Source: a virus. From it: a DNA stretch of 36,835 nt. Both the position numbers and the translations under genes were made by a program. Below the pieces are notes generated by a model. It searched no databases. It worked only from the letters and a program-made list of their open reading frames with translations, and had not been told where the DNA came from. Of this stretch, positions 1 through 36,835 are shown in pieces. How positions within the stretch are numbered: position 1 is the stretch's first letter; each line of letters starts with the position of its first letter. The DNA lies in IMG/VR virus record IMGVR_UViG_3300045922_000457, positions 1 to 36,835 of that record; one strand, 5' to 3'.

Positions 1-608
1 TCAGTGATATAGTTTCCAGCAGGTTGCTTGTTATTAAAAACATTCCAATCTGCACTAGATAATTTACCGGTTGTTGTTGCAGATGCTATTGGAAGATTAA
101 ATGTGTGAGTATCAGATGCGGATACAATGTTGAAGTCTACTCCAGATGTTCCTGTAGTTAGAGTTTGAGAAGATCCAGTTTGAGAATTGATCGATTGAAC
201 CGATGATGGTAATGCTTCCCACTTAAGACCAGTTGTTTCTGAAGAATCTGCTTTTAAAAAATATCCATCTGCACCTACTGGCAGCCTTGAATCGCTTGTG
301 CTGAAAGTGAAAATATCACCTTTTGTTGTGAGTGGAGAAACAAAAGTCGTGCTAACCCATTGATTGTTTCCAGGACCAACCTTTACGAATACATCTCCGA
401 CTCCCATGCCTATTGATCCAATAGGAGCCGAAACACCAGAACCAATTCTAGGATCTACGTTTAAATCTATTATCTGTTTTGTTGATGAGTTTGAAACTTC
501 AATTCCACTAGCTGCTAAGTTTTTAGCCACACTTCCTTTGAAAATAAACGGTGAACCTGCATACGCACTTGTTGTTATCGCTATTAAGATTGAAATAAAC
601 TTTAGCAT
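1..608 (-). CDS. Exported tail-fibre-like protein, N-terminal part (split by window edge)
   Basis: The gene starts at ATG 608 and is still open at base 1 (202 full codons). Residues 1-17 look like a Sec signal peptide: Lys3, a hydrophobic core FISILIAITTS and an AYA cleavage motif. The rest is Ser/Thr/Gly-rich and carries a phrase common in phage-fibre-like repeats (SSADWNVFNNKQPAGNYIT, about residues 183-201). If the window ends are joined, the frame runs straight into the ORF ending at 35308, giving 711 aa. It follows the 250-aa gene by 9 bp, with an AGGGTG Shine-Dalgarno-like stretch. A signal peptide is odd for a virion protein assembled in the cytoplasm, so it may be exported or surface-displayed. 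Fibre-like is inference from composition and repeats. Confidence 0.75.
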   Translation of the reverse strand, partial: MLKFISILIAITTSAYAGSPFIFKGSVAKNLAASGIEVSNSSTKQIIDLNVDPRIGSGVSAPIGSIGMGVGDVFVKVGPGNNQWVSTTFVSPLTTKGDIFTFSTSDSRLPVGADGYFLKADSSETTGLKWEALPSSVQSINSQTGSSQTLTTGTSGVDFNIVSASDTHTFNLPIASATTTGKLSSADWNVFNNKQPAGNYIT

Positions 609-617
609 TTAATCACC

Positions 618-1370
618 CTAGTTATAAAAGTTAATCAAATTCTCACCAACTGTAGCATTACCAGATACAGCCCTAATTGAAATTCTAGAACCTGCTGGGA
701 TAATTAACGGAACACGACCATTTCCTCCTGGTGATATATAAAGAATCCTTGTCTCTGAAGATGGCGGCCCAATTCCAAGCTCCATAGTCTGACCACTAGA
801 ATCGAATATCTCTACCTCTGAAATATCTTGCGGAGTAGAAGCAATCAGCTGAGTCCACGAACTAGTGTTAACTGGAGTTCCAGAATAATCGTTTCTTGAA
901 TCTAAAACTTGAGTCTTACCCTTAACATCGACCTTCAAAACTCCGTTAGTATCAGTAGAAAGATAACGAAGATTAGTTCCATCATAACCACCAACCATAG
1001 TACCAGCAGATGGAGCAGGAGAGCCGTTCGATCCGTTTACTGGGTTTGTTGTAAACACTCTTATATCCCCATTTGAATCAACCAAAAACGGCGTGTAGTC
1101 CCCATCTGCAACTCCAGTTAATGGCCCAGGAGAATCTTTTCTAACACCAAGAACAGTAAGTCCTTTGTCGTTTACAGCATTTGGATCACCGATTGTCTTT
1201 GCTCCCTCGACGGTTACTGCACCAGGCGGTAAAGAAACATCAAGTGCATATTTCCCGCCACCAAGACTTGTTCCTGTTGCTGTTTTCTTCAGATTTGGAA
1301 GATCAATGGTATCTGCCTTAACCGCTGTGGCAGCTAAAACCATGATTGAAAAAAATATAAGCTGAATCAT
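618..1370 (-). CDS. Exported virion-like protein with C-terminal beta-sandwich-like domain (250 aa)
   Basis: Residues 1-19 form a plausible Sec signal (hydrophobic LIFFSIMVLAATAV, then VKA before Asp), though the n-region has no positive charge. The middle has phrases common in phage structural proteins, such as GVADGDYTPFLVDSNGDIRV and a YDGTNLRYLSTDTNG stretch. The last ~85 residues resemble the whole body of the upstream 117-aa protein: VNTSSWTQL matches VNTTNWQEL, and SISIRAV matches AIYVRAV, so this looks like a duplicated domain. The start overlaps the upstream stop as ATGA. Its exact role is unknown; the neighbours suggest a tail or surface component working with the fibre-like protein. 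Confidence 0.75.
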   Translation of the reverse strand: MIQLIFFSIMVLAATAVKADTIDLPNLKKTATGTSLGGGKYALDVSLPPGAVTVEGAKTIGDPNAVNDKGLTVLGVRKDSPGPLTGVADGDYTPFLVDSNGDIRVFTTNPVNGSNGSPAPSAGTMVGGYDGTNLRYLSTDTNGVLKVDVKGKTQVLDSRNDYSGTPVNTSSWTQLIASTPQDISEVEIFDSSGQTMELGIGPPSSETRILYISPGGNGRVPLIIPAGSRISIRAVSGNATVGENLINFYN

Positions 1371-1720
1371 TTTCTACCTCTCAGTAAATTTAGTGTCAGC
1401 ATTCCTTGGTCGGCAGTAGTGTCCACTGCTCTAACGTAAATGGCAAGACCCCTGCTTAGTGCTGTTTTTAACTTACCGAACCTTCCAGCAGCGATTAATG
1501 CTATTCGATTAATTGCGTATGGTGGGCTAGATTGTCCAGATACACCAACACCAATCTCAACAACAGATCCAGATTCATTCTTGAATTCTATTGCGTTTAT
1601 ATCATCTTTCATTATTTGTGTTGTTGAAGAGTTTTCATTAACAAGAGTGAGTTCTTGCCAGTTTGTTGTGTTTACGTTTGTAGCACCAAAATCGTGAGTG
1701 GTTGTTTGAGAAACCTGCAT
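1367..1720 (-). CDS. Small virion-like protein, paralogue of the next gene's C-terminal domain (117 aa)
   Basis: This is a beta-rich 117-aa protein without signal peptide. It aligns by eye with residues ~165-250 of the 250-aa protein downstream: a VNTxxW start, a central E-I/L-G-V/I-G strand and an I-x-V/I-RAV strand near the end. Sharing one domain between an exported and a non-exported neighbour suggests duplication, with one copy later fused to a signal peptide and linker. It is translationally coupled to the next gene by an ATGA overlap. No family name can be given; a head or tail accessory role is inferred only from position in the late operon. Confidence 0.7.
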   Translation of the reverse strand: MQVSQTTTHDFGATNVNTTNWQELTLVNENSSTTQIMKDDINAIEFKNESGSVVEIGVGVSGQSSPPYAINRIALIAAGRFGKLKTALSRGLAIYVRAVDTTADQGMLTLNLLRGRK

Positions 1721-1725
1721 TTATT

Positions 1726-2037
1726 TTATTCCTCTTCTTTTCGAAGTCTCATTCTATAATTTACAGATTGCTTTGGACTAGGCATCATGCTTTCTGGTCG
1801 TCCTTCTTCAATAGAAATTCTTTTTCTCAAGTTGATTCTGTCTCGGATTCTCTCAGCGTCCTCGTATTCCTTTTTAATTTCCATTCCTTTTTTAAAGTCC
1901 ATGAAGGTAACAGAACCAACTTTTTTCATTTCCACTTCGCCGTTGGAGTTATGGCCTTTTTGGACATATTCATCCTTGGCAAAGTGTCCTAAGTGTTTAT
2001 AAAGTGGGCCTTTTAATTGTTGGCATTTTGGTTTCAT
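1726..2037 (-). CDS. Charged protein of unknown function (103 aa)
   Basis: The protein is Lys/Glu/Arg-rich with a probable helical stretch in the second half (EIKKEYEDAERIRDRINLRK) and no membrane segment. Three in-frame ATGs lie at 2046, 2043 and 2037. I chose 2037 because the AGAAAGGA Shine-Dalgarno motif is then 8-9 nt upstream, whereas it would be too close to the other two. It sits between a 57-aa gene and the 117-aa virion-like gene in the late operon. I do not recognise it. Confidence 0.65.
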   Translation of the reverse strand: MKPKCQQLKGPLYKHLGHFAKDEYVQKGHNSNGEVEMKKVGSVTFMDFKKGMEIKKEYEDAERIRDRINLRKRISIEEGRPESMMPSPKQSVNYRMRLRKEEE

Positions 2038-2042
2038 AATCA

Positions 2043-2216
2043 TCATCCTTTCTTCTGCTTGAAGTAGGTTCCGTTATTCTTCTTTTGAAGCTCGGAAATC
2101 TCCCTTCTAGCAGTTTTTAAATCAATTGGTGCGTAGGACTTTCTTTCAATCTTAGGCTTTGGTTCTGGTTTGACAACAAAAATATCTGTGTTTTTTACGT
2201 TCTTACCTTTCTTCAT
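2043..2216 (-). CDS. Small basic protein (57 aa)
   Basis: This short reading frame starts at ATG 2216, 14 nt inside the end of the small-terminase gene, and ends in a TGA that abuts the start cluster of the next gene. The product is Lys-rich (KKGKNVKN at the start, FKQKKG at the end). The tight overlaps at both ends and unbroken operon structure are the main evidence that it is real. The frame is preceded by GAAGAAAGG-type purines that could serve as ribosome binding site. Function unknown. Confidence 0.6.
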   Translation of the reverse strand: MKKGKNVKNTDIFVVKPEPKPKIERKSYAPIDLKTARREISELQKKNNGTYFKQKKG

Positions 2217-2826
2217 AAAAATCCTTCAACTCATCAATAGTAGAATGCTCAACTTCTATTGCATTTTCTTTTGCTTTTTTAAGCTCGTCAAAGACATCTG
2301 CAATAATTGTTGTTTTTTGCTCAATCATTTCTCTTGGCTTACCAAGAGCACGGTCCATCATTTGTTTTGCGGCTTCAAGCCTTACAGTGCTTTTTTCCTT
2401 TTCAGAAGTCATAATGCTGTAGGTAGTAGCAACCGCTTCTGGAAGGATCTTTGTAAAGATTTGATCCATTTGTTTTTTAATTACTTCTGTTGAAAGTCGA
2501 TCTACTTCGCTTTTGATGCTACGAGAGGCAAGTGCTCTTCGGACTGTGCTTACTTGGCAGTTCAATTGTTTTGCGATGGTTGTGTCGTTAAAGCCGATTG
2601 ATGCGTAATAAATAACCATTCTGTAGAAGTGTTCTCTTCTATGGTCTAAGTCTTGTATCTTGGTTAATGACTGGGCCATTGTATCCAGTCGTTCGATGAT
2701 CTTTTCTTGAGTATCACCAAGTTTTGCGGCTAATGCTGCACTCTTTCCGAGTGCTTCCATAATTGGACGTTCTTTTCGGTATCTAACTCTTGTTTCTACC
2801 TTTTTACTCGGTTTTTTATCATTCAT
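2203..2826 (-). CDS. Terminase small subunit-like DNA-binding protein
   Basis: The 207-aa product carries a helix-turn-helix-like stretch (FNDTTIAKQLNCQVSTVRRA) preceded by a charged helical region and followed by a long helical tail. This resembles small terminases, which recognise the packaging site and hand DNA to the large subunit. I start at ATG 2826, which has GAGG 7 nt upstream. The same frame opens at 2922, but that would add a Cys-rich leader with a poor ribosome site. It is the first gene of the late unit. In circular layout it lies upstream of large terminase with the fibre and lysis genes between. Another HTH regulator is possible; identification rests on motif and position. Confidence 0.6.
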   Translation of the reverse strand: MNDKKPSKKVETRVRYRKERPIMEALGKSAALAAKLGDTQEKIIERLDTMAQSLTKIQDLDHRREHFYRMVIYYASIGFNDTTIAKQLNCQVSTVRRALASRSIKSEVDRLSTEVIKKQMDQIFTKILPEAVATTYSIMTSEKEKSTVRLEAAKQMMDRALGKPREMIEQKTTIIADVFDELKKAKENAIEVEHSTIDELKDFYEER

Positions 2827-3066
2827 TTTAAACCTCGTAGGGCCAAAAAAATCTGCCCTTGCACCGTTTGATACCTCATCCGTAAGGCATTGGAGACAAA
2901 CAAGCACAAAGGCAGAACTCATTTGGAAGGTCTAGGAACCCCATAAGGGGCACACATGACTTAATGTAAGTTTTACATTCTATCTCCCAAAATGACACTA
3001 TATAATTTTTACCATTTATTTTTTATATATTACAATTCTCACAATGATGATTCATAATCACCAGCC
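2827..3066. promoter_or_regulatory. Divergent early/late control region
   Basis: About 240 bp separates the late unit (minus) from the first early gene (plus). On the plus strand, TATAAT at 3001-3006 is a good -10, with only a weak -35 upstream; its start point would be near 3013. The block 3000-3035 is very AT-rich and has TAATAT/TATAAA on the minus strand, fitting a late promoter there. Two perfect palindromes flank the -10: 2963-2979 (AATGTAA, GTT, TTACATT) and 3048-3060 (TGATT, CAT, AATCA). A small CCCC-ATAA-GGGG hairpin lies at 2939-2950. No regulator can be assigned. Confidence 0.5.
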
Positions 3067-3390
3067 ATGAATAACAACCCAAAATACAAATCTTACACGC
3101 CGAATTGTAATGCTTGTTCAGATGTCGGGGTAATCTTGGTCGATGCCGAGTCTCCAGATACCGCTCCATACGCGTTTAAATGCTCGTGCGCGATGGGAAT
3201 GATTAAGTATAGTGCTTTACCCTCTGTTGGACAAATCTATCGTAGAATCAAAAAAGAAGACGGTACGTGGGCAAATCAAGCAAAAGACGTCAATCCAAGC
3301 TACAAACGATCTACCGCCCCCTTCGACAACACCCAAGCCATCGTTCGTAAACCGTCTTTCGTCATCAATGATGAAGATTTAATTTTTTAA
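3067..3390 (+). CDS. Putative zinc-ribbon protein (107 aa)
   Basis: This is the first early gene. The N-terminal half has a four-cysteine pattern, Cys14-x2-Cys17 and Cys39-x-Cys41, spaced like a zinc ribbon. The C-terminal half is basic and polar with no obvious fold. No clear Shine-Dalgarno sequence precedes ATG 3067. The gene is separated from the other early genes by about 1.4 kb, so it probably forms its own transcript from the TATAAT at 3001, ending at the plus-strand terminator-like hairpin at 3450-3528. Function unknown; nucleic-acid binding is a guess from the ribbon. Confidence 0.6.
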   Translation: MNNNPKYKSYTPNCNACSDVGVILVDAESPDTAPYAFKCSCAMGMIKYSALPSVGQIYRRIKKEDGTWANQAKDVNPSYKRSTAPFDNTQAIVRKPSFVINDEDLIF

Positions 3391-3398
3391 ATTTCTCT

Positions 3399-3442
3399 AA
3401 AAAAAAGAATACCCATCTTGAGTTTTATCCCGAGATGGGTAT
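3399..3442 (-). terminator. Strong intrinsic terminator for a minus-strand transcript
   Basis: Read on the minus strand, a perfect 10-bp stem (ATACCCATCT with AGATGGGTAT, loop of 14 nt) is followed after TC by eight T residues. No minus-strand gene lies just upstream, so it either ends a minus-strand RNA coming from 3450-4200 or blocks antisense transcription into the divergent promoter. Confidence 0.65.
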
Positions 3443-3449
3443 GATATGG

Positions 3450-3528
3450 ACTAACAGGATTGCTAGACCCAGAATAAGGCTTCGATGCCTGAGATTCAAT
3501 AGCAATCTTGTTGGTTGCTTATTTTTTT
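3450..3528 (+). terminator. Terminator-like long hairpin for the first early gene
   Basis: ACTAACAGGATTGCT (3450-3464) pairs with AGCAATCTTGTTGGT (3501-3515): 15 pairs, two of them G-U if read as plus-strand RNA. A small inner hairpin AGGC/GCCT lies at 3477-3490. TGCTTA and then seven T residues (3522-3528) follow. The G-U pairs and T tract both favour plus-strand use. The 36-nt loop is long for a terminator, so it may instead be part of the structured RNA that follows. Confidence 0.5.
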
Positions 3529-3539
3529 GGGGTACTCCT

Positions 3540-3804
3540 TGTGGTGCCCACAGTGCGGTGAGATGACTGAAATCGAACGTAGCCGCATGGGATCGAAAGA
3601 TCCTCCTGGCTTGTGCCAGTAGCATAGCTTGAAGAGTAAGGTCCTCGTTCAAGCACACAGGGGCCAGACCGATAGCCGACCGACCGACGTGGTCAGAAAG
3701 TTATCGAGTAAGTATTCGGGACGGGAGTCGTTAAATCGACGGTAATAGTGCCATGACACCTACAGAGAGGTAACTCTGGCACCCCCAAGGGGATCCAGAC
3801 CACC
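3540..3804 (+). ncRNA. Candidate structured non-coding RNA, hairpin-dense
   Basis: Hairpins follow one another almost without gaps. They are 3540-3552 (TGTGG/CCACA), 3553-3588 (GTGCGG/CCGCAT), 3589-3604 (GGGATC, GAAA tetraloop, GATCCT), 3606-3619 (CTGGC/GCCAG), 3627-3654 (GCTTGAA and GAG paired with CTC and TTCAAGC), 3727-3740 (GTCG/CGAC) and 3748-3782 (GTGCCA/TGGCAC with inner ACCT/AGGT). GTGGTC 3689-3694 can pair with GACCAC 3798-3803 and enclose the last two. A GNRA loop and several G-U pairs favour the plus strand; the minus-strand terminator at 3399-3442 argues the other way. It resembles no RNA I can name. Comparison with large phage RNAs such as GOLLD and ROOL is warranted. Confidence 0.45.
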
Positions 3805-4046
3805 CACCCGTAAGTCCTTACAAAAGACCATACGCACCTGCTGGAAGGACGAACATAAAAATAAAATCACACACTAAGTAGTCTTTTTTAGCCATCCCTC
3901 CGCCTCCCTCCCTCCGTGGTCAGGATTACCAGTACTAGGCTGTGTGGTAGCTTGATGGCGGCTTTAATGGAGGTTTTGAATTAGGCTATACTTTAAGTAT
4001 TTGGCTTGAATTCTGTCCTTTGGTTGAATTTAAAAAAAAGAACTTT
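3805..4046. other. Non-coding stretch with polypyrimidine tract and possible long-range helix
   Basis: No gene is supported here. There is a T6 run at 3883-3888, a pyrimidine tract of CCCTCC units at about 3893-3916, and a near-palindrome ATACTT-T-AAGTAT around 3988-4000. GGCTATACTTTA near 3985 is almost complementary to TAAAGTATAACC near 4175, which could close a ~190-nt RNA domain; the one mismatch would be G-U on the minus strand. TATACT at 3987-3992 could alternatively be a plus-strand -10 with a poor -35. Confidence 0.35.
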
Positions 4047-4150
4047 GTAGAAAGCACAGATTGCGAACGATGGCTAGATCATTCGAAAGAAAGACAGCCC
4101 ACGTGCGATATTGGCTACGTAGAAAGATAATACTGCGTACGATGGCTAGA
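4047..4150. repeat. Pair of 32-nt imperfect direct repeats inside a possible RNA domain
   Basis: Copies at 4047-4078 and 4119-4150 share GTAGAAAG, then six variable bases, YTGCG, one base, and ACGATGGCTAGA. They start exactly 72 nt apart. ATCATTC (4078-4084), beginning at the last base of the first copy, can pair with GAATGAT (4156-4162) just after the second, with an extra G-U pair in plus-strand sense. Conserved blocks separated by a variable block look like repeated RNA structural modules or protein-binding sites. Confidence 0.55.
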
Positions 4151-4366
4151 ACTATGAATGATGTCCCACTTACCTAAAGTATAACCAAACACTTTGCACA
4201 ATGTGACCAATGCTAAAACCCATAGGCATGGATCGGGGGGGATATTCCCCCACTCTCACACCCCGCGGGCACGCATGGCAAGGTGGTGCCCCCCTGGGGG
4301 GGTTGATGGTGTGCTTAGGGGTTAGGTTTGTGGGGTTGGATTTTGGGAGGGGGGGTGCTTTTTTGG

Positions 4367-4629
4367 TTACGCATGGGGTTTTGGGGCTTGGGATTCCTTG
4401 GGGGAAGTGAGTGGGTTGTTACGCATGGGGTTTAGGCTTGTGGGTGTTTGGGCTAGTTTGGTTAAGGCTTGGGGGGTTAGGCGCTTGGGTTGGGTTCGGG
4501 GCTTGGCTTCGGGGCTTGGCTTAGGGGTTTTGGCTCTGTGTTACGCTGTGTGTTAGTAAGAGGGTACACTATCCTCAGGCGCTGGGGTTTACCCATGGGG
4601 GTTATGTAAGTGGGTTACCCATTGGGGTT
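4367..4629 (+). repeat. Four iteron-like repeats, TTAC(G/C)CAT(G/T)GGG(G)GTT
   Basis: Copies lie at 4367-4380 (TTACGCATGGGGTT), 4419-4432 (same), 4589-4603 (TTACCCATGGGGGTT) and 4615-4629 (TTACCCATTGGGGTT), all in one orientation. Their start spacings are 52, 170 and 26 bp. Same-orientation short repeats in a non-coding region beside replication genes are typical of initiator-binding iterons, but no initiator protein is recognised in the window. Confidence 0.5.
4495..4520 (+). repeat. 13-bp perfect tandem duplication
   Basis: TTCGGGGCTTGGC occurs twice in immediate tandem (4495-4507 and 4508-4520), followed by TTAGGGG. It lies within the G-rich block and may reflect replication slippage or a repeated binding site. 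Confidence 0.7.
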
Positions 4630-4797
4630 AGTACGAGGGCTACCCCGTTCGTTACACTCACTCTGATGGCGGCTGTGGGTTGGGTTTAGCTTATGGGTGT
4701 TGTGTGTAGTGTCAAGTAAAAAGTGTGGTTATTGGGTTTTTTGGGGGCTTAATTGGAACGCGGCGCATTGGTTGGAATGGGTTTTTTAAAAAAATGC

Positions 4798-4826
4798 TTG
4801 CATTGGTTGTGTAAATGGTGTAATGT
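4798..4826 (+). promoter_or_regulatory. Early promoter with twin GTGTAA motif (copy 1)
   Basis: TTGCAT (4798-4803) lies 17 bp from TAATGT (4821-4826). Between and overlapping these are GTGTAAATG and GTGTAATG (4809-4825), a direct repeat with a 9-nt period. The same twin motif precedes the 89-aa gene and the clamp-like gene. It is placed just before the ribosome site of the first pentapeptide-repeat gene. Confidence 0.5.
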
Positions 4827-4848
4827 TGTAACTGAAAAGGAGGCAAAA

Positions 4849-5544
4849 ATGGCTATACAGTTAAAAAACAAAAATGGTGACGTAATCTACTCTGCTGACG
4901 CCGATAACATAGAGAATGCAATCGTCATGGCGTTGAAAGATGAAGTCGATCTTTCTGGTATTGATTTAAGGGGTCAAAAAATCTACAACCTTCACCTGAA
5001 AAATGTTGACCTAAGTGGTGTAGATTTTTCTGGTGCCTTGCTTGCTGGATGCGAACTATTTAATTCTAATCTGGATGATTCAAACTTCAATAATGCTATA
5101 CTTAGGGGTTGTTCGTTTAATCGCTGCATCATTAGAAGATGCTCTTTTGTTGAATCCGAACTAATAGGATCAGACTTTTATGACTCTTATTTTGTGGGGT
5201 CACGTTTTGAAAATTCTTCCATTGAACGCTGTAGCGTTGAGTTTTCTAATCTAGAAGAGTGTGACATGTTCTTAGTTGACTTAAGTCATTCAAGTTTTTA
5301 CTCGAGTAATTTGTCTTACTCTTCAATGAGAGAAACATACGGAGAAATGGTTAATTTCAACGACGCGAATCTAACCAATTGTGATTTTACGGAGTGTAAT
5401 TTTCTAGATGCTTCTTTTGATGGAGCCAAACTAGAGGGGGCAAACTTTAAGGACGCTGAGATTTATTGCGATGAAATTGATCTTTTAAGTCAAAAAAACA
5501 AACTTAAAAACGTAAAAAACAGCGAATCAATTATTTTTGGTTGA
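4849..5544 (+). CDS. Pentapeptide-repeat protein 1 (231 aa)
   Basis: Residues ~33-205 are made of five-residue repeats of the A(D/N)LXX type, for example DLSGVDFSGALLAGC and the region around NFNNAILRGC, predicting a right-handed beta-helix. Pentapeptide-repeat proteins such as Qnr and MfpA mimic DNA and bind gyrase. A DNA-mimic or anti-defence role is inferred here because the ArdC-like gene follows two genes later and a paralogue lies beyond it. The short N-terminal region (QLKNKNGDVIYSA) is shared with that paralogue. The start is ATG 4849 with AAGGAGG 5 nt upstream; the frame extends to 4753 without a good ribosome site. The protein is unusually Cys-rich and acidic in places. Confidence 0.85.
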   Translation: MAIQLKNKNGDVIYSADADNIENAIVMALKDEVDLSGIDLRGQKIYNLHLKNVDLSGVDFSGALLAGCELFNSNLDDSNFNNAILRGCSFNRCIIRRCSFVESELIGSDFYDSYFVGSRFENSSIERCSVEFSNLEECDMFLVDLSHSSFYSSNLSYSSMRETYGEMVNFNDANLTNCDFTECNFLDASFDGAKLEGANFKDAEIYCDEIDLLSQKNKLKNVKNSESIIFG

Positions 5545-5554
5545 TTTTTTTATT
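5525..5554 (+). terminator. Weak intrinsic terminator overlapping the pentapeptide gene stop
   Basis: AATCAA (5525-5530) pairs with TTGATT (5541-5546) around a 10-nt loop and runs into a T-rich tract. The stem is AT-rich and so weak, but it lies directly between the stop codon and the next promoter motif. Confidence 0.35.
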
Positions 5555-5560
5555 TTAATT

Positions 5561-5577
5561 GTGTAAAGTGTGTAATG
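5561..5577 (+). promoter_or_regulatory. Twin GTGTAA motif (copy 2)
   Basis: GTGTAAAGT followed at once by GTGTAATG reproduces the 9-nt-period motif seen at 4809 and 7595. It sits 15 bp upstream of ATG 5593. No good -35 is seen (T-rich TTATTT at the right distance), so an activator or a non-canonical sigma may be involved. Confidence 0.45.
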
Positions 5578-5592
5578 AAAAGGAGACAAAAT

Positions 5593-5862
5593 ATGAAAAA
5601 ATATTACATTCTAGAAATTCCACACCAAAGACCAGTCACTCTTTATTCTGCCGACCTAAAAGAGCTTCACAGTTTGGCAAACAGGAAAAGTCTTCGGTAT
5701 ATCCCTTACCGAAAGACTAAAATACTTGAGCACCTTGGGCGAGATTTTTACTGTTTCTTCGCAGAAACTTCGAAGCTAGCCATGAAGCGTCGCATACTAT
5801 CATATCAGGGTCACAAAGATAGTGAAGTTTACGCGATGCTTGATCAATTAAAAAATCTTTAA
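5593..5862 (+). CDS. Unknown basic early protein (89 aa)
   Basis: The frame opens at 5575, but ATG 5593 has AAAAGGAG at normal distance and gives MKKYYILEIP. The protein is basic and aromatic-rich without membrane segment or cysteine pattern. It is driven by promoter motif copy 2 and lies 15 bp before the ArdC-like gene, so the two are probably co-transcribed. I do not recognise a family; by position it could be an anti-host or anti-defence protein, but nothing in the sequence shows this. Confidence 0.65.
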   Translation: MKKYYILEIPHQRPVTLYSADLKELHSLANRKSLRYIPYRKTKILEHLGRDFYCFFAETSKLAMKRRILSYQGHKDSEVYAMLDQLKNL

Positions 5863-5877
5863 TTTCAGGATGTTAAA

Positions 5878-6678
5878 ATGGAAAAGATTAAAATAGACAT
5901 GAGCGGGCTTCTCGCCGAAGCCGTATCGAAGCCTGGAATGATACTAGAAGCCTATTCGGCTTTTACTGGCCGATATTCAATCGGTAACCGACTTTGGGCA
6001 ATGCGGCAATGTGTCGAGCGTGGAATTCCAGTCGCGCCCATAGGGACTTTCAAGTTTTGGGAGTCCAAGGGACGACGCGTTAAGAAGGGCGAAAAGGCTT
6101 TATCCTTACTTGTGCCAGTAAAAATCAAAAAAAAAGACGAAAACGGAGAAGAGACTGACGAGAGTTTTGTGCTATTTAGGGCGGTAAACCGTTTTTTTAC
6201 CATGCACCAAACGGAGGGAGAAAATTACACGCCCGAATCTTTTGGTGAATGGAATCGTGACACCGCGCTTAAAAATCTCAATATCAATTTAGTAACTTTC
6301 GAGCATATGAACGGAAACGTGCAAGGTTATGCTTCTGGTAGAGATATCGCAATTAATCCAATGGCGCAATTACCGCATAAAACACTATTCCACGAGATTG
6401 CGCACGTCATTCTTGGCCACACCGATATCGAAGCGCATGACTCTTTCAATACGCCTAGAAATATCAAGGAAGTCGAGGCTGAAAGTGTAGCGCTCATTTG
6501 TTGTGAAGCATTGAAGCTTGAAGGTGCGGAGTATTGCCGAGGATATATTCAGAGTTGGCTTGGATCTAAAAATACTATTGAAGAAAAGTCGGCAAAACGC
6601 ATTTTTTCGGCTGCCAACAAAATCTTAGAAGCTGGCTACGAAAAAAGTGAAGAGGTCGAAAATGAAGACTGCGCTTGA
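5878..6678 (+). CDS. ArdC-like antirestriction protein with metallopeptidase motif
   Basis: The 266-aa product has an N-terminal region like ArdC (DUF1738-type) with FWESKGRRVKKGEKAL at about residues 60-75. A zincin-like domain follows: HEIAH at residues 172-176 (LFHEIAHVILGH), with a likely third zinc ligand in EVEAES (residues 198-203). ArdC proteins bind ssDNA and protect incoming DNA from type I restriction; in this phage it would act early in infection. The start at 5878 follows a modest AGGATG. It is flanked by two pentapeptide-repeat genes, which suggests a counter-defence island. A general ImmA/IrrE-like peptidase role is the alternative. Confidence 0.8.
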   Translation: MEKIKIDMSGLLAEAVSKPGMILEAYSAFTGRYSIGNRLWAMRQCVERGIPVAPIGTFKFWESKGRRVKKGEKALSLLVPVKIKKKDENGEETDESFVLFRAVNRFFTMHQTEGENYTPESFGEWNRDTALKNLNINLVTFEHMNGNVQGYASGRDIAINPMAQLPHKTLFHEIAHVILGHTDIEAHDSFNTPRNIKEVEAESVALICCEALKLEGAEYCRGYIQSWLGSKNTIEEKSAKRIFSAANKILEAGYEKSEEVENEDCA

Positions 6679-6808
6679 TATGCTCAAGTTTTTTGAGGCG
6701 GATCTTAACGATCCGCTTACCGAAAAAATCACGGACGATCTAAGAATGGCTTATCTTATTTATGTAAAACGAATCATTGAATTAATCGAAAACGAAAAGG
6801 AGAACTAA
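6662..6808 (+). CDS. Small protein (48 aa) overlapping the ArdC-like gene
   Basis: ATG 6662 lies 17 nt inside the end of the ArdC-like gene with AGAGGT upstream, and the frame runs to TAA 6808, 2 bp before the second pentapeptide gene. The product is acidic in the first half and helical (MAYLIYVKRIIELIEN). Its stop region contains the ribosome site of the next gene, which fits translational coupling. Function unknown; it fills the only gap in this operon. Confidence 0.6.
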   Translation: MKTALDMLKFFEADLNDPLTEKITDDLRMAYLIYVKRIIELIENEKEN

Positions 6809-6810
6809 AA

Positions 6811-7524
6811 ATGAAAACTTTTGAATTGAGAAAAAAAGACGGTGAAATTCTCTTCCAAAAAGAAGCCTATAGTTTTGAGGATGCTTTATTTAACGCTTCA
6901 TTCTATGAAAAGGTGAATATTTCCGGAGCCGATTTAAGAAACAAAACACTTCGTTGCTTGAAGTTAAAAAACAATGACTTATCTGAAATTGACTTTTCAA
7001 ATTCGACGCTTGAAAACTGTTATTTTGATGGTTCTATTTTGAAAAAATGTAACTTTTCGAATGCAATAATCAGAAATTGCAATTTCAGTAATGCAAAGTT
7101 GTTAGAATGCAATTTCGATGGTTGCAAAATCTTTGGAACAGAATTCAAAGATTCAGAGCTTAAAAAAGCTAGTATCAATTACGCAATAGTTTACTCTTGC
7201 GATTTTGAAAATTCCAAAACGACAGAATCTATTATATCCTTCTCTGATCTATCTTTGTGTAATTTTGTAAGATCATATCTTTTAAAAACAAACATAAATG
7301 AATGCCATGGATTTAAGGTTTATTTTGAAAATGCCGACTTGTCAGAAAGTACTTTTAAAAAGTGCGTGTTCCACAAGCCTTCATTTAGAATGGCAAAAAT
7401 AAAAAATGCTAGTTTTGATGATATTAGAATCGATCTTTCTAGTGAGGTAGGAATTAATCACGCTAGAGCGTTCTTTTTAAACAATTCGAGATTTTGTGAA
7501 TATATGGTTTTCACAAAAGACTAA
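6811..7524 (+). CDS. Pentapeptide-repeat protein 2 (237 aa)
   Basis: This is a paralogue of the protein at 4849. It shares the N-terminal K-x-K-x-G-(D/E)-I-x pattern (MKTFELRKKDGEILFQ), the same spacing to the first repeat and about 30 pentapeptide repeats (NISGADLRNK, CNFSNAIIRNCNFSNAKLLE), predicting a beta-helix of about the same length. The two copies flank the ArdC-like gene, so one could have arisen by local duplication, followed by strong divergence. The ATG follows AAAAGGAG by 8 nt. DNA mimicry against gyrase or restriction enzymes is inference from the family and the context. Confidence 0.85.
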   Translation: MKTFELRKKDGEILFQKEAYSFEDALFNASFYEKVNISGADLRNKTLRCLKLKNNDLSEIDFSNSTLENCYFDGSILKKCNFSNAIIRNCNFSNAKLLECNFDGCKIFGTEFKDSELKKASINYAIVYSCDFENSKTTESIISFSDLSLCNFVRSYLLKTNINECHGFKVYFENADLSESTFKKCVFHKPSFRMAKIKNASFDDIRIDLSSEVGINHARAFFLNNSRFCEYMVFTKD

Positions 7525-7536
7525 AGGTAACAAAAT

Positions 7537-7583
7537 GTGCTTAGTCGTTTTATTTAAAAATGTTTTAAGCAATTTATTTTTTT
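7537..7583 (+). terminator. Possible intrinsic terminator after pentapeptide gene 2
   Basis: GCTTA near 7539 can pair with TAAGC near 7567, with additional TTTT/AAAA pairing inside. A T-rich tract TTTATTTTTTT follows. The stem is weak. As with the first pentapeptide gene, it stands just before a twin GTGTAA promoter motif. Confidence 0.35.
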
Positions 7584-7584
7584 C

Positions 7585-7612
7585 TTGAAAATAAGTGTAA
7601 AATGTGTAAAAA
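7585..7612 (+). promoter_or_regulatory. Early promoter with twin GTGTAA motif (copy 3)
   Basis: TTGAAA (7585-7590) is 16 bp from TAAAAA (7607-7612), and GTGTAAAAT plus GTGTAAAA occupy 7595-7611 with the same 9-nt period as copies 1 and 2. It drives the clamp-like gene at 7640. Confidence 0.5.
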
Positions 7613-7639
7613 AATAACCAAGAAAAGGAGAACGAAAAA

Positions 7640-8251
7640 ATGAATACAATACCAATTGAAGCATTAAAACATATTGAAACTGCGATGAAAGAAGTCTGCT
7701 CTAATGATGAAGCTAGAAAAAATCTTCAATTTGTGTATCTGACTTTCGATGGAAAAAAGGTTAAAGTACAAGCATCCAACGGATACATAATGACAGAAAG
7801 ATTTTTTAATTGTGAAACTGACTTCACTGGCGAATACCAGATAAGCAAAGATCTTCTTAAGGTAGTTTCATTATTGATAAAAGAAAAGGGTCACCATTAT
7901 CTAATGGTAAAAGATGGAGATAACATAAAAATATGTCTATACAATAGACCGGTCGAGGTGTTTTTAACTCCATCAAAAGATAATAAACCGTGTTTTGACA
8001 AGGTCATGAAAGACCATAAAAACATAAAATACAGCATAAGATGCGGCAATGAAAATGAAACTTTTATCGATGTTGAGTTTAATCCTGAACTACTATTAAA
8101 AGTTTTTAAGGCCATGAAAATTCATAGAAATGAGAAGGGAATCAGAGTCAGAATTTCACTAACCAACAAAAACGGTATCATATCTCAACGTCCTGTGGCT
8201 ATGGTCATAGATAGAGGTCACGACACTGCCTTGTTGATGCCAATGATGTAA
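7640..8251 (+). CDS. Sliding-clamp-like protein (DnaN-like, shortened)
   Basis: The 203-aa product begins with an ALKHIETAMKEVC helix. A strand set follows, including LTFDGKKVKVQASNGYIM and the EYQISKDLLKVV segment, as in a beta-clamp domain. It ends in DTALLMPMM, which resembles the VMPMRL-type end of bacterial DnaN. Clamps encircle DNA and tether polymerases and repair enzymes. The normal subunit has three domains (~370 aa), so this one would have to form a different oligomer. The GAAAAGGAG ribosome site is clear. No phage polymerase is present, so it may recruit or divert the host replisome. The assignment is by fold-like features only. Confidence 0.5.
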   Translation: MNTIPIEALKHIETAMKEVCSNDEARKNLQFVYLTFDGKKVKVQASNGYIMTERFFNCETDFTGEYQISKDLLKVVSLLIKEKGHHYLMVKDGDNIKICLYNRPVEVFLTPSKDNKPCFDKVMKDHKNIKYSIRCGNENETFIDVEFNPELLLKVFKAMKIHRNEKGIRVRISLTNKNGIISQRPVAMVIDRGHDTALLMPMM

Positions 8252-8517
8252 TGAACATGAAAAAATTCATAGTGACCTTTTTTGACGACAGAAAAGGTTG
8301 CGGTTATGCCGTACCAATAGATGGAAGTCTCATGGAAGAGGCTTTTATTCATTATTCAGAAATTAAAGATACCCCCTTTAAGACTCTTATAAGAGGTAAG
8401 GTTATTTTAGCCGATATATATGGACTAATTTTAAAAAATATTCAAAAAACAAGCGAGTATATCGAGTTGGAGGAGGAAGAAAATGAAGACACAGTTGTTG
8501 ACACTCTCGAAAAATGA
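8251..8517 (+). CDS. Cold-shock-domain-like protein (88 aa)
   Basis: The start overlaps the clamp gene's stop as TAATG. FDDRKGCGYAVPIDG (residues 11-25) and AFIHYSEI (31-38), followed by FKTLIRGKV, match the order of the cold-shock OB-fold (KGxGFI, then FVHYSxI, then F-x-T-L-x-x-G-x-x-V). The usual RNP aromatic residues are only partly kept. Cold-shock proteins bind ssDNA or RNA. The last 15 residues are very acidic. It is likely a nucleic-acid chaperone working with the DNA-metabolism block; the similarity is distant. Confidence 0.5.
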   Translation: MNMKKFIVTFFDDRKGCGYAVPIDGSLMEEAFIHYSEIKDTPFKTLIRGKVILADIYGLILKNIQKTSEYIELEEEENEDTVVDTLEK

Positions 8518-8716
8518 TATGGAGTTACTTTCCGAACATATCGAAAGAATGGAAGATGAAAAGTACTATAAGTTTTGTGAGGACTTAGGTTTTTATCTAA
8601 AAAAATCTCTAGATAACAAGGGTTGCGAGCTTCAAGATTTTATCGATGACACGATTTCCAGCATAGAGGTAGAAGATAAAAAACCAGAGTTTTATGATAA
8701 TTATGACTACGAATAG
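8483..8716 (+). CDS. Small acidic protein (77 aa)
   Basis: It starts inside the end of the preceding gene with a strong GGAGGAGGAAG ribosome site just upstream of ATG 8483. The product is highly acidic, predominantly helical and ends in a Tyr/Asp tail (FYDNYDYE). There is no recognised domain. The acidity would also fit a DNA-mimic or an SSB-like tail partner, but this is speculation. It is the last gene before the palindrome at 8731. Confidence 0.65.
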   Translation: MKTQLLTLSKNDMELLSEHIERMEDEKYYKFCEDLGFYLKKSLDNKGCELQDFIDDTISSIEVEDKKPEFYDNYDYE

Positions 8717-8730
8717 ACTTGATTAAAGTG

Positions 8731-8749
8731 ACCATGATTATATCATGGT
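8731..8749. promoter_or_regulatory. 19-bp perfect palindrome upstream of rusA
   Basis: ACCATGAT, TAT, ATCATGGT form a perfect inverted repeat ending 3 bp before the rusA start codon. In DNA it looks like an operator for a dimeric regulator. In mRNA it would be a hairpin occupying the place of a ribosome site. No Shine-Dalgarno motif is otherwise visible for rusA. Confidence 0.55.
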
Positions 8750-8752
8750 TGC

Positions 8753-9133
8753 ATGAATGGATTCATAAAAATTAAGCCAGTACCAAAAGGAAGACCAAAG
8801 TTTGGAAATAAGTTTGCTTTTACGCCGAAAAAAACAAGAGAATACGAAAAAGCATTAAAAGATGAGTTATCGAAGATAATGACTTCATCGTCATTAACAC
8901 CGTTCGAATGCCCGATTCATGTTGAATTAAGTTTTTTTGTAATTAAGCCGAAAAAACCATCTAAACCATATCCAGTTGGAGATATTGATAACTATGTTAA
9001 GTCGTTTCTTGATGCAGCAAACGGTGTTTTGTTTTTAGATGATAAGCAAGTTTGCTCATTATCAGCAAAAAAGTCCTACGTAAATGAAAACGAGGGGATT
9101 TTCTTTCAAATAAAGAGTTGTGATTTTAAATGA
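8753..9133 (+). CDS. rusA: RusA-family Holliday junction resolvase
   Basis: The 126-aa length is typical of RusA. It has the KPVPKGRPKFG start, the central DIDNYVKSFLDAANGVLFLDD block (Asp77, Asp79, Lys83, Asp87, Asp96, Asp97) holding the acidic metal-binding residues, and the usual short beta end. RusA enzymes cut four-way junctions symmetrically and resolve recombination or replication intermediates before packaging. The gene lies in a DNA-metabolism run with a RecB/Cas4-like nuclease and a Sak4-like ATPase. Translation is probably controlled by the palindrome directly upstream. Its 3' end overlaps a convergent minus-strand gene by 8 bp. Confidence 0.88.
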   Translation: MNGFIKIKPVPKGRPKFGNKFAFTPKKTREYEKALKDELSKIMTSSSLTPFECPIHVELSFFVIKPKKPSKPYPVGDIDNYVKSFLDAANGVLFLDDKQVCSLSAKKSYVNENEGIFFQIKSCDFK

Positions 9134-9383
9134 TCCCAAGAGTTTTCAATGCTTCTTTTTGCTCATCCGATAGATCATCTAGTTTCAATTTAACGTATTT
9201 TTTGATTCTTTTTAGCCTTATTTTTCTTTTTTGCTCCTCAATGTAGCCGTGTACGAAACAATTATATATTTCCTCCTCTTTCATGAATAGCCTTGCTTGC
9301 TCTATGCTTGCCGGAACAGCCACGATTCCGGAATACTCTTTGCCGCGATATTTAAATTTCAATTCTATTTTTGGTATTTCCAT
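9126..9383 (-). CDS. Unknown small protein on the opposite strand (85 aa)
   Basis: This is the only likely minus-strand gene within the early unit. The product has a beta-rich start (IELKFKYRGKEYSGIVAV), a helical middle and a very basic KRKIRLKRIKKYVKLKL segment, ending in a DDLSDEQKEALKTLG helix. It looks protein-like, and the two plus-strand genes leave exactly this space for it. Its ATG has no clear ribosome site, and it diverges from the gene at 9446. It could be a small regulator or nucleic-acid-binding protein. Confidence is moderate because orientation and missing ribosome site are unusual here. Confidence 0.5.
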   Translation of the reverse strand: MEIPKIELKFKYRGKEYSGIVAVPASIEQARLFMKEEEIYNCFVHGYIEEQKRKIRLKRIKKYVKLKLDDLSDEQKEALKTLGII

Positions 9384-9409
9384 GCATTACAATTTATTAA
9401 AAAAAAACC

Positions 9410-9437
9410 TTGCATTCAAGAAAAATCGGTGTAAAAC
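9410..9437 (+). promoter_or_regulatory. Early promoter (single GTGTAA copy)
   Basis: TTGCAT (9410-9415) lies 16 bp from TAAAAC (9432-9437), and the -10 region reads GGTGTAAAAC, like one half of the twin motif. The predicted transcript start lies about 1-3 nt before ATG 9446, so the mRNA could be nearly leaderless. Confidence 0.4.
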
Positions 9438-9445
9438 ATATATTC

Positions 9446-9889
9446 ATGATACAAAATAGTATTATTGCAAAGATTAAAAAGACCGCAACTGTAGAACAAA
9501 GGGCATTTAATGATAACGCTTCTAATAGAGCTAAAGATTATATTCGTAAGGCTTTTGAAGAGATTAAGCCATACGGAGCCATCCATGCTGAGACAATTGT
9601 TCTATCGTTTTTTACGACTAACGACATAATCACCGGTAAAACAGAGGCCGGACTTGTTTCTTACAAGGTCTTAGCAAAAGATGTCGACGGAAAAGAATAT
9701 GAGCTTTCACCAGAGATTAGACAACAATTTCTAACCGAGGCAAGGGATCGTCTTTGGGAGTTAATGGGTGCTAAGTTGTTTAAGGGTGGGGCGAAAACCA
9801 CTGAGCAGGTTTTAGATGAGCTAAGGGATGCAGGGGCTTCGAACGAAGTTATTAATGATTTCAAGAAGGAGCAAGGCCTAAATGATTAA
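9446..9889 (+). CDS. Unknown early protein (147 aa)
   Basis: The frame opens with TTG at 9410, inside the promoter, so ATG 9446 (MIQNSIIAKIKKTATVEQ) is the better start even though it has no Shine-Dalgarno motif. The middle is an alpha/beta mixture (ETIVLSFFTTNDIITG), and the C-terminal third contains a small UBA-like helical run (TEQVLDELRDAGASNEVINDF). I do not recognise the family. It heads the recombination operon (RHH protein, nuclease, Sak4-like ATPase), with an 8-bp overlap into the RHH gene. Confidence 0.65.
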   Translation: MIQNSIIAKIKKTATVEQRAFNDNASNRAKDYIRKAFEEIKPYGAIHAETIVLSFFTTNDIITGKTEAGLVSYKVLAKDVDGKEYELSPEIRQQFLTEARDRLWELMGAKLFKGGAKTTEQVLDELRDAGASNEVINDFKKEQGLND

Positions 9890-10100
9890 CTATAACGATT
9901 TATATAAAACCATTCGAATAAGAAAAGAGGTTTACGAGAAGCTAATTAGTCTCGGAGTGTTTGGAGACACAATGAGTACTATAGTCAATAGATTGATTGA
10001 AAAATATTTGGAGGGTCAAAAAAATGCAGAAGAAGCTTCTTCAAGTTCAGGAAATATCAGGACAAAAAATAGTAAACATAAGCGGATCAAGTCTCTTTGA
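9882..10100 (+). CDS. Ribbon-helix-helix-like small protein (72 aa)
   Basis: Residues ~10-44 (IRIRKEVYEKLISLG followed by MSTIVNRLIEKYLE) fit a ribbon-helix-helix or antitoxin-type DNA-binding fold: a short basic strand and two helices. The tail is Ser/Lys-rich and disordered, and it overlaps the next gene's coding sequence by 77 nt. AAGGAG lies upstream. No toxin gene is adjacent, so a transcriptional regulator of the early operon is more likely than a toxin-antitoxin pair. Confidence 0.6.
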   Translation: MINYNDLYKTIRIRKEVYEKLISLGVFGDTMSTIVNRLIEKYLEGQKNAEEASSSSGNIRTKNSKHKRIKSL

Positions 10101-10908
10101 TCTTGCGTGCGCAAGAAAAGCAAAGTTTAAGTATATCGACGGGGCTGTTCCAGAGTCTAAACTTTCCGCCAAGTTTGGTACCGCAATACACCATGCTTTA
10201 GCTGAGTTTTACAAAGAAAAACCAAGCAATCGTAGCGACTCGCTTCTAGTAAACGCATTTAATGAAGTGTGGAAAGAAGAGGGTGACGATTTAAGAAACG
10301 CTGAAACAGCGGAAAAGATGCTAAGAAATTATTGGAACACTTTTGGAAAAGACGAAAATTACGAAGTATTGGTAGATTCAATCGGACCTGTTGTTGAACG
10401 CGAGTTTGATGTTCATCTAAAGGTTGTTGATGGCATTCAGTACAGGCTTACTGGAACTATAGACCTTGTTTTGAAATACAAAGAAACAGGCGAGATTATA
10501 ATAATGGATCACAAAACTTCAAAATCGCTTGGTGGTGAATTCATAAACAGGTATCGTCTTAATTCTCAAATGATCGGTTATTGCTACGCAGCTTCAAGAT
10601 TGTTTAACACAAACATATCAAGATACGTTATCAATGGTCTTCAGGTTGCAAAAACAAAGCAATCTATCACACGATTTCAAGGATATGTTAATGGATTTCA
10701 GTTAGACCAATATATTAAAGACACTTTAGCGAAAGTATCCGCTTTTGTCTCCTTTTCAGATAATGGGTACTTTCCAAGGGCCTTGTCATCAGAGTGCTCT
10801 TCCTACGGCGGGTGTCCATTTTTGGATGCTTGCAGCGCTTTAAGCGATGATGAGGCCCAAAACTTTATCTTGTCCATCAAGAATGGAGTCAGCTATGTCC
10901 TCGAATAG
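10024..10908 (+). CDS. RecB/Cas4-like PD-(D/E)XK nuclease with Fe-S cysteines
   Basis: In the 294-aa product, the motifs are GTAIHHAL (His55/56), GTID (Asp147), MDHKTS (Asp162, Lys164) and SQMIGY (Gln182), the standard order of the RecB-type nuclease core. Cys29 near the N terminus and Cys258, Cys264 and Cys270 near the C terminus fit a Cas4/AddB-like 4Fe-4S cluster. I start at ATG 10024 with GGAGGG 8 nt upstream; the frame extends to 9997 within the RHH gene. It probably resects DNA ends for recombination with the Sak4-like ATPase encoded two genes on. No CRISPR array is present, so a Cas4 adaptation role is unlikely. Confidence 0.85.
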   Translation: MQKKLLQVQEISGQKIVNISGSSLFDLACARKAKFKYIDGAVPESKLSAKFGTAIHHALAEFYKEKPSNRSDSLLVNAFNEVWKEEGDDLRNAETAEKMLRNYWNTFGKDENYEVLVDSIGPVVEREFDVHLKVVDGIQYRLTGTIDLVLKYKETGEIIIMDHKTSKSLGGEFINRYRLNSQMIGYCYAASRLFNTNISRYVINGLQVAKTKQSITRFQGYVNGFQLDQYIKDTLAKVSAFVSFSDNGYFPRALSSECSSYGGCPFLDACSALSDDEAQNFILSIKNGVSYVLE

Positions 10909-11089
10909 TGAAATTGACTGGCTTTTTTCTTGTATAAGATACGAGCTGGATCGATTAGGAGTTCTGTCTGGCAGTAAAAACACACAAGTTTTAGTCCAGT
11001 TAATTGATGATCTGGAACACCAATTAGACAAAATCATCAAAAATAAGGAGTTAGAACATGGCGAAACTAGGCAGTCTATTAAGGGATAG
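10895..11089 (+). CDS. Small helical protein (64 aa)
   Basis: It starts at ATG 10895 with GGAG upstream, overlapping the nuclease by 14 bp and the ATPase by 32 bp. The product is mostly helical and acidic in the middle (LVQLIDDLEHQLDKIIKN), consistent with a coiled-coil partner protein. The nested overlaps on both sides suggest tight co-translation with the recombination enzymes. No family recognised. Confidence 0.6.
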   Translation: MSSNSEIDWLFSCIRYELDRLGVLSGSKNTQVLVQLIDDLEHQLDKIIKNKELEHGETRQSIKG

Positions 11090-11801
11090 AAAACTAAAGT
11101 TAATGCTGATAGGAGAATCTGGAACAGGAAAAACTTGCGCCACAATGTCAATAAAGGGCAACATAAAGGTTGCAGACTTTGACAATAAAGCAGTAAGTGC
11201 TGCCGCATTTTATGAAGATACAGATCCCACTGTATTAGAAAGAGTTGATGTTGAGCAGTTTGATACAGGAGACAAGGTTTCTGCATATAAAAAGTTTCAA
11301 GAATGGCTTTCAGAAATAGAGGCATCCCCCAAGAAGCCGGATGTTATCACACTTGATAGCGTGACCCTTTATTCTGAAAGCCTTATGGCTTTTGTGATGA
11401 ATGTAGTAAACAAGGCTGAAAAGCGTCCCAACAATATATCTCCAGTTCTTCGTGATTATGGTGTAGCGAATGCACTTTTTAAACAAGACATTGGAAGACT
11501 GATTGCTCTTCCTTGCCATGTTATATGTGTTTGCCACTCTGCTGATATTAAAAACGAAGATGGAGCAGTCGTTGGAAGAAGGCCGCTTTTGTCTGGTCAG
11601 TTGGTAGACTACGCTCCTAGAATCTTTAGAGAAGTCTGGTGGACTTCGAAACAAAGAGATAAAGATGGGAACATTAGCCATGTTGCAATCTCTAAGTCTG
11701 AGAGGCTTATTACTGCTACACAGATTAAAAATCTTCCTCCAGTGTTTCCACTTAACTTGCAGTATGCAATAGATTTGATGAATAAAGGAGTATCGAAATG
11801 A
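11058..11801 (+). CDS. Sak4-like RecA-fold ATPase
   Basis: The 247-aa product has Walker A GESGTGKT (residues 19-26) and Walker B DVITLDS (95-101), followed by HVICVCHSADIKNEDG, an arrangement typical of phage AAA_24/Sak4 proteins. These promote single-strand annealing or strand exchange with a cognate ssDNA-binding protein; the DUF669-like gene next door fits that partner. AAGGAG lies upstream of the start. It would act in recombination-dependent replication or repair of phage DNA. A general RecA-fold ATPase is the safe reading; Sak4 is the best guess by size and neighbour. Confidence 0.78.
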   Translation: MAKLGSLLRDRKLKLMLIGESGTGKTCATMSIKGNIKVADFDNKAVSAAAFYEDTDPTVLERVDVEQFDTGDKVSAYKKFQEWLSEIEASPKKPDVITLDSVTLYSESLMAFVMNVVNKAEKRPNNISPVLRDYGVANALFKQDIGRLIALPCHVICVCHSADIKNEDGAVVGRRPLLSGQLVDYAPRIFREVWWTSKQRDKDGNISHVAISKSERLITATQIKNLPPVFPLNLQYAIDLMNKGVSK

Positions 11802-12391
11802 TTAACGAAAGAAACAGTGATTTTTATCAATTCACTGAAAATGACGACACGTTTGAAGAAAACAAAAAAAACGATGATTTTAGTTTTGACTCAGTACCAA
11901 TGGGGATTGATGAACATGGAAATGAAATACCAGATGAGATTATTATCGATTCTTTTGGTGGAGATCCAAGCAAAAGAAAAGGGAAATTCATAAAGAGGAT
12001 AGTCCCAACTGGTTATTACGTCTGCGAAATTAAAAAGTCCAGATTTGTAAGAAAAGAAAAGGGTCATTATGCTGGCCATATTGGAATTGAGTTTGGAATG
12101 AAGATTTTAAGGGGTGAATATAAGGGTCAATTTTTATGGGTTGACTACATGGTTGAAGCACCAAAGACTCCGCATCAGAAAGATTATCGTTGGGCGTTTG
12201 AGTATTTTTTAAAAGCTGCAAGGCCCGATTTTAAAGTTGGGGATGCAGTAAGGCCGCATGAGTTTATTGGTTGCAAGCTTGAGGTTCAGTATGACAATCC
12301 AAACAATAAAAAGTATGGATATGTCAGAGCTTGCTTCCCGCATGTGGAAATTGGTGGAGTCCCCGTGGATCCGTTGAATGAAGAGTTCTAA
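11798..12391 (+). CDS. DUF669-like ssDNA-binding protein
   Basis: It is coupled to the ATPase by an ATGA overlap. After an acidic, probably disordered N terminus (~60 residues) comes an OB-fold-like core with PTGYYVCEIKKSR, GHIGIEFGMKILRGEYKG and a FIGCKLEVQY strand. This is the order seen in DUF669 proteins that travel with Sak4 ATPases. The likely role is coating ssDNA and loading the ATPase during recombination. The acidic extension is N-terminal rather than C-terminal as in classic SSB. Confidence 0.65.
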   Translation: MINERNSDFYQFTENDDTFEENKKNDDFSFDSVPMGIDEHGNEIPDEIIIDSFGGDPSKRKGKFIKRIVPTGYYVCEIKKSRFVRKEKGHYAGHIGIEFGMKILRGEYKGQFLWVDYMVEAPKTPHQKDYRWAFEYFLKAARPDFKVGDAVRPHEFIGCKLEVQYDNPNNKKYGYVRACFPHVEIGGVPVDPLNEEF

Positions 12392-12408
12392 TTATTGGAG
12401 GTCATATT

Positions 12409-13128
12409 ATGAGCACTGAAGATGCTGGTTCTGGCATTGTTAATTCTTGTGCAGTTTTTGATTCTAAAGGAGTTATCGAGTCTGGTGGAGTCAATGGGTC
12501 TTGTGGAGTCTATCGATCTTGCGGAGTTAATTATTCTGAAGGAGTTAGCGGTTCTAGCAGTGTTAACCTAACTAACGGCGTAAATGGGTCTTTCGGTGTT
12601 AACTTATCTAACGGTGTTAACGTTTCTTACGGAGTTAATAGGTCAGGCGCGGTTAGCTGGTCTTATGGGGTTGACTTGTCTACTGGTGTTAGCAATTCTT
12701 ACGGATTGTTTAATTGCAGAGGCGTGAGCTACTCTATTTTTGATGTTAATAGAAAAACTTGTCCCACAATCTTTGGGAAAAAAGTTTCTGAAAAAAGATT
12801 TGAAGAAGTGTTTGATAAAATTAAGAAACTAAGTAATGGTTGGTATCCTGAATTCAATAACATAAAATCTCTTTATTTAAAGAATGGATCCAATTGGGTA
12901 AAGACGCCAATTAAAGATGCTGTTGAATTATCAGCAAAAGAGGCTTGGAGTGGCATGCCCAAAGAACTTTTAGAATATATCAAAAACCTGCCAGAATTTG
13001 ATGCTGACATATTTTTTGAGGTAACAGGAATCGATCTTCGATGTCCAAAGACAATTAAGATAAGTCACGAAGGCAGGGAGTTTGAGATTGATGTTGAAAA
13101 AGCAAAAGAACTGGGGGTTATAAAATGA
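12409..13128 (+). CDS. Hexapeptide tandem-repeat protein (GVNxSx type, 239 aa)
   Basis: Residues ~8-110 are built from about 16 six-residue units of the form (S/T)-x-G-V-(N/S)-x, for example SCGVNY, SFGVNL, SNGVNV and SYGVNR. This predicts a solenoid, distinct from the pentapeptide repeats elsewhere in this phage. A non-repetitive C-terminal half of ~125 residues follows (SLYLKNGSNWVKTPIKDA and a short beta end). A strong GGAGG precedes ATG 12409. It lies directly after the recombination genes and overlaps the next gene as ATGA. The function is unknown. Confidence 0.75.
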   Translation: MSTEDAGSGIVNSCAVFDSKGVIESGGVNGSCGVYRSCGVNYSEGVSGSSSVNLTNGVNGSFGVNLSNGVNVSYGVNRSGAVSWSYGVDLSTGVSNSYGLFNCRGVSYSIFDVNRKTCPTIFGKKVSEKRFEEVFDKIKKLSNGWYPEFNNIKSLYLKNGSNWVKTPIKDAVELSAKEAWSGMPKELLEYIKNLPEFDADIFFEVTGIDLRCPKTIKISHEGREFEIDVEKAKELGVIK

Positions 13129-13424
13129 GCAACAAAACGCCAAAAACATTACGAGAATACGCAGCGTTGCTTTGCAAAAGAGAGGGTGGCAAGTCACAGG
13201 CTAAAATCCATGACGTGCACCAGATATTATGCATGATAGCTGATGATTTATTTTTAGATTGGCTTCTTGGCTGCGAAGATCAAGGCACGCTGTGTGCAAG
13301 AAAATTATCAAAAACACAACCATTTGATTTGCGAAGTCTGTTTATATCTTCTGGAGCCAAAAGATGGACTAAAATGATGCTTGGAAAAAGTGGTGGTAAA
13401 ACCAAAAAGAGAAAGCTTAAATGA
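13125..13424 (+). CDS. Unknown basic protein (99 aa)
   Basis: It is joined to both neighbours by 4-bp ATGA overlaps. The N-terminal part is helical (LREYAALLCKREGGKSQAK), the middle carries aromatic and acidic residues (IADDLFLDWLLG) and the end is strongly basic (GKTKKRKLK), which suits nucleic-acid binding. No motif is decisive. By position it is a middle-early gene in the same transcript as the hexapeptide-repeat protein. Confidence 0.65.
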   Translation: MSNKTPKTLREYAALLCKREGGKSQAKIHDVHQILCMIADDLFLDWLLGCEDQGTLCARKLSKTQPFDLRSLFISSGAKRWTKMMLGKSGGKTKKRKLK

Positions 13425-13711
13425 GTGGAGAAAGTATGGCGAGTGCATTGGTTAACTATACCGAGTTTGTTTATGATAATCACCAAAAAAGACTTGGAGC
13501 CATGCGTGACAGTAAAACCATTGTTATAACATCAGGAGAAATTCGTTTCGATGATATTTGGGGAGGTTGTGTTTCGGCCATAAAAAACAATTACTCATTA
13601 GTTCTTGATTCGTATGATAGAGAGCTGTTGAGAATAAATAGTATTGAAATATTTCACGATAACGACAAATTAAAGAACTTAAATGAAAACACTTATCTTT
13701 CATATTTTTGA
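13421..13711 (+). CDS. Unknown protein (96 aa)
   Basis: It starts within the previous gene's stop (ATGA). The product is a mixed alpha/beta protein with a conserved-looking TIVITSGEIRFDDIWGG segment and no membrane span. Its last 29 bases also encode the start of the lipoprotein gene in another frame. No family recognised; a second ATG eight bases after a GGAG-like purine stretch (13436) is an alternative start. Confidence 0.6.
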   Translation: MSGESMASALVNYTEFVYDNHQKRLGAMRDSKTIVITSGEIRFDDIWGGCVSAIKNNYSLVLDSYDRELLRINSIEIFHDNDKLKNLNENTYLSYF

Positions 13712-13871
13712 CATATTGATATGGGTTTTGGCTATATTAATTTGGGTTTTGGTTCCGGTAGGTTGCACTTCGGTTCCAAAACCGGACAGGCGTGAAATTA
13801 AAGAGATTCCTTATGTTTTTAGCTGCGAATTGAGAATGCAAGGTGGACACAAGGTGTACATATGCCCATAA
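13683..13871 (+). CDS. Small lipoprotein A (62 aa)
   Basis: The N terminus has Lys2, then a long hydrophobic segment (FHIFDILIWVLAILIWVL) ending in a lipobox-like VPVGC, so mature protein should start at Cys28 as an outer- or inner-membrane lipoprotein. The short mature part ends in SCELRMQGGHKVYICP, a Cys-x-GGH-x-IC hairpin shared with the lipoproteins at 34137 and 35168. It is unusual to find one within early genes. It could be an exclusion or spanin-like factor. The start overlaps the upstream gene by 29 bp. Confidence 0.65.
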   Translation: MKTLIFHIFDILIWVLAILIWVLVPVGCTSVPKPDRREIKEIPYVFSCELRMQGGHKVYICP

Positions 13872-14605
13872 ATAAACCTTTAGATAAAGAGCTGGTAGAA
13901 AAGGTTTTATGTCTCGCCAAAGAGATGAATGGAAAACAAATAGCTGAAAATCTTGGAATTAATACCAATAGGGTTTGGTATATTCTAAAGAAGTATAATG
14001 TTAAGCCCAAGAAAACCCACCACAGAGATATCTCTCAAGTTTTAGAGATTGTTAGATATTGCAAAATCCACAAAAGAAAAAAGACTCTTGAGAAGTTTGG
14101 GATTACAAAACATCAGCTTCAACGTTGTCATATCAGGTATAAAAAAATTCAAAAGAAATTCATTGAGCGCGAGCCACAGCTGAGACAGGCGGCGTTTTCT
14201 TACGCTTTTGTGAAAGAGAATTGCTTAAAAGAAACCGCGGAAGAGTTTGCATCTTATTGCGTTGAAAAGTTCATTGAAAAAGATAAAGGAGTTTTCTTTG
14301 AAACGGCATTTGCTGATTTCATGCGTGAGCGCGTTGGAAGAGTTGGAACCGCCAAGAGCGAAGCCAATAAAGCTACATTAAGCATTCTTGAAAAGGAAGT
14401 TTCCTACACAATGAATGACGAAGGATCTGTTTACGATTTACTGCCAAAAACACTGAACGGATTACTAGTAGCCCTCGTTTACAAATACGGGCTTACAAAA
14501 AGAGAAATAGCGCAACATCTTGGAGTTACTGAATCTGCCGTTGGGATTAGAATTAATAGAACAATAGAAAGGATGAGAGAGCAATATGGAAGAAGTTTGG
14601 CGTGA
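13862..14605 (+). CDS. Sigma-like transcription regulator with two HTH motifs
   Basis: The 247-aa protein has an N-terminal HTH (MNGKQIAENLGINTNRVWYI, residues 22-41) and a C-terminal one (LTKREIAQHLGVTESAVGIR, about 211-230) that closely resembles sigma-70 region 4. The helical middle (FVKENCLKETAEEFASYCVE) is loosely like region 2. AAGGTG precedes ATG 13862. It sits near the end of the early unit, where a late-gene switch would be expected, and the late unit has no recognised phage RNA polymerase. I infer a late sigma or activator; a non-sigma HTH regulator is the alternative. Confidence 0.55.
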   Translation: MPINKPLDKELVEKVLCLAKEMNGKQIAENLGINTNRVWYILKKYNVKPKKTHHRDISQVLEIVRYCKIHKRKKTLEKFGITKHQLQRCHIRYKKIQKKFIEREPQLRQAAFSYAFVKENCLKETAEEFASYCVEKFIEKDKGVFFETAFADFMRERVGRVGTAKSEANKATLSILEKEVSYTMNDEGSVYDLLPKTLNGLLVALVYKYGLTKREIAQHLGVTESAVGIRINRTIERMREQYGRSLA

Positions 14606-14969
14606 TGTAAACGGTTTTTCTAATTACAAAGTAAGCAACACCGGACTTGTAAAAAGGTGTGAGATGACCGCTGTTTATTACAGGCAGTCAGAAAAATACA
14701 AATGGAAAGATAATAAAGCAGAGACGCATTATCCAGAAATAATACTTAAGCCTTGTTTAAAAATTGGTTACGGAAAAGATCCTGTTGTAAGACTTAGAAA
14801 CAGTAAAGGAGTTTATGTTTTTAGAAAGGTTTGCAGGCTTGTTTCAGAGTCATTTCTTGGTACATCAAATGTTAATCATAGGGATGGGAACAGGTGGAAT
14901 AACTCTGTTGAAAATTTAGAGGTAGAAAATGGAAAACAGCAATACTACATTTATAAAAAACAAGTATGA
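14586..14969 (+). CDS. HNH homing-type endonuclease with NUMOD4 motif
   Basis: The 127-aa product opens with EEVWRDVNGFSNYKVSNTG, a NUMOD4-type DNA-binding start. It ends in an HNH core NHRDGNRWNNSVENLEV (residues 97-113), with the usual Asn-His-Arg-Asp and Asn-Asn-x-x-x-Asn-Leu pattern. Such free-standing endonucleases nick or cut DNA at specific sites and spread between phages. It overlaps the sigma-like gene by 20 bp, so it is well settled in the operon and may have been co-opted. Confidence 0.85.
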   Translation: MEEVWRDVNGFSNYKVSNTGLVKRCEMTAVYYRQSEKYKWKDNKAETHYPEIILKPCLKIGYGKDPVVRLRNSKGVYVFRKVCRLVSESFLGTSNVNHRDGNRWNNSVENLEVENGKQQYYIYKKQV

Positions 14970-15117
14970 CCACGATTCGTGGAGGGCTTGTTCTAATTGC
15001 GGCAGAAGATGTAGACATGAAAGCGGAATCTGCTCTTCTTGCAGAACTGGTTTTACAGAATCAACAAAAAGAAATAGGAATAAACTGATAAGAAAAGGTA
15101 AGTCTAAGTATGAGTAA
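14929..15117 (+). CDS. Small zinc-ribbon protein (62 aa)
   Basis: Cys21-x2-Cys24 and Cys35-x2-Cys38 (with an extra Cys28) form a rubredoxin-like zinc knuckle pair within ~20 residues. The rest is basic (TKRNRNKLIRKGKSKY). AGAGG lies before ATG 14929, inside the HNH gene, with a 41-bp overlap. It probably binds nucleic acid or a host protein such as RNA polymerase; this is inference from the small basic zinc-finger type. Confidence 0.65.
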   Translation: MENSNTTFIKNKYDHDSWRACSNCGRRCRHESGICSSCRTGFTESTKRNRNKLIRKGKSKYE

Positions 15118-15775
15118 TGAAGTCAAGTTTAATGAAGAACAATTTAAAAGGCTGATGGTTATTTATAATAATCCCCATCTTTATTGTGCGTATCAAGTCA
15201 AATTGCATCTTTGGGGTGATAAGGATAAGCCTTTTTGCGTTTTTTATTACGAGTATTTCTCAAGCTGTTTATCTGAAAGTGGTCTATTCAAAAGAAAGCC
15301 AGATAGTGGTGATGAAATCAGCCATGACGAGGTCTTGGGGGCTTTGTATTGCTTGAATGCTTGCGATCCTAATGATGCAGCAGATATTGCAAGACTTATT
15401 CAGAAACGTGGATACATGGCTTATTCATTCAATAAAAATGCACACGATGTTTCACGCTTTGTTGGAAAACACTTCGATGTAAAAGGAGTTATTGATTATT
15501 TTGCTAACGATAAGGTTGACTATATTACACAGTTGTTTTGGGCAGCTACCATAATATCAAGGGCTTTGTCAAGAGATAAAGGTTGGAGCCATCATTTAAG
15601 GACTTGGATTGCTTCAGAGTTTGCAGATAAGGCAGGAACAATTACTAAATTGGCAATGATTTGTTATAGAATAATTATGAGGATTAAAGGCAAGACGTTG
15701 CCAGATGCGTTGCTTGGTTATTTTTATGATAAAGAAATTTACGAGCATGCAAAAGCAATAGGCGCAAAATGGTAG
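15110..15775 (+). CDS. Unknown protein (221 aa)
   Basis: This mostly helical soluble protein has several Cys and many aromatic residues, including a SGDEISHDEVLGALYCLNAC stretch (about residues 65-84). The later part (AATIISRALSRDKGWSHHLRTWI) is also helical. No catalytic pattern is recognised. It overlaps the zinc-ribbon gene by 8 bp and the 55-aa gene by 7 bp. Being encoded next to the convergence point with the late unit, it could be a virion or late-stage protein, but nothing confirms this. Confidence 0.65.
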   Translation: MSNEVKFNEEQFKRLMVIYNNPHLYCAYQVKLHLWGDKDKPFCVFYYEYFSSCLSESGLFKRKPDSGDEISHDEVLGALYCLNACDPNDAADIARLIQKRGYMAYSFNKNAHDVSRFVGKHFDVKGVIDYFANDKVDYITQLFWAATIISRALSRDKGWSHHLRTWIASEFADKAGTITKLAMICYRIIMRIKGKTLPDALLGYFYDKEIYEHAKAIGAKW

Positions 15776-15936
15776 AAGAAGAGTTTAGTGAGATTCATGT
15801 TGAGATTGAGTTTACTCGGGATAAAAGGAAGGCAATGATTATTTTTGAGTCTGAGAACGAGATTAAGATAGATGATTTAATTCAAATACTTAAAACTCTT
15901 GTTTTATCAAAAGATAATGGTAGCTCTGCTCATTGA
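15769..15936 (+). CDS. Small acidic protein (55 aa)
   Basis: ATG 15769 overlaps the preceding stop, and the frame runs to TGA 15936, 6 bp before the next gene. The product is acidic and beta/alpha in pattern (FSEIHVEIEFTRDKRKAMII, then IKIDDLIQILKTLVLS). The compact fit between two other genes is the main evidence. Function unknown. Confidence 0.55.
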   Translation: MVEEEFSEIHVEIEFTRDKRKAMIIFESENEIKIDDLIQILKTLVLSKDNGSSAH

Positions 15937-15942
15937 TTTGCA

Positions 15943-16164
15943 ATGAATAAAACAAAACAAGAAAACTCAGATATAGAGTTTCCATCTAACAGGACAGATA
16001 TCCCCTATAAAAGAGGGAAGTATTACCTAGCAGTTTTCAAATCTCTTGATGGCTCTTTAAACATATCAAACACTCTTTATCTCAACAAAGAACACGCAAA
16101 GTCAGAGCTTGGAGATATGTTTGTAGGTCTTGTTCAAAACCCAATCTTTGAAAAGTGGGATTGA
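15943..16164 (+). CDS. Unknown protein (73 aa), last early gene
   Basis: This short polar protein has a strand-rich centre (GKYYLAVFKSLDGSLNISN). It ends 3 bp from the stop of the convergent 975-aa late gene. No ribosome site better than a weak purine stretch is seen before ATG 15943, so it may be translated by reinitiation after the 55-aa gene. No family recognised. Confidence 0.55.
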   Translation: MNKTKQENSDIEFPSNRTDIPYKRGKYYLAVFKSLDGSLNISNTLYLNKEHAKSELGDMFVGLVQNPIFEKWD

Positions 16165-16167
16165 TTA

Positions 16168-19095
16168 TTATTTATCCTTAATAACCCTGTAGCCTCTAAT
16201 AGCTGCTGGAATTCCAATTACGGCTGCGTCACCGGCTTTTTTCATTATTGATTCTTTTGCAGCAGACTTCTGGGCTTGCTTTGACATTTCAGAAGTAATT
16301 GCTTCAGTCGTTACCCTTGCTCCACCGGACATTTCTTTTTGATAAAGTCTTCTTGCAATATCTAGTATCGCTTTATCTTTTATAGCTATAAGGTCAGCGT
16401 TGTCTCTTGGCATTACAATATCAAAAATTGCATTTATTACTCGCATTACCTTGCTAGGATTTGCCTGGCCCTCAGATATAACACTTGCAAGTCTATATCC
16501 CCTTCTTGATATCTCCTGCCTCATTAAGTCTTTGGTTTTGTGCTCTAACGCAGAGCCATATGCATCAATCTTCTCTGCTATCTTACCAAGAGTAACTATC
16601 TCGTTATAAGCCTTCTCTCCAAAGAGTGAAATCATATTAGCTTTGTTTTTTGTGTCTGTTATTACCTTGTTGAAAAACTGCGATCTATCAAAGCCAATAA
16701 ATTCCCCATCCTTGCCGATAGTGTACATTGCTTTATTAAAGTGAGACTTTTTAAATAAGTCCTCAATAACTTCTGCCTGTAACTCCAACTTGTTTGCTTC
16801 TGGCATTGCATGGAGAAGAAGCTTAGCGTCTTCTGTTGGCAAGTTAAGAAACGACTTACTTAAAAGGTCTGTGTCAAACGCTTTATCTATCTTTCTTAAA
16901 TCAGCATAGTTTAAAGTGTAGTCTTTTCTTGCCTGAAGAACATTATATGCTAAGTCTGGCCTTCCTTCCTTCGAGGCAATATCCATTGTGATATCAGCTC
17001 TCATCCTGTTAAGGATCCCAGATAGCTCTGCGGCTATTTTTTGCGCAGATGTCTTTTCTGAAATTGGAGAGTTAAATTCACCAACCCTTTGTGTCTTTGT
17101 TATGATGTCTGTGAGCTGTGGAAGAGTTATGTATGCTTCTCTCTCTGTGCCAGGAGGGCCCTGTGGTATAAATGCCCTTGCCCTAACATACTTTGCCTTC
17201 TCTTCGGCATACATCATTCCAATTTCTATATCATCAAATTGTTTTGCCATATTGCCAAGTGATTGCTTAAACTTCGAAAAACTTCTTAGCTCATTTGGCA
17301 TTTTGATGTTCCTAGTGTACCCAGGAAGGCTTTGTTGAGAAAATTCACCCGAAAACATTTGTTCTCCAATAGACTCAAATCCAGGAGATCCAGGAATCCT
17401 TTGCATTTCTATAGTGCGACCAAGGTCTGAAGCGCCCCTTGGGGGAAGTCCACCTTGCATACCAGGGATTAAAAAGGAATCTTGCGTTGGTGGTGCGGTT
17501 AAAGCATCCTGTATAGCGCTAATGTATTCCCCATCTTTTGGTCTTTCAGGAAAAATTCTGGTAGTTTCAAATTCAATTGGCTCAGACAAACCATAACGTC
17601 CAGAGCCCCTTGTAGAGTAATTCTTTAGTTGAATATATATCTGCAATAAGTCCTTTTCTCCTTCGGTGGCAAGTGTAGGATGCTTAATCAGCGACTTTGC
17701 AACCTTCGCAGAATCAATTACTCCGTTTGTTAAAACCTCTTCTCCAAGTTGTTCTATAATCGCATCTTCAAATGCGGCAAGTATTGGAGTAGGGTTTATT
17801 ATCTGTTTGTTCTTTAAGTTTGGAACACTATAATATAGTTCATTCTCGTTTTTTTTAATTCTTTCAAGGGCACCTTTAACTTCTCTTTCGATAAAACTCT
17901 CTTTCTGCCTTCCGCCAGGAGTGTATGTTACGTCTTTAATTGACTTACCAGGTGGCAGTTTTGGTGCTCTTGATTTTAGAATTGAAACAGCATCATCAAG
18001 AATCTTTGCTTGCTCTAAGTTTCTTTGGATAAGGTATGATCTTACCGCTGGATCTTTTGCAACCTCTAATTCTAGATCAACAATCTCGCTAGCATATGGA
18101 ACTCCAAGTGCTCTTTGACCAGGAGTCAATATGTCAGAAACGAGACCCTTATCTGAAGCCCTTGCACCAGCTTCTGCTATTTGGCTAGTGCCCTCTTTTA
18201 TTGCTCTGTTGGTTTTTGCAGCTTTATAAAAGAATCCACCAACTGCTTCGCCTGCTAACTGAGAGACTCCCTCAATCATAGCGGAAGCAAGTGGTGGCGT
18301 TTTTCCTTTGAACTTAAGGAAATAATCAACCAATGCGGGTTCTTCTACAGTTTTTGCAAAATATTCCCCAATAGGACTTGCCTGAGTCAGTCCAGCACCA
18401 ACTCCAGATGCTCCAGCTCTGGTTAAAGCACCAGCGATAGAACCAATCTCTTTCGCTGCCTTAAATCCAAGCGTTCCAGGTATAAAAGCAGAAGCCATAG
18501 AGGCCAAGCTCGAAGGAGCATCAATAAGTGAAGAAATAAAGTCCATTCTCTTGTTGAAGGCTTTAAACAAGACCGGATCATCTTCAATTGGTTTCCATGT
18601 TCCTTTGTTTCCTCTTCTGAACAATACCTGGCCATCTTCTTGGATCATTAGCTTGTATTCTTTTCCAACATCCTTTTCTATCCCGCTTTCCCCAAAGCTA
18701 GTGTAGAATCCAAGTGGTGTTTTTATCGTCTCAAGATCACCAATGGCGTCACCTTCTCTTATTTTAAATCGCACCTCAACACCTTTTGGATCCTTTGAAC
18801 CAAAGTTATTGTTTATTATTGAATTAAAAATAGATTGCTCATCATTGGCAGATGCAGAAGAAACTACAGCATCAACAACATTTTTGACTATATCTGGCCA
18901 CGCGTTTGGAACCACTTGTCTTGGTGCAGGTGTTGGCATAGGAGTAATTTGCTCTGGTGGCTTTTGGGGTTGGTTTATATTTATGTCCATTCCTTCAAAC
19001 TCAAATGTCTGCTTTTCTGGATAAACAACTTTTGGTTGTATTCCTTCTTGAAGGTCGTTTGGTCCTTGTGCGTTTGGGCTTTCTAGCTGTTTCAT
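16168..19095 (-). CDS. Large internal virion / DNA-ejection protein (975 aa)
   Basis: This is the last and largest late gene. The N terminus is Pro/Gln-rich and probably disordered (residues ~1-65). An Ala/Gly-rich, mildly hydrophobic region near residues 190-290 could insert in membranes (SLASMASAFIPGTLGFKA). The rest is long, helical and charged. Podoviruses encode two or three such large proteins after the tail genes; they leave the head first and form a channel across the envelope (compare T7 gp14-gp16). No lytic transglycosylase motif is visible. It overlaps the upstream gene as ATGA. Confidence 0.6.
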   Translation of the reverse strand: MKQLESPNAQGPNDLQEGIQPKVVYPEKQTFEFEGMDININQPQKPPEQITPMPTPAPRQVVPNAWPDIVKNVVDAVVSSASANDEQSIFNSIINNNFGSKDPKGVEVRFKIREGDAIGDLETIKTPLGFYTSFGESGIEKDVGKEYKLMIQEDGQVLFRRGNKGTWKPIEDDPVLFKAFNKRMDFISSLIDAPSSLASMASAFIPGTLGFKAAKEIGSIAGALTRAGASGVGAGLTQASPIGEYFAKTVEEPALVDYFLKFKGKTPPLASAMIEGVSQLAGEAVGGFFYKAAKTNRAIKEGTSQIAEAGARASDKGLVSDILTPGQRALGVPYASEIVDLELEVAKDPAVRSYLIQRNLEQAKILDDAVSILKSRAPKLPPGKSIKDVTYTPGGRQKESFIEREVKGALERIKKNENELYYSVPNLKNKQIINPTPILAAFEDAIIEQLGEEVLTNGVIDSAKVAKSLIKHPTLATEGEKDLLQIYIQLKNYSTRGSGRYGLSEPIEFETTRIFPERPKDGEYISAIQDALTAPPTQDSFLIPGMQGGLPPRGASDLGRTIEMQRIPGSPGFESIGEQMFSGEFSQQSLPGYTRNIKMPNELRSFSKFKQSLGNMAKQFDDIEIGMMYAEEKAKYVRARAFIPQGPPGTEREAYITLPQLTDIITKTQRVGEFNSPISEKTSAQKIAAELSGILNRMRADITMDIASKEGRPDLAYNVLQARKDYTLNYADLRKIDKAFDTDLLSKSFLNLPTEDAKLLLHAMPEANKLELQAEVIEDLFKKSHFNKAMYTIGKDGEFIGFDRSQFFNKVITDTKNKANMISLFGEKAYNEIVTLGKIAEKIDAYGSALEHKTKDLMRQEISRRGYRLASVISEGQANPSKVMRVINAIFDIVMPRDNADLIAIKDKAILDIARRLYQKEMSGGARVTTEAITSEMSKQAQKSAAKESIMKKAGDAAVIGIPAAIRGYRVIKDK

Positions 19096-20714
19096 TGACT
19101 TTCTCCAAAGTTAAGCTCAATCTGCCTTAAATACTCATCTAGGTATTTTGACGCTTCCTCGTCTGAAAGTGTAATTCCTCTTTCTCTCAGTGTTTTGTTT
19201 TTAAACGCCTTTAGCTTTTGTTGGTATGTCATAGATGGTAGTATACTTCTTGATAGTATTCCGTTTTGAATTGCTTGTGCAATAATTGCAGGCTTCACGG
19301 ATTTTTCATAAGAAGTCTTGAAATACCTGTTTCCAGTTTCGTTTTTTGCGGTTTCGTGGATAAAGTTAATGGAATCAGTGTACTCTTGAATAAGAATGTC
19401 CTTGATTACTTTTATTTTGTCTGCCAATGCTTTTTGGGCTTCTTTGCTTGCTTGTCTGTTCCATTTTTTACCAAGCCATGAATCAATGTCGTTCTGGAGT
19501 GACTCAAGATTGTTTATTAAACTAGCCCATCGTTGTTCTTGCAATTGCAGTGGACCTTTTTCAGAATTGAGCCTTGCCAACATTGGCTTAATCTCTTGAA
19601 ACGCTGCAACTGTTGGGTTCTTTTGAACCTTTTCTAGTCTTCTAACAAAGGCGTATACTTCTACATAACCCTTATGGATTTCCTTTAAGTCTTTGTTTAC
19701 ATTCTCAGTTATATTAACAGCAATCTTCTGGTCCTCTTTTCCTTCGTGGTAAAGATCGCCAATTCTTTTTAGTTCAGATAATTCTGGAATAATTTCCTTG
19801 TATATAACGTTTATGTCTTGTTCATTCTGGAGTCTTTTAATAGCAGAGTTGATTCTGCTAGTTGTAAATGGAGCTGTATATATTGTCTTTGCAAGTTCAA
19901 TACCGCTATCTCTAGCTTGTTTTAACCTTTCTTCTTTTTTCCTTTCGATATTCCCTTCAGCAATCTTAATGTTGTCTCTTTGCAGGTTTTTTGCGGCTTG
20001 AGTTAGCAGTGCCTTAATAGCTGGGTCCTTTTCGTCTGCTCCATCCGGCAACATCATGACCTTTTCATACGTCTCTTGGCTTAACTCATCAGGAACATAC
20101 CCAGATTCACCACCTCTTATTGCAGAAAAGAGACTGTTTATTTGACTTTTTAATCCAGATATAATGTTTGGTTTTTCTTCCCTCTTGGTTAATGGTCCTA
20201 TTGTTTGAACATCACTCTTGAGCGCTTCGTTTAAATACTTAACCAAAAGATCAGCATCCCAATAACCCATTTGGGTCATGTTGTCGAACAGTACTCCAAA
20301 CCTTTTCGCCTTTTCTTGGTTGTTTGGATCTAACATCGCTTGTTTTTTGGCCTCTGCAAGCTCAACAAGTTTTTGTCCAATTGTTGGGTCATGTTTGAGC
20401 ATTTCTTTGAATTCTGGATTAAACGGTTTTTTTCCTGCCCTTTGGAAAAGTGAGTCAGATGAATCTATGAGAGACTTTCTAAGTTTAGAGTTCGTTCCTG
20501 GAGCAAACGCAATTCTCATTAGGTCAGTTGCTCTTTTTTCAAATTCAAATTTAAGCTTCTCTTCTTTGAGAGCAATATTTTTCTTTTGGATTTCGTTCTG
20601 TATCCTTGCCTGCTCAGCAGCTTGAGCAACCTTCATTCCAGTTTCAAAGGCAGAACCGAATTGTTTTATATTTTCAATGTTTCCAGTTAGTGCCATTTTT
20701 ATTATGTCAGACAT
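19092..20714 (-). CDS. Internal virion / ejection-type helical protein (540 aa)
   Basis: The protein is almost entirely helical and charged, with long coiled-coil-like stretches (EEKLKFEFEKRATDLMRI, residues ~51-68) and no signal or membrane span. It lies between the 246-aa Ala/Gly/Gln-rich protein and the 975-aa protein, a three-gene set that matches podoviral ejection modules. Specific homology is not visible to me, so the call rests on position, size and composition. Confidence 0.55.
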   Translation of the reverse strand: MSDIIKMALTGNIENIKQFGSAFETGMKVAQAAEQARIQNEIQKKNIALKEEKLKFEFEKRATDLMRIAFAPGTNSKLRKSLIDSSDSLFQRAGKKPFNPEFKEMLKHDPTIGQKLVELAEAKKQAMLDPNNQEKAKRFGVLFDNMTQMGYWDADLLVKYLNEALKSDVQTIGPLTKREEKPNIISGLKSQINSLFSAIRGGESGYVPDELSQETYEKVMMLPDGADEKDPAIKALLTQAAKNLQRDNIKIAEGNIERKKEERLKQARDSGIELAKTIYTAPFTTSRINSAIKRLQNEQDINVIYKEIIPELSELKRIGDLYHEGKEDQKIAVNITENVNKDLKEIHKGYVEVYAFVRRLEKVQKNPTVAAFQEIKPMLARLNSEKGPLQLQEQRWASLINNLESLQNDIDSWLGKKWNRQASKEAQKALADKIKVIKDILIQEYTDSINFIHETAKNETGNRYFKTSYEKSVKPAIIAQAIQNGILSRSILPSMTYQQKLKAFKNKTLRERGITLSDEEASKYLDEYLRQIELNFGESQ

Positions 20715-20717
20715 GGA

Positions 20718-21458
20718 TCACCCCATCTTTGGTTTCCCAAAATAATTGTTTGCCCATGCACCAGCGGCAGAACCAATAACAGAAGAACCAATGCCCTGCA
20801 GGGCCTGTCCAATCATAAGGTTCCCAGCCTGTAAGGCTCCAGCAGTGCCAACAAGACCCTGTCTAGCAGACATCTCCCTCCTTTTGAGAGCATCAAATAT
20901 GCTTGATATTTGTGTTGAGATATTTTGATTTGCTAGACCAAGCTGAGCTCCAGTTCCCATTAAAGCAGATAGTATTTGCGCATTTTGAGCGTTCATCTGT
21001 CCAAGTGCTTGTTGCTCCTGAAGTCTTGCCATACCTGCTTGTTGACCAAACAAGGCATCAGCCATCATTCCAGCACTAGAACTGCTTGCCCCACCACCCA
21101 TTGATGCGATCTGTCTGTTAAGATTTTGTTGCCTTTCTATATCAATTTGACGAGAAATTGGCCCAACATTAAGACCCCGCATGGACATCATCTGTTGGTT
21201 GAATCCTTCTGCCAAAACTGGGCTTATGCTAGCCAAAAGATCACCAAGAGATGCAAGCTGTGCTTCTGTAAATGAAACCTGCCTTTTTTGGTTTTCTAGC
21301 ATCAGCCTTTGCTGTTCAAGCTCTTGAGCCGTTGGAAGCGAGCTTTCTACATTCTCTAATGCTTGTCTTCTTTCTGCTTGAGCTGCTTTTTTAGCTGCTC
21401 TTGAAGCAAAGAAGGTACCACCTACTAAAGCAGCTCCACCAGCGATTAACGGCCACAT
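20718..21458 (-). CDS. Internal virion protein with N-terminal membrane-like segment (246 aa)
   Basis: It starts with a glycine-rich hydrophobic stretch (MWPLIAGGAALVGGTFFASR) followed by a Gln/Ala-rich helical body and Gly/Ser-rich loops (MGGGASSSSAGMM). It resembles small ejection proteins such as T7 gp14, which have a short N-terminal hydrophobic segment and Ala/Gln-rich helices. GGAGG precedes the ATG. It probably forms part of the trans-envelope channel with the two larger proteins downstream. Confidence 0.6.
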   Translation of the reverse strand: MWPLIAGGAALVGGTFFASRAAKKAAQAERRQALENVESSLPTAQELEQQRLMLENQKRQVSFTEAQLASLGDLLASISPVLAEGFNQQMMSMRGLNVGPISRQIDIERQQNLNRQIASMGGGASSSSAGMMADALFGQQAGMARLQEQQALGQMNAQNAQILSALMGTGAQLGLANQNISTQISSIFDALKRREMSARQGLVGTAGALQAGNLMIGQALQGIGSSVIGSAAGAWANNYFGKPKMG

Positions 21459-21459
21459 A

Positions 21460-23490
21460 TTAAGACCTCCTTATTGGGGTTATTGAGTAATAATTTGAAC
21501 CATCAATCATAAATACACTTCCAGTGCTTGCCCATAGAGATACAGCAATTTGTACTCTACCACCCGTTAATAAAAGGTTTTTTCCTCTAATCAATAAACT
21601 ATTGGTAATGGTTACCGGAGCATTACTACCAGGAGAGGTTGTGACTGAGTAGTTCATGTTTGAGCTCTTTCTTGCAAGGAAGTTCGCACCAGCCAAAGAG
21701 AAAGTTGACTCTCTAACAAGACAATTTATAGTAAAACCACTTGATGCATGTCTTGCAGTTATTTGGAATGTAAATAAATAATCGCTATTTGGATCAATAG
21801 CATAAGAAAGAGTTAAAAAATCACTAGGTGATGTTGGTAGTGGTGCCGCATCGAATAATGCGTTACTACATAGTACAGGCTCGTAATGTTTTCCTGTAGT
21901 ATAAAACAACGAACTACTGCTTGCTAATTGTAGCTGAGAAATAGGCATGCTTCCTGGTTGGATATAATCATTTAAAAATAAGAAATCATCTATCAAGCAA
22001 CTGGATACGTTATGAGACAAGTATCCGCTTGTTGATACATAGTTTTCAAAAGAATAAACCGCAACACTTCCGGAAGAAGAAGGGCTAAACCCAATAGACA
22101 CATCATTCCCTGGGGCTGAGTCACCAGAAATCAGAGGTAAGCTTGCTGCTTTTTCACCGTCTATAAAGAGATGTGCAGTATAATTATTTATTGCTAATGT
22201 ATACTCTCTTATTATAGATGTGTCTATTGGTACAAACAGAACCCTGGCATCATTGAAGTCATCAATTGCAACTCCACCTCTTGTGAAGCATAGAAAAACC
22301 GTTCTTTGAACTGAGGCATCTTTACATCTAATTCTAAACCCAGTGTTTGCAGCTGATACAGACGTGTTGTCGTTAATTGCGTCAACCCTAATTACAGCTT
22401 TTACTATAGTCCATACACTTGGTGAACCCATTGCTACTTGTGGTGAGTTTGAAGTTAAAGTTGTCGATGCAGCAGAAAAAGTATTGTACTGTGATAAAAA
22501 ATTTAATAGTGACCCAGAAACAGTAAATCCAGTCGGTGTTGCTGTATTCATCATTGCTACGCTGGAGTTTGCAACTGAAGATGGATCATATTCACCATTC
22601 ACATAACCAAGAACGTTAGATCCAAAATGCATAGATCCTTGGAAATTATCTGGAATATTGAATGTGCCATTTGTTATCTGTGTTCCTTCTTGAACTCCAT
22701 TTACATAAAGATTAACCTTTCTGCTTCCTGGTGGAAGAGAGCCATCAACAGATACAAGTACATGAACCCATTGACTACCCAAAACAACGCTTGTTCCAGT
22801 TATTGAGATAATTTCTTTTTTTGTGCTAGATGAAGCCGTTGTTGAAGCAAAAGAAAACTTAATCTTTCCTTCAATTGTTACGCTTATTTGTCCCATTACG
22901 CCTGGTATTGTCACAAGCGGCTTGTCGGCTAAGGGATTTTTAAACCAAAATCCAATTGAAAACTTTCTTCCATTAACTTGATAGAATTGTTGGCAAATAT
23001 TCTCGACACCAGGGCCTCCAACAATAAGGCTAGATGAACCAAACTTGCTGTCCGAACTAACTGGTACAATACATGATTTTTCTAATGTAGGGGTTAAGCT
23101 GTATGCGCCATTTTCGACTGACTCTTCAATAGAGTTAAATGTGTTTATTGTGTTTGACAAGATACCCTTTGATATAGAATTTACAATTGATTTTATGTTT
23201 GTTGCTGGAGCAATTGTGTAATTACTCTCTCCAGTAATAGACGAGATCATGTATCTAAGTCTTTTGATCTCATCTTCAACGCTTGAAGCATAATTTGTTG
23301 GACCAACTGGATGAGGGTTTGTCTGGGCAATTGCTTTTGTTGGATTGTAAACGTTGTTTATCGTTGAAGCACCCTCGACCTTTTCTGCAATCATGTTGTC
23401 TTTAACGGAAGAAAACTGATCATTCAGGTCTTCGTTGGTTAGAACCTCATCATCAACCCATGTTTTTGGAAGGTTAAATAAACCGCTCAT
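21460..23490 (-). CDS. Tail fibre / receptor-binding protein with LamG-like region (676 aa)
   Basis: The first ~30 residues (LPKTWVDDEVLTNEDLNDQF) match a common phage tail-fibre attachment start. The central part contains concanavalin/LamG-like segments (FSIGFWFKNPL, WVHVLVSVDG, VNLYVNGVQEG; then YTLAINNYTAHLFIDG), suggesting two carbohydrate- or surface-binding jelly rolls. It has no signal peptide, unlike the fibre-like protein across the window junction. It follows the tail hub gene, with GGAGGT before ATG 23490. This is the better candidate for the true virion receptor-binding protein. Confidence 0.75.
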   Translation of the reverse strand: MSGLFNLPKTWVDDEVLTNEDLNDQFSSVKDNMIAEKVEGASTINNVYNPTKAIAQTNPHPVGPTNYASSVEDEIKRLRYMISSITGESNYTIAPATNIKSIVNSISKGILSNTINTFNSIEESVENGAYSLTPTLEKSCIVPVSSDSKFGSSSLIVGGPGVENICQQFYQVNGRKFSIGFWFKNPLADKPLVTIPGVMGQISVTIEGKIKFSFASTTASSSTKKEIISITGTSVVLGSQWVHVLVSVDGSLPPGSRKVNLYVNGVQEGTQITNGTFNIPDNFQGSMHFGSNVLGYVNGEYDPSSVANSSVAMMNTATPTGFTVSGSLLNFLSQYNTFSAASTTLTSNSPQVAMGSPSVWTIVKAVIRVDAINDNTSVSAANTGFRIRCKDASVQRTVFLCFTRGGVAIDDFNDARVLFVPIDTSIIREYTLAINNYTAHLFIDGEKAASLPLISGDSAPGNDVSIGFSPSSSGSVAVYSFENYVSTSGYLSHNVSSCLIDDFLFLNDYIQPGSMPISQLQLASSSSLFYTTGKHYEPVLCSNALFDAAPLPTSPSDFLTLSYAIDPNSDYLFTFQITARHASSGFTINCLVRESTFSLAGANFLARKSSNMNYSVTTSPGSNAPVTITNSLLIRGKNLLLTGGRVQIAVSLWASTGSVFMIDGSNYYSITPIRRS

Positions 23491-23491
23491 C

Positions 23492-25222
23492 CTAAGTTAC
23501 CTCCGGCGAATTTCCTTTGTCAGCCTGTCCTGTTACTCTGAAGCTTATTGTAACACCAACAATCTTAAAATTCGACTTATCATCGTTGTAAAATTTTAAG
23601 CTAATACTCCTGCCTCTTCCGTATATTCTCAATCGGCTTTTTCTTGTTGCTCTACCCTGAAGTCTTGAGTGGTCTAATTGTATGGAATCTAGTTGGGCGC
23701 CCTTACCTAACTTGAACGTTTTTGTGCCCTGTTTTCTTCCTTCGATGAACCAATCCATCTTAAGTTCTGTATTTCCTGTTGGAATGTATTCAATTTCAAC
23801 AAAATCGAAATTCTTATTGTTTGGAACTCCCATATCTAAGTGCGGAGTTTGAAACATTCCATTGTATTTTTTTGTTACATCGTTATCAACATACCTATTG
23901 TTTGTCTCAAGTATGTAAACCTGTCCATCGTTTGACCCAAACATTATCTCATCAACTAACGATACATTCCTTCTTAGTGCTAGCACATTTGGCTTGATGT
24001 GCGTGTATGTCGTCACTTTTGGTTCCTGTTCTGTAAAGTCAAATCGCACAACATAGCTGTTAACAAGCGAGTTGATTCCCCTATAGACAAAGTATGCTGC
24101 TCTTCCTGCCTCGTGCCACAGCGCCTGATGGTCTCCAATTCCAAGAGAAGATGTCCTTTGTAAAATGTAATTCTGAATTGATAGTGCTCTATATAGGTTT
24201 GCTGATTCAATACCACCCAACTTAAGCGTGGCACTCATGCTTTGAACCATTCTGGTATTTTGAATCATTAAAACATCATCCTGGACTGTTGCCACAGAAA
24301 ATGGAGAAGAACTACCAATGTTGTCATTCAGTTTTGCAAAATACCAAGTTGTTGGATCCCCAATATCTGGTTGCTGAAGCTGATAAAGTCCGGTCGGATA
24401 CTTAACAACGTGTAGTTTATTTTTGTATTCAAACGATGCAATAATTCTATCTCCCTCGCCAGGATAAACGTTGAACAACGCTGTATTAAATGTTCCGGTG
24501 ATAGAAAAGTCCTCGTGACCGTACTCTGTTCCAGAAACAGTGTTTGAACTGGCATAAACAAAATGGGGCAGATTATCATTGCCGAATACGAAAACTCTTC
24601 CAAAAAATTGAATTCCAGCAAAAGGATAAGAAGTCTTGCCCGTTGTTCCGTTCCAGTCTGCTGCCGGCTTTTTTATGTTTCTTCTTTTGTCTGATCCATC
24701 TTCTAAAACCTGAATCTGAGAACCACCAGTAAGTATAAGCAGCTTTCTTGGGTTATCGCTCCCACCTGCTCCAATAAACTCTCTTCCACACTGAATAAAA
24801 AAGGCCCTGTTTAATATTTGTAATCTCTCTGGAGCTGTAAAACCCTCCGAGTCCTTTTCATCTGACGGTAAAACCTCGATATATGTGTATGGGTCTTCGT
24901 ATCTGTAAACCCTTCCATTTGCTGTAACTACAATTAAATACTGGGTTCCAGAGTTTGGCCACCAATCGTAAATACCAACAATCTTTGCAGGGGTGTTAGG
25001 TGGATCGTCTGAATCAACATCAAGAATGTGGTCATAGTCAACGTTGTTATACCTAAACCTCTTGATATAAGAGTTATACCCAGGCGCCTTCTGTATTGTT
25101 CCGTTTGATATTATCGCGTTTTCACAGTCAATTATATTTGAAGGAGGAATATTGTTTGGACTTAAATCCGTTAGAAGCCCGCCGACAGAAACTGGAAGTT
25201 GTGCTTGTTGACCCGCATACAT
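23492..25222 (-). CDS. Tail hub / stabilization protein, beta-propeller-like (576 aa)
   Basis: The start LPVSVGGLLTDLSPNNIP and the repeated strands with Trp/Tyr-Gly turns (YLIVVTANGRVYRYEDP, LHVVKYPTGLYQL) resemble podoviral tail hub or P22 gp10-type stabilization proteins that form the nozzle below the portal. I use ATG 25222, which overlaps the upstream stop as TAATG; the frame extends 24 bp further up. It follows the head-tail adaptor and precedes the tail fibre, the usual order. Confidence 0.65.
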   Translation of the reverse strand: MYAGQQAQLPVSVGGLLTDLSPNNIPPSNIIDCENAIISNGTIQKAPGYNSYIKRFRYNNVDYDHILDVDSDDPPNTPAKIVGIYDWWPNSGTQYLIVVTANGRVYRYEDPYTYIEVLPSDEKDSEGFTAPERLQILNRAFFIQCGREFIGAGGSDNPRKLLILTGGSQIQVLEDGSDKRRNIKKPAADWNGTTGKTSYPFAGIQFFGRVFVFGNDNLPHFVYASSNTVSGTEYGHEDFSITGTFNTALFNVYPGEGDRIIASFEYKNKLHVVKYPTGLYQLQQPDIGDPTTWYFAKLNDNIGSSSPFSVATVQDDVLMIQNTRMVQSMSATLKLGGIESANLYRALSIQNYILQRTSSLGIGDHQALWHEAGRAAYFVYRGINSLVNSYVVRFDFTEQEPKVTTYTHIKPNVLALRRNVSLVDEIMFGSNDGQVYILETNNRYVDNDVTKKYNGMFQTPHLDMGVPNNKNFDFVEIEYIPTGNTELKMDWFIEGRKQGTKTFKLGKGAQLDSIQLDHSRLQGRATRKSRLRIYGRGRSISLKFYNDDKSNFKIVGVTISFRVTGQADKGNSPEVT

Positions 25223-26205
25223 TAGTAATTCCAGATGCCGAACCAAGGACGCTTGATTCTAGCAACCTGCTCCCTTCTTGGAATCAATCTTGCCCTGTCA
25301 AAATTAGATGAAGAACGCTGGTTTTTTGCTTCCTTTACCATTGCGTTTAAACCAAGCTGAGTCTTGCTGAAATAAACATCAGCTTGGTCGTCATTCTTTT
25401 GACGAAGAATGTAGTACGCAACACCGTAGGCTAAAACAATTCTGTGAATTAAAGGACACTTGGGAACGCTGGTCACAGAGTCGGTAAGAGCAGGAGGAAC
25501 CTTTACGTAATCAATATCACCCCTTGCTTCAGTGTTTGGTGTTGTATTAATCCTTATCGTGTAAGAGTTTGTAGAATTATCCACGCTTTTTATAGCGAAA
25601 TAATCAGGCATTCTGGTTTGAAGATATGTTAGTGGGAATTCCCTTAACATTGAATCCATGTCACTGATAAAGGCTTGTTGAAAAAGGTTTGGTATATTTA
25701 GTGCCGTAATCCTCATTGCTCCGGCAAGCCTTACAATGTCACTTCCAAGAGAATAATCTAACGAATGGATTCTGGCAGTAAGCCCTGTGGCAGAACTTCC
25801 AATATATCCAAAATCAATGGTCGCTGTTGTAGAAAGCCCAACGTGAGCAACAATACGGTAAAAATCAGGAGAGCCATCAACACGGATGTATCGTCCGAGA
25901 AAATTCTCCGAAGGAGTCTGCGAAAACGTAATCGTAGTCGAACCAGACGTAACATTGACATTTACTGTAACAGAAGGCTTTAGTTTAATCGATAGCGGAT
26001 TTTCTTCCAGCGCCCAAGGAAACGGCTCACCCATCTCTACATTGAACTCGTTAGATCCAGAAAGTATGGCAAGCTGCATTCTGTTAAGATAAGTTAATGC
26101 ATCAGCCCTGAATTCTGATGGATATTGAGAAGAAAGAAGGTCTGGACTCTCACCGGCGAAGCGTAGTGCCTGACTTATTATTTCTTGACTGTTTGTCAGG
26201 TACAT
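25222..26205 (-). CDS. Head-to-tail adaptor-like protein (327 aa)
   Basis: The product has an N-terminal helix pair typical of head-tail adaptors (NSQEIISQALRFAGESPD and FRADALTYLNRMQLAILSG) and a helical region near residues 240-285 (IVLAYGVAYYILRQKNDDQA). The inserted beta-rich middle may contact the tail hub. AAGGAGG precedes the ATG. Its place between small head proteins and the hub fits a portal-binding ring. Similarity to T7 gp11/P22 gp4-like proteins is by layout, not by a strict motif. Confidence 0.6.
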   Translation of the reverse strand: MYLTNSQEIISQALRFAGESPDLLSSQYPSEFRADALTYLNRMQLAILSGSNEFNVEMGEPFPWALEENPLSIKLKPSVTVNVNVTSGSTTITFSQTPSENFLGRYIRVDGSPDFYRIVAHVGLSTTATIDFGYIGSSATGLTARIHSLDYSLGSDIVRLAGAMRITALNIPNLFQQAFISDMDSMLREFPLTYLQTRMPDYFAIKSVDNSTNSYTIRINTTPNTEARGDIDYVKVPPALTDSVTSVPKCPLIHRIVLAYGVAYYILRQKNDDQADVYFSKTQLGLNAMVKEAKNQRSSSNFDRARLIPRREQVARIKRPWFGIWNY

Positions 26206-26214
26206 GGCCCCTCC

Positions 26215-26961
26215 TTATTTCTGTATTCTATAAATTACTTGAACATTATTGTCCGCATTAGATGAGCTAAAATATGGAACAATTCCTTCGCCATTCTGAA
26301 GAATCAAGCCGCCAGTTGCGGTAAAGTCAACCTCTACCTCTTGCTTATCTGGAAGTGCTTTTTTAATTTGGAACATTGATAAAACCGTAACACCATTAGA
26401 TATAACAGACTGAGACGGTGCTGTGCTTGCAGTTACAACAAGATGGTACATTTCTGGATCTAAACCGAACCCTGCTGGACCGCCCCTTGCCCAATTGTTT
26501 GGCGGATTAAACACCAAAAAAACGTCTCCAACAGTGTATGAAGTTGGAAGGGTAATACCAGTAAGAACTGCCAAAGAACTTCCATTGTAATACCTATAAA
26601 CATAGGTTGGAGCACCAGTATTCCCTTGGGTTACGGTCAAGACAATGTTTGAAAACTTTCTAACACAACCAACAGAAAAACCATCGTTATTCGATGTCGT
26701 GAAGATGTTAACCGAACCATCGTTTTGGATGGTTGAGCTAACGTCAACACCCTTTGGAGAGTTAGAGTCAATAATTCTGTAAAATTTAAAATCTTTTTTA
26801 GCAATAGAACGACCAATTCCCACATTTGAGGCTGAACCACTCTCGTTGGCAGCTTTTACTTTTAAAATCTCAAGCTGTTGGTTGGACGGTGGCATTAGAA
26901 CCGGATCTTTTCCCGTTCCCAGATAGCCCGTTTGCAGTACCAGTACGTTCTGTTTCGACAT
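26215..26961 (-). CDS. Virion-associated beta-rich protein (248 aa)
   Basis: This Ser/Asn/Gly-rich beta protein has no signal peptide. It starts 92 bp inside the preceding gene, but the start is convincing because AGAGGT stands 6 nt before ATG 26961. Strand-like stretches (FSNIVLTVTQGN, YVYRYYNGSSLAVLTG) suggest a jelly-roll or decoration-type fold. It lies between small head proteins and the adaptor, so it is probably a structural protein. No family name. Confidence 0.6.
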   Translation of the reverse strand: MSKQNVLVLQTGYLGTGKDPVLMPPSNQQLEILKVKAANESGSASNVGIGRSIAKKDFKFYRIIDSNSPKGVDVSSTIQNDGSVNIFTTSNNDGFSVGCVRKFSNIVLTVTQGNTGAPTYVYRYYNGSSLAVLTGITLPTSYTVGDVFLVFNPPNNWARGGPAGFGLDPEMYHLVVTASTAPSQSVISNGVTVLSMFQIKKALPDKQEVEVDFTATGGLILQNGEGIVPYFSSSNADNNVQVIYRIQK

Positions 26962-27205
26962 TTGCTACCTCTTTTTTAGGATTGTCTTCCCTTTCTGGAT
27001 GGCGAACACCGTCTTCGGTGTAAACCTGACCAGCATACTCTCCGTCAATGAACTTGTAGTAAGCAACTTCTCCCTCGTTAGAGATTCTTACATAGTTTCT
27101 ATTAGCGTAGATTTGACCAGTTTTTGGATCTCTTAGAGAAGTCCTTAGATCAAGTCTTCCGTTTTCATCCAGTAATGGCCATTCAGTTTTTTGCGTAGGT
27201 TTCAT
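26870..27205 (-). CDS. Small virion-associated protein (111 aa)
   Basis: The polar, charged product has a YANRNYVRISNEGEVAYYKF strand region and a disordered C terminus rich in Gly/Ser/Asn (TANGLSGNGKRSGSN). That disordered tail is encoded by the DNA that also encodes the start of the next gene, which explains its low complexity. A structural or head-maturation role is inferred from position only. Confidence 0.6.
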   Translation of the reverse strand: MKPTQKTEWPLLDENGRLDLRTSLRDPKTGQIYANRNYVRISNEGEVAYYKFIDGEYAGQVYTEDGVRHPEREDNPKKEVANVETERTGTANGLSGNGKRSGSNATVQPTA

Positions 27206-27207
27206 AT

Positions 27208-27567
27208 TTAGCTCCCGTAAGCAATTACTTTTAGTGTTGTAGCAGCAGGCGCATAGGTATTCGGAACCTCAACCAATGGGCCGGCAGAAGGTGAAGAATA
27301 ATTTCCATGGTAAATCAAAATCTTATTGTTTGCAGAGTCAAACTTGTAAACAAGACCATCCCCATGAGAATCATCCGAGATAACGAGACTGTCTAGTTTG
27401 TTCCTAAAGCCAAGTTTACCAATGTCTAATGGAATTCCACCTGTCGGATAAGTCAAAGACCCGTTTCCAAAGCTAATTGTTCCGCTGTATCGGATATCTT
27501 TGTCAGAAACAACACCCTTACGTTGTTCCATAGAGTAACTTACATCTGAAGCAGAAATTGCTGGCAT
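27208..27567 (-). CDS. Small head-associated protein (119 aa)
   Basis: This beta-rich protein has phrases typical of phage head decoration or tail-terminator type proteins (DSHGDGLVYKFDSANNKILI, then VIAYGS at the end). It starts at ATG 27567 after TAAGGAGG and is two genes after the capsid. A hairpin (27584-27633) lies immediately upstream. I cannot name the family; a virion protein is likely. Confidence 0.6.
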   Translation of the reverse strand: MPAISASDVSYSMEQRKGVVSDKDIRYSGTISFGNGSLTYPTGGIPLDIGKLGFRNKLDSLVISDDSHGDGLVYKFDSANNKILIYHGNYSSPSAGPLVEVPNTYAPAATTLKVIAYGS

Positions 27568-27583
27568 ATTACCTCCTTAAAGG

Positions 27584-27633
27584 TTGTGTGGAGCCATCAT
27601 AACCCCTACGCTAATTATAATGACCCCACACAA
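27584..27633. other. Strong intergenic hairpin in the late operon
   Basis: TTGTGTGG (27584-27591) pairs with CCACACAA (27626-27633), and CATCATAA inside can pair with TTATAATG with one mismatch that is G-U in the minus-strand mRNA. The T tract (GTTTTTT) lies on the plus side, so it is not a normal terminator for the late mRNA. It may be an mRNA-stabilising or processing stem, or an antisense terminator. Confidence 0.5.
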
Positions 27634-27641
27634 GTTTTTTA

Positions 27642-28070
27642 TCAAGCAGACTGTACAAAGTCGCTGTTGTTAGCTAACTCTTCTGGAGAATAGTTAACTT
27701 GAACGATAGAGTATCCCGCTCCCGCGGCACCACCACCAGATGCTGCAGTTGTTACCTCAAAAGCAACAACCTCTCCAACCTGTAGAAGTTTTGGATCAAT
27801 GTATTTGCCGTAAACCTTACCAGCAGCAACACCGCCTGGAATTGTGATGGTTGTTAACACAGACTCGCCAGCAGAAATTCCGACCCCGTTTCGCTTCTTA
27901 ACAGTCACAACAATGTTTCCAGTAGAAACAGTTGCATCCGAGATAGCAAAACCAACAAACACAAGGTTTACAGGTCTAGGGCAAAGAAACTGCTGCTTAA
28001 CGCCAGCACTAGTAAGAGACTGAGCACTTACTTCTGTTGGTAGCGGACTTAAATTAGGATAAACGTACAT
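27642..28070 (-). CDS. Capsid-adjacent beta-rich protein, possible decoration protein (142 aa)
   Basis: Immediately downstream of the capsid gene. The product is beta-rich with Gly/Val-rich strands (TGNIVVTVKKRNG, LLQVGEVVAFEVTTAASGGG), compatible with a small immunoglobulin- or jelly-roll-like head decoration protein. AGGAGG precedes its ATG. Such proteins commonly accompany N4-gp56-type capsids. The assignment is by position and composition. Confidence 0.6.
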   Translation of the reverse strand: MYVYPNLSPLPTEVSAQSLTSAGVKQQFLCPRPVNLVFVGFAISDATVSTGNIVVTVKKRNGVGISAGESVLTTITIPGGVAAGKVYGKYIDPKLLQVGEVVAFEVTTAASGGGAAGAGYSIVQVNYSPEELANNSDFVQSA

Positions 28071-28085
28071 TTTATGCCTCCTTTA

Positions 28086-29039
28086 TTATAAGGATCCAAA
28101 CTTAACGATTCGAGCTTCACCTGGATTTGCGGTATCCCAAACGCTGCCAAACTCGGCAATTCCATACCAAGCAACAGCTTTTTGACGACCAAAATCCCGT
28201 GGAATCTCGGCTCGAAGTTCTGGATCGAGAACAACCGCCATAGCTACAGAGTCATCACCGAAAAACACGGCCTCACCTGTTACACCGCCAGCGCCAACAG
28301 AGTTGCTTAGAGCACCGAAGTTGTTTGATTCAATGAATCGGATTCCTTCGACTCGACCGATCTCTCCGTTGTATTTTGCTTCTGGGTTGGTGTATTTGTG
28401 CCATGTTTCCCAATTAGGATCGCTCTTGATACCACGACAAACTTTAGTGGAAGCAATACAAATGTATTCATCACCATCGTTTATCCCTGGAATCTTAAGA
28501 GTTCCATACATGTAATCTCGAATTTCTTCGACATGATACATTTTCATGTTTGACAAAGCCGTTGCAGCATATGATCCGTTAGTGGAGATATTGATTGAAG
28601 CTGCTCCGGTAGCAACAGCAGCAATCTTCACATCGCTCGACTTGTACGCAGCAGCAGCTGCATTGTCCATAACAAGACTCATTTGTTTGATTAGGTTTTT
28701 TTGTACAATGTTTTCCACATCAAACTTAGATAGATCCTCTGCTAGAGAAGTGAATGGAACAGCGCGCCCCCACTCAGAAACAGTGATCGACTTGGTTGAT
28801 AAAGTTAACTGATCTTCTGGGATGTTCTGTCCTTCAGTGATTCTTCCATTGCCTGGGACATCTAAGTTTGAAACCCTAGTAATGGTAATGGATTCGCCTT
28901 TTTTGCGTCCATAACCACTCTCTGGTCGTACGAATTGCATGAACTTTGTTCTAGCAATCGCAGCATAACGAAGTTGCTCTGACATAGCATGGTTTTTATA
29001 GACACCGTTAGGTGCATCAAAACTCCATGTAAAATTCAT
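28086..29039 (-). CDS. Major capsid protein, N4-gp56-type HK97 fold
   Basis: The 317-aa sequence has an N-terminal arm, then KGESITITRVSNLD (residues ~48-61). A helix-rich centre follows (LVMDNAAAAAYKSSDV), and later a YICIASTKVCRGIKSDPNWE region and a GAVFFGDDSVAMAVV-like strand (written GEAVFFGDDSVAMAVV in this protein). This pattern is typical of N4-gp56 family capsids, whose subunits build the icosahedral head. It follows the scaffold gene directly, with AAGGAGG before ATG 29039. The capsid-type identification is fairly secure by order and sequence style. Confidence 0.8.
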   Translation of the reverse strand: MNFTWSFDAPNGVYKNHAMSEQLRYAAIARTKFMQFVRPESGYGRKKGESITITRVSNLDVPGNGRITEGQNIPEDQLTLSTKSITVSEWGRAVPFTSLAEDLSKFDVENIVQKNLIKQMSLVMDNAAAAAYKSSDVKIAAVATGAASINISTNGSYAATALSNMKMYHVEEIRDYMYGTLKIPGINDGDEYICIASTKVCRGIKSDPNWETWHKYTNPEAKYNGEIGRVEGIRFIESNNFGALSNSVGAGGVTGEAVFFGDDSVAMAVVLDPELRAEIPRDFGRQKAVAWYGIAEFGSVWDTANPGEARIVKFGSL

Positions 29040-29096
29040 ATTACCTCCTTGTTAGCCTCGCCATGATTCCATTTCATAGCTTTGGCGTGTTAAACC

Positions 29097-29876
29097 TTAA
29101 CCCCTCTTTCGAAGAGACTTTAATTGCTCAACCATAGACTTTGGCTTAGTAGCCTGGGTAGATGGTTGTGCTTGGGCACCACTAGAACTGCCAGCAATTC
29201 TTACGGGAGCAGATGCCAACTCTTCTGTAGGCATTTTCTGTCCGCGAATTGCATACAACTCACGTCGTGCTGCCTGCGCTATCTTAGATAATGCAGCATC
29301 TTCTGTTAAACCTGCAAGCTCATTTTTTGCAGCAAGCTCAGAAGTTACCGCCCTAACCAATAATTTTGCATTTGCTAAGTCGGAATATGTCCGATAAAAA
29401 CGCTCTTCTATTTCCTTTCTCTTGGCATTCTCTTCTTGAACCTGCTGAAGACGCGCAACAGCTCTCTGCTCAATTATCTCTGCGTATTTCTTAGGATTAG
29501 ACCAAATCAAATTTTCAAGATCCTCCTCTGGATCCTGTTTTTCTGGTTGCGGTTGAAACTGGCTCTGAATTGCCTCAAACCTTCCCTTGGTTTGCTCCAA
29601 TTGCTCAAGATACCCTTGAAGCTCGGCATAAGACTTAAACACCCTGTTTCCAAGCCTGATCTCCTGAACCTGCTCGGCTTGTTGTTGAGCCGCGCTCTGT
29701 GCTGGTTGTTCCTCCTGTTTAAATGTAATGTCAGGCATACTAACCTGTTCGACTGCTGCTTCGGCAGGTGTTGTAACTGGGCTTTGTAAATCTTCATCCT
29801 TGAAATCTCTATTGGCTTGTGCTTGCTTTAATTGCTCTGCTAACCCTTTTCCTTGTACTTCTGTTTGTTGTTGCAT
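29097..29876 (-). CDS. Scaffolding protein
   Basis: The 259-aa product is Gln/Glu/Ala-rich and helical throughout, with low-complexity Gln-rich arms (AAQQQAEQVQEIRLGN; FQPQPEKQDPEEDLENLIW) and a basic C-terminal tail (MVEQLKSLRKRG) typical of scaffolds that bind the capsid inside surface. It lies between portal and capsid, the classic position. It would be needed in prohead assembly and removed afterwards. Confidence 0.75.
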   Translation of the reverse strand: MQQQTEVQGKGLAEQLKQAQANRDFKDEDLQSPVTTPAEAAVEQVSMPDITFKQEEQPAQSAAQQQAEQVQEIRLGNRVFKSYAELQGYLEQLEQTKGRFEAIQSQFQPQPEKQDPEEDLENLIWSNPKKYAEIIEQRAVARLQQVQEENAKRKEIEERFYRTYSDLANAKLLVRAVTSELAAKNELAGLTEDAALSKIAQAARRELYAIRGQKMPTEELASAPVRIAGSSSGAQAQPSTQATKPKSMVEQLKSLRKRG

Positions 29877-29880
29877 AGGC

Positions 29881-30144
29881 TTATCCTTTCATGTTTTTAG
29901 ATTCAATAACCCTAGATCGCATAATGGCAGTGTCTAATGCTCTAACCTGAGACCTTAACTCAGAAAGAACATGACAATTAGCCAAATACAACGAGGGATC
30001 TGTACAACCTGTTTTGACAAGATTGTCTATCTTTATCAATACCATCTCAATCTTCTCTAAGAGAAAACTCTTAAAAAACTCAGCGGCAAGCTCTGCCTGT
30101 CTCCCCTTTTCAACTACTCTTAAAACTTTATCATAATCACTCAT
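29881..30144 (-). CDS. Small helical protein between portal and scaffold (87 aa)
   Basis: It is joined to the portal gene by an ATGA overlap. The product is helical and amphipathic (VVEKGRQAELAAEFFKSFLL, LSELRSQVRALDTAIMRSR). Small helical proteins at this position are common in podoviruses but have no uniform role. It may be a portal-associated or head-assembly helper. No family recognised. Confidence 0.65.
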   Translation of the reverse strand: MSDYDKVLRVVEKGRQAELAAEFFKSFLLEKIEMVLIKIDNLVKTGCTDPSLYLANCHVLSELRSQVRALDTAIMRSRVIESKNMKG

Positions 30145-32072
30145 TGCGATAACCTCGGTCCATTAGGTTGTGGTCTACCCATAGGTCCTCCACCCATAGA
30201 TCCAGTGTTCTCTGATCCTGCTTGTGGAATATTCCCCAGATCAGTTCCAGGACCACCAACGTTTCCACCAGCATTCATCATTTGATGCATTTTAATTGCT
30301 TGCATCATTCTTTCTTGGGCAGCTTGCTGCTCCTCTGGATCCATCTTCAGTCTTTCGGTGTTTACATCAAGAGACCTTAAAAACTCCTCCATCAGCCTTT
30401 GCATAGAGTATTTTGACATAAACTCCTGCATCAGGAGTGGACTTGAAGCTATTGTTTGTAAGAACGTCATATACTTTCTAAAGTCCTTCATTTTGGCTAA
30501 AGTCTTGCTCATTCCATAAGCCTTGAACACGTTTCCTCCAAACATATTTGAGAAAACTTGCTCACTGCTCATGTTTGAAATCTCAATTGCTCTTTGTTCT
30601 CCGAAGAGATCCTTTAACTCCTTAAAGTCAATCTCTGAAATGTGCTGAAGAATCATGTTCCACGATTTTTCAAGAACCTTTTCAACAAACTGATTCTCCA
30701 AAACCTTTGCGATTCCACCAAATACAGAACTAATTGTTTGATTTGCCTCAACAACTTCTGTTGCCTTAACAGACCTCGCTGGAAGGTTGCCCATTCGAAG
30801 ATCGTTAGTCATTGCTGCTATGTTAAATTCAGCATTTTGCAGCTGAAACATCGCAAGACTTTCTTGGGTAACACTTGAAGTATCTATTCTCTCCAAAACC
30901 TTCATTCCAGGAGGACAATTTGCGTTTACCGCTACACTTTGACCAGGATAGAAACCGTTATCAGCCTGAGAATCGTCCTCCATATAGTCTGGTCGATATT
31001 GCTTGATACCATAAACACCCATCATTGCTCCATCAACCATCAGGTTCCACAACTCGTTCTGAGTGATATTGTTTGCACTAGCCGCGTCCATCATCGCCGT
31101 ATGCCAAACAGACCATGGAACCCTAATAATTGGAGCTATAACGTACGGAGTTTCTCCGGTCCAAATAGGGTTTGGCTTTGGCTTCGCGATCAAGTGTTGA
31201 TCGTTGGCAATAGTCCAAGTTACATTCTCAAATAAAACTTCTCCAGTAATGGTATCAACGATTGTTCCCCAATACTCTTGAATCTTAACCTTTTGACGAG
31301 CCTGAGATGGAATGTTTTGGTTTGTTTCCCTAGCCTTACTTACCTTGAAGTTCCAATCCTCGCTATATTGTTTGGAAATCTTCTCTACTTCTTTTATGTC
31401 ATAGATAGGATTTTTACCTTTTGCTAATCTCTCGACCTCAAAATAGTCAAGATAAAGCTCCTCCATCATGTATAGACCCTTACCTGATGGATCAAGGTAA
31501 AAGTTTTCTGGTTGAACCAATGAAAACTTCAATGTCCATGGTTCTCTAAATCCACGCTTAATTTTATTTTTTAAAGTACCATCATTATTTATATCTTGCT
31601 CAAAAATAAAGAATGGTTTTTTACAATAGTCCCCATAAACCTTTAAAATTATTACAGAAGATAAAAGACCAGTCTTTATGCAATCACCAATTAAGGACAC
31701 AAAGTCGTTCATCTCAAGAAATCGGTCAGTGATTTTCTTAACCTCTTCCTTTTTTATTAAGACCTGATTTTCGTTTACTCCTGGAGCGTATTCAGCCTTC
31801 CACCAATCTGATACATCCATAATTCCCTGTTGGAAAAACTGAGTAATCTGTTCAACAGCCATTCGCTGTTTTGGAAGGAAATCCCTGCTTTGGCCTTCAC
31901 GCTTGTGAGACCAATCCTGCCTCATGTGATAAACATCCCAGTTGCGAGAGTTTAAAATATCCCTATTTCTTCTCGCTTGCTTGGCTTCGTTTTTGTAAAC
32001 ACGACTTATCTCAAGTATTCTTGAAACTTCATCTTTTTCAACATCACTAGAATTAACGTCCTTCAGATCCAT
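30141..32072 (-). CDS. Portal protein
   Basis: The 643-aa product has the long charged helical start and Trp/Tyr-rich segments of podoviral portals (RNWDVYHMRQDWSHKR; WKAEYAPGVNENQ). A large clip/wing region follows (IIRVPWSVWHTAMMDAASAN), and the C-terminal crown is Met/Gln-rich and Gly-rich. The portal ring is the DNA gate to which terminase docks. I start at ATG 32072, overlapping terminase by 20 bp; a TTG at 32087 is the alternative. Order terminase-portal-scaffold-capsid supports the call strongly. Confidence 0.85.
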   Translation of the reverse strand: MDLKDVNSSDVEKDEVSRILEISRVYKNEAKQARRNRDILNSRNWDVYHMRQDWSHKREGQSRDFLPKQRMAVEQITQFFQQGIMDVSDWWKAEYAPGVNENQVLIKKEEVKKITDRFLEMNDFVSLIGDCIKTGLLSSVIILKVYGDYCKKPFFIFEQDINNDGTLKNKIKRGFREPWTLKFSLVQPENFYLDPSGKGLYMMEELYLDYFEVERLAKGKNPIYDIKEVEKISKQYSEDWNFKVSKARETNQNIPSQARQKVKIQEYWGTIVDTITGEVLFENVTWTIANDQHLIAKPKPNPIWTGETPYVIAPIIRVPWSVWHTAMMDAASANNITQNELWNLMVDGAMMGVYGIKQYRPDYMEDDSQADNGFYPGQSVAVNANCPPGMKVLERIDTSSVTQESLAMFQLQNAEFNIAAMTNDLRMGNLPARSVKATEVVEANQTISSVFGGIAKVLENQFVEKVLEKSWNMILQHISEIDFKELKDLFGEQRAIEISNMSSEQVFSNMFGGNVFKAYGMSKTLAKMKDFRKYMTFLQTIASSPLLMQEFMSKYSMQRLMEEFLRSLDVNTERLKMDPEEQQAAQERMMQAIKMHQMMNAGGNVGGPGTDLGNIPQAGSENTGSMGGGPMGRPQPNGPRLSQ

Positions 32073-33573
32073 ATATCTCACCACCAAATCTATAACCTGG
32101 AGATTTTACTCCAACCCTAGGCTTCTTGTTGATAAACCTCATAAATCCAGATACCCCATATTGTAACGCATCATGGATATTAGACCAAAAGTTCTTTTCT
32201 GGCCTAATCTTATTCGGCTCTTTTTCAAAGTATTTCTCAGGGTAATGATATTTTCCATCAAAACCCTTTACAAGCTCTGGGCAACCTGGCTCGCTCACCA
32301 AAAAACATGGCCTACCATGCTTCATAGTTGTTAGCAGCGTCTCAACAGACTGAACTCTCTCGTTGAAACCATTTGCTCCTGGTTGAACCTTAAAAAACTT
32401 AGCAAACACAGTAACATAGGTTCGCTCATCGACATCCCTTCTGTTAAACGCTGTTGGATCAATGAACGTAATGAAATCCTCTTTTAAATTGCACCAATCC
32501 CTGAAGTCTTTTCTCAAATTAGTTATTACATACTCGCAAAAACGCTCTGCACCCATGTTTTCCTGTATATACTCTTTTAAACAAACCCATCTTCCTTCTT
32601 GGTATTGAGATACTAATGCTGCAGGATATAAACCTTGGTCTATAGATAGAATTAATGGAAGGCCAAGATGTGGGTGTATAATCTCGCTGGTCGCATGAAC
32701 CTTTTTAGACCAATCAGGATATACTGGCTTGCCAATCTTTGTTTCCCAGCTAATCTCATACTCTTGCATCCACTGGTGATAAGGCATTGATGCCTTCTTC
32801 TGAGCCAAAACCTCATCGGTATATTTGCTCTTGTCAGCACTATAATGAATTTGTACAACAACAAACCCGTTCTTCTCATTTCTCCAAATCTCTACACCAT
32901 CAATAGGCCTGTAAATCTTTGGAGGAGTCTTGGGAACCTCTCCATCTACGCAATCGAATACAATGTCATGAAAAAACGATGGTGCAGCAGAGCTAATCGC
33001 AGTCAAGCACCCATGCGCTCCAAGTGTGGGTATAGCAGCAGAATATGTTGCTTGAGCATTGTCCCAAAACGCCATTTCGTCACAAAGAAGCCTTGAAAAG
33101 GTGTATGATCGCGCCTGATCTGCCCCTTCTGGCAGGGCAACAATTCTTGATCCAAAATCAACATTCCTTACTTCACAATAAACAAATTCTAGCTTTGGTC
33201 TAAGTTCTTTTGGCCAAACATCTTCTGGGACATGGTCATGAATGAATTTCATCCTCTTCAAAAGCTCATTTGCAACGTCCTCTTTCTTGGACATACAGCC
33301 TATGAGTCGGCCCTTATTAAACCACACATCCCATAAATGAAGTGACACCATAAGCCACGATGCCATCATCTGACGAGACTTTGGGATCGCAACAAGTCGC
33401 TCCCTAGTCCATATCTTGCACATTATTTGAAGGTATTTTTTTTCTGTTGGGAACGGTTTTATTGGGTTATTAGCGTCGTTTTCGTCAAGCGTTCTTACAC
33501 AATCCTTGATCCACTCCCAGGGATCATTGGCCCATCTTATAAGGTCTTTTGCGTATTCTTGCGTGGCTTTCAT
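32053..33573 (-). CDS. terL: Terminase large subunit
   Basis: The 506-aa product has an ATPase with a terminase-type Walker A variant AIPKSRQMMAS (residues 62-72, Lys65) and Walker B RLLCDEMAFW (Asp165, Glu166). The coupling motif region SSAAPSFFHD follows. The nuclease domain begins at LILSIDQGLYPAALV, continues with FITFIDPTAFNRRD and ends near WSNIHDALQYGV, giving the acidic metal ligands. It pumps DNA into the prohead and cuts the concatemer. The ATG at 33573 has only a weak purine stretch upstream; a hairpin (33585-33620) stands before it and may tune expression. Confidence 0.92.
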   Translation of the reverse strand: MKATQEYAKDLIRWANDPWEWIKDCVRTLDENDANNPIKPFPTEKKYLQIMCKIWTRERLVAIPKSRQMMASWLMVSLHLWDVWFNKGRLIGCMSKKEDVANELLKRMKFIHDHVPEDVWPKELRPKLEFVYCEVRNVDFGSRIVALPEGADQARSYTFSRLLCDEMAFWDNAQATYSAAIPTLGAHGCLTAISSAAPSFFHDIVFDCVDGEVPKTPPKIYRPIDGVEIWRNEKNGFVVVQIHYSADKSKYTDEVLAQKKASMPYHQWMQEYEISWETKIGKPVYPDWSKKVHATSEIIHPHLGLPLILSIDQGLYPAALVSQYQEGRWVCLKEYIQENMGAERFCEYVITNLRKDFRDWCNLKEDFITFIDPTAFNRRDVDERTYVTVFAKFFKVQPGANGFNERVQSVETLLTTMKHGRPCFLVSEPGCPELVKGFDGKYHYPEKYFEKEPNKIRPEKNFWSNIHDALQYGVSGFMRFINKKPRVGVKSPGYRFGGEIYGSEGR

Positions 33574-33584
33574 TCATCTTGTTA

Positions 33585-33620
33585 AACGGGAGAACAACAA
33601 GTTAATGCTGCTCTCCCGTT
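33585..33620. other. Hairpin upstream of terminase with T tract on the plus side
   Basis: AACGGGAGA (33585-33593) pairs perfectly with TCTCCCGTT (33612-33620) around an 18-nt loop. On the plus strand a T-rich tract (TTATTATTTTTTT, about 33629-33642) follows, as in an intrinsic terminator, while on the late (minus) side only TTTAAC follows. It may terminate antisense transcription or act as an attenuating or stabilising stem before terL. Confidence 0.5.
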
Positions 33621-33632
33621 GTCTTTAAATTA

Positions 33633-33722
33633 TTATTTTTTTGCAATTTTCTTAGCCTTCATTGGCTTTTTGGCAACAGCCTTTTTTGTTGCTTTCTTTG
33701 CAACCATTTTCTTCATTTTCAT
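33633..33722 (-). CDS. Tiny Lys/Ala-rich basic peptide (29 aa)
   Basis: This short frame has a strong GGAAGG ribosome site before ATG 33722. It encodes a peptide almost wholly of Lys, Ala, Met and Val (MKMKKMVAKKATKKAVAKK), like a histone H1 tail. It lies alone in the gap between endolysin and the hairpin. Possible roles are DNA condensation or charge neutralisation during packaging; this is inference from composition. Its length makes chance coding possible, but the ribosome site and composition support it. Confidence 0.6.
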   Translation of the reverse strand: MKMKKMVAKKATKKAVAKKPMKAKKIAKK

Positions 33723-33735
33723 GATGCCTTCCTTT

Positions 33736-34140
33736 CTAAACATAGTTCCAACGTCTATCTTTATCATCCCGTAAGTCAACATGGATCCACCCACGAGCTA
33801 AACCAATAGACTTAAAACCAGCTTTAACAGCTGCTTCTACCAACTCTTCAGTAGTTTTTCCATTCGACATTAAATCAACAGCACGACCTAGCTCATGTTG
33901 AGATACACCCTTAGCTGTTTGCTTTCCTTCTGACCTTAACTTCTCTTGTTGCTCCTTGCAACGATATGCACTTAAAATAATAATCGACTGGCCAAGCTCT
34001 TTTCTCATTAGGTCTAGCTTATTAAGAAGTTCGTCATCTACAATTGTTTCTCTGCAAGTCGGAAATGAACACTTACATCTAAACTCAACAGAATGAAAGT
34101 ATCTAGTGAGTTGAATTTTTTCTAATTTACCAAACTTCAC
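33736..34140 (-). CDS. M15-type peptidase, probable endolysin
   Basis: The 134-aa product has the zinc motif SQHELGRAVDL (His82, Asp89) and GWIHVDLR (His120, Asp122), plus AYRCKEQQEKL, the order found in M15_3-type D,D-carboxypeptidase/L-alanyl-D-glutamate peptidases. It would cut peptidoglycan peptides at lysis. It has no signal peptide, so it needs the holin-like genes in the same cassette for export. A Cys-rich N-terminal stretch (FRCKCSFPTC) could add zinc or structural binding. It overlaps the lipoprotein gene by 4 bp. Confidence 0.88.
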   Translation of the reverse strand: MKFGKLEKIQLTRYFHSVEFRCKCSFPTCRETIVDDELLNKLDLMRKELGQSIIILSAYRCKEQQEKLRSEGKQTAKGVSQHELGRAVDLMSNGKTTEELVEAAVKAGFKSIGLARGWIHVDLRDDKDRRWNYV

Positions 34141-34469
34141 AGATCACCTTCTTTAAGGTTGTTTCTCTTCACAAATTCTGATGCCGATTCCTTATTTGTC
34201 TTTCCCCAGTCTTTACACTTGGTGAGTAGCAAGAATATTTCATCGCGTGTTTCGCGAACCAAAACAACAGCTCCACGAAGCTGTTCATCAGTAGGATCAA
34301 GACACACACGGCTATTATCATCAAGAACTCTACAGACTTTCCCAAGCGAAACATCCATAATGTAGATCGGTCCATTGATCCTTGGTATCTTTGTATTCGG
34401 AAGTGAGCCGCAACTACTTGCGAAGCAAACGCTCAAGATCGCGCTGATCGCCTTGATCGACTTTTGCAA
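34137..34469 (-). CDS. Lipoprotein B in the lysis cassette (110 aa)
   Basis: I start at TTG 34469, not at ATG 34526, because GGAGG stands 6 nt upstream of the TTG. From there the product begins MQKSIKAISAILSVCFASSC, a typical lipoprotein signal with lipobox ASSC. The mature part carries KVCRVLDDNSRVCLDP, a Cys-hairpin like those of the two other lipoproteins, followed by a helical basic tail (ETRDEIFLLLTKCKDWGK). The position just before the endolysin suggests an outer-membrane spanin subunit (Rz1-like). The gene is nested over the end of the 72-aa gene. Confidence 0.7.
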   Translation of the reverse strand: MQKSIKAISAILSVCFASSCGSLPNTKIPRINGPIYIMDVSLGKVCRVLDDNSRVCLDPTDEQLRGAVVLVRETRDEIFLLLTKCKDWGKTNKESASEFVKRNNLKEGDL

Positions 34470-34632
34470 GTGCGTCCTCCATCTGCTTTTGTTTCCGTTT
34501 TCTTTCAAACTCAAGGTAGGCATCATATATGGCTTTAGCTATTGATAACAGCGTTGGTATGCTTTTTACTATTTTCCAAACACCCGATAGCCATGACATA
34601 TATGAGGCCGTTGTTGGTTTTGTTTCACTCAT
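34414..34632 (-). CDS. Small lysis-cassette protein with amphipathic N-terminal region (72 aa)
   Basis: Residues ~12-40 (MSWLSGVWKIVKSIPTLLSI) are hydrophobic-amphipathic and are followed by a highly charged helix (LEFERKRKQKQMEDALAK). This could be a peripheral membrane protein, an antiholin or the inner-membrane spanin partner of the lipoprotein that starts inside it. No clean transmembrane span is visible, so the role is undecided. Confidence 0.65.
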   Translation of the reverse strand: MSETKPTTASYMSWLSGVWKIVKSIPTLLSIAKAIYDAYLEFERKRKQKQMEDALAKVDQGDQRDLERLLRK

Positions 34633-34639
34633 GCTGTGG

Positions 34640-34921
34640 TTATTCTTTCTTTGCTAAAATTTCAACTAAGTCTGCTGCAAATAATCCTCCGGCTTTAATA
34701 ACACCTGGAAGATCCGCTTTTAGCTCGTCTGCAATTTTTTCAATTCCATCAATAGCAATTGGAAGTTTTGAAATTGCAACCGATAGAATTGGCCCTAAAT
34801 CTTTAGATAGATCAAAACCGTCTTTGAGTTGTTCTTTGGTTACCTTAATTAACTCAATAACAACATCCAAAACTTCTTGTAATTCCTTTGGTGTTTCTAC
34901 CTGCTTAGTTATTTTTTGCAT
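34640..34921 (-). CDS. Small lysis-cassette helical protein (93 aa)
   Basis: I start at ATG 34921, with AAGGGGGG about 7 nt upstream; a longer frame from 34960 is less likely. The product is helical with a Lys/Asp/Glu-rich first half and an amphipathic second half (PILSVAISKLPIAIDGIEKI, then GVIKAGGLFAADLVEIL). It overlaps the holin-like gene by 17 bp. Antiholin or assembly helper is possible; no motif proves it. Confidence 0.6.
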   Translation of the reverse strand: MQKITKQVETPKELQEVLDVVIELIKVTKEQLKDGFDLSKDLGPILSVAISKLPIAIDGIEKIADELKADLPGVIKAGGLFAADLVEILAKKE

Positions 34922-35168
34922 CTTCTTCCCCCCTTCTGTTATACCCCTCAATTCTAGCAAGACGCTCGCTAATTTCAGCTAGTTTTTCTAGGATTTTAGA
35001 ATCCAAAGCCTCGTATTTATTTCTTAGAACATCCACGTCTTTTTGGGTCTCTTTGTTAAACATCTCATTATACTTCACTCTACCCTCTAATCTAACAAAC
35101 CAGATTACTGCCCCAAGTACGGCGGTTGCGATAATGTAGACTGCTTGGAACAGGTCAATCTGGATCAT
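34905..35168 (-). CDS. Holin-like protein with one N-terminal TM and coiled coil (87 aa)
   Basis: ATG 35168 overlaps the lipoprotein C stop as TAATG. Residues ~5-24 (LFQAVYIIATAVLGAVIWFV) are one clear transmembrane segment, followed by a long charged helix (KDVDVLRNKYEALDSKIL and LAEISERLARIEGY). This one-TM-plus-coiled-coil plan is common in XhlA-like holin-associated proteins. The next genes are lysis candidates, so a holin or holin partner is likely. A single TM and short length fit, but holin function is not proven by sequence. Confidence 0.7.
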   Translation of the reverse strand: MIQIDLFQAVYIIATAVLGAVIWFVRLEGRVKYNEMFNKETQKDVDVLRNKYEALDSKILEKLAEISERLARIEGYNRRGEEDAKNN

Positions 35169-35311
35169 TAGTTTAATTCTTTCACCGATTCTTTTTCCTT
35201 GCAAATAAAATGACCACCGCCAATTGGCTCGCACTTACTTGAGTCAACAAGGTAGCTCGAAGTCCCACACGATGACAGAATTAAAGCTGATAAGATTAGT
35301 AGGTATTTCAT
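35168..35311 (-). CDS. Short lipoprotein C (47 aa)
   Basis: It is too short for most gene callers. It starts at ATG 35311, with its ATG overlapping the fibre gene's TGA (ATGA), and stops in TAATG with the holin-like gene. The product begins MKYLLILSALILSSC, a lipoprotein signal peptide with a clear LSSC lipobox. The mature part carries KCEPIGGGHFICKE, which matches the Cys-x-GGH-IC hairpin of lipoproteins A and B. It may be a spanin-like or envelope-exclusion protein. Confidence 0.75.
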   Translation of the reverse strand: MKYLLILSALILSSCGTSSYLVDSSKCEPIGGGHFICKEKESVKELN

Positions 35312-36835
35312 AGTGAACCTCTTGGGCCGATGCACATAACCGATGCTCTTACATCATATGCAGGATCAGTTGTTAATCGTGCATATATGTTAAATACTGT
35401 TGGAGAAGACGGGACAATATCCATATTAACACCAGCATTGATTCCATTAGTAACAAAACAATTTGGCTGAGATGCAAATACTCCACTATTTATAGTCATT
35501 TGATAATTTCCTGTAGAACTTCTAGTAATTGAAGAAATCCAATTAGAAGTAGGCCTCAAAATAGCGCATGGACTTGATGTGCACGCAGTGTCGTCTGCAC
35601 TTCCAAACTCAGCACTCTCAATCCTAAGACTTCCAGCACTTAAGCTTGTTACACTTCCGACTAGGTTTGGTGCTGGGAGGGATTGGGAGAGTGGACGGAG
35701 ACCGAGTTGTATTGGCGTCCCATCACTTGCGCCATCACCAAAATACATTCCGCACCCTCCGGTTCCAGAATGTCTTCTTGCTACAACATAAAACTCTCTT
35801 GTTTGTGTGTTATTATAGGAAAAATTGGCTATATACGACGAAACCCACCTTGCATTTGTTCCTCCAAAATTCATAAAAATTTCTGGAGGAACAAACGATG
35901 TTCCATCCAAAATACTAAAATAGCAATTATTATCGCTACTAGTAAAAAGAGTGTTTCCTCCAGTAAAAAACGCTTCATAATCACCGGCCGGAAGATTTTC
36001 AAATCGAACACAAATTCTATTTGTATCTGAACATGGCCTTGCTCTTCCAATATAGCTTGCATAGTTTTGAAGGTTGGTAACAGTTAGTGGAGTTCTTGTG
36101 TTTACTGTAACAGAGTTTGAACTAACGTTACCAGACGATGTTGTATACTTCACAGAACCATAAACATTCTGCGTCTCAGGCCTTACAGCAATCTCTGATT
36201 GAAGTGGGTAGCGGTAGACTTCGATTGTTGTCGGACTGTCTGTTCCGCACTGTCCAGTACTCGAGGTTTCTTTGTAACCTTGCACATATATTGTCAAATC
36301 ATTTATTGCGTTTTGATAAATAATATTACCGCCAATCATCGGTACAATATCACTACCAGAGATATCATAAGTTCTGTTAAATTGAGCAAAATTTGTTCCG
36401 TCCGTAAACCTAAACTGACATCCATCGAAACTAGAAGCATTATGTCTTCCAAAAGAACCGATTCCTCTAAAAACATATTTTCCTGGCTTTTGATTAACCA
36501 TTCTAAAGCCTAACAAATTTGTTGTTGGTTGTAGCAAATCTCCAGTAACATTATAAACACATCCACTAGCTGTATAATTTATCCAAGTTCCTACCGTTGT
36601 AGTTCTAAAAGCACAATTAGAAATAACAACGGTGCCCAACAATTCCGCCTGCGCAACAGTTCCAACATTCCTTGCTAGCCCCAAGTAAACATCATCAATG
36701 TATAGAACAGGCTCATCAGCTGCTACACTTCTGATTCTTGCAGAAATATTCCCAGAAGTTGGTGCAACGAAATTTAAAGTCGTCCTAGTATATGTTGTCG
36801 AGCTAGTAATAGTTTGACTTGCAATAACGTTTGTT
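35308..36835 (-). CDS. Exported Cys-rich fibre-like protein, C-terminal part (continues from 1..608)
   Basis: The frame is open from the right window edge to TGA 35308. In this strand the first base completes codon GAA begun at bases 2-1, so the joined gene has 711 codons plus stop. The product is Ser/Thr/Asn/Gly-rich with about a dozen cysteines, many spaced as likely disulfide pairs (GQCGT, DTACTSSPC, GGCGM), unusual for a cytoplasmic assembly protein but normal for an exported one. The CTSSPC and WISSITRSSTGNY phrases recall surface proteins of predatory bacteria such as Bdellovibrio. No internal start is needed if the genome is circular. This may be a displayed adhesin or a virion fibre. 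Confidence 0.8.
   Translation of the reverse strand, partial: TNVIASQTITSSTTYTRTTLNFVAPTSGNISARIRSVAADEPVLYIDDVYLGLARNVGTVAQAELLGTVVISNCAFRTTTVGTWINYTASGCVYNVTGDLLQPTTNLLGFRMVNQKPGKYVFRGIGSFGRHNASSFDGCQFRFTDGTNFAQFNRTYDISGSDIVPMIGGNIIYQNAINDLTIYVQGYKETSSTGQCGTDSPTTIEVYRYPLQSEIAVRPETQNVYGSVKYTTSSGNVSSNSVTVNTRTPLTVTNLQNYASYIGRARPCSDTNRICVRFENLPAGDYEAFFTGGNTLFTSSDNNCYFSILDGTSFVPPEIFMNFGGTNARWVSSYIANFSYNNTQTREFYVVARRHSGTGGCGMYFGDGASDGTPIQLGLRPLSQSLPAPNLVGSVTSLSAGSLRIESAEFGSADDTACTSSPCAILRPTSNWISSITRSSTGNYQMTINSGVFASQPNCFVTNGINAGVNMDIVPSSPTVFNIYARLTTDPAYDVRASVMCIGPRGSL

Follow-up and report, generated by a model that had tools for sequence, protein, structure and literature searches.

We propose that the phage studied here carries a late-expressed cassette of exported, lectin-tipped fibres that resemble the MAT (mosaic adhesive trimer) fibres with which Bdellovibrio holds on to prey, and that become attached to the phage's virions, a chain to which, taken as a whole, we give a probability of roughly 0.4. 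The record, IMGVR_UViG_3300045922_000457 of IMG/VR, is 36,835 nt long and was analysed over its full length, referred to below as the window. Judged from their sequences, phage-borne, Sec-exported, MAT-like lectin fibres appear to be a real variant that we did not find described: a search of literature outside most subscription journals, including the accessible parts of PMC10769870, PMC12309495, PMC3556154 and PMC3391216, returned no description of Sec-exported fibres of tailed phages or of phage-borne relatives of MATs, and phage DGR proteins are without detectable signal peptides according to PMC6199706. The fibres seem to leave the cell interior by a route that is not known for tail fibres.

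The window has a podovirus-like gene set, with TerL, portal (head-tail adaptor), capsid and endolysin recognised using PHROGs, and contains no terminal repeat in its 36,835 nt. On the minus strand at the left end the order is a TerS-like gene, genes for proteins of 106, 117 and 250 aa (the last referred to as SP-250) and the start of a fibre gene (ORF A); on the same strand the right end opens with a further open frame (ORF B), followed by small membrane and lipobox proteins, endolysin, TerL and portal (Table 1). The lipobox protein is presumably spanin-like. The best explanation of this arrangement is that the ends of the window fall inside a late-expressed cassette running TerS, 106-aa protein, 117-aa protein, SP-250, signal-bearing fibre A, a gap, fibre B, lysis genes and TerL. 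A separate tail fibre lacking an export signal, which the original prediction had put at 21460-23490, is real and contains a Laminin_G_3 domain. Two pentapeptide-repeat proteins lie in the early region (4753-5544 and 6811-7524, plus strand; PF00805, E 2e-29 and 3e-22), and an ArdC N-terminal-like protein, a possible anti-restriction factor, is encoded at 5878-6678 (plus strand; PF08401, E 6e-8). A NUMOD4/HNH endonuclease-like protein (14586-14969, plus strand) adjoins a protein with sigma-70 region 4-like and HTH matches (13862-14605, plus strand), and the DNA at about 4200-4700, between two gene blocks, is unusually G-rich and apparently non-coding. No Rfam match was obtained in the window.

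Table 1. Positions of the fibre cassette, its predicted signals and domains, and other genes discussed in the text (window coordinates)
Feature	Position	Strand	Basis or remark
ORF A, N-terminal 202 aa of predicted exported fibre, 0 Cys	3..608	-	runs off left window end; homologues in L002, L007
Sec-type signal of A, MLKFISILIAITTSAYA followed by GSP	558..608	-	rule-based
SP-250, 250 aa, predicted exported, 0 Cys	618..1370	-	C-terminal domain paralogous to signal-free 117-aa neighbour
Probable Sec-type signal of SP-250, MIQLIFFSIMVLAATAVKA followed by DTID	1314..1370	-	n-region without K/R
117-aa protein, signal-free	1367..1720	-	stop overlaps SP-250 start (ATGA); shares SP-250 C-terminal domain
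Terminase small subunit-like	2203..2922	-	upstream of fibre cassette; PHROGs
Tail-fibre-like protein, 676 aa, signal-free, 7 Cys, Laminin_G_3	21460..23490	-	Pfam domain and signal rule
M15 endolysin	33736..34140	-	downstream of ORF B, lysis block 33736..34526
Lipobox protein	34137..34526	-	downstream of ORF B, same lysis block
ORF B, C-terminal 508 aa of second Cys-rich fibre, 12 Cys	35308..36834	-	enters from right window end; N-terminus outside window
B, C-terminal cap domain (CTSxPC...C...C)	35311..35679	-	no Pfam, PDB or genome match
B, second Cys-containing domain, same profile family as the first	35671..36174	-	profile
B, first TNF/C1q-like domain, homologous to Bd2734 MAT tip (8OKW)	36184..36669	-	sequence, profile, fold
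B, truncated end of NPGFE-type domain	36670..36834	-	cut by window end

The original prediction described a single 711-aa fibre with both a Sec signal and about a dozen cysteines, a protein made by joining frames from opposite ends of the contig and not supported by our comparisons. Both features exist, but not in the same protein: the signal is on ORF A, and the cysteines, exactly 12 in number, are all in ORF B at 35308-36834, outside the segment 1-1370 to which they had been assigned. The homologue of A in a related contig, L002, is complete at 475 aa and is 94% identical over 202 aa; that in L007 has 1031 aa. At the DNA level, window bases 1319-1 correspond to L002 9483-10801 at 91.7% identity (1,319 nt), and the match resumes at window 36835-36810, equivalent to L002 11992-12017 at the end of that contig. 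Between the two breakpoints (L002 10801 to 11992) lie 1,190 nt comprising the rest of the 475-aa fibre and the start of the next gene (MKKLITFILAISFNANA followed by S), whose NPGFE-type domain runs into the right-end sequence of the window; L009 likewise matches from the right end of the window onward. A figure of about 1.2 kb for the gap between A and B is the value for L002 and need not hold for the window. Among 23 relatives searched by blastp, homology to the first residues of B begins at homologue residue 115 or later in all 17 with a match, so that the relatives have extra protein upstream. Since both L002 breakpoints fall on the window ends, there is no terminal repeat and the relatives have this upstream protein, the cysteine-free A and the 12-Cys B most likely belong to two separate genes; that both breakpoints should coincide with the contig ends has hardly any explanation other than that the contig stops there. 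The reading frame is open across the join, but it is very improbable that the 711-aa fibre is real and reflects a deletion relative to L002 coinciding with the contig ends of a circular genome, as this has to contend with the same breakpoints and lack of a repeat and with a join that would halve the NPGFE domain, which is whole in relatives.

The joined reading was used for early searches and dropped on the evidence of the L002 breakpoints and the upstream protein in relatives; the searches hold for its pieces. Pfam gave no match for the joined A/B protein, SP-250 or the 117-aa protein, and the part contributed by A matched one significant PHROGs family, phrog_32934, of unknown function. Cultured phages, chiefly those of Microcystis and Microbacterium, matched the joined protein over short stretches of its middle region only, and two relatives of B had no match among them.

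Sec signals had been predicted on both window proteins, and a home-made rule with lenient and strict versions (not SignalP) was used to call them. That of A is a clear Sec-type signal which passes the rule cleanly, whereas that of SP-250 is probable but weaker, failing the strict version for lack of K or R before the core. A 4-nt overlap (ATGA) with the 117-aa gene upstream pins down the start of SP-250; the overlap is conserved in L007 and replaced by GTGA in L002, and the 117-aa protein and the C-terminus of SP-250 are the same domain (32% identity, E 3e-10). A diverged SP-250 signal is kept in L002, L007 and L009, with identities in the signal and in the next 60 residues of 37% and 92%, 28% and 79%, and 17% and 68%, respectively; for A the corresponding values between window and L007 are 41% and 80%. 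Altogether, seven of nine pairs of A or SP-250 homologues display 17-41% identity in the signal and 66-92% in the next 60 mature residues, the exceptions being A of the window and L002 (same signal) and SP-250 of L002 and L007 (67%). Similarly, five B proteins (L029, L059, L060, L061, L063) have an identity of 0.29 in the signal versus 0.67 over the first 18 mature residues, and in these, with cleavage sites read by eye, an AxA-type site directly precedes mature starts of the LNEVDK...F.KNLL type. Read from such sites, the signals are 16-24 residues long, lengths that fit the cleaved Sec signals of diderms. The export signals can thus be taken as real on grounds of conservation, their sequences differing yet persisting in relatives with the cleavage motif right before conserved mature starts, and export of these proteins by Sec is well supported as a prediction. 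B itself is credited with a signal on the strength of those in its relatives. Structure prediction for SP-250 gave a low-confidence model (mean pLDDT 48.5) that matched no PDB entry at or below E 0.001, and no fold is claimed for this protein.

Queries with the two phage domains of B uncovered a family of such fibres. The C-terminal cap domain was present at 11 loci, one of which is the record of L009, and the NPGFE domain at 14, nine of them new phages. By the lenient rule 9/11 cap-domain proteins and 9/9 of the new NPGFE-domain proteins carry signals, giving 18/20 complete B-type proteins, or 19/21 B-type proteins with a visible N-terminus when the truncated B of L002 is added; the signal-free exceptions are L026 and L028. 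The strict rule found signals in 17/21 fibres (A and B types) compared to 23/285 other ORFs of at least 100 aa in the same loci (Fisher p 1e-13, the rows not being independent), many of the 23 being lipobox proteins or additional members of these cassettes. Failures under this rule were L042/L044 (the signal-free pair), L059 and L062; the L046 fibre was removed from the strict count by the script's overlap filter, and L053, whose ORF starts at a contig end, was excluded from signal counts. Two or three signal-bearing fibre-like proteins occur in tandem in L030/L045, L033/L048, L066, L051 and L049. With genes named largely by eye, the fibre locus is preceded by tail or baseplate genes together with a signal-free fibre and followed by holin, spanin or lysin genes, and the records with B-type fibres include baseplate-bearing, tape-measure-bearing and podovirus-like phages. 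TerL, portal and capsid of L002 show no significant blastp similarity to those of the window (E 1.2, 0.14 and 0.36), although the two share the cassette at about 92% DNA identity, and the cassette therefore moves between virion types.

Cysteine richness, originally put forward as a reason to expect export, is a weak argument by itself, since L026 (12 Cys) and L028 (14 Cys) lack a signal; both have the same architecture and locus position as the signal-bearing fibres. Thioredoxin-like genes lie right downstream of the two signal-free Cys-rich fibres (L042 8375-8725, L044 8398-8880), each followed by a DUF6171-like protein with 6 Cys, and of 23 records only these two matched PF00085, one of them above the cut-off. 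A repeated link between thioredoxin and signal loss was considered and rejected, as the pair shares its locus by descent and hence represents one event; a further scan revealed no third thioredoxin-bearing case. Other fibre-like proteins with signal-like starts occur in different-looking phages (L012 9062-10627 and L006 5484-8165), of which L012 looks Bacteroidota-like by eye, and exported fibres may extend beyond the present family. L002 also encodes an 864-aa TerL-like protein that by eye appears to contain an intein (1317-3911).

The joined protein matched one PDB sequence, 8OKW (phmmer E 0.00098; 0.0007 for B alone), and a profile built from ten phage domains (A7) had 8OKW as its sole match up to E 1, at 7.1e-29. 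For the structure predicted for B (mean pLDDT 65.5; 80-90 over most of the first domain), Foldseek ranked 8OKW first (E 1.6e-8). In the VIA comparison this model matched 8OKW with Z 18.0 and 2.0 A over 138 residues, followed by TNF-like lectins at Z about 11, on a list that spans mainly model residues 60-212 and barely tests the rest of B. Neither the cap domain (A4) nor the fibre of L007 had a meaningful PDB match. According to PMC10769870, 8OKW covers the segment 691-843 of Bd2734, one of the MAT fibres that Bdellovibrio bacteriovorus makes; the same text gives all 21 MATs a signal peptide with a conserved, beta-rich domain of about 130 aa after it, reports tagged MATs detected on the predator surface, depicts the TNF-like tips of Bd2439 and Bd2734 with disulphides, and lists PDB entries for MATs that are C-terminal regions only. 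Since these tips are shown with disulphides, cysteine pairs are plausible in B by analogy, and the homology to exported surface fibres of Bdellovibrio adds fresh support to the view that such proteins act outside the cytoplasm. Two MAT features are thus represented, a signal peptide (by rule, on A in the window and on the 19 of 21 B-type relatives) and an adhesive tip fold (in B, that of the TNF-like Bd2734 tip). However, B does not end in its tip, which is followed by a second such domain and the cap domain, and with these two features compared we do not file B as a MAT; on sequence grounds it resembles MATs in being an exported lectin-tipped fibre and probably works like one.

Mainly from the MAT homology and a layout shared with the cultured Bdellovibrio phage phi1422 (NC_019525), we infer tentatively that the host of the window phage is a Bdellovibrio-like predator. 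In phi1422 a signal-free tail fibre, gp67, is followed by gp68 (614 aa, 8 Cys, signal MKFMIAFIIALFSVTMATA before Q) and then by the holin-like gp69, and gp75 is a further small signal-bearing protein. By blastp gp68 is weakly linked to the B-type family (L053 5e-5, L061 2e-4), and the N-terminal domain profile of the signal-free members (A10) matches it at E 3.4e-7; the TNF-like domain and the A5 profile had no match in gp68. In the other tailed Bdellovibrio phage examined, phi1402, neither the tail collar protein nor the neighbouring fibre-like protein has a signal. Among 399 ORFs of the window and 23 loci, those matching phi1422 came from four loci (L002, L047, L048, L066) and none from the window, so that few genes are shared; a single window ORF was matched, weakly and over a short stretch, by phi1402. 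For TerL and capsid, the similarities to cultured phages were too remote to identify a host. In two pattern scans covering 84,980 genomes, no genome was confirmed to carry the cap or NPGFE domain, but the patterns were narrow and aimed at these domains, and such a failure does not show that hosts lack them.

In the chain that we propose, the fibre proteins would be made late with the structural and lysis proteins, as the operon position and ATGA overlap suggest, exported by Sec with cleavage after AxA, a prediction well supported by sequence, and then folded, disulphide-bonded and probably trimerised in the periplasm, a step modelled on the MAT tips. We regard these three steps together as probable. 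The holin would then open the membrane, and the fibres would meet virions and attach through their short conserved mature N-termini or through the domain shared by SP-250 and the 117-aa protein, whose overlapping genes could encode a docking pair; on a Bdellovibrio-like predator they would then act as receptor fibres that bind glycans. Given the earlier steps, the odds that this final one takes place on the virion rather than off it are about even. Broadened to the family, the proposal becomes rather doubtful: that unrelated tailed phages of Bdellovibrio-like predators send receptor fibres out by Sec, oxidise and trimerise them in the periplasm and join them to finished virions only at lysis, using lectin tips from a gene pool shared with predator MATs, with the signal-free branch of L026/L028 kept cytoplasmic beside its own thioredoxin gene.

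Virion placement is suggested by the position of the genes in the fibre locus, as expected of tail fibres, by signal-free L026 and L028 in that same locus, with their N-terminal profile matching gp68, and by the domain that the predicted exported SP-250 has in common with the signal-free 117-aa protein. It is opposed by the fact that tailed virions assemble in the cytoplasm, so that export would part fibre from virion; a tail fibre would be made in the cytoplasm with no export signal, which is not what we see. Against the chain as a whole, the SP-250/A segment does not travel with matching virion genes (L002 versus the window), no signal of B's own is present in the window, that of SP-250 has no n-region charge, the fibre-like proteins of phi1402 are signal-free, and gp68, with no TNF-domain match, is a weak link. 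There is a substantial possibility that the exported lectin fibres act off the virion, binding envelope glycans of the infected predator or bdelloplast debris and masking receptors, which would block superinfection or stop progeny sticking to debris, or sitting on the surface like host MATs. The Sec signals, the occurrence of the cassette in phages with unrelated virions, the cost of export for a virion protein, and a nearest solved relative that is the tip of a surface-displayed host adhesin (PMC10769870) all fit such a role. However, the fibre sits in a structural and lysis operon with signal-free members at the same locus. In 18 loci, themselves partial, signal-free genes carried no convincing second copy of the tip domains (two short matches, both marginal at E 0.008-0.009), which speaks against a fibre that simply duplicates a virion tip in soluble form. 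By a narrow margin we favour assembly onto virions at lysis over off-virion action; the original prediction had likewise allowed for both, as display on the infected cell or an unusual way of assembly.

Two further explanations keep the fibres on ordinary virions. The N-terminal segments may be hydrophobic anchors, docking segments or inert, rather than cleaved Sec signals; the uncharged n-region of SP-250, two relatives without any signal and the status of export as a prediction would all be accommodated. This is nonetheless unlikely, as the signals diverge while AxA-type sites stay right before conserved mature starts, at lengths that match cleaved diderm signals. Alternatively, host MAT genes may have been recruited as ordinary virion fibres in which the signal is a mere relic, in keeping with the homology to the MAT tip. 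This is very unlikely, since the signals are kept in nearly all of these divergent members, and since most of the protein looks phage-type, with cap and NPGFE domains that the pattern scans confirmed in no genome.

Should the fibres reach virions, the assembly of tailed phages would extend beyond the cytoplasm, and phages could make use of adhesins that depend on disulphides; should they act elsewhere, exported lectins would form a large class of phage proteins that has been overlooked. In both cases the connection with MATs bears on the origin of the prey-recognition fibres of Bdellovibrio, and the choice between virion and off-virion action is directly testable in cultured phi1422.

Among known systems, ordinary tail fibres resemble the proteins described here in having a gene between structural and lysis genes, as in the case of T7 gp17, and in C-terminal swapping between relatives, but are not known to carry a Sec signal. 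The lectins BC2L-C (2WQ4) and PLTL (9IB7) share the TNF-like fold (Z about 11), but are bacterial proteins with 11-13% identity and a much weaker match than 8OKW. Phage phi1422, for which the host is known, has the same succession of signal-free fibre, Cys-containing signal-bearing fibre and holin-like gene; unlike the window phage it is a myovirus, and its gp68 is annotated only as hypothetical and has no detected TNF-like domain. The MATs, and Bd2734 (8OKW) in particular, share with the phage proteins a Sec signal (on A and the relatives of B), a modular fibre-like build, a homologous TNF-like tip (profile E 7e-29, Z 18) with conserved cysteines, and swapped C-termini. They differ in that the phage fibres are encoded in a late operon and in that B has its TNF-like domain inside the chain, in two copies, ahead of a cap domain of another kind.

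Follow-up and report, generated by a model that had tools for sequence, protein, structure and literature searches.

A G+C-rich hairpin cluster between the late and early operons of a podovirus-like phage, and a candidate structured RNA in the phage’s terminase leader

A cluster of G+C-rich hairpins lies in the IMG/VR virus record IMGVR_UViG_3300045922_000457 (36,835 bases, analyzed whole and hereafter called the window), and the reading we prefer, tentatively, is that it is a lineage-specific, non-coding segment of the phage control region which, if it acts as RNA, would most likely do so as a leftward structured transcript. The cluster folds modestly more strongly than shuffled sequence, and a plainer hairpin ~600 nt away, in the leader of the terminase operon, is the better structured-RNA candidate, as judged by comparison with the nearest relative.

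The window represents a podovirus-like phage with a genomic G+C content of 39%. Late genes occupy the minus strand, among them those for the terminase large subunit (TerL, 32053–33573), a portal-like head-tail adaptor (30141–32087), the major head protein (MCP, 28086–29039), and a terS-like ORF (2203–2922), and the plus strand carries the early genes between about 4849 and 16164, which encode an ArdC-like anti-restriction protein, RusA, a phage exonuclease, and a Sak4-like protein. Pentapeptide-repeat proteins (4849–5544 and 6811–7524, plus strand) lie on either side of the ArdC-like protein at the start of this early operon. The late and early blocks are separated by a plus-strand ORF of 107 aa (3067–3390) and then a 1.46-kb non-coding stretch (3391–4848), inside which the hairpin cluster sits.

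An earlier note on this DNA had described a dense run of adjacent hairpins at 3540–3804, and the stems that it listed are indeed present within ~10 nt of the places given, although their excess over chance is modest. The first hairpin begins ~10 nt before 3540, with GGGTACTCCTTGTGGTGCCC at 3530–3549, and is followed by a closing stem GTGCGG/CCGCAT (3553–3588), a six-pair stem with one G-U pair and a GAAA loop in the plus reading (3589–3604; the loop is UUUC on the minus strand), and hairpins at 3606–3619 (CTGGCttgtGCCAG), 3627–3654 (GCTTGAA..TTCAAGC), and 3727–3740 (GTCGttaaatCGAC). Two further stems, GTGCC/GGCAC (3748–3782) and GTGGTC/GACCAC (3689/3798), give way to local alternatives in the minimum-energy fold. 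We treat the cluster in slightly extended form (3528–3870, strand not settled), as a feature marked by its fold z-scores, its base composition, and its want of a homolog. That the region is non-coding, as had also been claimed, is borne out: the longest stop-free frames span 67–91 codons and match no protein family, and neither ORFs nor family matches reveal a recognizable protein on either strand, on which grounds a hidden protein was rejected. G+C content reaches 54% in the cluster, compared with 39% for the genome, and 265-nt windows outside 3200–4900 never exceed 50.6%; the cluster belongs to the genome’s only G+C-rich island. Two related period-4 runs, GCCGACCGACCGACGTGGTCAG and GCCTCCCTCCCTCCGTGGTCAG, occur at 3675–3696 and 3902–3923, 227 bases apart.

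Folding was evaluated against dinucleotide-preserving shuffles (400 for hairpin counts and local-span energy). The cluster forms 10 hairpins with stems of at least 4 bp, compared with 6.0 in shuffles (5 of 400 shuffles as high), and its local-span energy corresponds to z-scores of −2.6 on the plus strand (3 of 400 shuffles) and −3.1 on the minus strand (0 of 400); on each strand, both the hairpin number and the energy of local folding are uncommon among shuffles, at roughly the 1% level. Over 3528–3870, local-span fold z-scores are −2.7 (plus) and −2.5 (minus). At 265 nt, global z-scores are −2.0 (plus) and −3.3 (minus), and the range over all analyses of that length is −2.0 to −2.6 for the plus strand and −2.4 to −3.3 for the minus strand. 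Relative to the rest of the genome, the same signal is ordinary to mildly unusual: genome-wide, 28 of 222 windows (13%) have global z-scores of −2 or lower, and the local plus-strand value of −2.6 is reached by 8 of 184 windows (4%). Most single hairpins of the cluster are not significant individually. Single-sequence folding of this kind is no evidence of functional structure (Rivas 2021, PMC8250186), and since several per cent of this genome’s windows show comparable folding, the description of the hairpin run as a hallmark of a structured RNA was overstated.

Searches of IMG/VR with TerL and portal returned five related records (G001–G005). G001 (40.9 kb; 82% identity in TerL, 79% in portal, and 91% in MCP) is the only one that contains the corresponding intergenic region in full; G002 and G003 stop short, and G005 and the near-match G004 are more distant (portal 46%), with G005 carrying coding sequence after terS instead. 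Set against G001 and G002, the window (ends at 1/36835) seems to be an almost complete genome in circular arrangement, with several hundred bases absent at the junction; in the G001 contig, the ends overlap by ~100 bases with a few mismatches. The G001 intergenic region is not alignable to the cluster (scores of 19 and 24 on the two strands, where shuffles reach 29 at best) and lacks excess structure where the cluster would lie. Single-sequence covariance models of one plus-strand and one minus-strand domain likewise matched nothing in G001 and recovered the window itself alone, their one extra match being a 31-nt chance hit at an ArdC locus (E 0.12). Blastn of the region against phages and plasmids returned nothing, as did exact core patterns of the cluster in IMG/VR viral contigs; TerL and MCP searches of genome contigs found no relatives, and ArdC relatives share neither other early genes nor the hairpin region with the window. 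Rfam gave no match to the window at the gathering score and none to the region at relaxed thresholds, with only noise well under gathering below threshold (CRISPR-DR35, twister-P1, and the like). Because blastn, Rfam, exact patterns, and the G001 comparison all gave nothing, the cluster is an orphan within the databases searched, which may lack records nearly identical to the window, and is probably lineage-specific. Between its terS leader and intergenic region, G001 has ORFs of 258 and 299 aa, the latter with a Walker A-like GAPTGAGKT recognized by eye; tblastn found no counterpart of either in the window, and the replication genes may therefore differ between the two phages.

The same comparison gave a clear result for the leader of the terS/late (terminase) operon, upstream of terS (window 2932–2852, minus strand; G001 40743–40825, or L006:743–825, plus strand). 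A 13-nt unpaired motif (CCUUCCAAAUGAG), identical in the window and G001, precedes a single long hairpin, in which 12 of 27 pairs have changed on both sides and are still paired. In total, 90.7% of cells are paired, compared with 72% in shuffles and 47–53% with partners slid, counts that come from two sequences with the structure derived from one and hence lean towards that structure; independent minimum-energy folds of the two leaders are nearly identical. With this covariation-type test strongly positive, the leader shows the evolutionary signature of a working structure, and the comparison can evidently detect a conserved RNA at the distance that separates the window from G001, where it detected none in the cluster. 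No Rfam match was found for the leader. A possible late-operon attenuator is suggested by the U7 run that follows the hairpin in the window (the U-run is weaker in G001). For the terS-like ORF, the probable start is ATG 2826 rather than 2922, because similarity with G001 sets in at residue 33 and the longer reading frame extends into the conserved leader hairpin.

Two oriented terminator-like structures lie to the left of the cluster. One, found by a hairpin plus U-run scan, is a hairpin with a 12-pair stem (3443–3398, minus strand; z −6.6) followed by a U8 run on the minus strand only, and would therefore stop leftward transcription leaving the cluster. The other, a long hairpin with a U-rich run (3448–3527, plus strand), is oriented rightward and would terminate transcription of the 107-aa ORF ahead of the cluster. 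Among the ORFs there is no convincing minus-strand gene from the 3443–3398 terminator up to ~16.1 kb, where the early operon ends, and a minus-facing terminator that lacks a leftward gene is suggestive of a non-coding transcript running leftward. Both structures, together with the terS leader (2932–2852, minus strand), resemble phage leader attenuators and intrinsic terminators in joining a hairpin to a U-run; unlike in such systems, the window’s terminator-like structures flank the cluster, and scans found none inside 3540–3804. Over 3528–3870, the minus strand forms 107 pairs (17 G-U) versus 89 (8 G-U) on the plus strand, and over 571 nt (3400–3970, both terminators included) the z-scores are −4.8 for the plus strand versus −3.2 for the minus strand. 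The earlier plus-strand reading, with which G-U pairs had been called consistent, is not favored, as folding of the minus strand is at least as good, with more pairs (G-U pairs included) and a better-placed terminator; if a transcript exists, the minus strand is somewhat favored. Promoter matches around the cluster are at chance level, with a weak leftward match at 4207–4178 and none found after the plus-strand terminator at 3527.

We propose that the cluster belongs to a control region flanked by the leftward late operon (from terS on) and the early operon, which runs rightward, and that, if it acts as RNA, it would most likely be part of a structured non-coding transcript of ~0.5–0.8 kb read leftward on the minus strand. 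Transcription would start in the dyad and repeat zone around 3990–4200 and stop at the 3443–3398 terminator, short of the 107-aa gene; the hairpins would make the transcript long-lived, and its role could lie in an early/late switch or in a replication origin in the same region. The candidate start zone (3980–4190) is operator-like, with inverted TACTTTA(A/G)GTA dyads around a 32-nt direct repeat that is 81% identical, and exact matches to TATACTTTANGTA occur in the genome only at its two dyad places. Such a leftward RNA is consistent with the fold excess on both strands, the G+C island, the lack of coding signal, the terminator orientations, the minus-strand pairs and z-scores, and the match at 4207–4178; against it stand the lack of similar sequence or structure in G001, the strength of folding genome-wide, the chance level of the promoter matches, and the lower plus-strand z-score over 571 nt.

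A rather unlikely alternative is that the cluster functions as DNA, being part of an origin or a single-strand initiation site whose dyads would form cruciforms or single-stranded hairpins bound by replication or regulatory proteins. Both strands are alike in structure, as expected of DNA dyads, and the cluster adjoins repeats, dyads, a strand-composition switch, and a G/T-rich tract. The local switch to G/T-rich composition falls at 4230–4310 and is found likewise in G001, which also has a long non-coding stretch here; at the switch lies a G-run/C-run element (4230–4301) weakly common to G001 (around 37.84 kb there; alignment score of 29 versus a best of 28 in 50 shuffles), and the G/T-rich non-coding tract (4280–4780, plus strand) contains five G-quadruplex-type motifs. 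Because the switch occurs at the shared element in both phages, a candidate replication origin in the 4230–4780 region is plausible. The skew change is, however, confounded with gene orientation, no exact DnaA box is found within 2900–4900 (not every phage origin needs DnaA boxes), and the shared element and switch lie 400–700 bp to the right of the cluster, outside it. Besides T4 oriF and oriG, ColE1 RNA II is a further example of an R-loop replication origin. The region resembles the T4 origins in its non-coding character, its strand asymmetry, and its G/T-rich tract beside a structured part (PMC3016281), but no A+T-rich unwinding element or known initiator site was identified here.

We also consider it somewhat improbable that the cluster has no function and is G+C-rich non-coding DNA, perhaps recently acquired, that folds by composition or chance and from which the best stems had been chosen. 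The absence of the cluster from its nearest relative fits this explanation, as do the frequency of comparable global z-scores across the genome, the insignificance of most single hairpins, and the chance-level promoters. It accounts poorly for local-span energies and hairpin counts that beat nearly all shuffles on both strands, and for a G+C island that is unique in the genome. Highly improbable is the plus-strand structured RNA first proposed, whether as an independent RNA or as the 5′ portion of a rightward one that reaches the G/T-rich tract and forms a replication-priming R-loop in it: the GNRA (GAAA) loop, the plus-strand z-score over 3400–3970, and the G-rich transcript that the 4280–4780 tract would yield point to it, but the plus-strand terminator ends directly before the cluster with no promoter found after it, folding of the cluster itself is at least as good on the minus strand, and the cluster is not conserved in G001.

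Comparison with known RNA classes gave no assignment. GOLLD and ROOL, to which the cluster had been likened, often occur near tRNA islands, an association that is not strictly defining (PMC12286853). Like them, the cluster is non-coding, has many adjacent helices, and resides in a phage; it differs in its size (0.27–0.55 kb, whereas one ROOL RNA has 659 nt and many GOLLD RNAs exceed 800 nt). The likeness fails on the lack of an Rfam covariance model match, by which both identities were rejected, and on the lack of any tRNA in the 36.8-kb window. A tRNA or tmRNA was rejected as well (none found), as was an intron of group I or II, for which Rfam gave no match and no neighboring gene looked interrupted. 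It is very doubtful that the cluster forms the core of a large structured phage RNA of a new class, ~0.5–0.8 kb long, probably on the minus strand, and made from the early/late control region in a rare lineage of podovirus-like phages, and the claim of a new large phage RNA is as such unsupported.

Were the cluster a real RNA, it would add a new member to the large structured RNAs of phages, from a lineage of which hardly any relatives are known. The case shows that a striking run of hairpins proves little without homologs, while a plainer terminase-leader hairpin in the same genome passes a covariation test that the cluster cannot be given. The terS leader is the better target for work on structure and function in this phage.

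Follow-up and report, generated by a model that had tools for sequence, protein, structure and literature searches.

The 1.45-kb divergent non-coding region of this phage genome may be a replication origin region, with its G+T-rich block as the start of rightward synthesis; this is our tentative reading, and on it the region would probably be opened or primed by a G-rich transcript. At the left edge of the block one strand switches to G+T beside two hairpins, the block carries the single predicted R-loop-forming stretch of the genome, and a similar junction layout is found in two relatives.

The window, i.e. the whole stretch of DNA that was analysed, is an entire virus record of 36,835 bp and, as the first-pass annotation had said, AT-rich (39.2% GC). 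Portal-like, capsid and large-terminase genes assign it to a tailed phage. Since the record ends join in frame via one long open reading frame and the relative G002 is collinear with the window across this join, a near-complete, circularly permuted genome is probable. A phage collection search gave no record matching the window, and a search of sequenced bacterial genomes with the capsid gene gave no prophage relatives. The non-coding region is flanked by a leftward late operon and a rightward early operon, whose first start codon (ATG at 4849) was picked from sequence, with AAAGGAGG upstream. The block lies, as had been proposed, between divergent operons and upstream of the clamp-like gene and of the genes for RusA (8753), exonuclease (9997) and a Sak4-like protein (11058). 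The phage has kept these four, and PHROG and Pfam scans of window genes recognised neither an initiator or helicase nor a primase or polymerase. Such a phage needs its host for replication and a route of its own to open and prime its DNA, although unrecognised small proteins could act as initiator.

Table 1. Positions of the features discussed, in window coordinates.
Feature	Position	Strand	Remarks
Small terminase subunit	2203..2922	-	PHROG 2538, E 8e-9; first late gene left of the non-coding region
Divergent non-coding region	3391..4848 (~1.45 kb)		Longest stretch of the genome lacking plausible genes
Inverted repeat, left arm	3981..4004	+	TATACTTTA core; possible rightward promoter -10, no good -35
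Inverted repeat, right arm	4166..4207	-	Inside leftward promoter-like site GTCACA-18-TATACT; consensus match only
Hairpin A	4235..4251	+	GGGGGGGATATTCCCCC; G001 has a counterpart in the corresponding position
Hairpin B	4258..4312	+	CACACCCC...CATGGCAAGG...TGCCCCCC...GGGGGGG
G+T-rich block	4296..4785	+	Strand switch at left edge
Predicted R-loop-forming sequence	4318..4782	+	QmRLFS rule; sole one in the genome, both strands scanned
Repeat copy 1	4367..4381	+	TTACGCATGGGGTTT
Repeat copy 2	4419..4433	+	TTACGCATGGGGTTT
Repeat copy 3	4589..4603	+	TTACCCATGGGGGTT
Repeat copy 4	4615..4629	+	TTACCCATTGGGGTT
Pentapeptide-repeat protein	4849..5544	+	Pfam PF00805, E 2.3e-29; first early gene
ArdC-type antirestriction-like protein	5878..6678	+	Pfam PF08401, PHROG 7245
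Clamp-like protein	7640..8251	+	PHROG 947 polymerase processivity factor, weak, E 6.6e-5

A block dominated by G and T had initially been placed at 4200-4748. The skew itself is borne out: this stretch comprises 215 G, 172 T, 86 C and 76 A, and the largest |G-C| of any 500-bp window in the genome, starting at 4281, is 142 as compared with at most 59 in 20 shuffled genomes. The edges had to be moved, the former start being about 95 bases early. Per 100 bases, G+T minus A+C is -10 in the slightly C-rich interval 4191-4290, +68 in 4291-4390 and positive from there to ~4790; a fine profile places the switch, to 10-20 bases, at ~4296, and the block extends to ~4785. Its GC content is ~56%, versus 39% for the genome. 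An excess of G over C and of T over A on one strand is the trace that prolonged single-strandedness of that strand would be expected to leave; transcription alone could produce the same richness. Such a strand could also be favoured by host RecA or the Sak4-like protein for loading or pairing and act as a recombination hotspot that seeds recombination-dependent replication. The exonuclease, Sak4-like and RusA genes, together with the lack of a recognised initiator, agree with this, as does the preference of RecA for Chi-resembling TGG-type repeats (PMC3763553); we nevertheless regard it as quite unlikely, given that such sites need be neither at a divergent junction nor at a hairpin-bounded switch.

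The R-loop prediction follows the published QmRLFS rule with parameters from PMC4489302. In 20 shuffled genomes this rule, which was devised outside phages, found no stretch at all. The predicted stretch points toward the early genes. The + strand RNA of 4300-4474 is less folded than shuffled versions of it, as expected of a C-poor RNA. Quadruplexes had been suggested as well; there are indeed 32 runs of at least three G in the block and one strict four-tract motif (4375-4404), yet shuffled blocks contain 1.45 such motifs on average, so that there is no excess beyond composition. In other genomes, the R-loop stretches of G014, G039 and one of two in G032 fall in coding DNA (glycine-rich proteins, small terminase), and we found the second one of G032 and a short one in G019 unconvincing.

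Left of the block, two opposed TATACTTTA motifs at 3985 and 4185 are found, of which only the leftward one has a -35-like hexamer, and no strong rightward promoter was seen left of the block. Hairpin B has a counterpart in G001 in which the AAG-loop core is kept, and a pattern search of viral contigs found it in G001 only; a match in one Oscillospiraceae contig was judged to be chance. Hairpin A was considered as a widespread phage element and dismissed: its motif has 18 matches in viral contigs, many in one unrelated small-virus family, a number that we take to be at chance level by our own rough estimate. Further left, the + strand of 3395-3665 contains two very stable hairpins (z -5.5) just past the gene at 3067-3390. 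A T-run follows one of them, 3404-3447, on the minus strand, so that a leftward transcript with its start near 4170 could terminate there. For 3400-3880, the minus strand is likewise more stably folded than shuffled versions (z -3.0). The region may encode a structured non-coding RNA of ~770 bases; an Rfam search of the non-coding region returned no known RNA family at E<=1. A minus-strand GGTGTGAGAG-GGGGG..CCCCC string and a similar string in L020 had raised the idea of a group II intron 3' end, which we abandoned: neither the window region nor L020 nor the G001 region matched an Rfam covariance model, domain V/VI included, at E<=1. A direct repeat (4047-4078 and 4119-4150, core TGCG(A/T)ACGATGGCTAGA) has a weaker third, reversed copy at 3333-3349, three copies being found where 0.11 are expected.

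The four repeats of the form TTAC(G/C)CAT(G/T)GGG, 15 bp each, lie exactly where they had been reported, and 0.002 would be expected per shuffled block. Elsewhere in the genome just two weak copies with three mismatches occur; pairs of the repeat were found elsewhere in two unrelated contigs. Their presence directly before the first early gene, their partly palindromic CCCATGGG core, the inverted TATACTTTA motifs with the leftward promoter-like site and a weak match to an Arc-like repressor at 9882 would all suit a control region of the early operon, with repeats and inverted repeats as operators and the G-rich stretch as an untranslated leader tuning transcription or mRNA stability. We consider this unlikely, since regulation itself does not call for 490 bases of G+T, the repeats are irregularly spaced (52, 170, 26) over 260 bases, and they are absent in relatives. 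Iteron-type origins have several directly repeated binding sites for an initiator; the four direct repeats here exceed chance but are irregular in spacing. No cognate initiator was recognised in the window, and the block, at the GC content given above, has no A+T-rich unwinding element and no excess of DnaA boxes (2 DnaA-like sites versus 3.6 expected).

Relatives were collected by a capsid-based search (45) and an ArdC-based search (50 loci); a small-terminase search for more neighbours returned G001 and G002 only, in contigs without a new junction. The nucleotide sequence of the non-coding region is similar to nothing in phages, plasmids or the fetched relatives, including the capsid- and ArdC-search loci compared. 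G001 is close to the window, with a capsid protein 91% and an ArdC-type protein 63% identical. Its gap holds an element resembling window 4235-4310, with strand and hairpin order the same; out of 300 local shuffles, 3 align with as high a score, or 10 under harsher scoring, so that the likeness is good but not overwhelming. This element lies where the strand turns to G+T, though less strongly than in the window (-34..-10 before, +14..+32 after), but G001 has no QmRLFS stretch. G001 further has two genes without counterpart in the window, one for a DnaB/primase-helicase-type protein (PHROG 239, E 2.9e-32) and, upstream of it, one that is initiator-like in size and place and belongs to no known family. 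Around 3324 of its locus L119, a leftward promoter-like TTGACA-19-TATAAT with both hexamers perfect aims from the G+T side through the hairpin element. At ~580-815 of L119, a ~120-base tandem repeat at the contig join extends across the beginning of the small-terminase gene, which may be real or an assembly-end effect.

The more distant G010 (capsid 67%) has an extremely G-rich stretch of unrelated sequence, with 67 G in the first 100 bases, that is the sole predicted R-loop stretch of its genome and lies ~55 bases downstream of a promoter-like TTGATA-17-TAAAAT. There, the small terminase is followed by initiator-like and helicase-like genes, non-coding DNA and the G block, and then by ArdC-like, clamp-like, RusA, exonuclease and Sak4 genes; RusA, exonuclease and Sak4 were found by tblastn, whereas initiator, helicase, ArdC and clamp were named from translations. 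Ahead of the G block, at ~14790-15000 of G010 (L092), another GC-rich non-coding stretch contains many hairpins, with 16-base arms that match at 14 positions (CCCCCCAAGGAAGTGC / GCTCTTCTTTGGGGGG). In the window, G001 and G010 alike, the biggest composition jump between neighbouring 300-base windows is at this junction, which makes up 8%, 2% and 7% of the respective genomes. These likenesses support a functional site at the junction. However, G029, G030, G038 and the ArdC loci L121-L131 have the junction without a switch or R-loop stretch; relatives lacking the feature are no fewer than those showing it, and the favourable ones were recognised after looking. Absence in close relatives had been named as evidence against the earlier proposal, and the outcome is divided: no relative has the letters, while G001 and G010 have the architecture and several others lack it. 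The lack of letters conserved in any relative, and the many relatives without the feature, could reflect functionless drift, in which frequent transcription or single-strandedness gradually makes a long non-coding stretch G+T-rich. This seems very unlikely to us: C deamination would not raise GC from 39% to ~56%, the block has a sharp edge, drift would not be expected to yield repeats and hairpins, and idle DNA is rarely kept in phage genomes.

An origin, a packaging site and an R-loop-forming region had all been offered by the first-pass annotation. Origin or R-loop fits best, with the sole R-loop stretch, the switch beside hairpins and the two relatives; packaging fared poorly. A pac site cut by terminase would agree with the small-terminase gene 1.3 kb leftward, with record ends that join as in a circularly permuted genome, and with phage ICP1, whose pac site is found in an orfless space of 1.3 kb close to its proposed rolling-circle origin (PMC7145576). 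In both G001 and G010, however, a replication module separates the small-terminase gene from the switch. Packaging is highly improbable and the least supported of the rivals because, in relatives, the switch travels with ArdC and clamp and not with the small terminase.

For a replication origin, in turn, we counted that no initiator, helicase, primase or polymerase is recognised in the window while G001 has the helicase. We infer transcription through the block, R-loop formation, priming and origin identity as follows. Transcription would come into the block over the two GC hairpins on its left; the RNA, rich in G and poor in C, would be unable to fold on itself, and would re-pair with the C-rich template strand and displace the G+T strand over some 450 bases. 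The end of this RNA, or a host primosome on the displaced strand, would then start rightward synthesis by host replication enzymes.

This scheme has counterparts of varying closeness. The RNA II of ColE1 has a G-rich stretch. In this type of origin a pre-primer RNA starts at a promoter several hundred bases upstream, an antisense RNA covers its 5' end, and host Pol I starts from the primer after processing by RNase H. ColE1-type origins do without an initiator of their own and are opened and primed by RNA using host enzymes, with opposed transcripts (PMC5043065). The window would be alike in that no replicon-encoded initiator is recognised, that a hairpin-bearing non-coding transcript followed by a G-rich stretch would open or prime the origin with host enzymes, and that the G-rich stretch is predicted (4318-4782) to hold a persistent RNA-DNA hybrid. 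The opposed TATACTTTA motifs might allow a sense-antisense pair, but the leftward one alone has a promoter-like -35. The window differs in that no sequence relation to plasmids was found and in its much longer G-rich stretch; the counterpart of RNA I is a guess from the inverted motif. The mitochondrial heavy-strand origin has a G- and T-rich strand asymmetry. There, a stable transcription-made R-loop primes synthesis (PMC6317783); organism, polymerase and termination mechanism are different, and the likeness is one of logic only.

Among viruses, the Epstein-Barr lytic origin has an R-loop that recruits a single-stranded-DNA-binding protein (PMC7156643), and the window is similar in its predicted R-loop stretch at a putative viral origin. 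Epstein-Barr is an animal virus with its own replication proteins and an R-loop shown by experiment, whereas the window's is predicted, and no homology is implied. The satellite PLE has a non-coding origin with iterons that are bound by its own RepA. Both ICP1 and PLE have a large non-coding space in which repeats and a GC-skew feature serve replication (PMC7145576), and the window would be alike in this. Their case rests on read depth and deletions, and no initiator is recognised in the window.

More broadly, replication in this phage family could start at a transcription-made R-loop in a G+T block between the helicase and ArdC-clamp genes, the letters being free to change provided that one strand remains G-rich; one lineage, having dropped its own initiator and helicase, would rely on R-loop and host alone. 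We regard this wider proposal as doubtful. Apart from a few models, there has been little study of how replication starts in small tailed phages that have neither initiator nor helicase genes. Should the predicted stretch mark the origin, origins of uncultivated phages could be found by composition alone, without conserved letters, and R-loop priming as in ColE1 and mitochondria would be shown to occur in a phage family too. As a minor observation on the gene content, the protein encoded at 13862-14605 combines an N-terminal HTH with a C-terminal match to sigma-70 region 4 (Pfam E 1e-7) and is a possible phage sigma-like factor.

Follow-up and report, generated by a model that had tools for sequence, protein, structure and literature searches.

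ArdC proteins in plasmids and phages

Most work on ArdC has concerned conjugative plasmids. The protein of one such plasmid, R388 (structures 6i89 and 6sna), is built of two domains, an ArdC-N domain that binds ssDNA and a zincin domain in which an HExxH motif is complemented by a downstream glutamate ligand. R388 ArdC binds ssDNA and has antirestriction activity against HsdRMS, for which mutation of the protease site is tolerated; since the E229A mutant still supports conjugation, protease activity is unneeded for antirestriction (PMC7213743). The likeness of the C-terminal domain to IrrE and of the N-terminal domain to Rad4/XPC has been published for ArdC (PMC7213743). Among phage polyvalent proteins, ArdC-N has been reported to be rare (PMC5512222).

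The DNA considered here, called the window, is one complete IMG/VR virus record of 36,835 bp in which an ardC gene is flanked by two genes for pentapeptide-repeat proteins. We regard this arrangement, with moderate confidence, as a conserved early ArdC antirestriction gene accompanied by two lineage-specific pentapeptide accessory genes. The genes probably became neighbours locally and do not form a multi-part weapon that is conserved.

Gene content of the locus

The five genes from PPR1 to PPR2 constitute the head of a tailed-phage early region, and a sliding-clamp-like gene follows them. The features are:

4809..4823, + strand: leader motif GTGTAAATGGTGTAA, upstream of PPR1; exact match to GTGTAAANNGTGTAA
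4849-5544, + strand: PPR1, acidic pentapeptide-repeat protein, 231 aa; Pfam Pentapeptide 9.7e-30
5561..5575, + strand: leader motif GTGTAAAGTGTGTAA, upstream of orf89-ArdC-orf48-PPR2; exact match to GTGTAAANNGTGTAA
5593-5862, + strand: orf89, small basic protein, 89 aa, pI 9.7
5878-6678, + strand: ArdC-family protein, 266 aa, with ArdC-N ssDNA-binding and zincin-like domains; Pfam ArdcN
6662-6808, + strand: orf48, 48 aa, overlapping the 3' end and stop of ardC
6811-7524, + strand: PPR2, pentapeptide-repeat paralogue of PPR1, 237 aa; Pfam Pentapeptide 3.3e-22
7595..7609, + strand: leader motif GTGTAAAATGTGTAA, third copy, upstream of the clamp gene; exact match to GTGTAAANNGTGTAA
7640-8251, + strand: sliding-clamp-like (processivity factor) gene; phrog_947 6.6e-5

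All five frames between 4849 and 7524 were found where a previous reading of the sequence alone had placed them, and the Pfam scores of the two pentapeptide proteins, together with an ArdcN score above its gathering threshold, indicate that the observation is not due to chance. A AAAAGGAG-type ribosome site precedes PPR1, orf89 and PPR2. The two small genes, orf89 and orf48, gave no match in the Pfam, PHROGs, NCBIfam or PADLOC libraries, and orf89 had no phage match either. Further along the same early region there are recombination genes for RusA and a PD-(D/E)XK exonuclease, as recognised by Pfam.

The pattern GTGTAAANNGTGTAA has exactly three matches in the window: one lies 25 bases ahead of the PPR1 start, one 17 bases ahead of that of orf89 and one 30 bases ahead of that of the clamp gene. 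It was absent from 100 shuffled sequences, a statistic that is optimistic, as the pattern was picked from these very sites, and also from all fetched loci of other genomes. The placement of the three sites is striking and is the sole positive sign of a unit; it suggests that PPR1, the group from orf89 to PPR2 and the clamp gene are expressed together through this leader element.

The ArdC-family protein

The evidence that the middle gene encodes a genuine ArdC-family protein, as the sequence-only reading had proposed, is strong. The protein scores 33.4 bits against Pfam ArdcN (gathering cut-off 22.6) and, in the PHROGs search, its residues 33-249 match PHROG 7245 (E=5.5e-13), whose annotation as 'anti-restriction protein' is by homology only. 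A search of the PDB with the single sequence gave no match; a profile of 16 ArdC relatives matched R388 ArdC (6i89/6sna) at E=6e-13. In structural comparison, 236 residues of the predicted model (pLDDT 88.3), covering both domains, can be superimposed on 6i89 (Z 12.3, rmsd 5.2). The next-best match is IrrE/PprI, with the C-terminal domain (Z 6.4), and the N-terminal domain aligns to Rad4/XPC at Z about 3.5. A PADLOC match to Lit was rejected, being weak (E=0.0047) and limited to 22 residues around the zinc motif.

The C-terminal domain carries a gluzincin motif, defined in PMC7213743 as HExxH plus (E,H)xx(A,F,T,S,G), in the form of HEIAH at residues 172-176 followed by E198-V-E-A201. H172, E173, H176 and E198 are invariant in all 16 aligned ArdC sequences, and the profile alignment, read together with PMC7213743, suggests that E198 corresponds to the R388 metal ligand E229. 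The two proteins therefore share the two-domain layout and the metal ligands, but their identity in the structural alignment is about 17% and K197 of the window protein is aligned with R388 E228. They also differ in location: R388 ArdC sits on a conjugative plasmid, whereas the window protein, whose activity is predicted, belongs to a tailed-phage early region. As an ArdC it is unexceptional, and what is less studied is the setting in which this known family occurs here.

This ArdC combines an N-terminal Rad4/BHD-like ssDNA-binding domain with a zincin domain of the IrrE type. It would be made early and would most likely coat phage DNA that has newly entered the cell or is newly replicating and, like its R388 counterpart, hinder type I (HsdRMS-like) restriction. 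The metal site is intact, and its activity may be unneeded for antirestriction.

Gene neighbourhood of ardC in relatives

Comparison of terminases led to G001 (40,932 bp, TerL 82%) as the nearest relative, which is syntenic with most of the window. It encodes an ArdC that is 63% identical to that of the window, and no pentapeptide protein was found in it. At the position of orf48 it has a 43-aa ORF whose homology to orf48 is weak and not established, and after this ORF two small Cys-containing ORFs stand in place of PPR2.

A scan of the viral collection with the single ArdC protein gave no relatives, and ArdC relatives are encoded on 50 viral contigs and in 980 plasmid records. The closest cellular relatives are mostly from Burkholderiales, which does not fix the host of the phage. 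A PF00805 search over the whole of these viral contigs, in which both window pentapeptide proteins were recovered as a control, found a pentapeptide protein on 0 of the 50, many of them being fragments, so that absence from a contig does not equal absence from the phage. Likewise, a profile search extending up to 4 kb on each side of 78 bacterial ArdC loci yielded no pentapeptide gene, the same profile having recovered a Caulobacter phage control. A Delftia plasmid record with an ArdC relative has no pentapeptide gene among its annotated genes. Thus, there is no conserved ArdC-pentapeptide linkage in the sampled relatives, and the same gene set, which the sequence-only reading had suggested looking for in other phages, did not turn up.

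As a neighbour of ardC, the clamp gene is better conserved than the pentapeptide genes. Of the 51 ArdC records, 9 have a clamp-like gene, which is near ardC in at least four groups (the window, G001, G011-G014, G023-G024 and G040). The clamp gene is in line with ardC in the window, whereas its G001 counterpart (32% identity) is divergently oriented, so the gene was moved or inverted. In addition, the distance from ardC to divergently transcribed terminase genes is no more than about 2.1 kb at loci L021, L024, L027 and L031.

This recurrence in several lineages raises the question of whether phage ArdC could serve replication instead. Its main task would then be to assist replication or repair: as a metalloprotease that binds ssDNA and associates with the clamp, it would clear proteins off phage DNA in the manner of Spartan/SprT or IrrE, with protection from restriction as a secondary effect. 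The invariance of the metal site, the second place of IrrE/PprI among the structural matches, the nearby clamp-like genes and the RusA and exonuclease genes that follow in the early region are all consistent with such a role. However, the precedent within the family is antirestriction (PMC7213743), no clamp gene was seen on the other 42 of the 51 records, and the link to the clamp may be positional, replication genes being early neighbours in many phages. We consider this role rather unlikely, and antirestriction by an early ArdC the better account of the gene.

The pentapeptide-repeat proteins

PPR1 and PPR2 are true, diverged paralogues: they are 33% identical over 205 aa (E=9e-33) in an alignment that starts at residue 2-3 and includes the N-terminal cap, in agreement with the previous proposal of a shared cap and strong divergence. 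Tandem A(D/N)LXX repeats are recognised in both by Pfam, and the PPR1 model (pLDDT 90.8) is a beta-helix. In this single-chain model a cap consisting of a hairpin (2-17) and a helix (21-30) is followed by the solenoid. As regards the C-terminal helix dimer of Qnr and MfpA, residues 210-213 of PPR1 form no more than a short helix, and residues 223-231 have pLDDT below 50. Scans of the viral collection with PPR2 alone, or with a two-row alignment of PPR1 and PPR2, gave no relatives and gathered no proteins with the same cap. Plasmid matches H100-H102 cover 98% of PPR1 and were set aside; the one inspected, H101, is part of a longer protein from a T6SS neighbourhood.

By composition, PPR1 has a net charge of -19 (pI 4.33), and its four faces, as assigned from an inferred register, are all net negative; PPR2, with +1 (pI 7.45), is near-neutral. 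Because one is acidic and the other neutral, their binding partners, in host or phage, are probably not the same. The PPR1 solenoid carries -10.7 net charges per 100 residues, compared with +0.5 to -9.5 in a set of six further pentapeptide proteins or stretches of solenoid; since the latter reach -9.5, acidity is common in the class.

The best structural matches of PPR1 are designed solenoids and HetL (3du1; Z 25.1 over 209 residues, PPR1 range 5-231), followed by AlbG, Qnr and MfpA (Z 21-23). PPR1 resembles the last three in its right-handed quadrilateral beta-helix, similar length and acidity, but the alignment to Qnr and MfpA does not include its hairpin-helix cap, PPR2 is not acidic, and in NCBIfam neither protein comes near the cut-offs for Qnr (43.2 and 52.5 bits against 240) and MfpA (36.7 and 49.5 bits against 360). 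HetL is a heterocyst-differentiation protein and is not known as a gyrase inhibitor, and its likeness in fold is uninformative on PPR1 function; as it fits PPR1 as well as or better than Qnr, MfpA or AlbG, the fold is not diagnostic of gyrase. TM scores from Foldseek on the solenoid were low and uninformative.

These data bear on the idea, put forward in the sequence-only reading, of a multi-part counter-defence island in which ArdC shields DNA and both pentapeptide proteins, as DNA mimics, occupy host enzymes that target DNA, such as gyrase-linked or restriction systems. The acidity of PPR1, its alignment to Qnr, MfpA and AlbG, the leader motif common to PPR1 and the ardC operon and the early position would all fit. 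Nevertheless, the linkage is not conserved in G001 or at any other sampled viral or bacterial locus, a DNA-like charge, judged by composition, is confined to PPR1, HetL is at least as good a match, other solenoids are acidic too, and the proposed gyrase link finds no specific support in the family scores. In a study of T7 Ocr and BREX, the pentapeptide mimics McbG and QnrB gave no BREX relief (PMC7261183), which is a small caution against taking pentapeptide proteins for defence inhibitors by default. What stands of the proposal is a real ArdC, the head of an early region and a shared leader motif; the conserved association and half of the charge pattern do not, and the island is mostly not supported and quite improbable. 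A narrower version, in which PPR1 is an acidic DNA mimic acting with ArdC under the shared early leader element and PPR2 has been remodelled for another partner, as a duplicated and specialised counter-defence pair, is highly improbable in our view. There is no evidence that PPR1, PPR2 and ArdC work as one mechanism.

At the opposite extreme, the pentapeptide proteins might have nothing to do with defence and be neutral cargo or scaffolds, retained since a duplication or two acquisitions. Phage pentapeptide proteins are scattered and lack a common context, these two genes are missing from every sampled ArdC relative, and PPR2 is neutral. But both frames are intact, full-length and diverged, their ribosome sites are good, and a leader motif is shared, which suggests expression and selection. 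We consider neutral cargo unlikely. The best reading of both genes is that they are lineage-specific accessory neighbours placed around ardC, with putative functions.

Other features of the window

Upstream of PPR1, positions 3400-4850 comprise about 1.3 kb that is devoid of good genes, G-rich and provided with imperfect repeats of 20-22 nt. Positions 4231-4300 are GC-rich and can be aligned with a similar stretch at the corresponding place in G001. RNA folding of the G-rich region was no better than that of shuffled sequence, and no Rfam matches were obtained; the region may serve as an origin or in packaging. Between the ardC/clamp end and the terminase end, G001 has a DnaB-like helicase gene and a possible initiator gene (38666-40292, versus window 2923-4848), for which comparison of both genomes gave no window counterpart.

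At 12409-13128 the window encodes a 239-aa protein, possibly another solenoid, in which tandem repeats of the GVxxSxGVNxS type make up the N-terminal half; it has no Pfam match and weak PHROGs matches only. Set against the gene order of G001, the window seems to be circularly permuted, so that a tail gene would be split by the record ends (35308-36834 and 1-617).

Concluding remarks

The pentapeptide neighbours of this ardC gene are local additions and should not be cited as evidence of a pentapeptide-ArdC module for defence evasion. What the locus contributes is a clear two-domain ArdC for a group of tailed phages. Its gene is found close to where the early region begins and, on several contigs that are related, near packaging genes.
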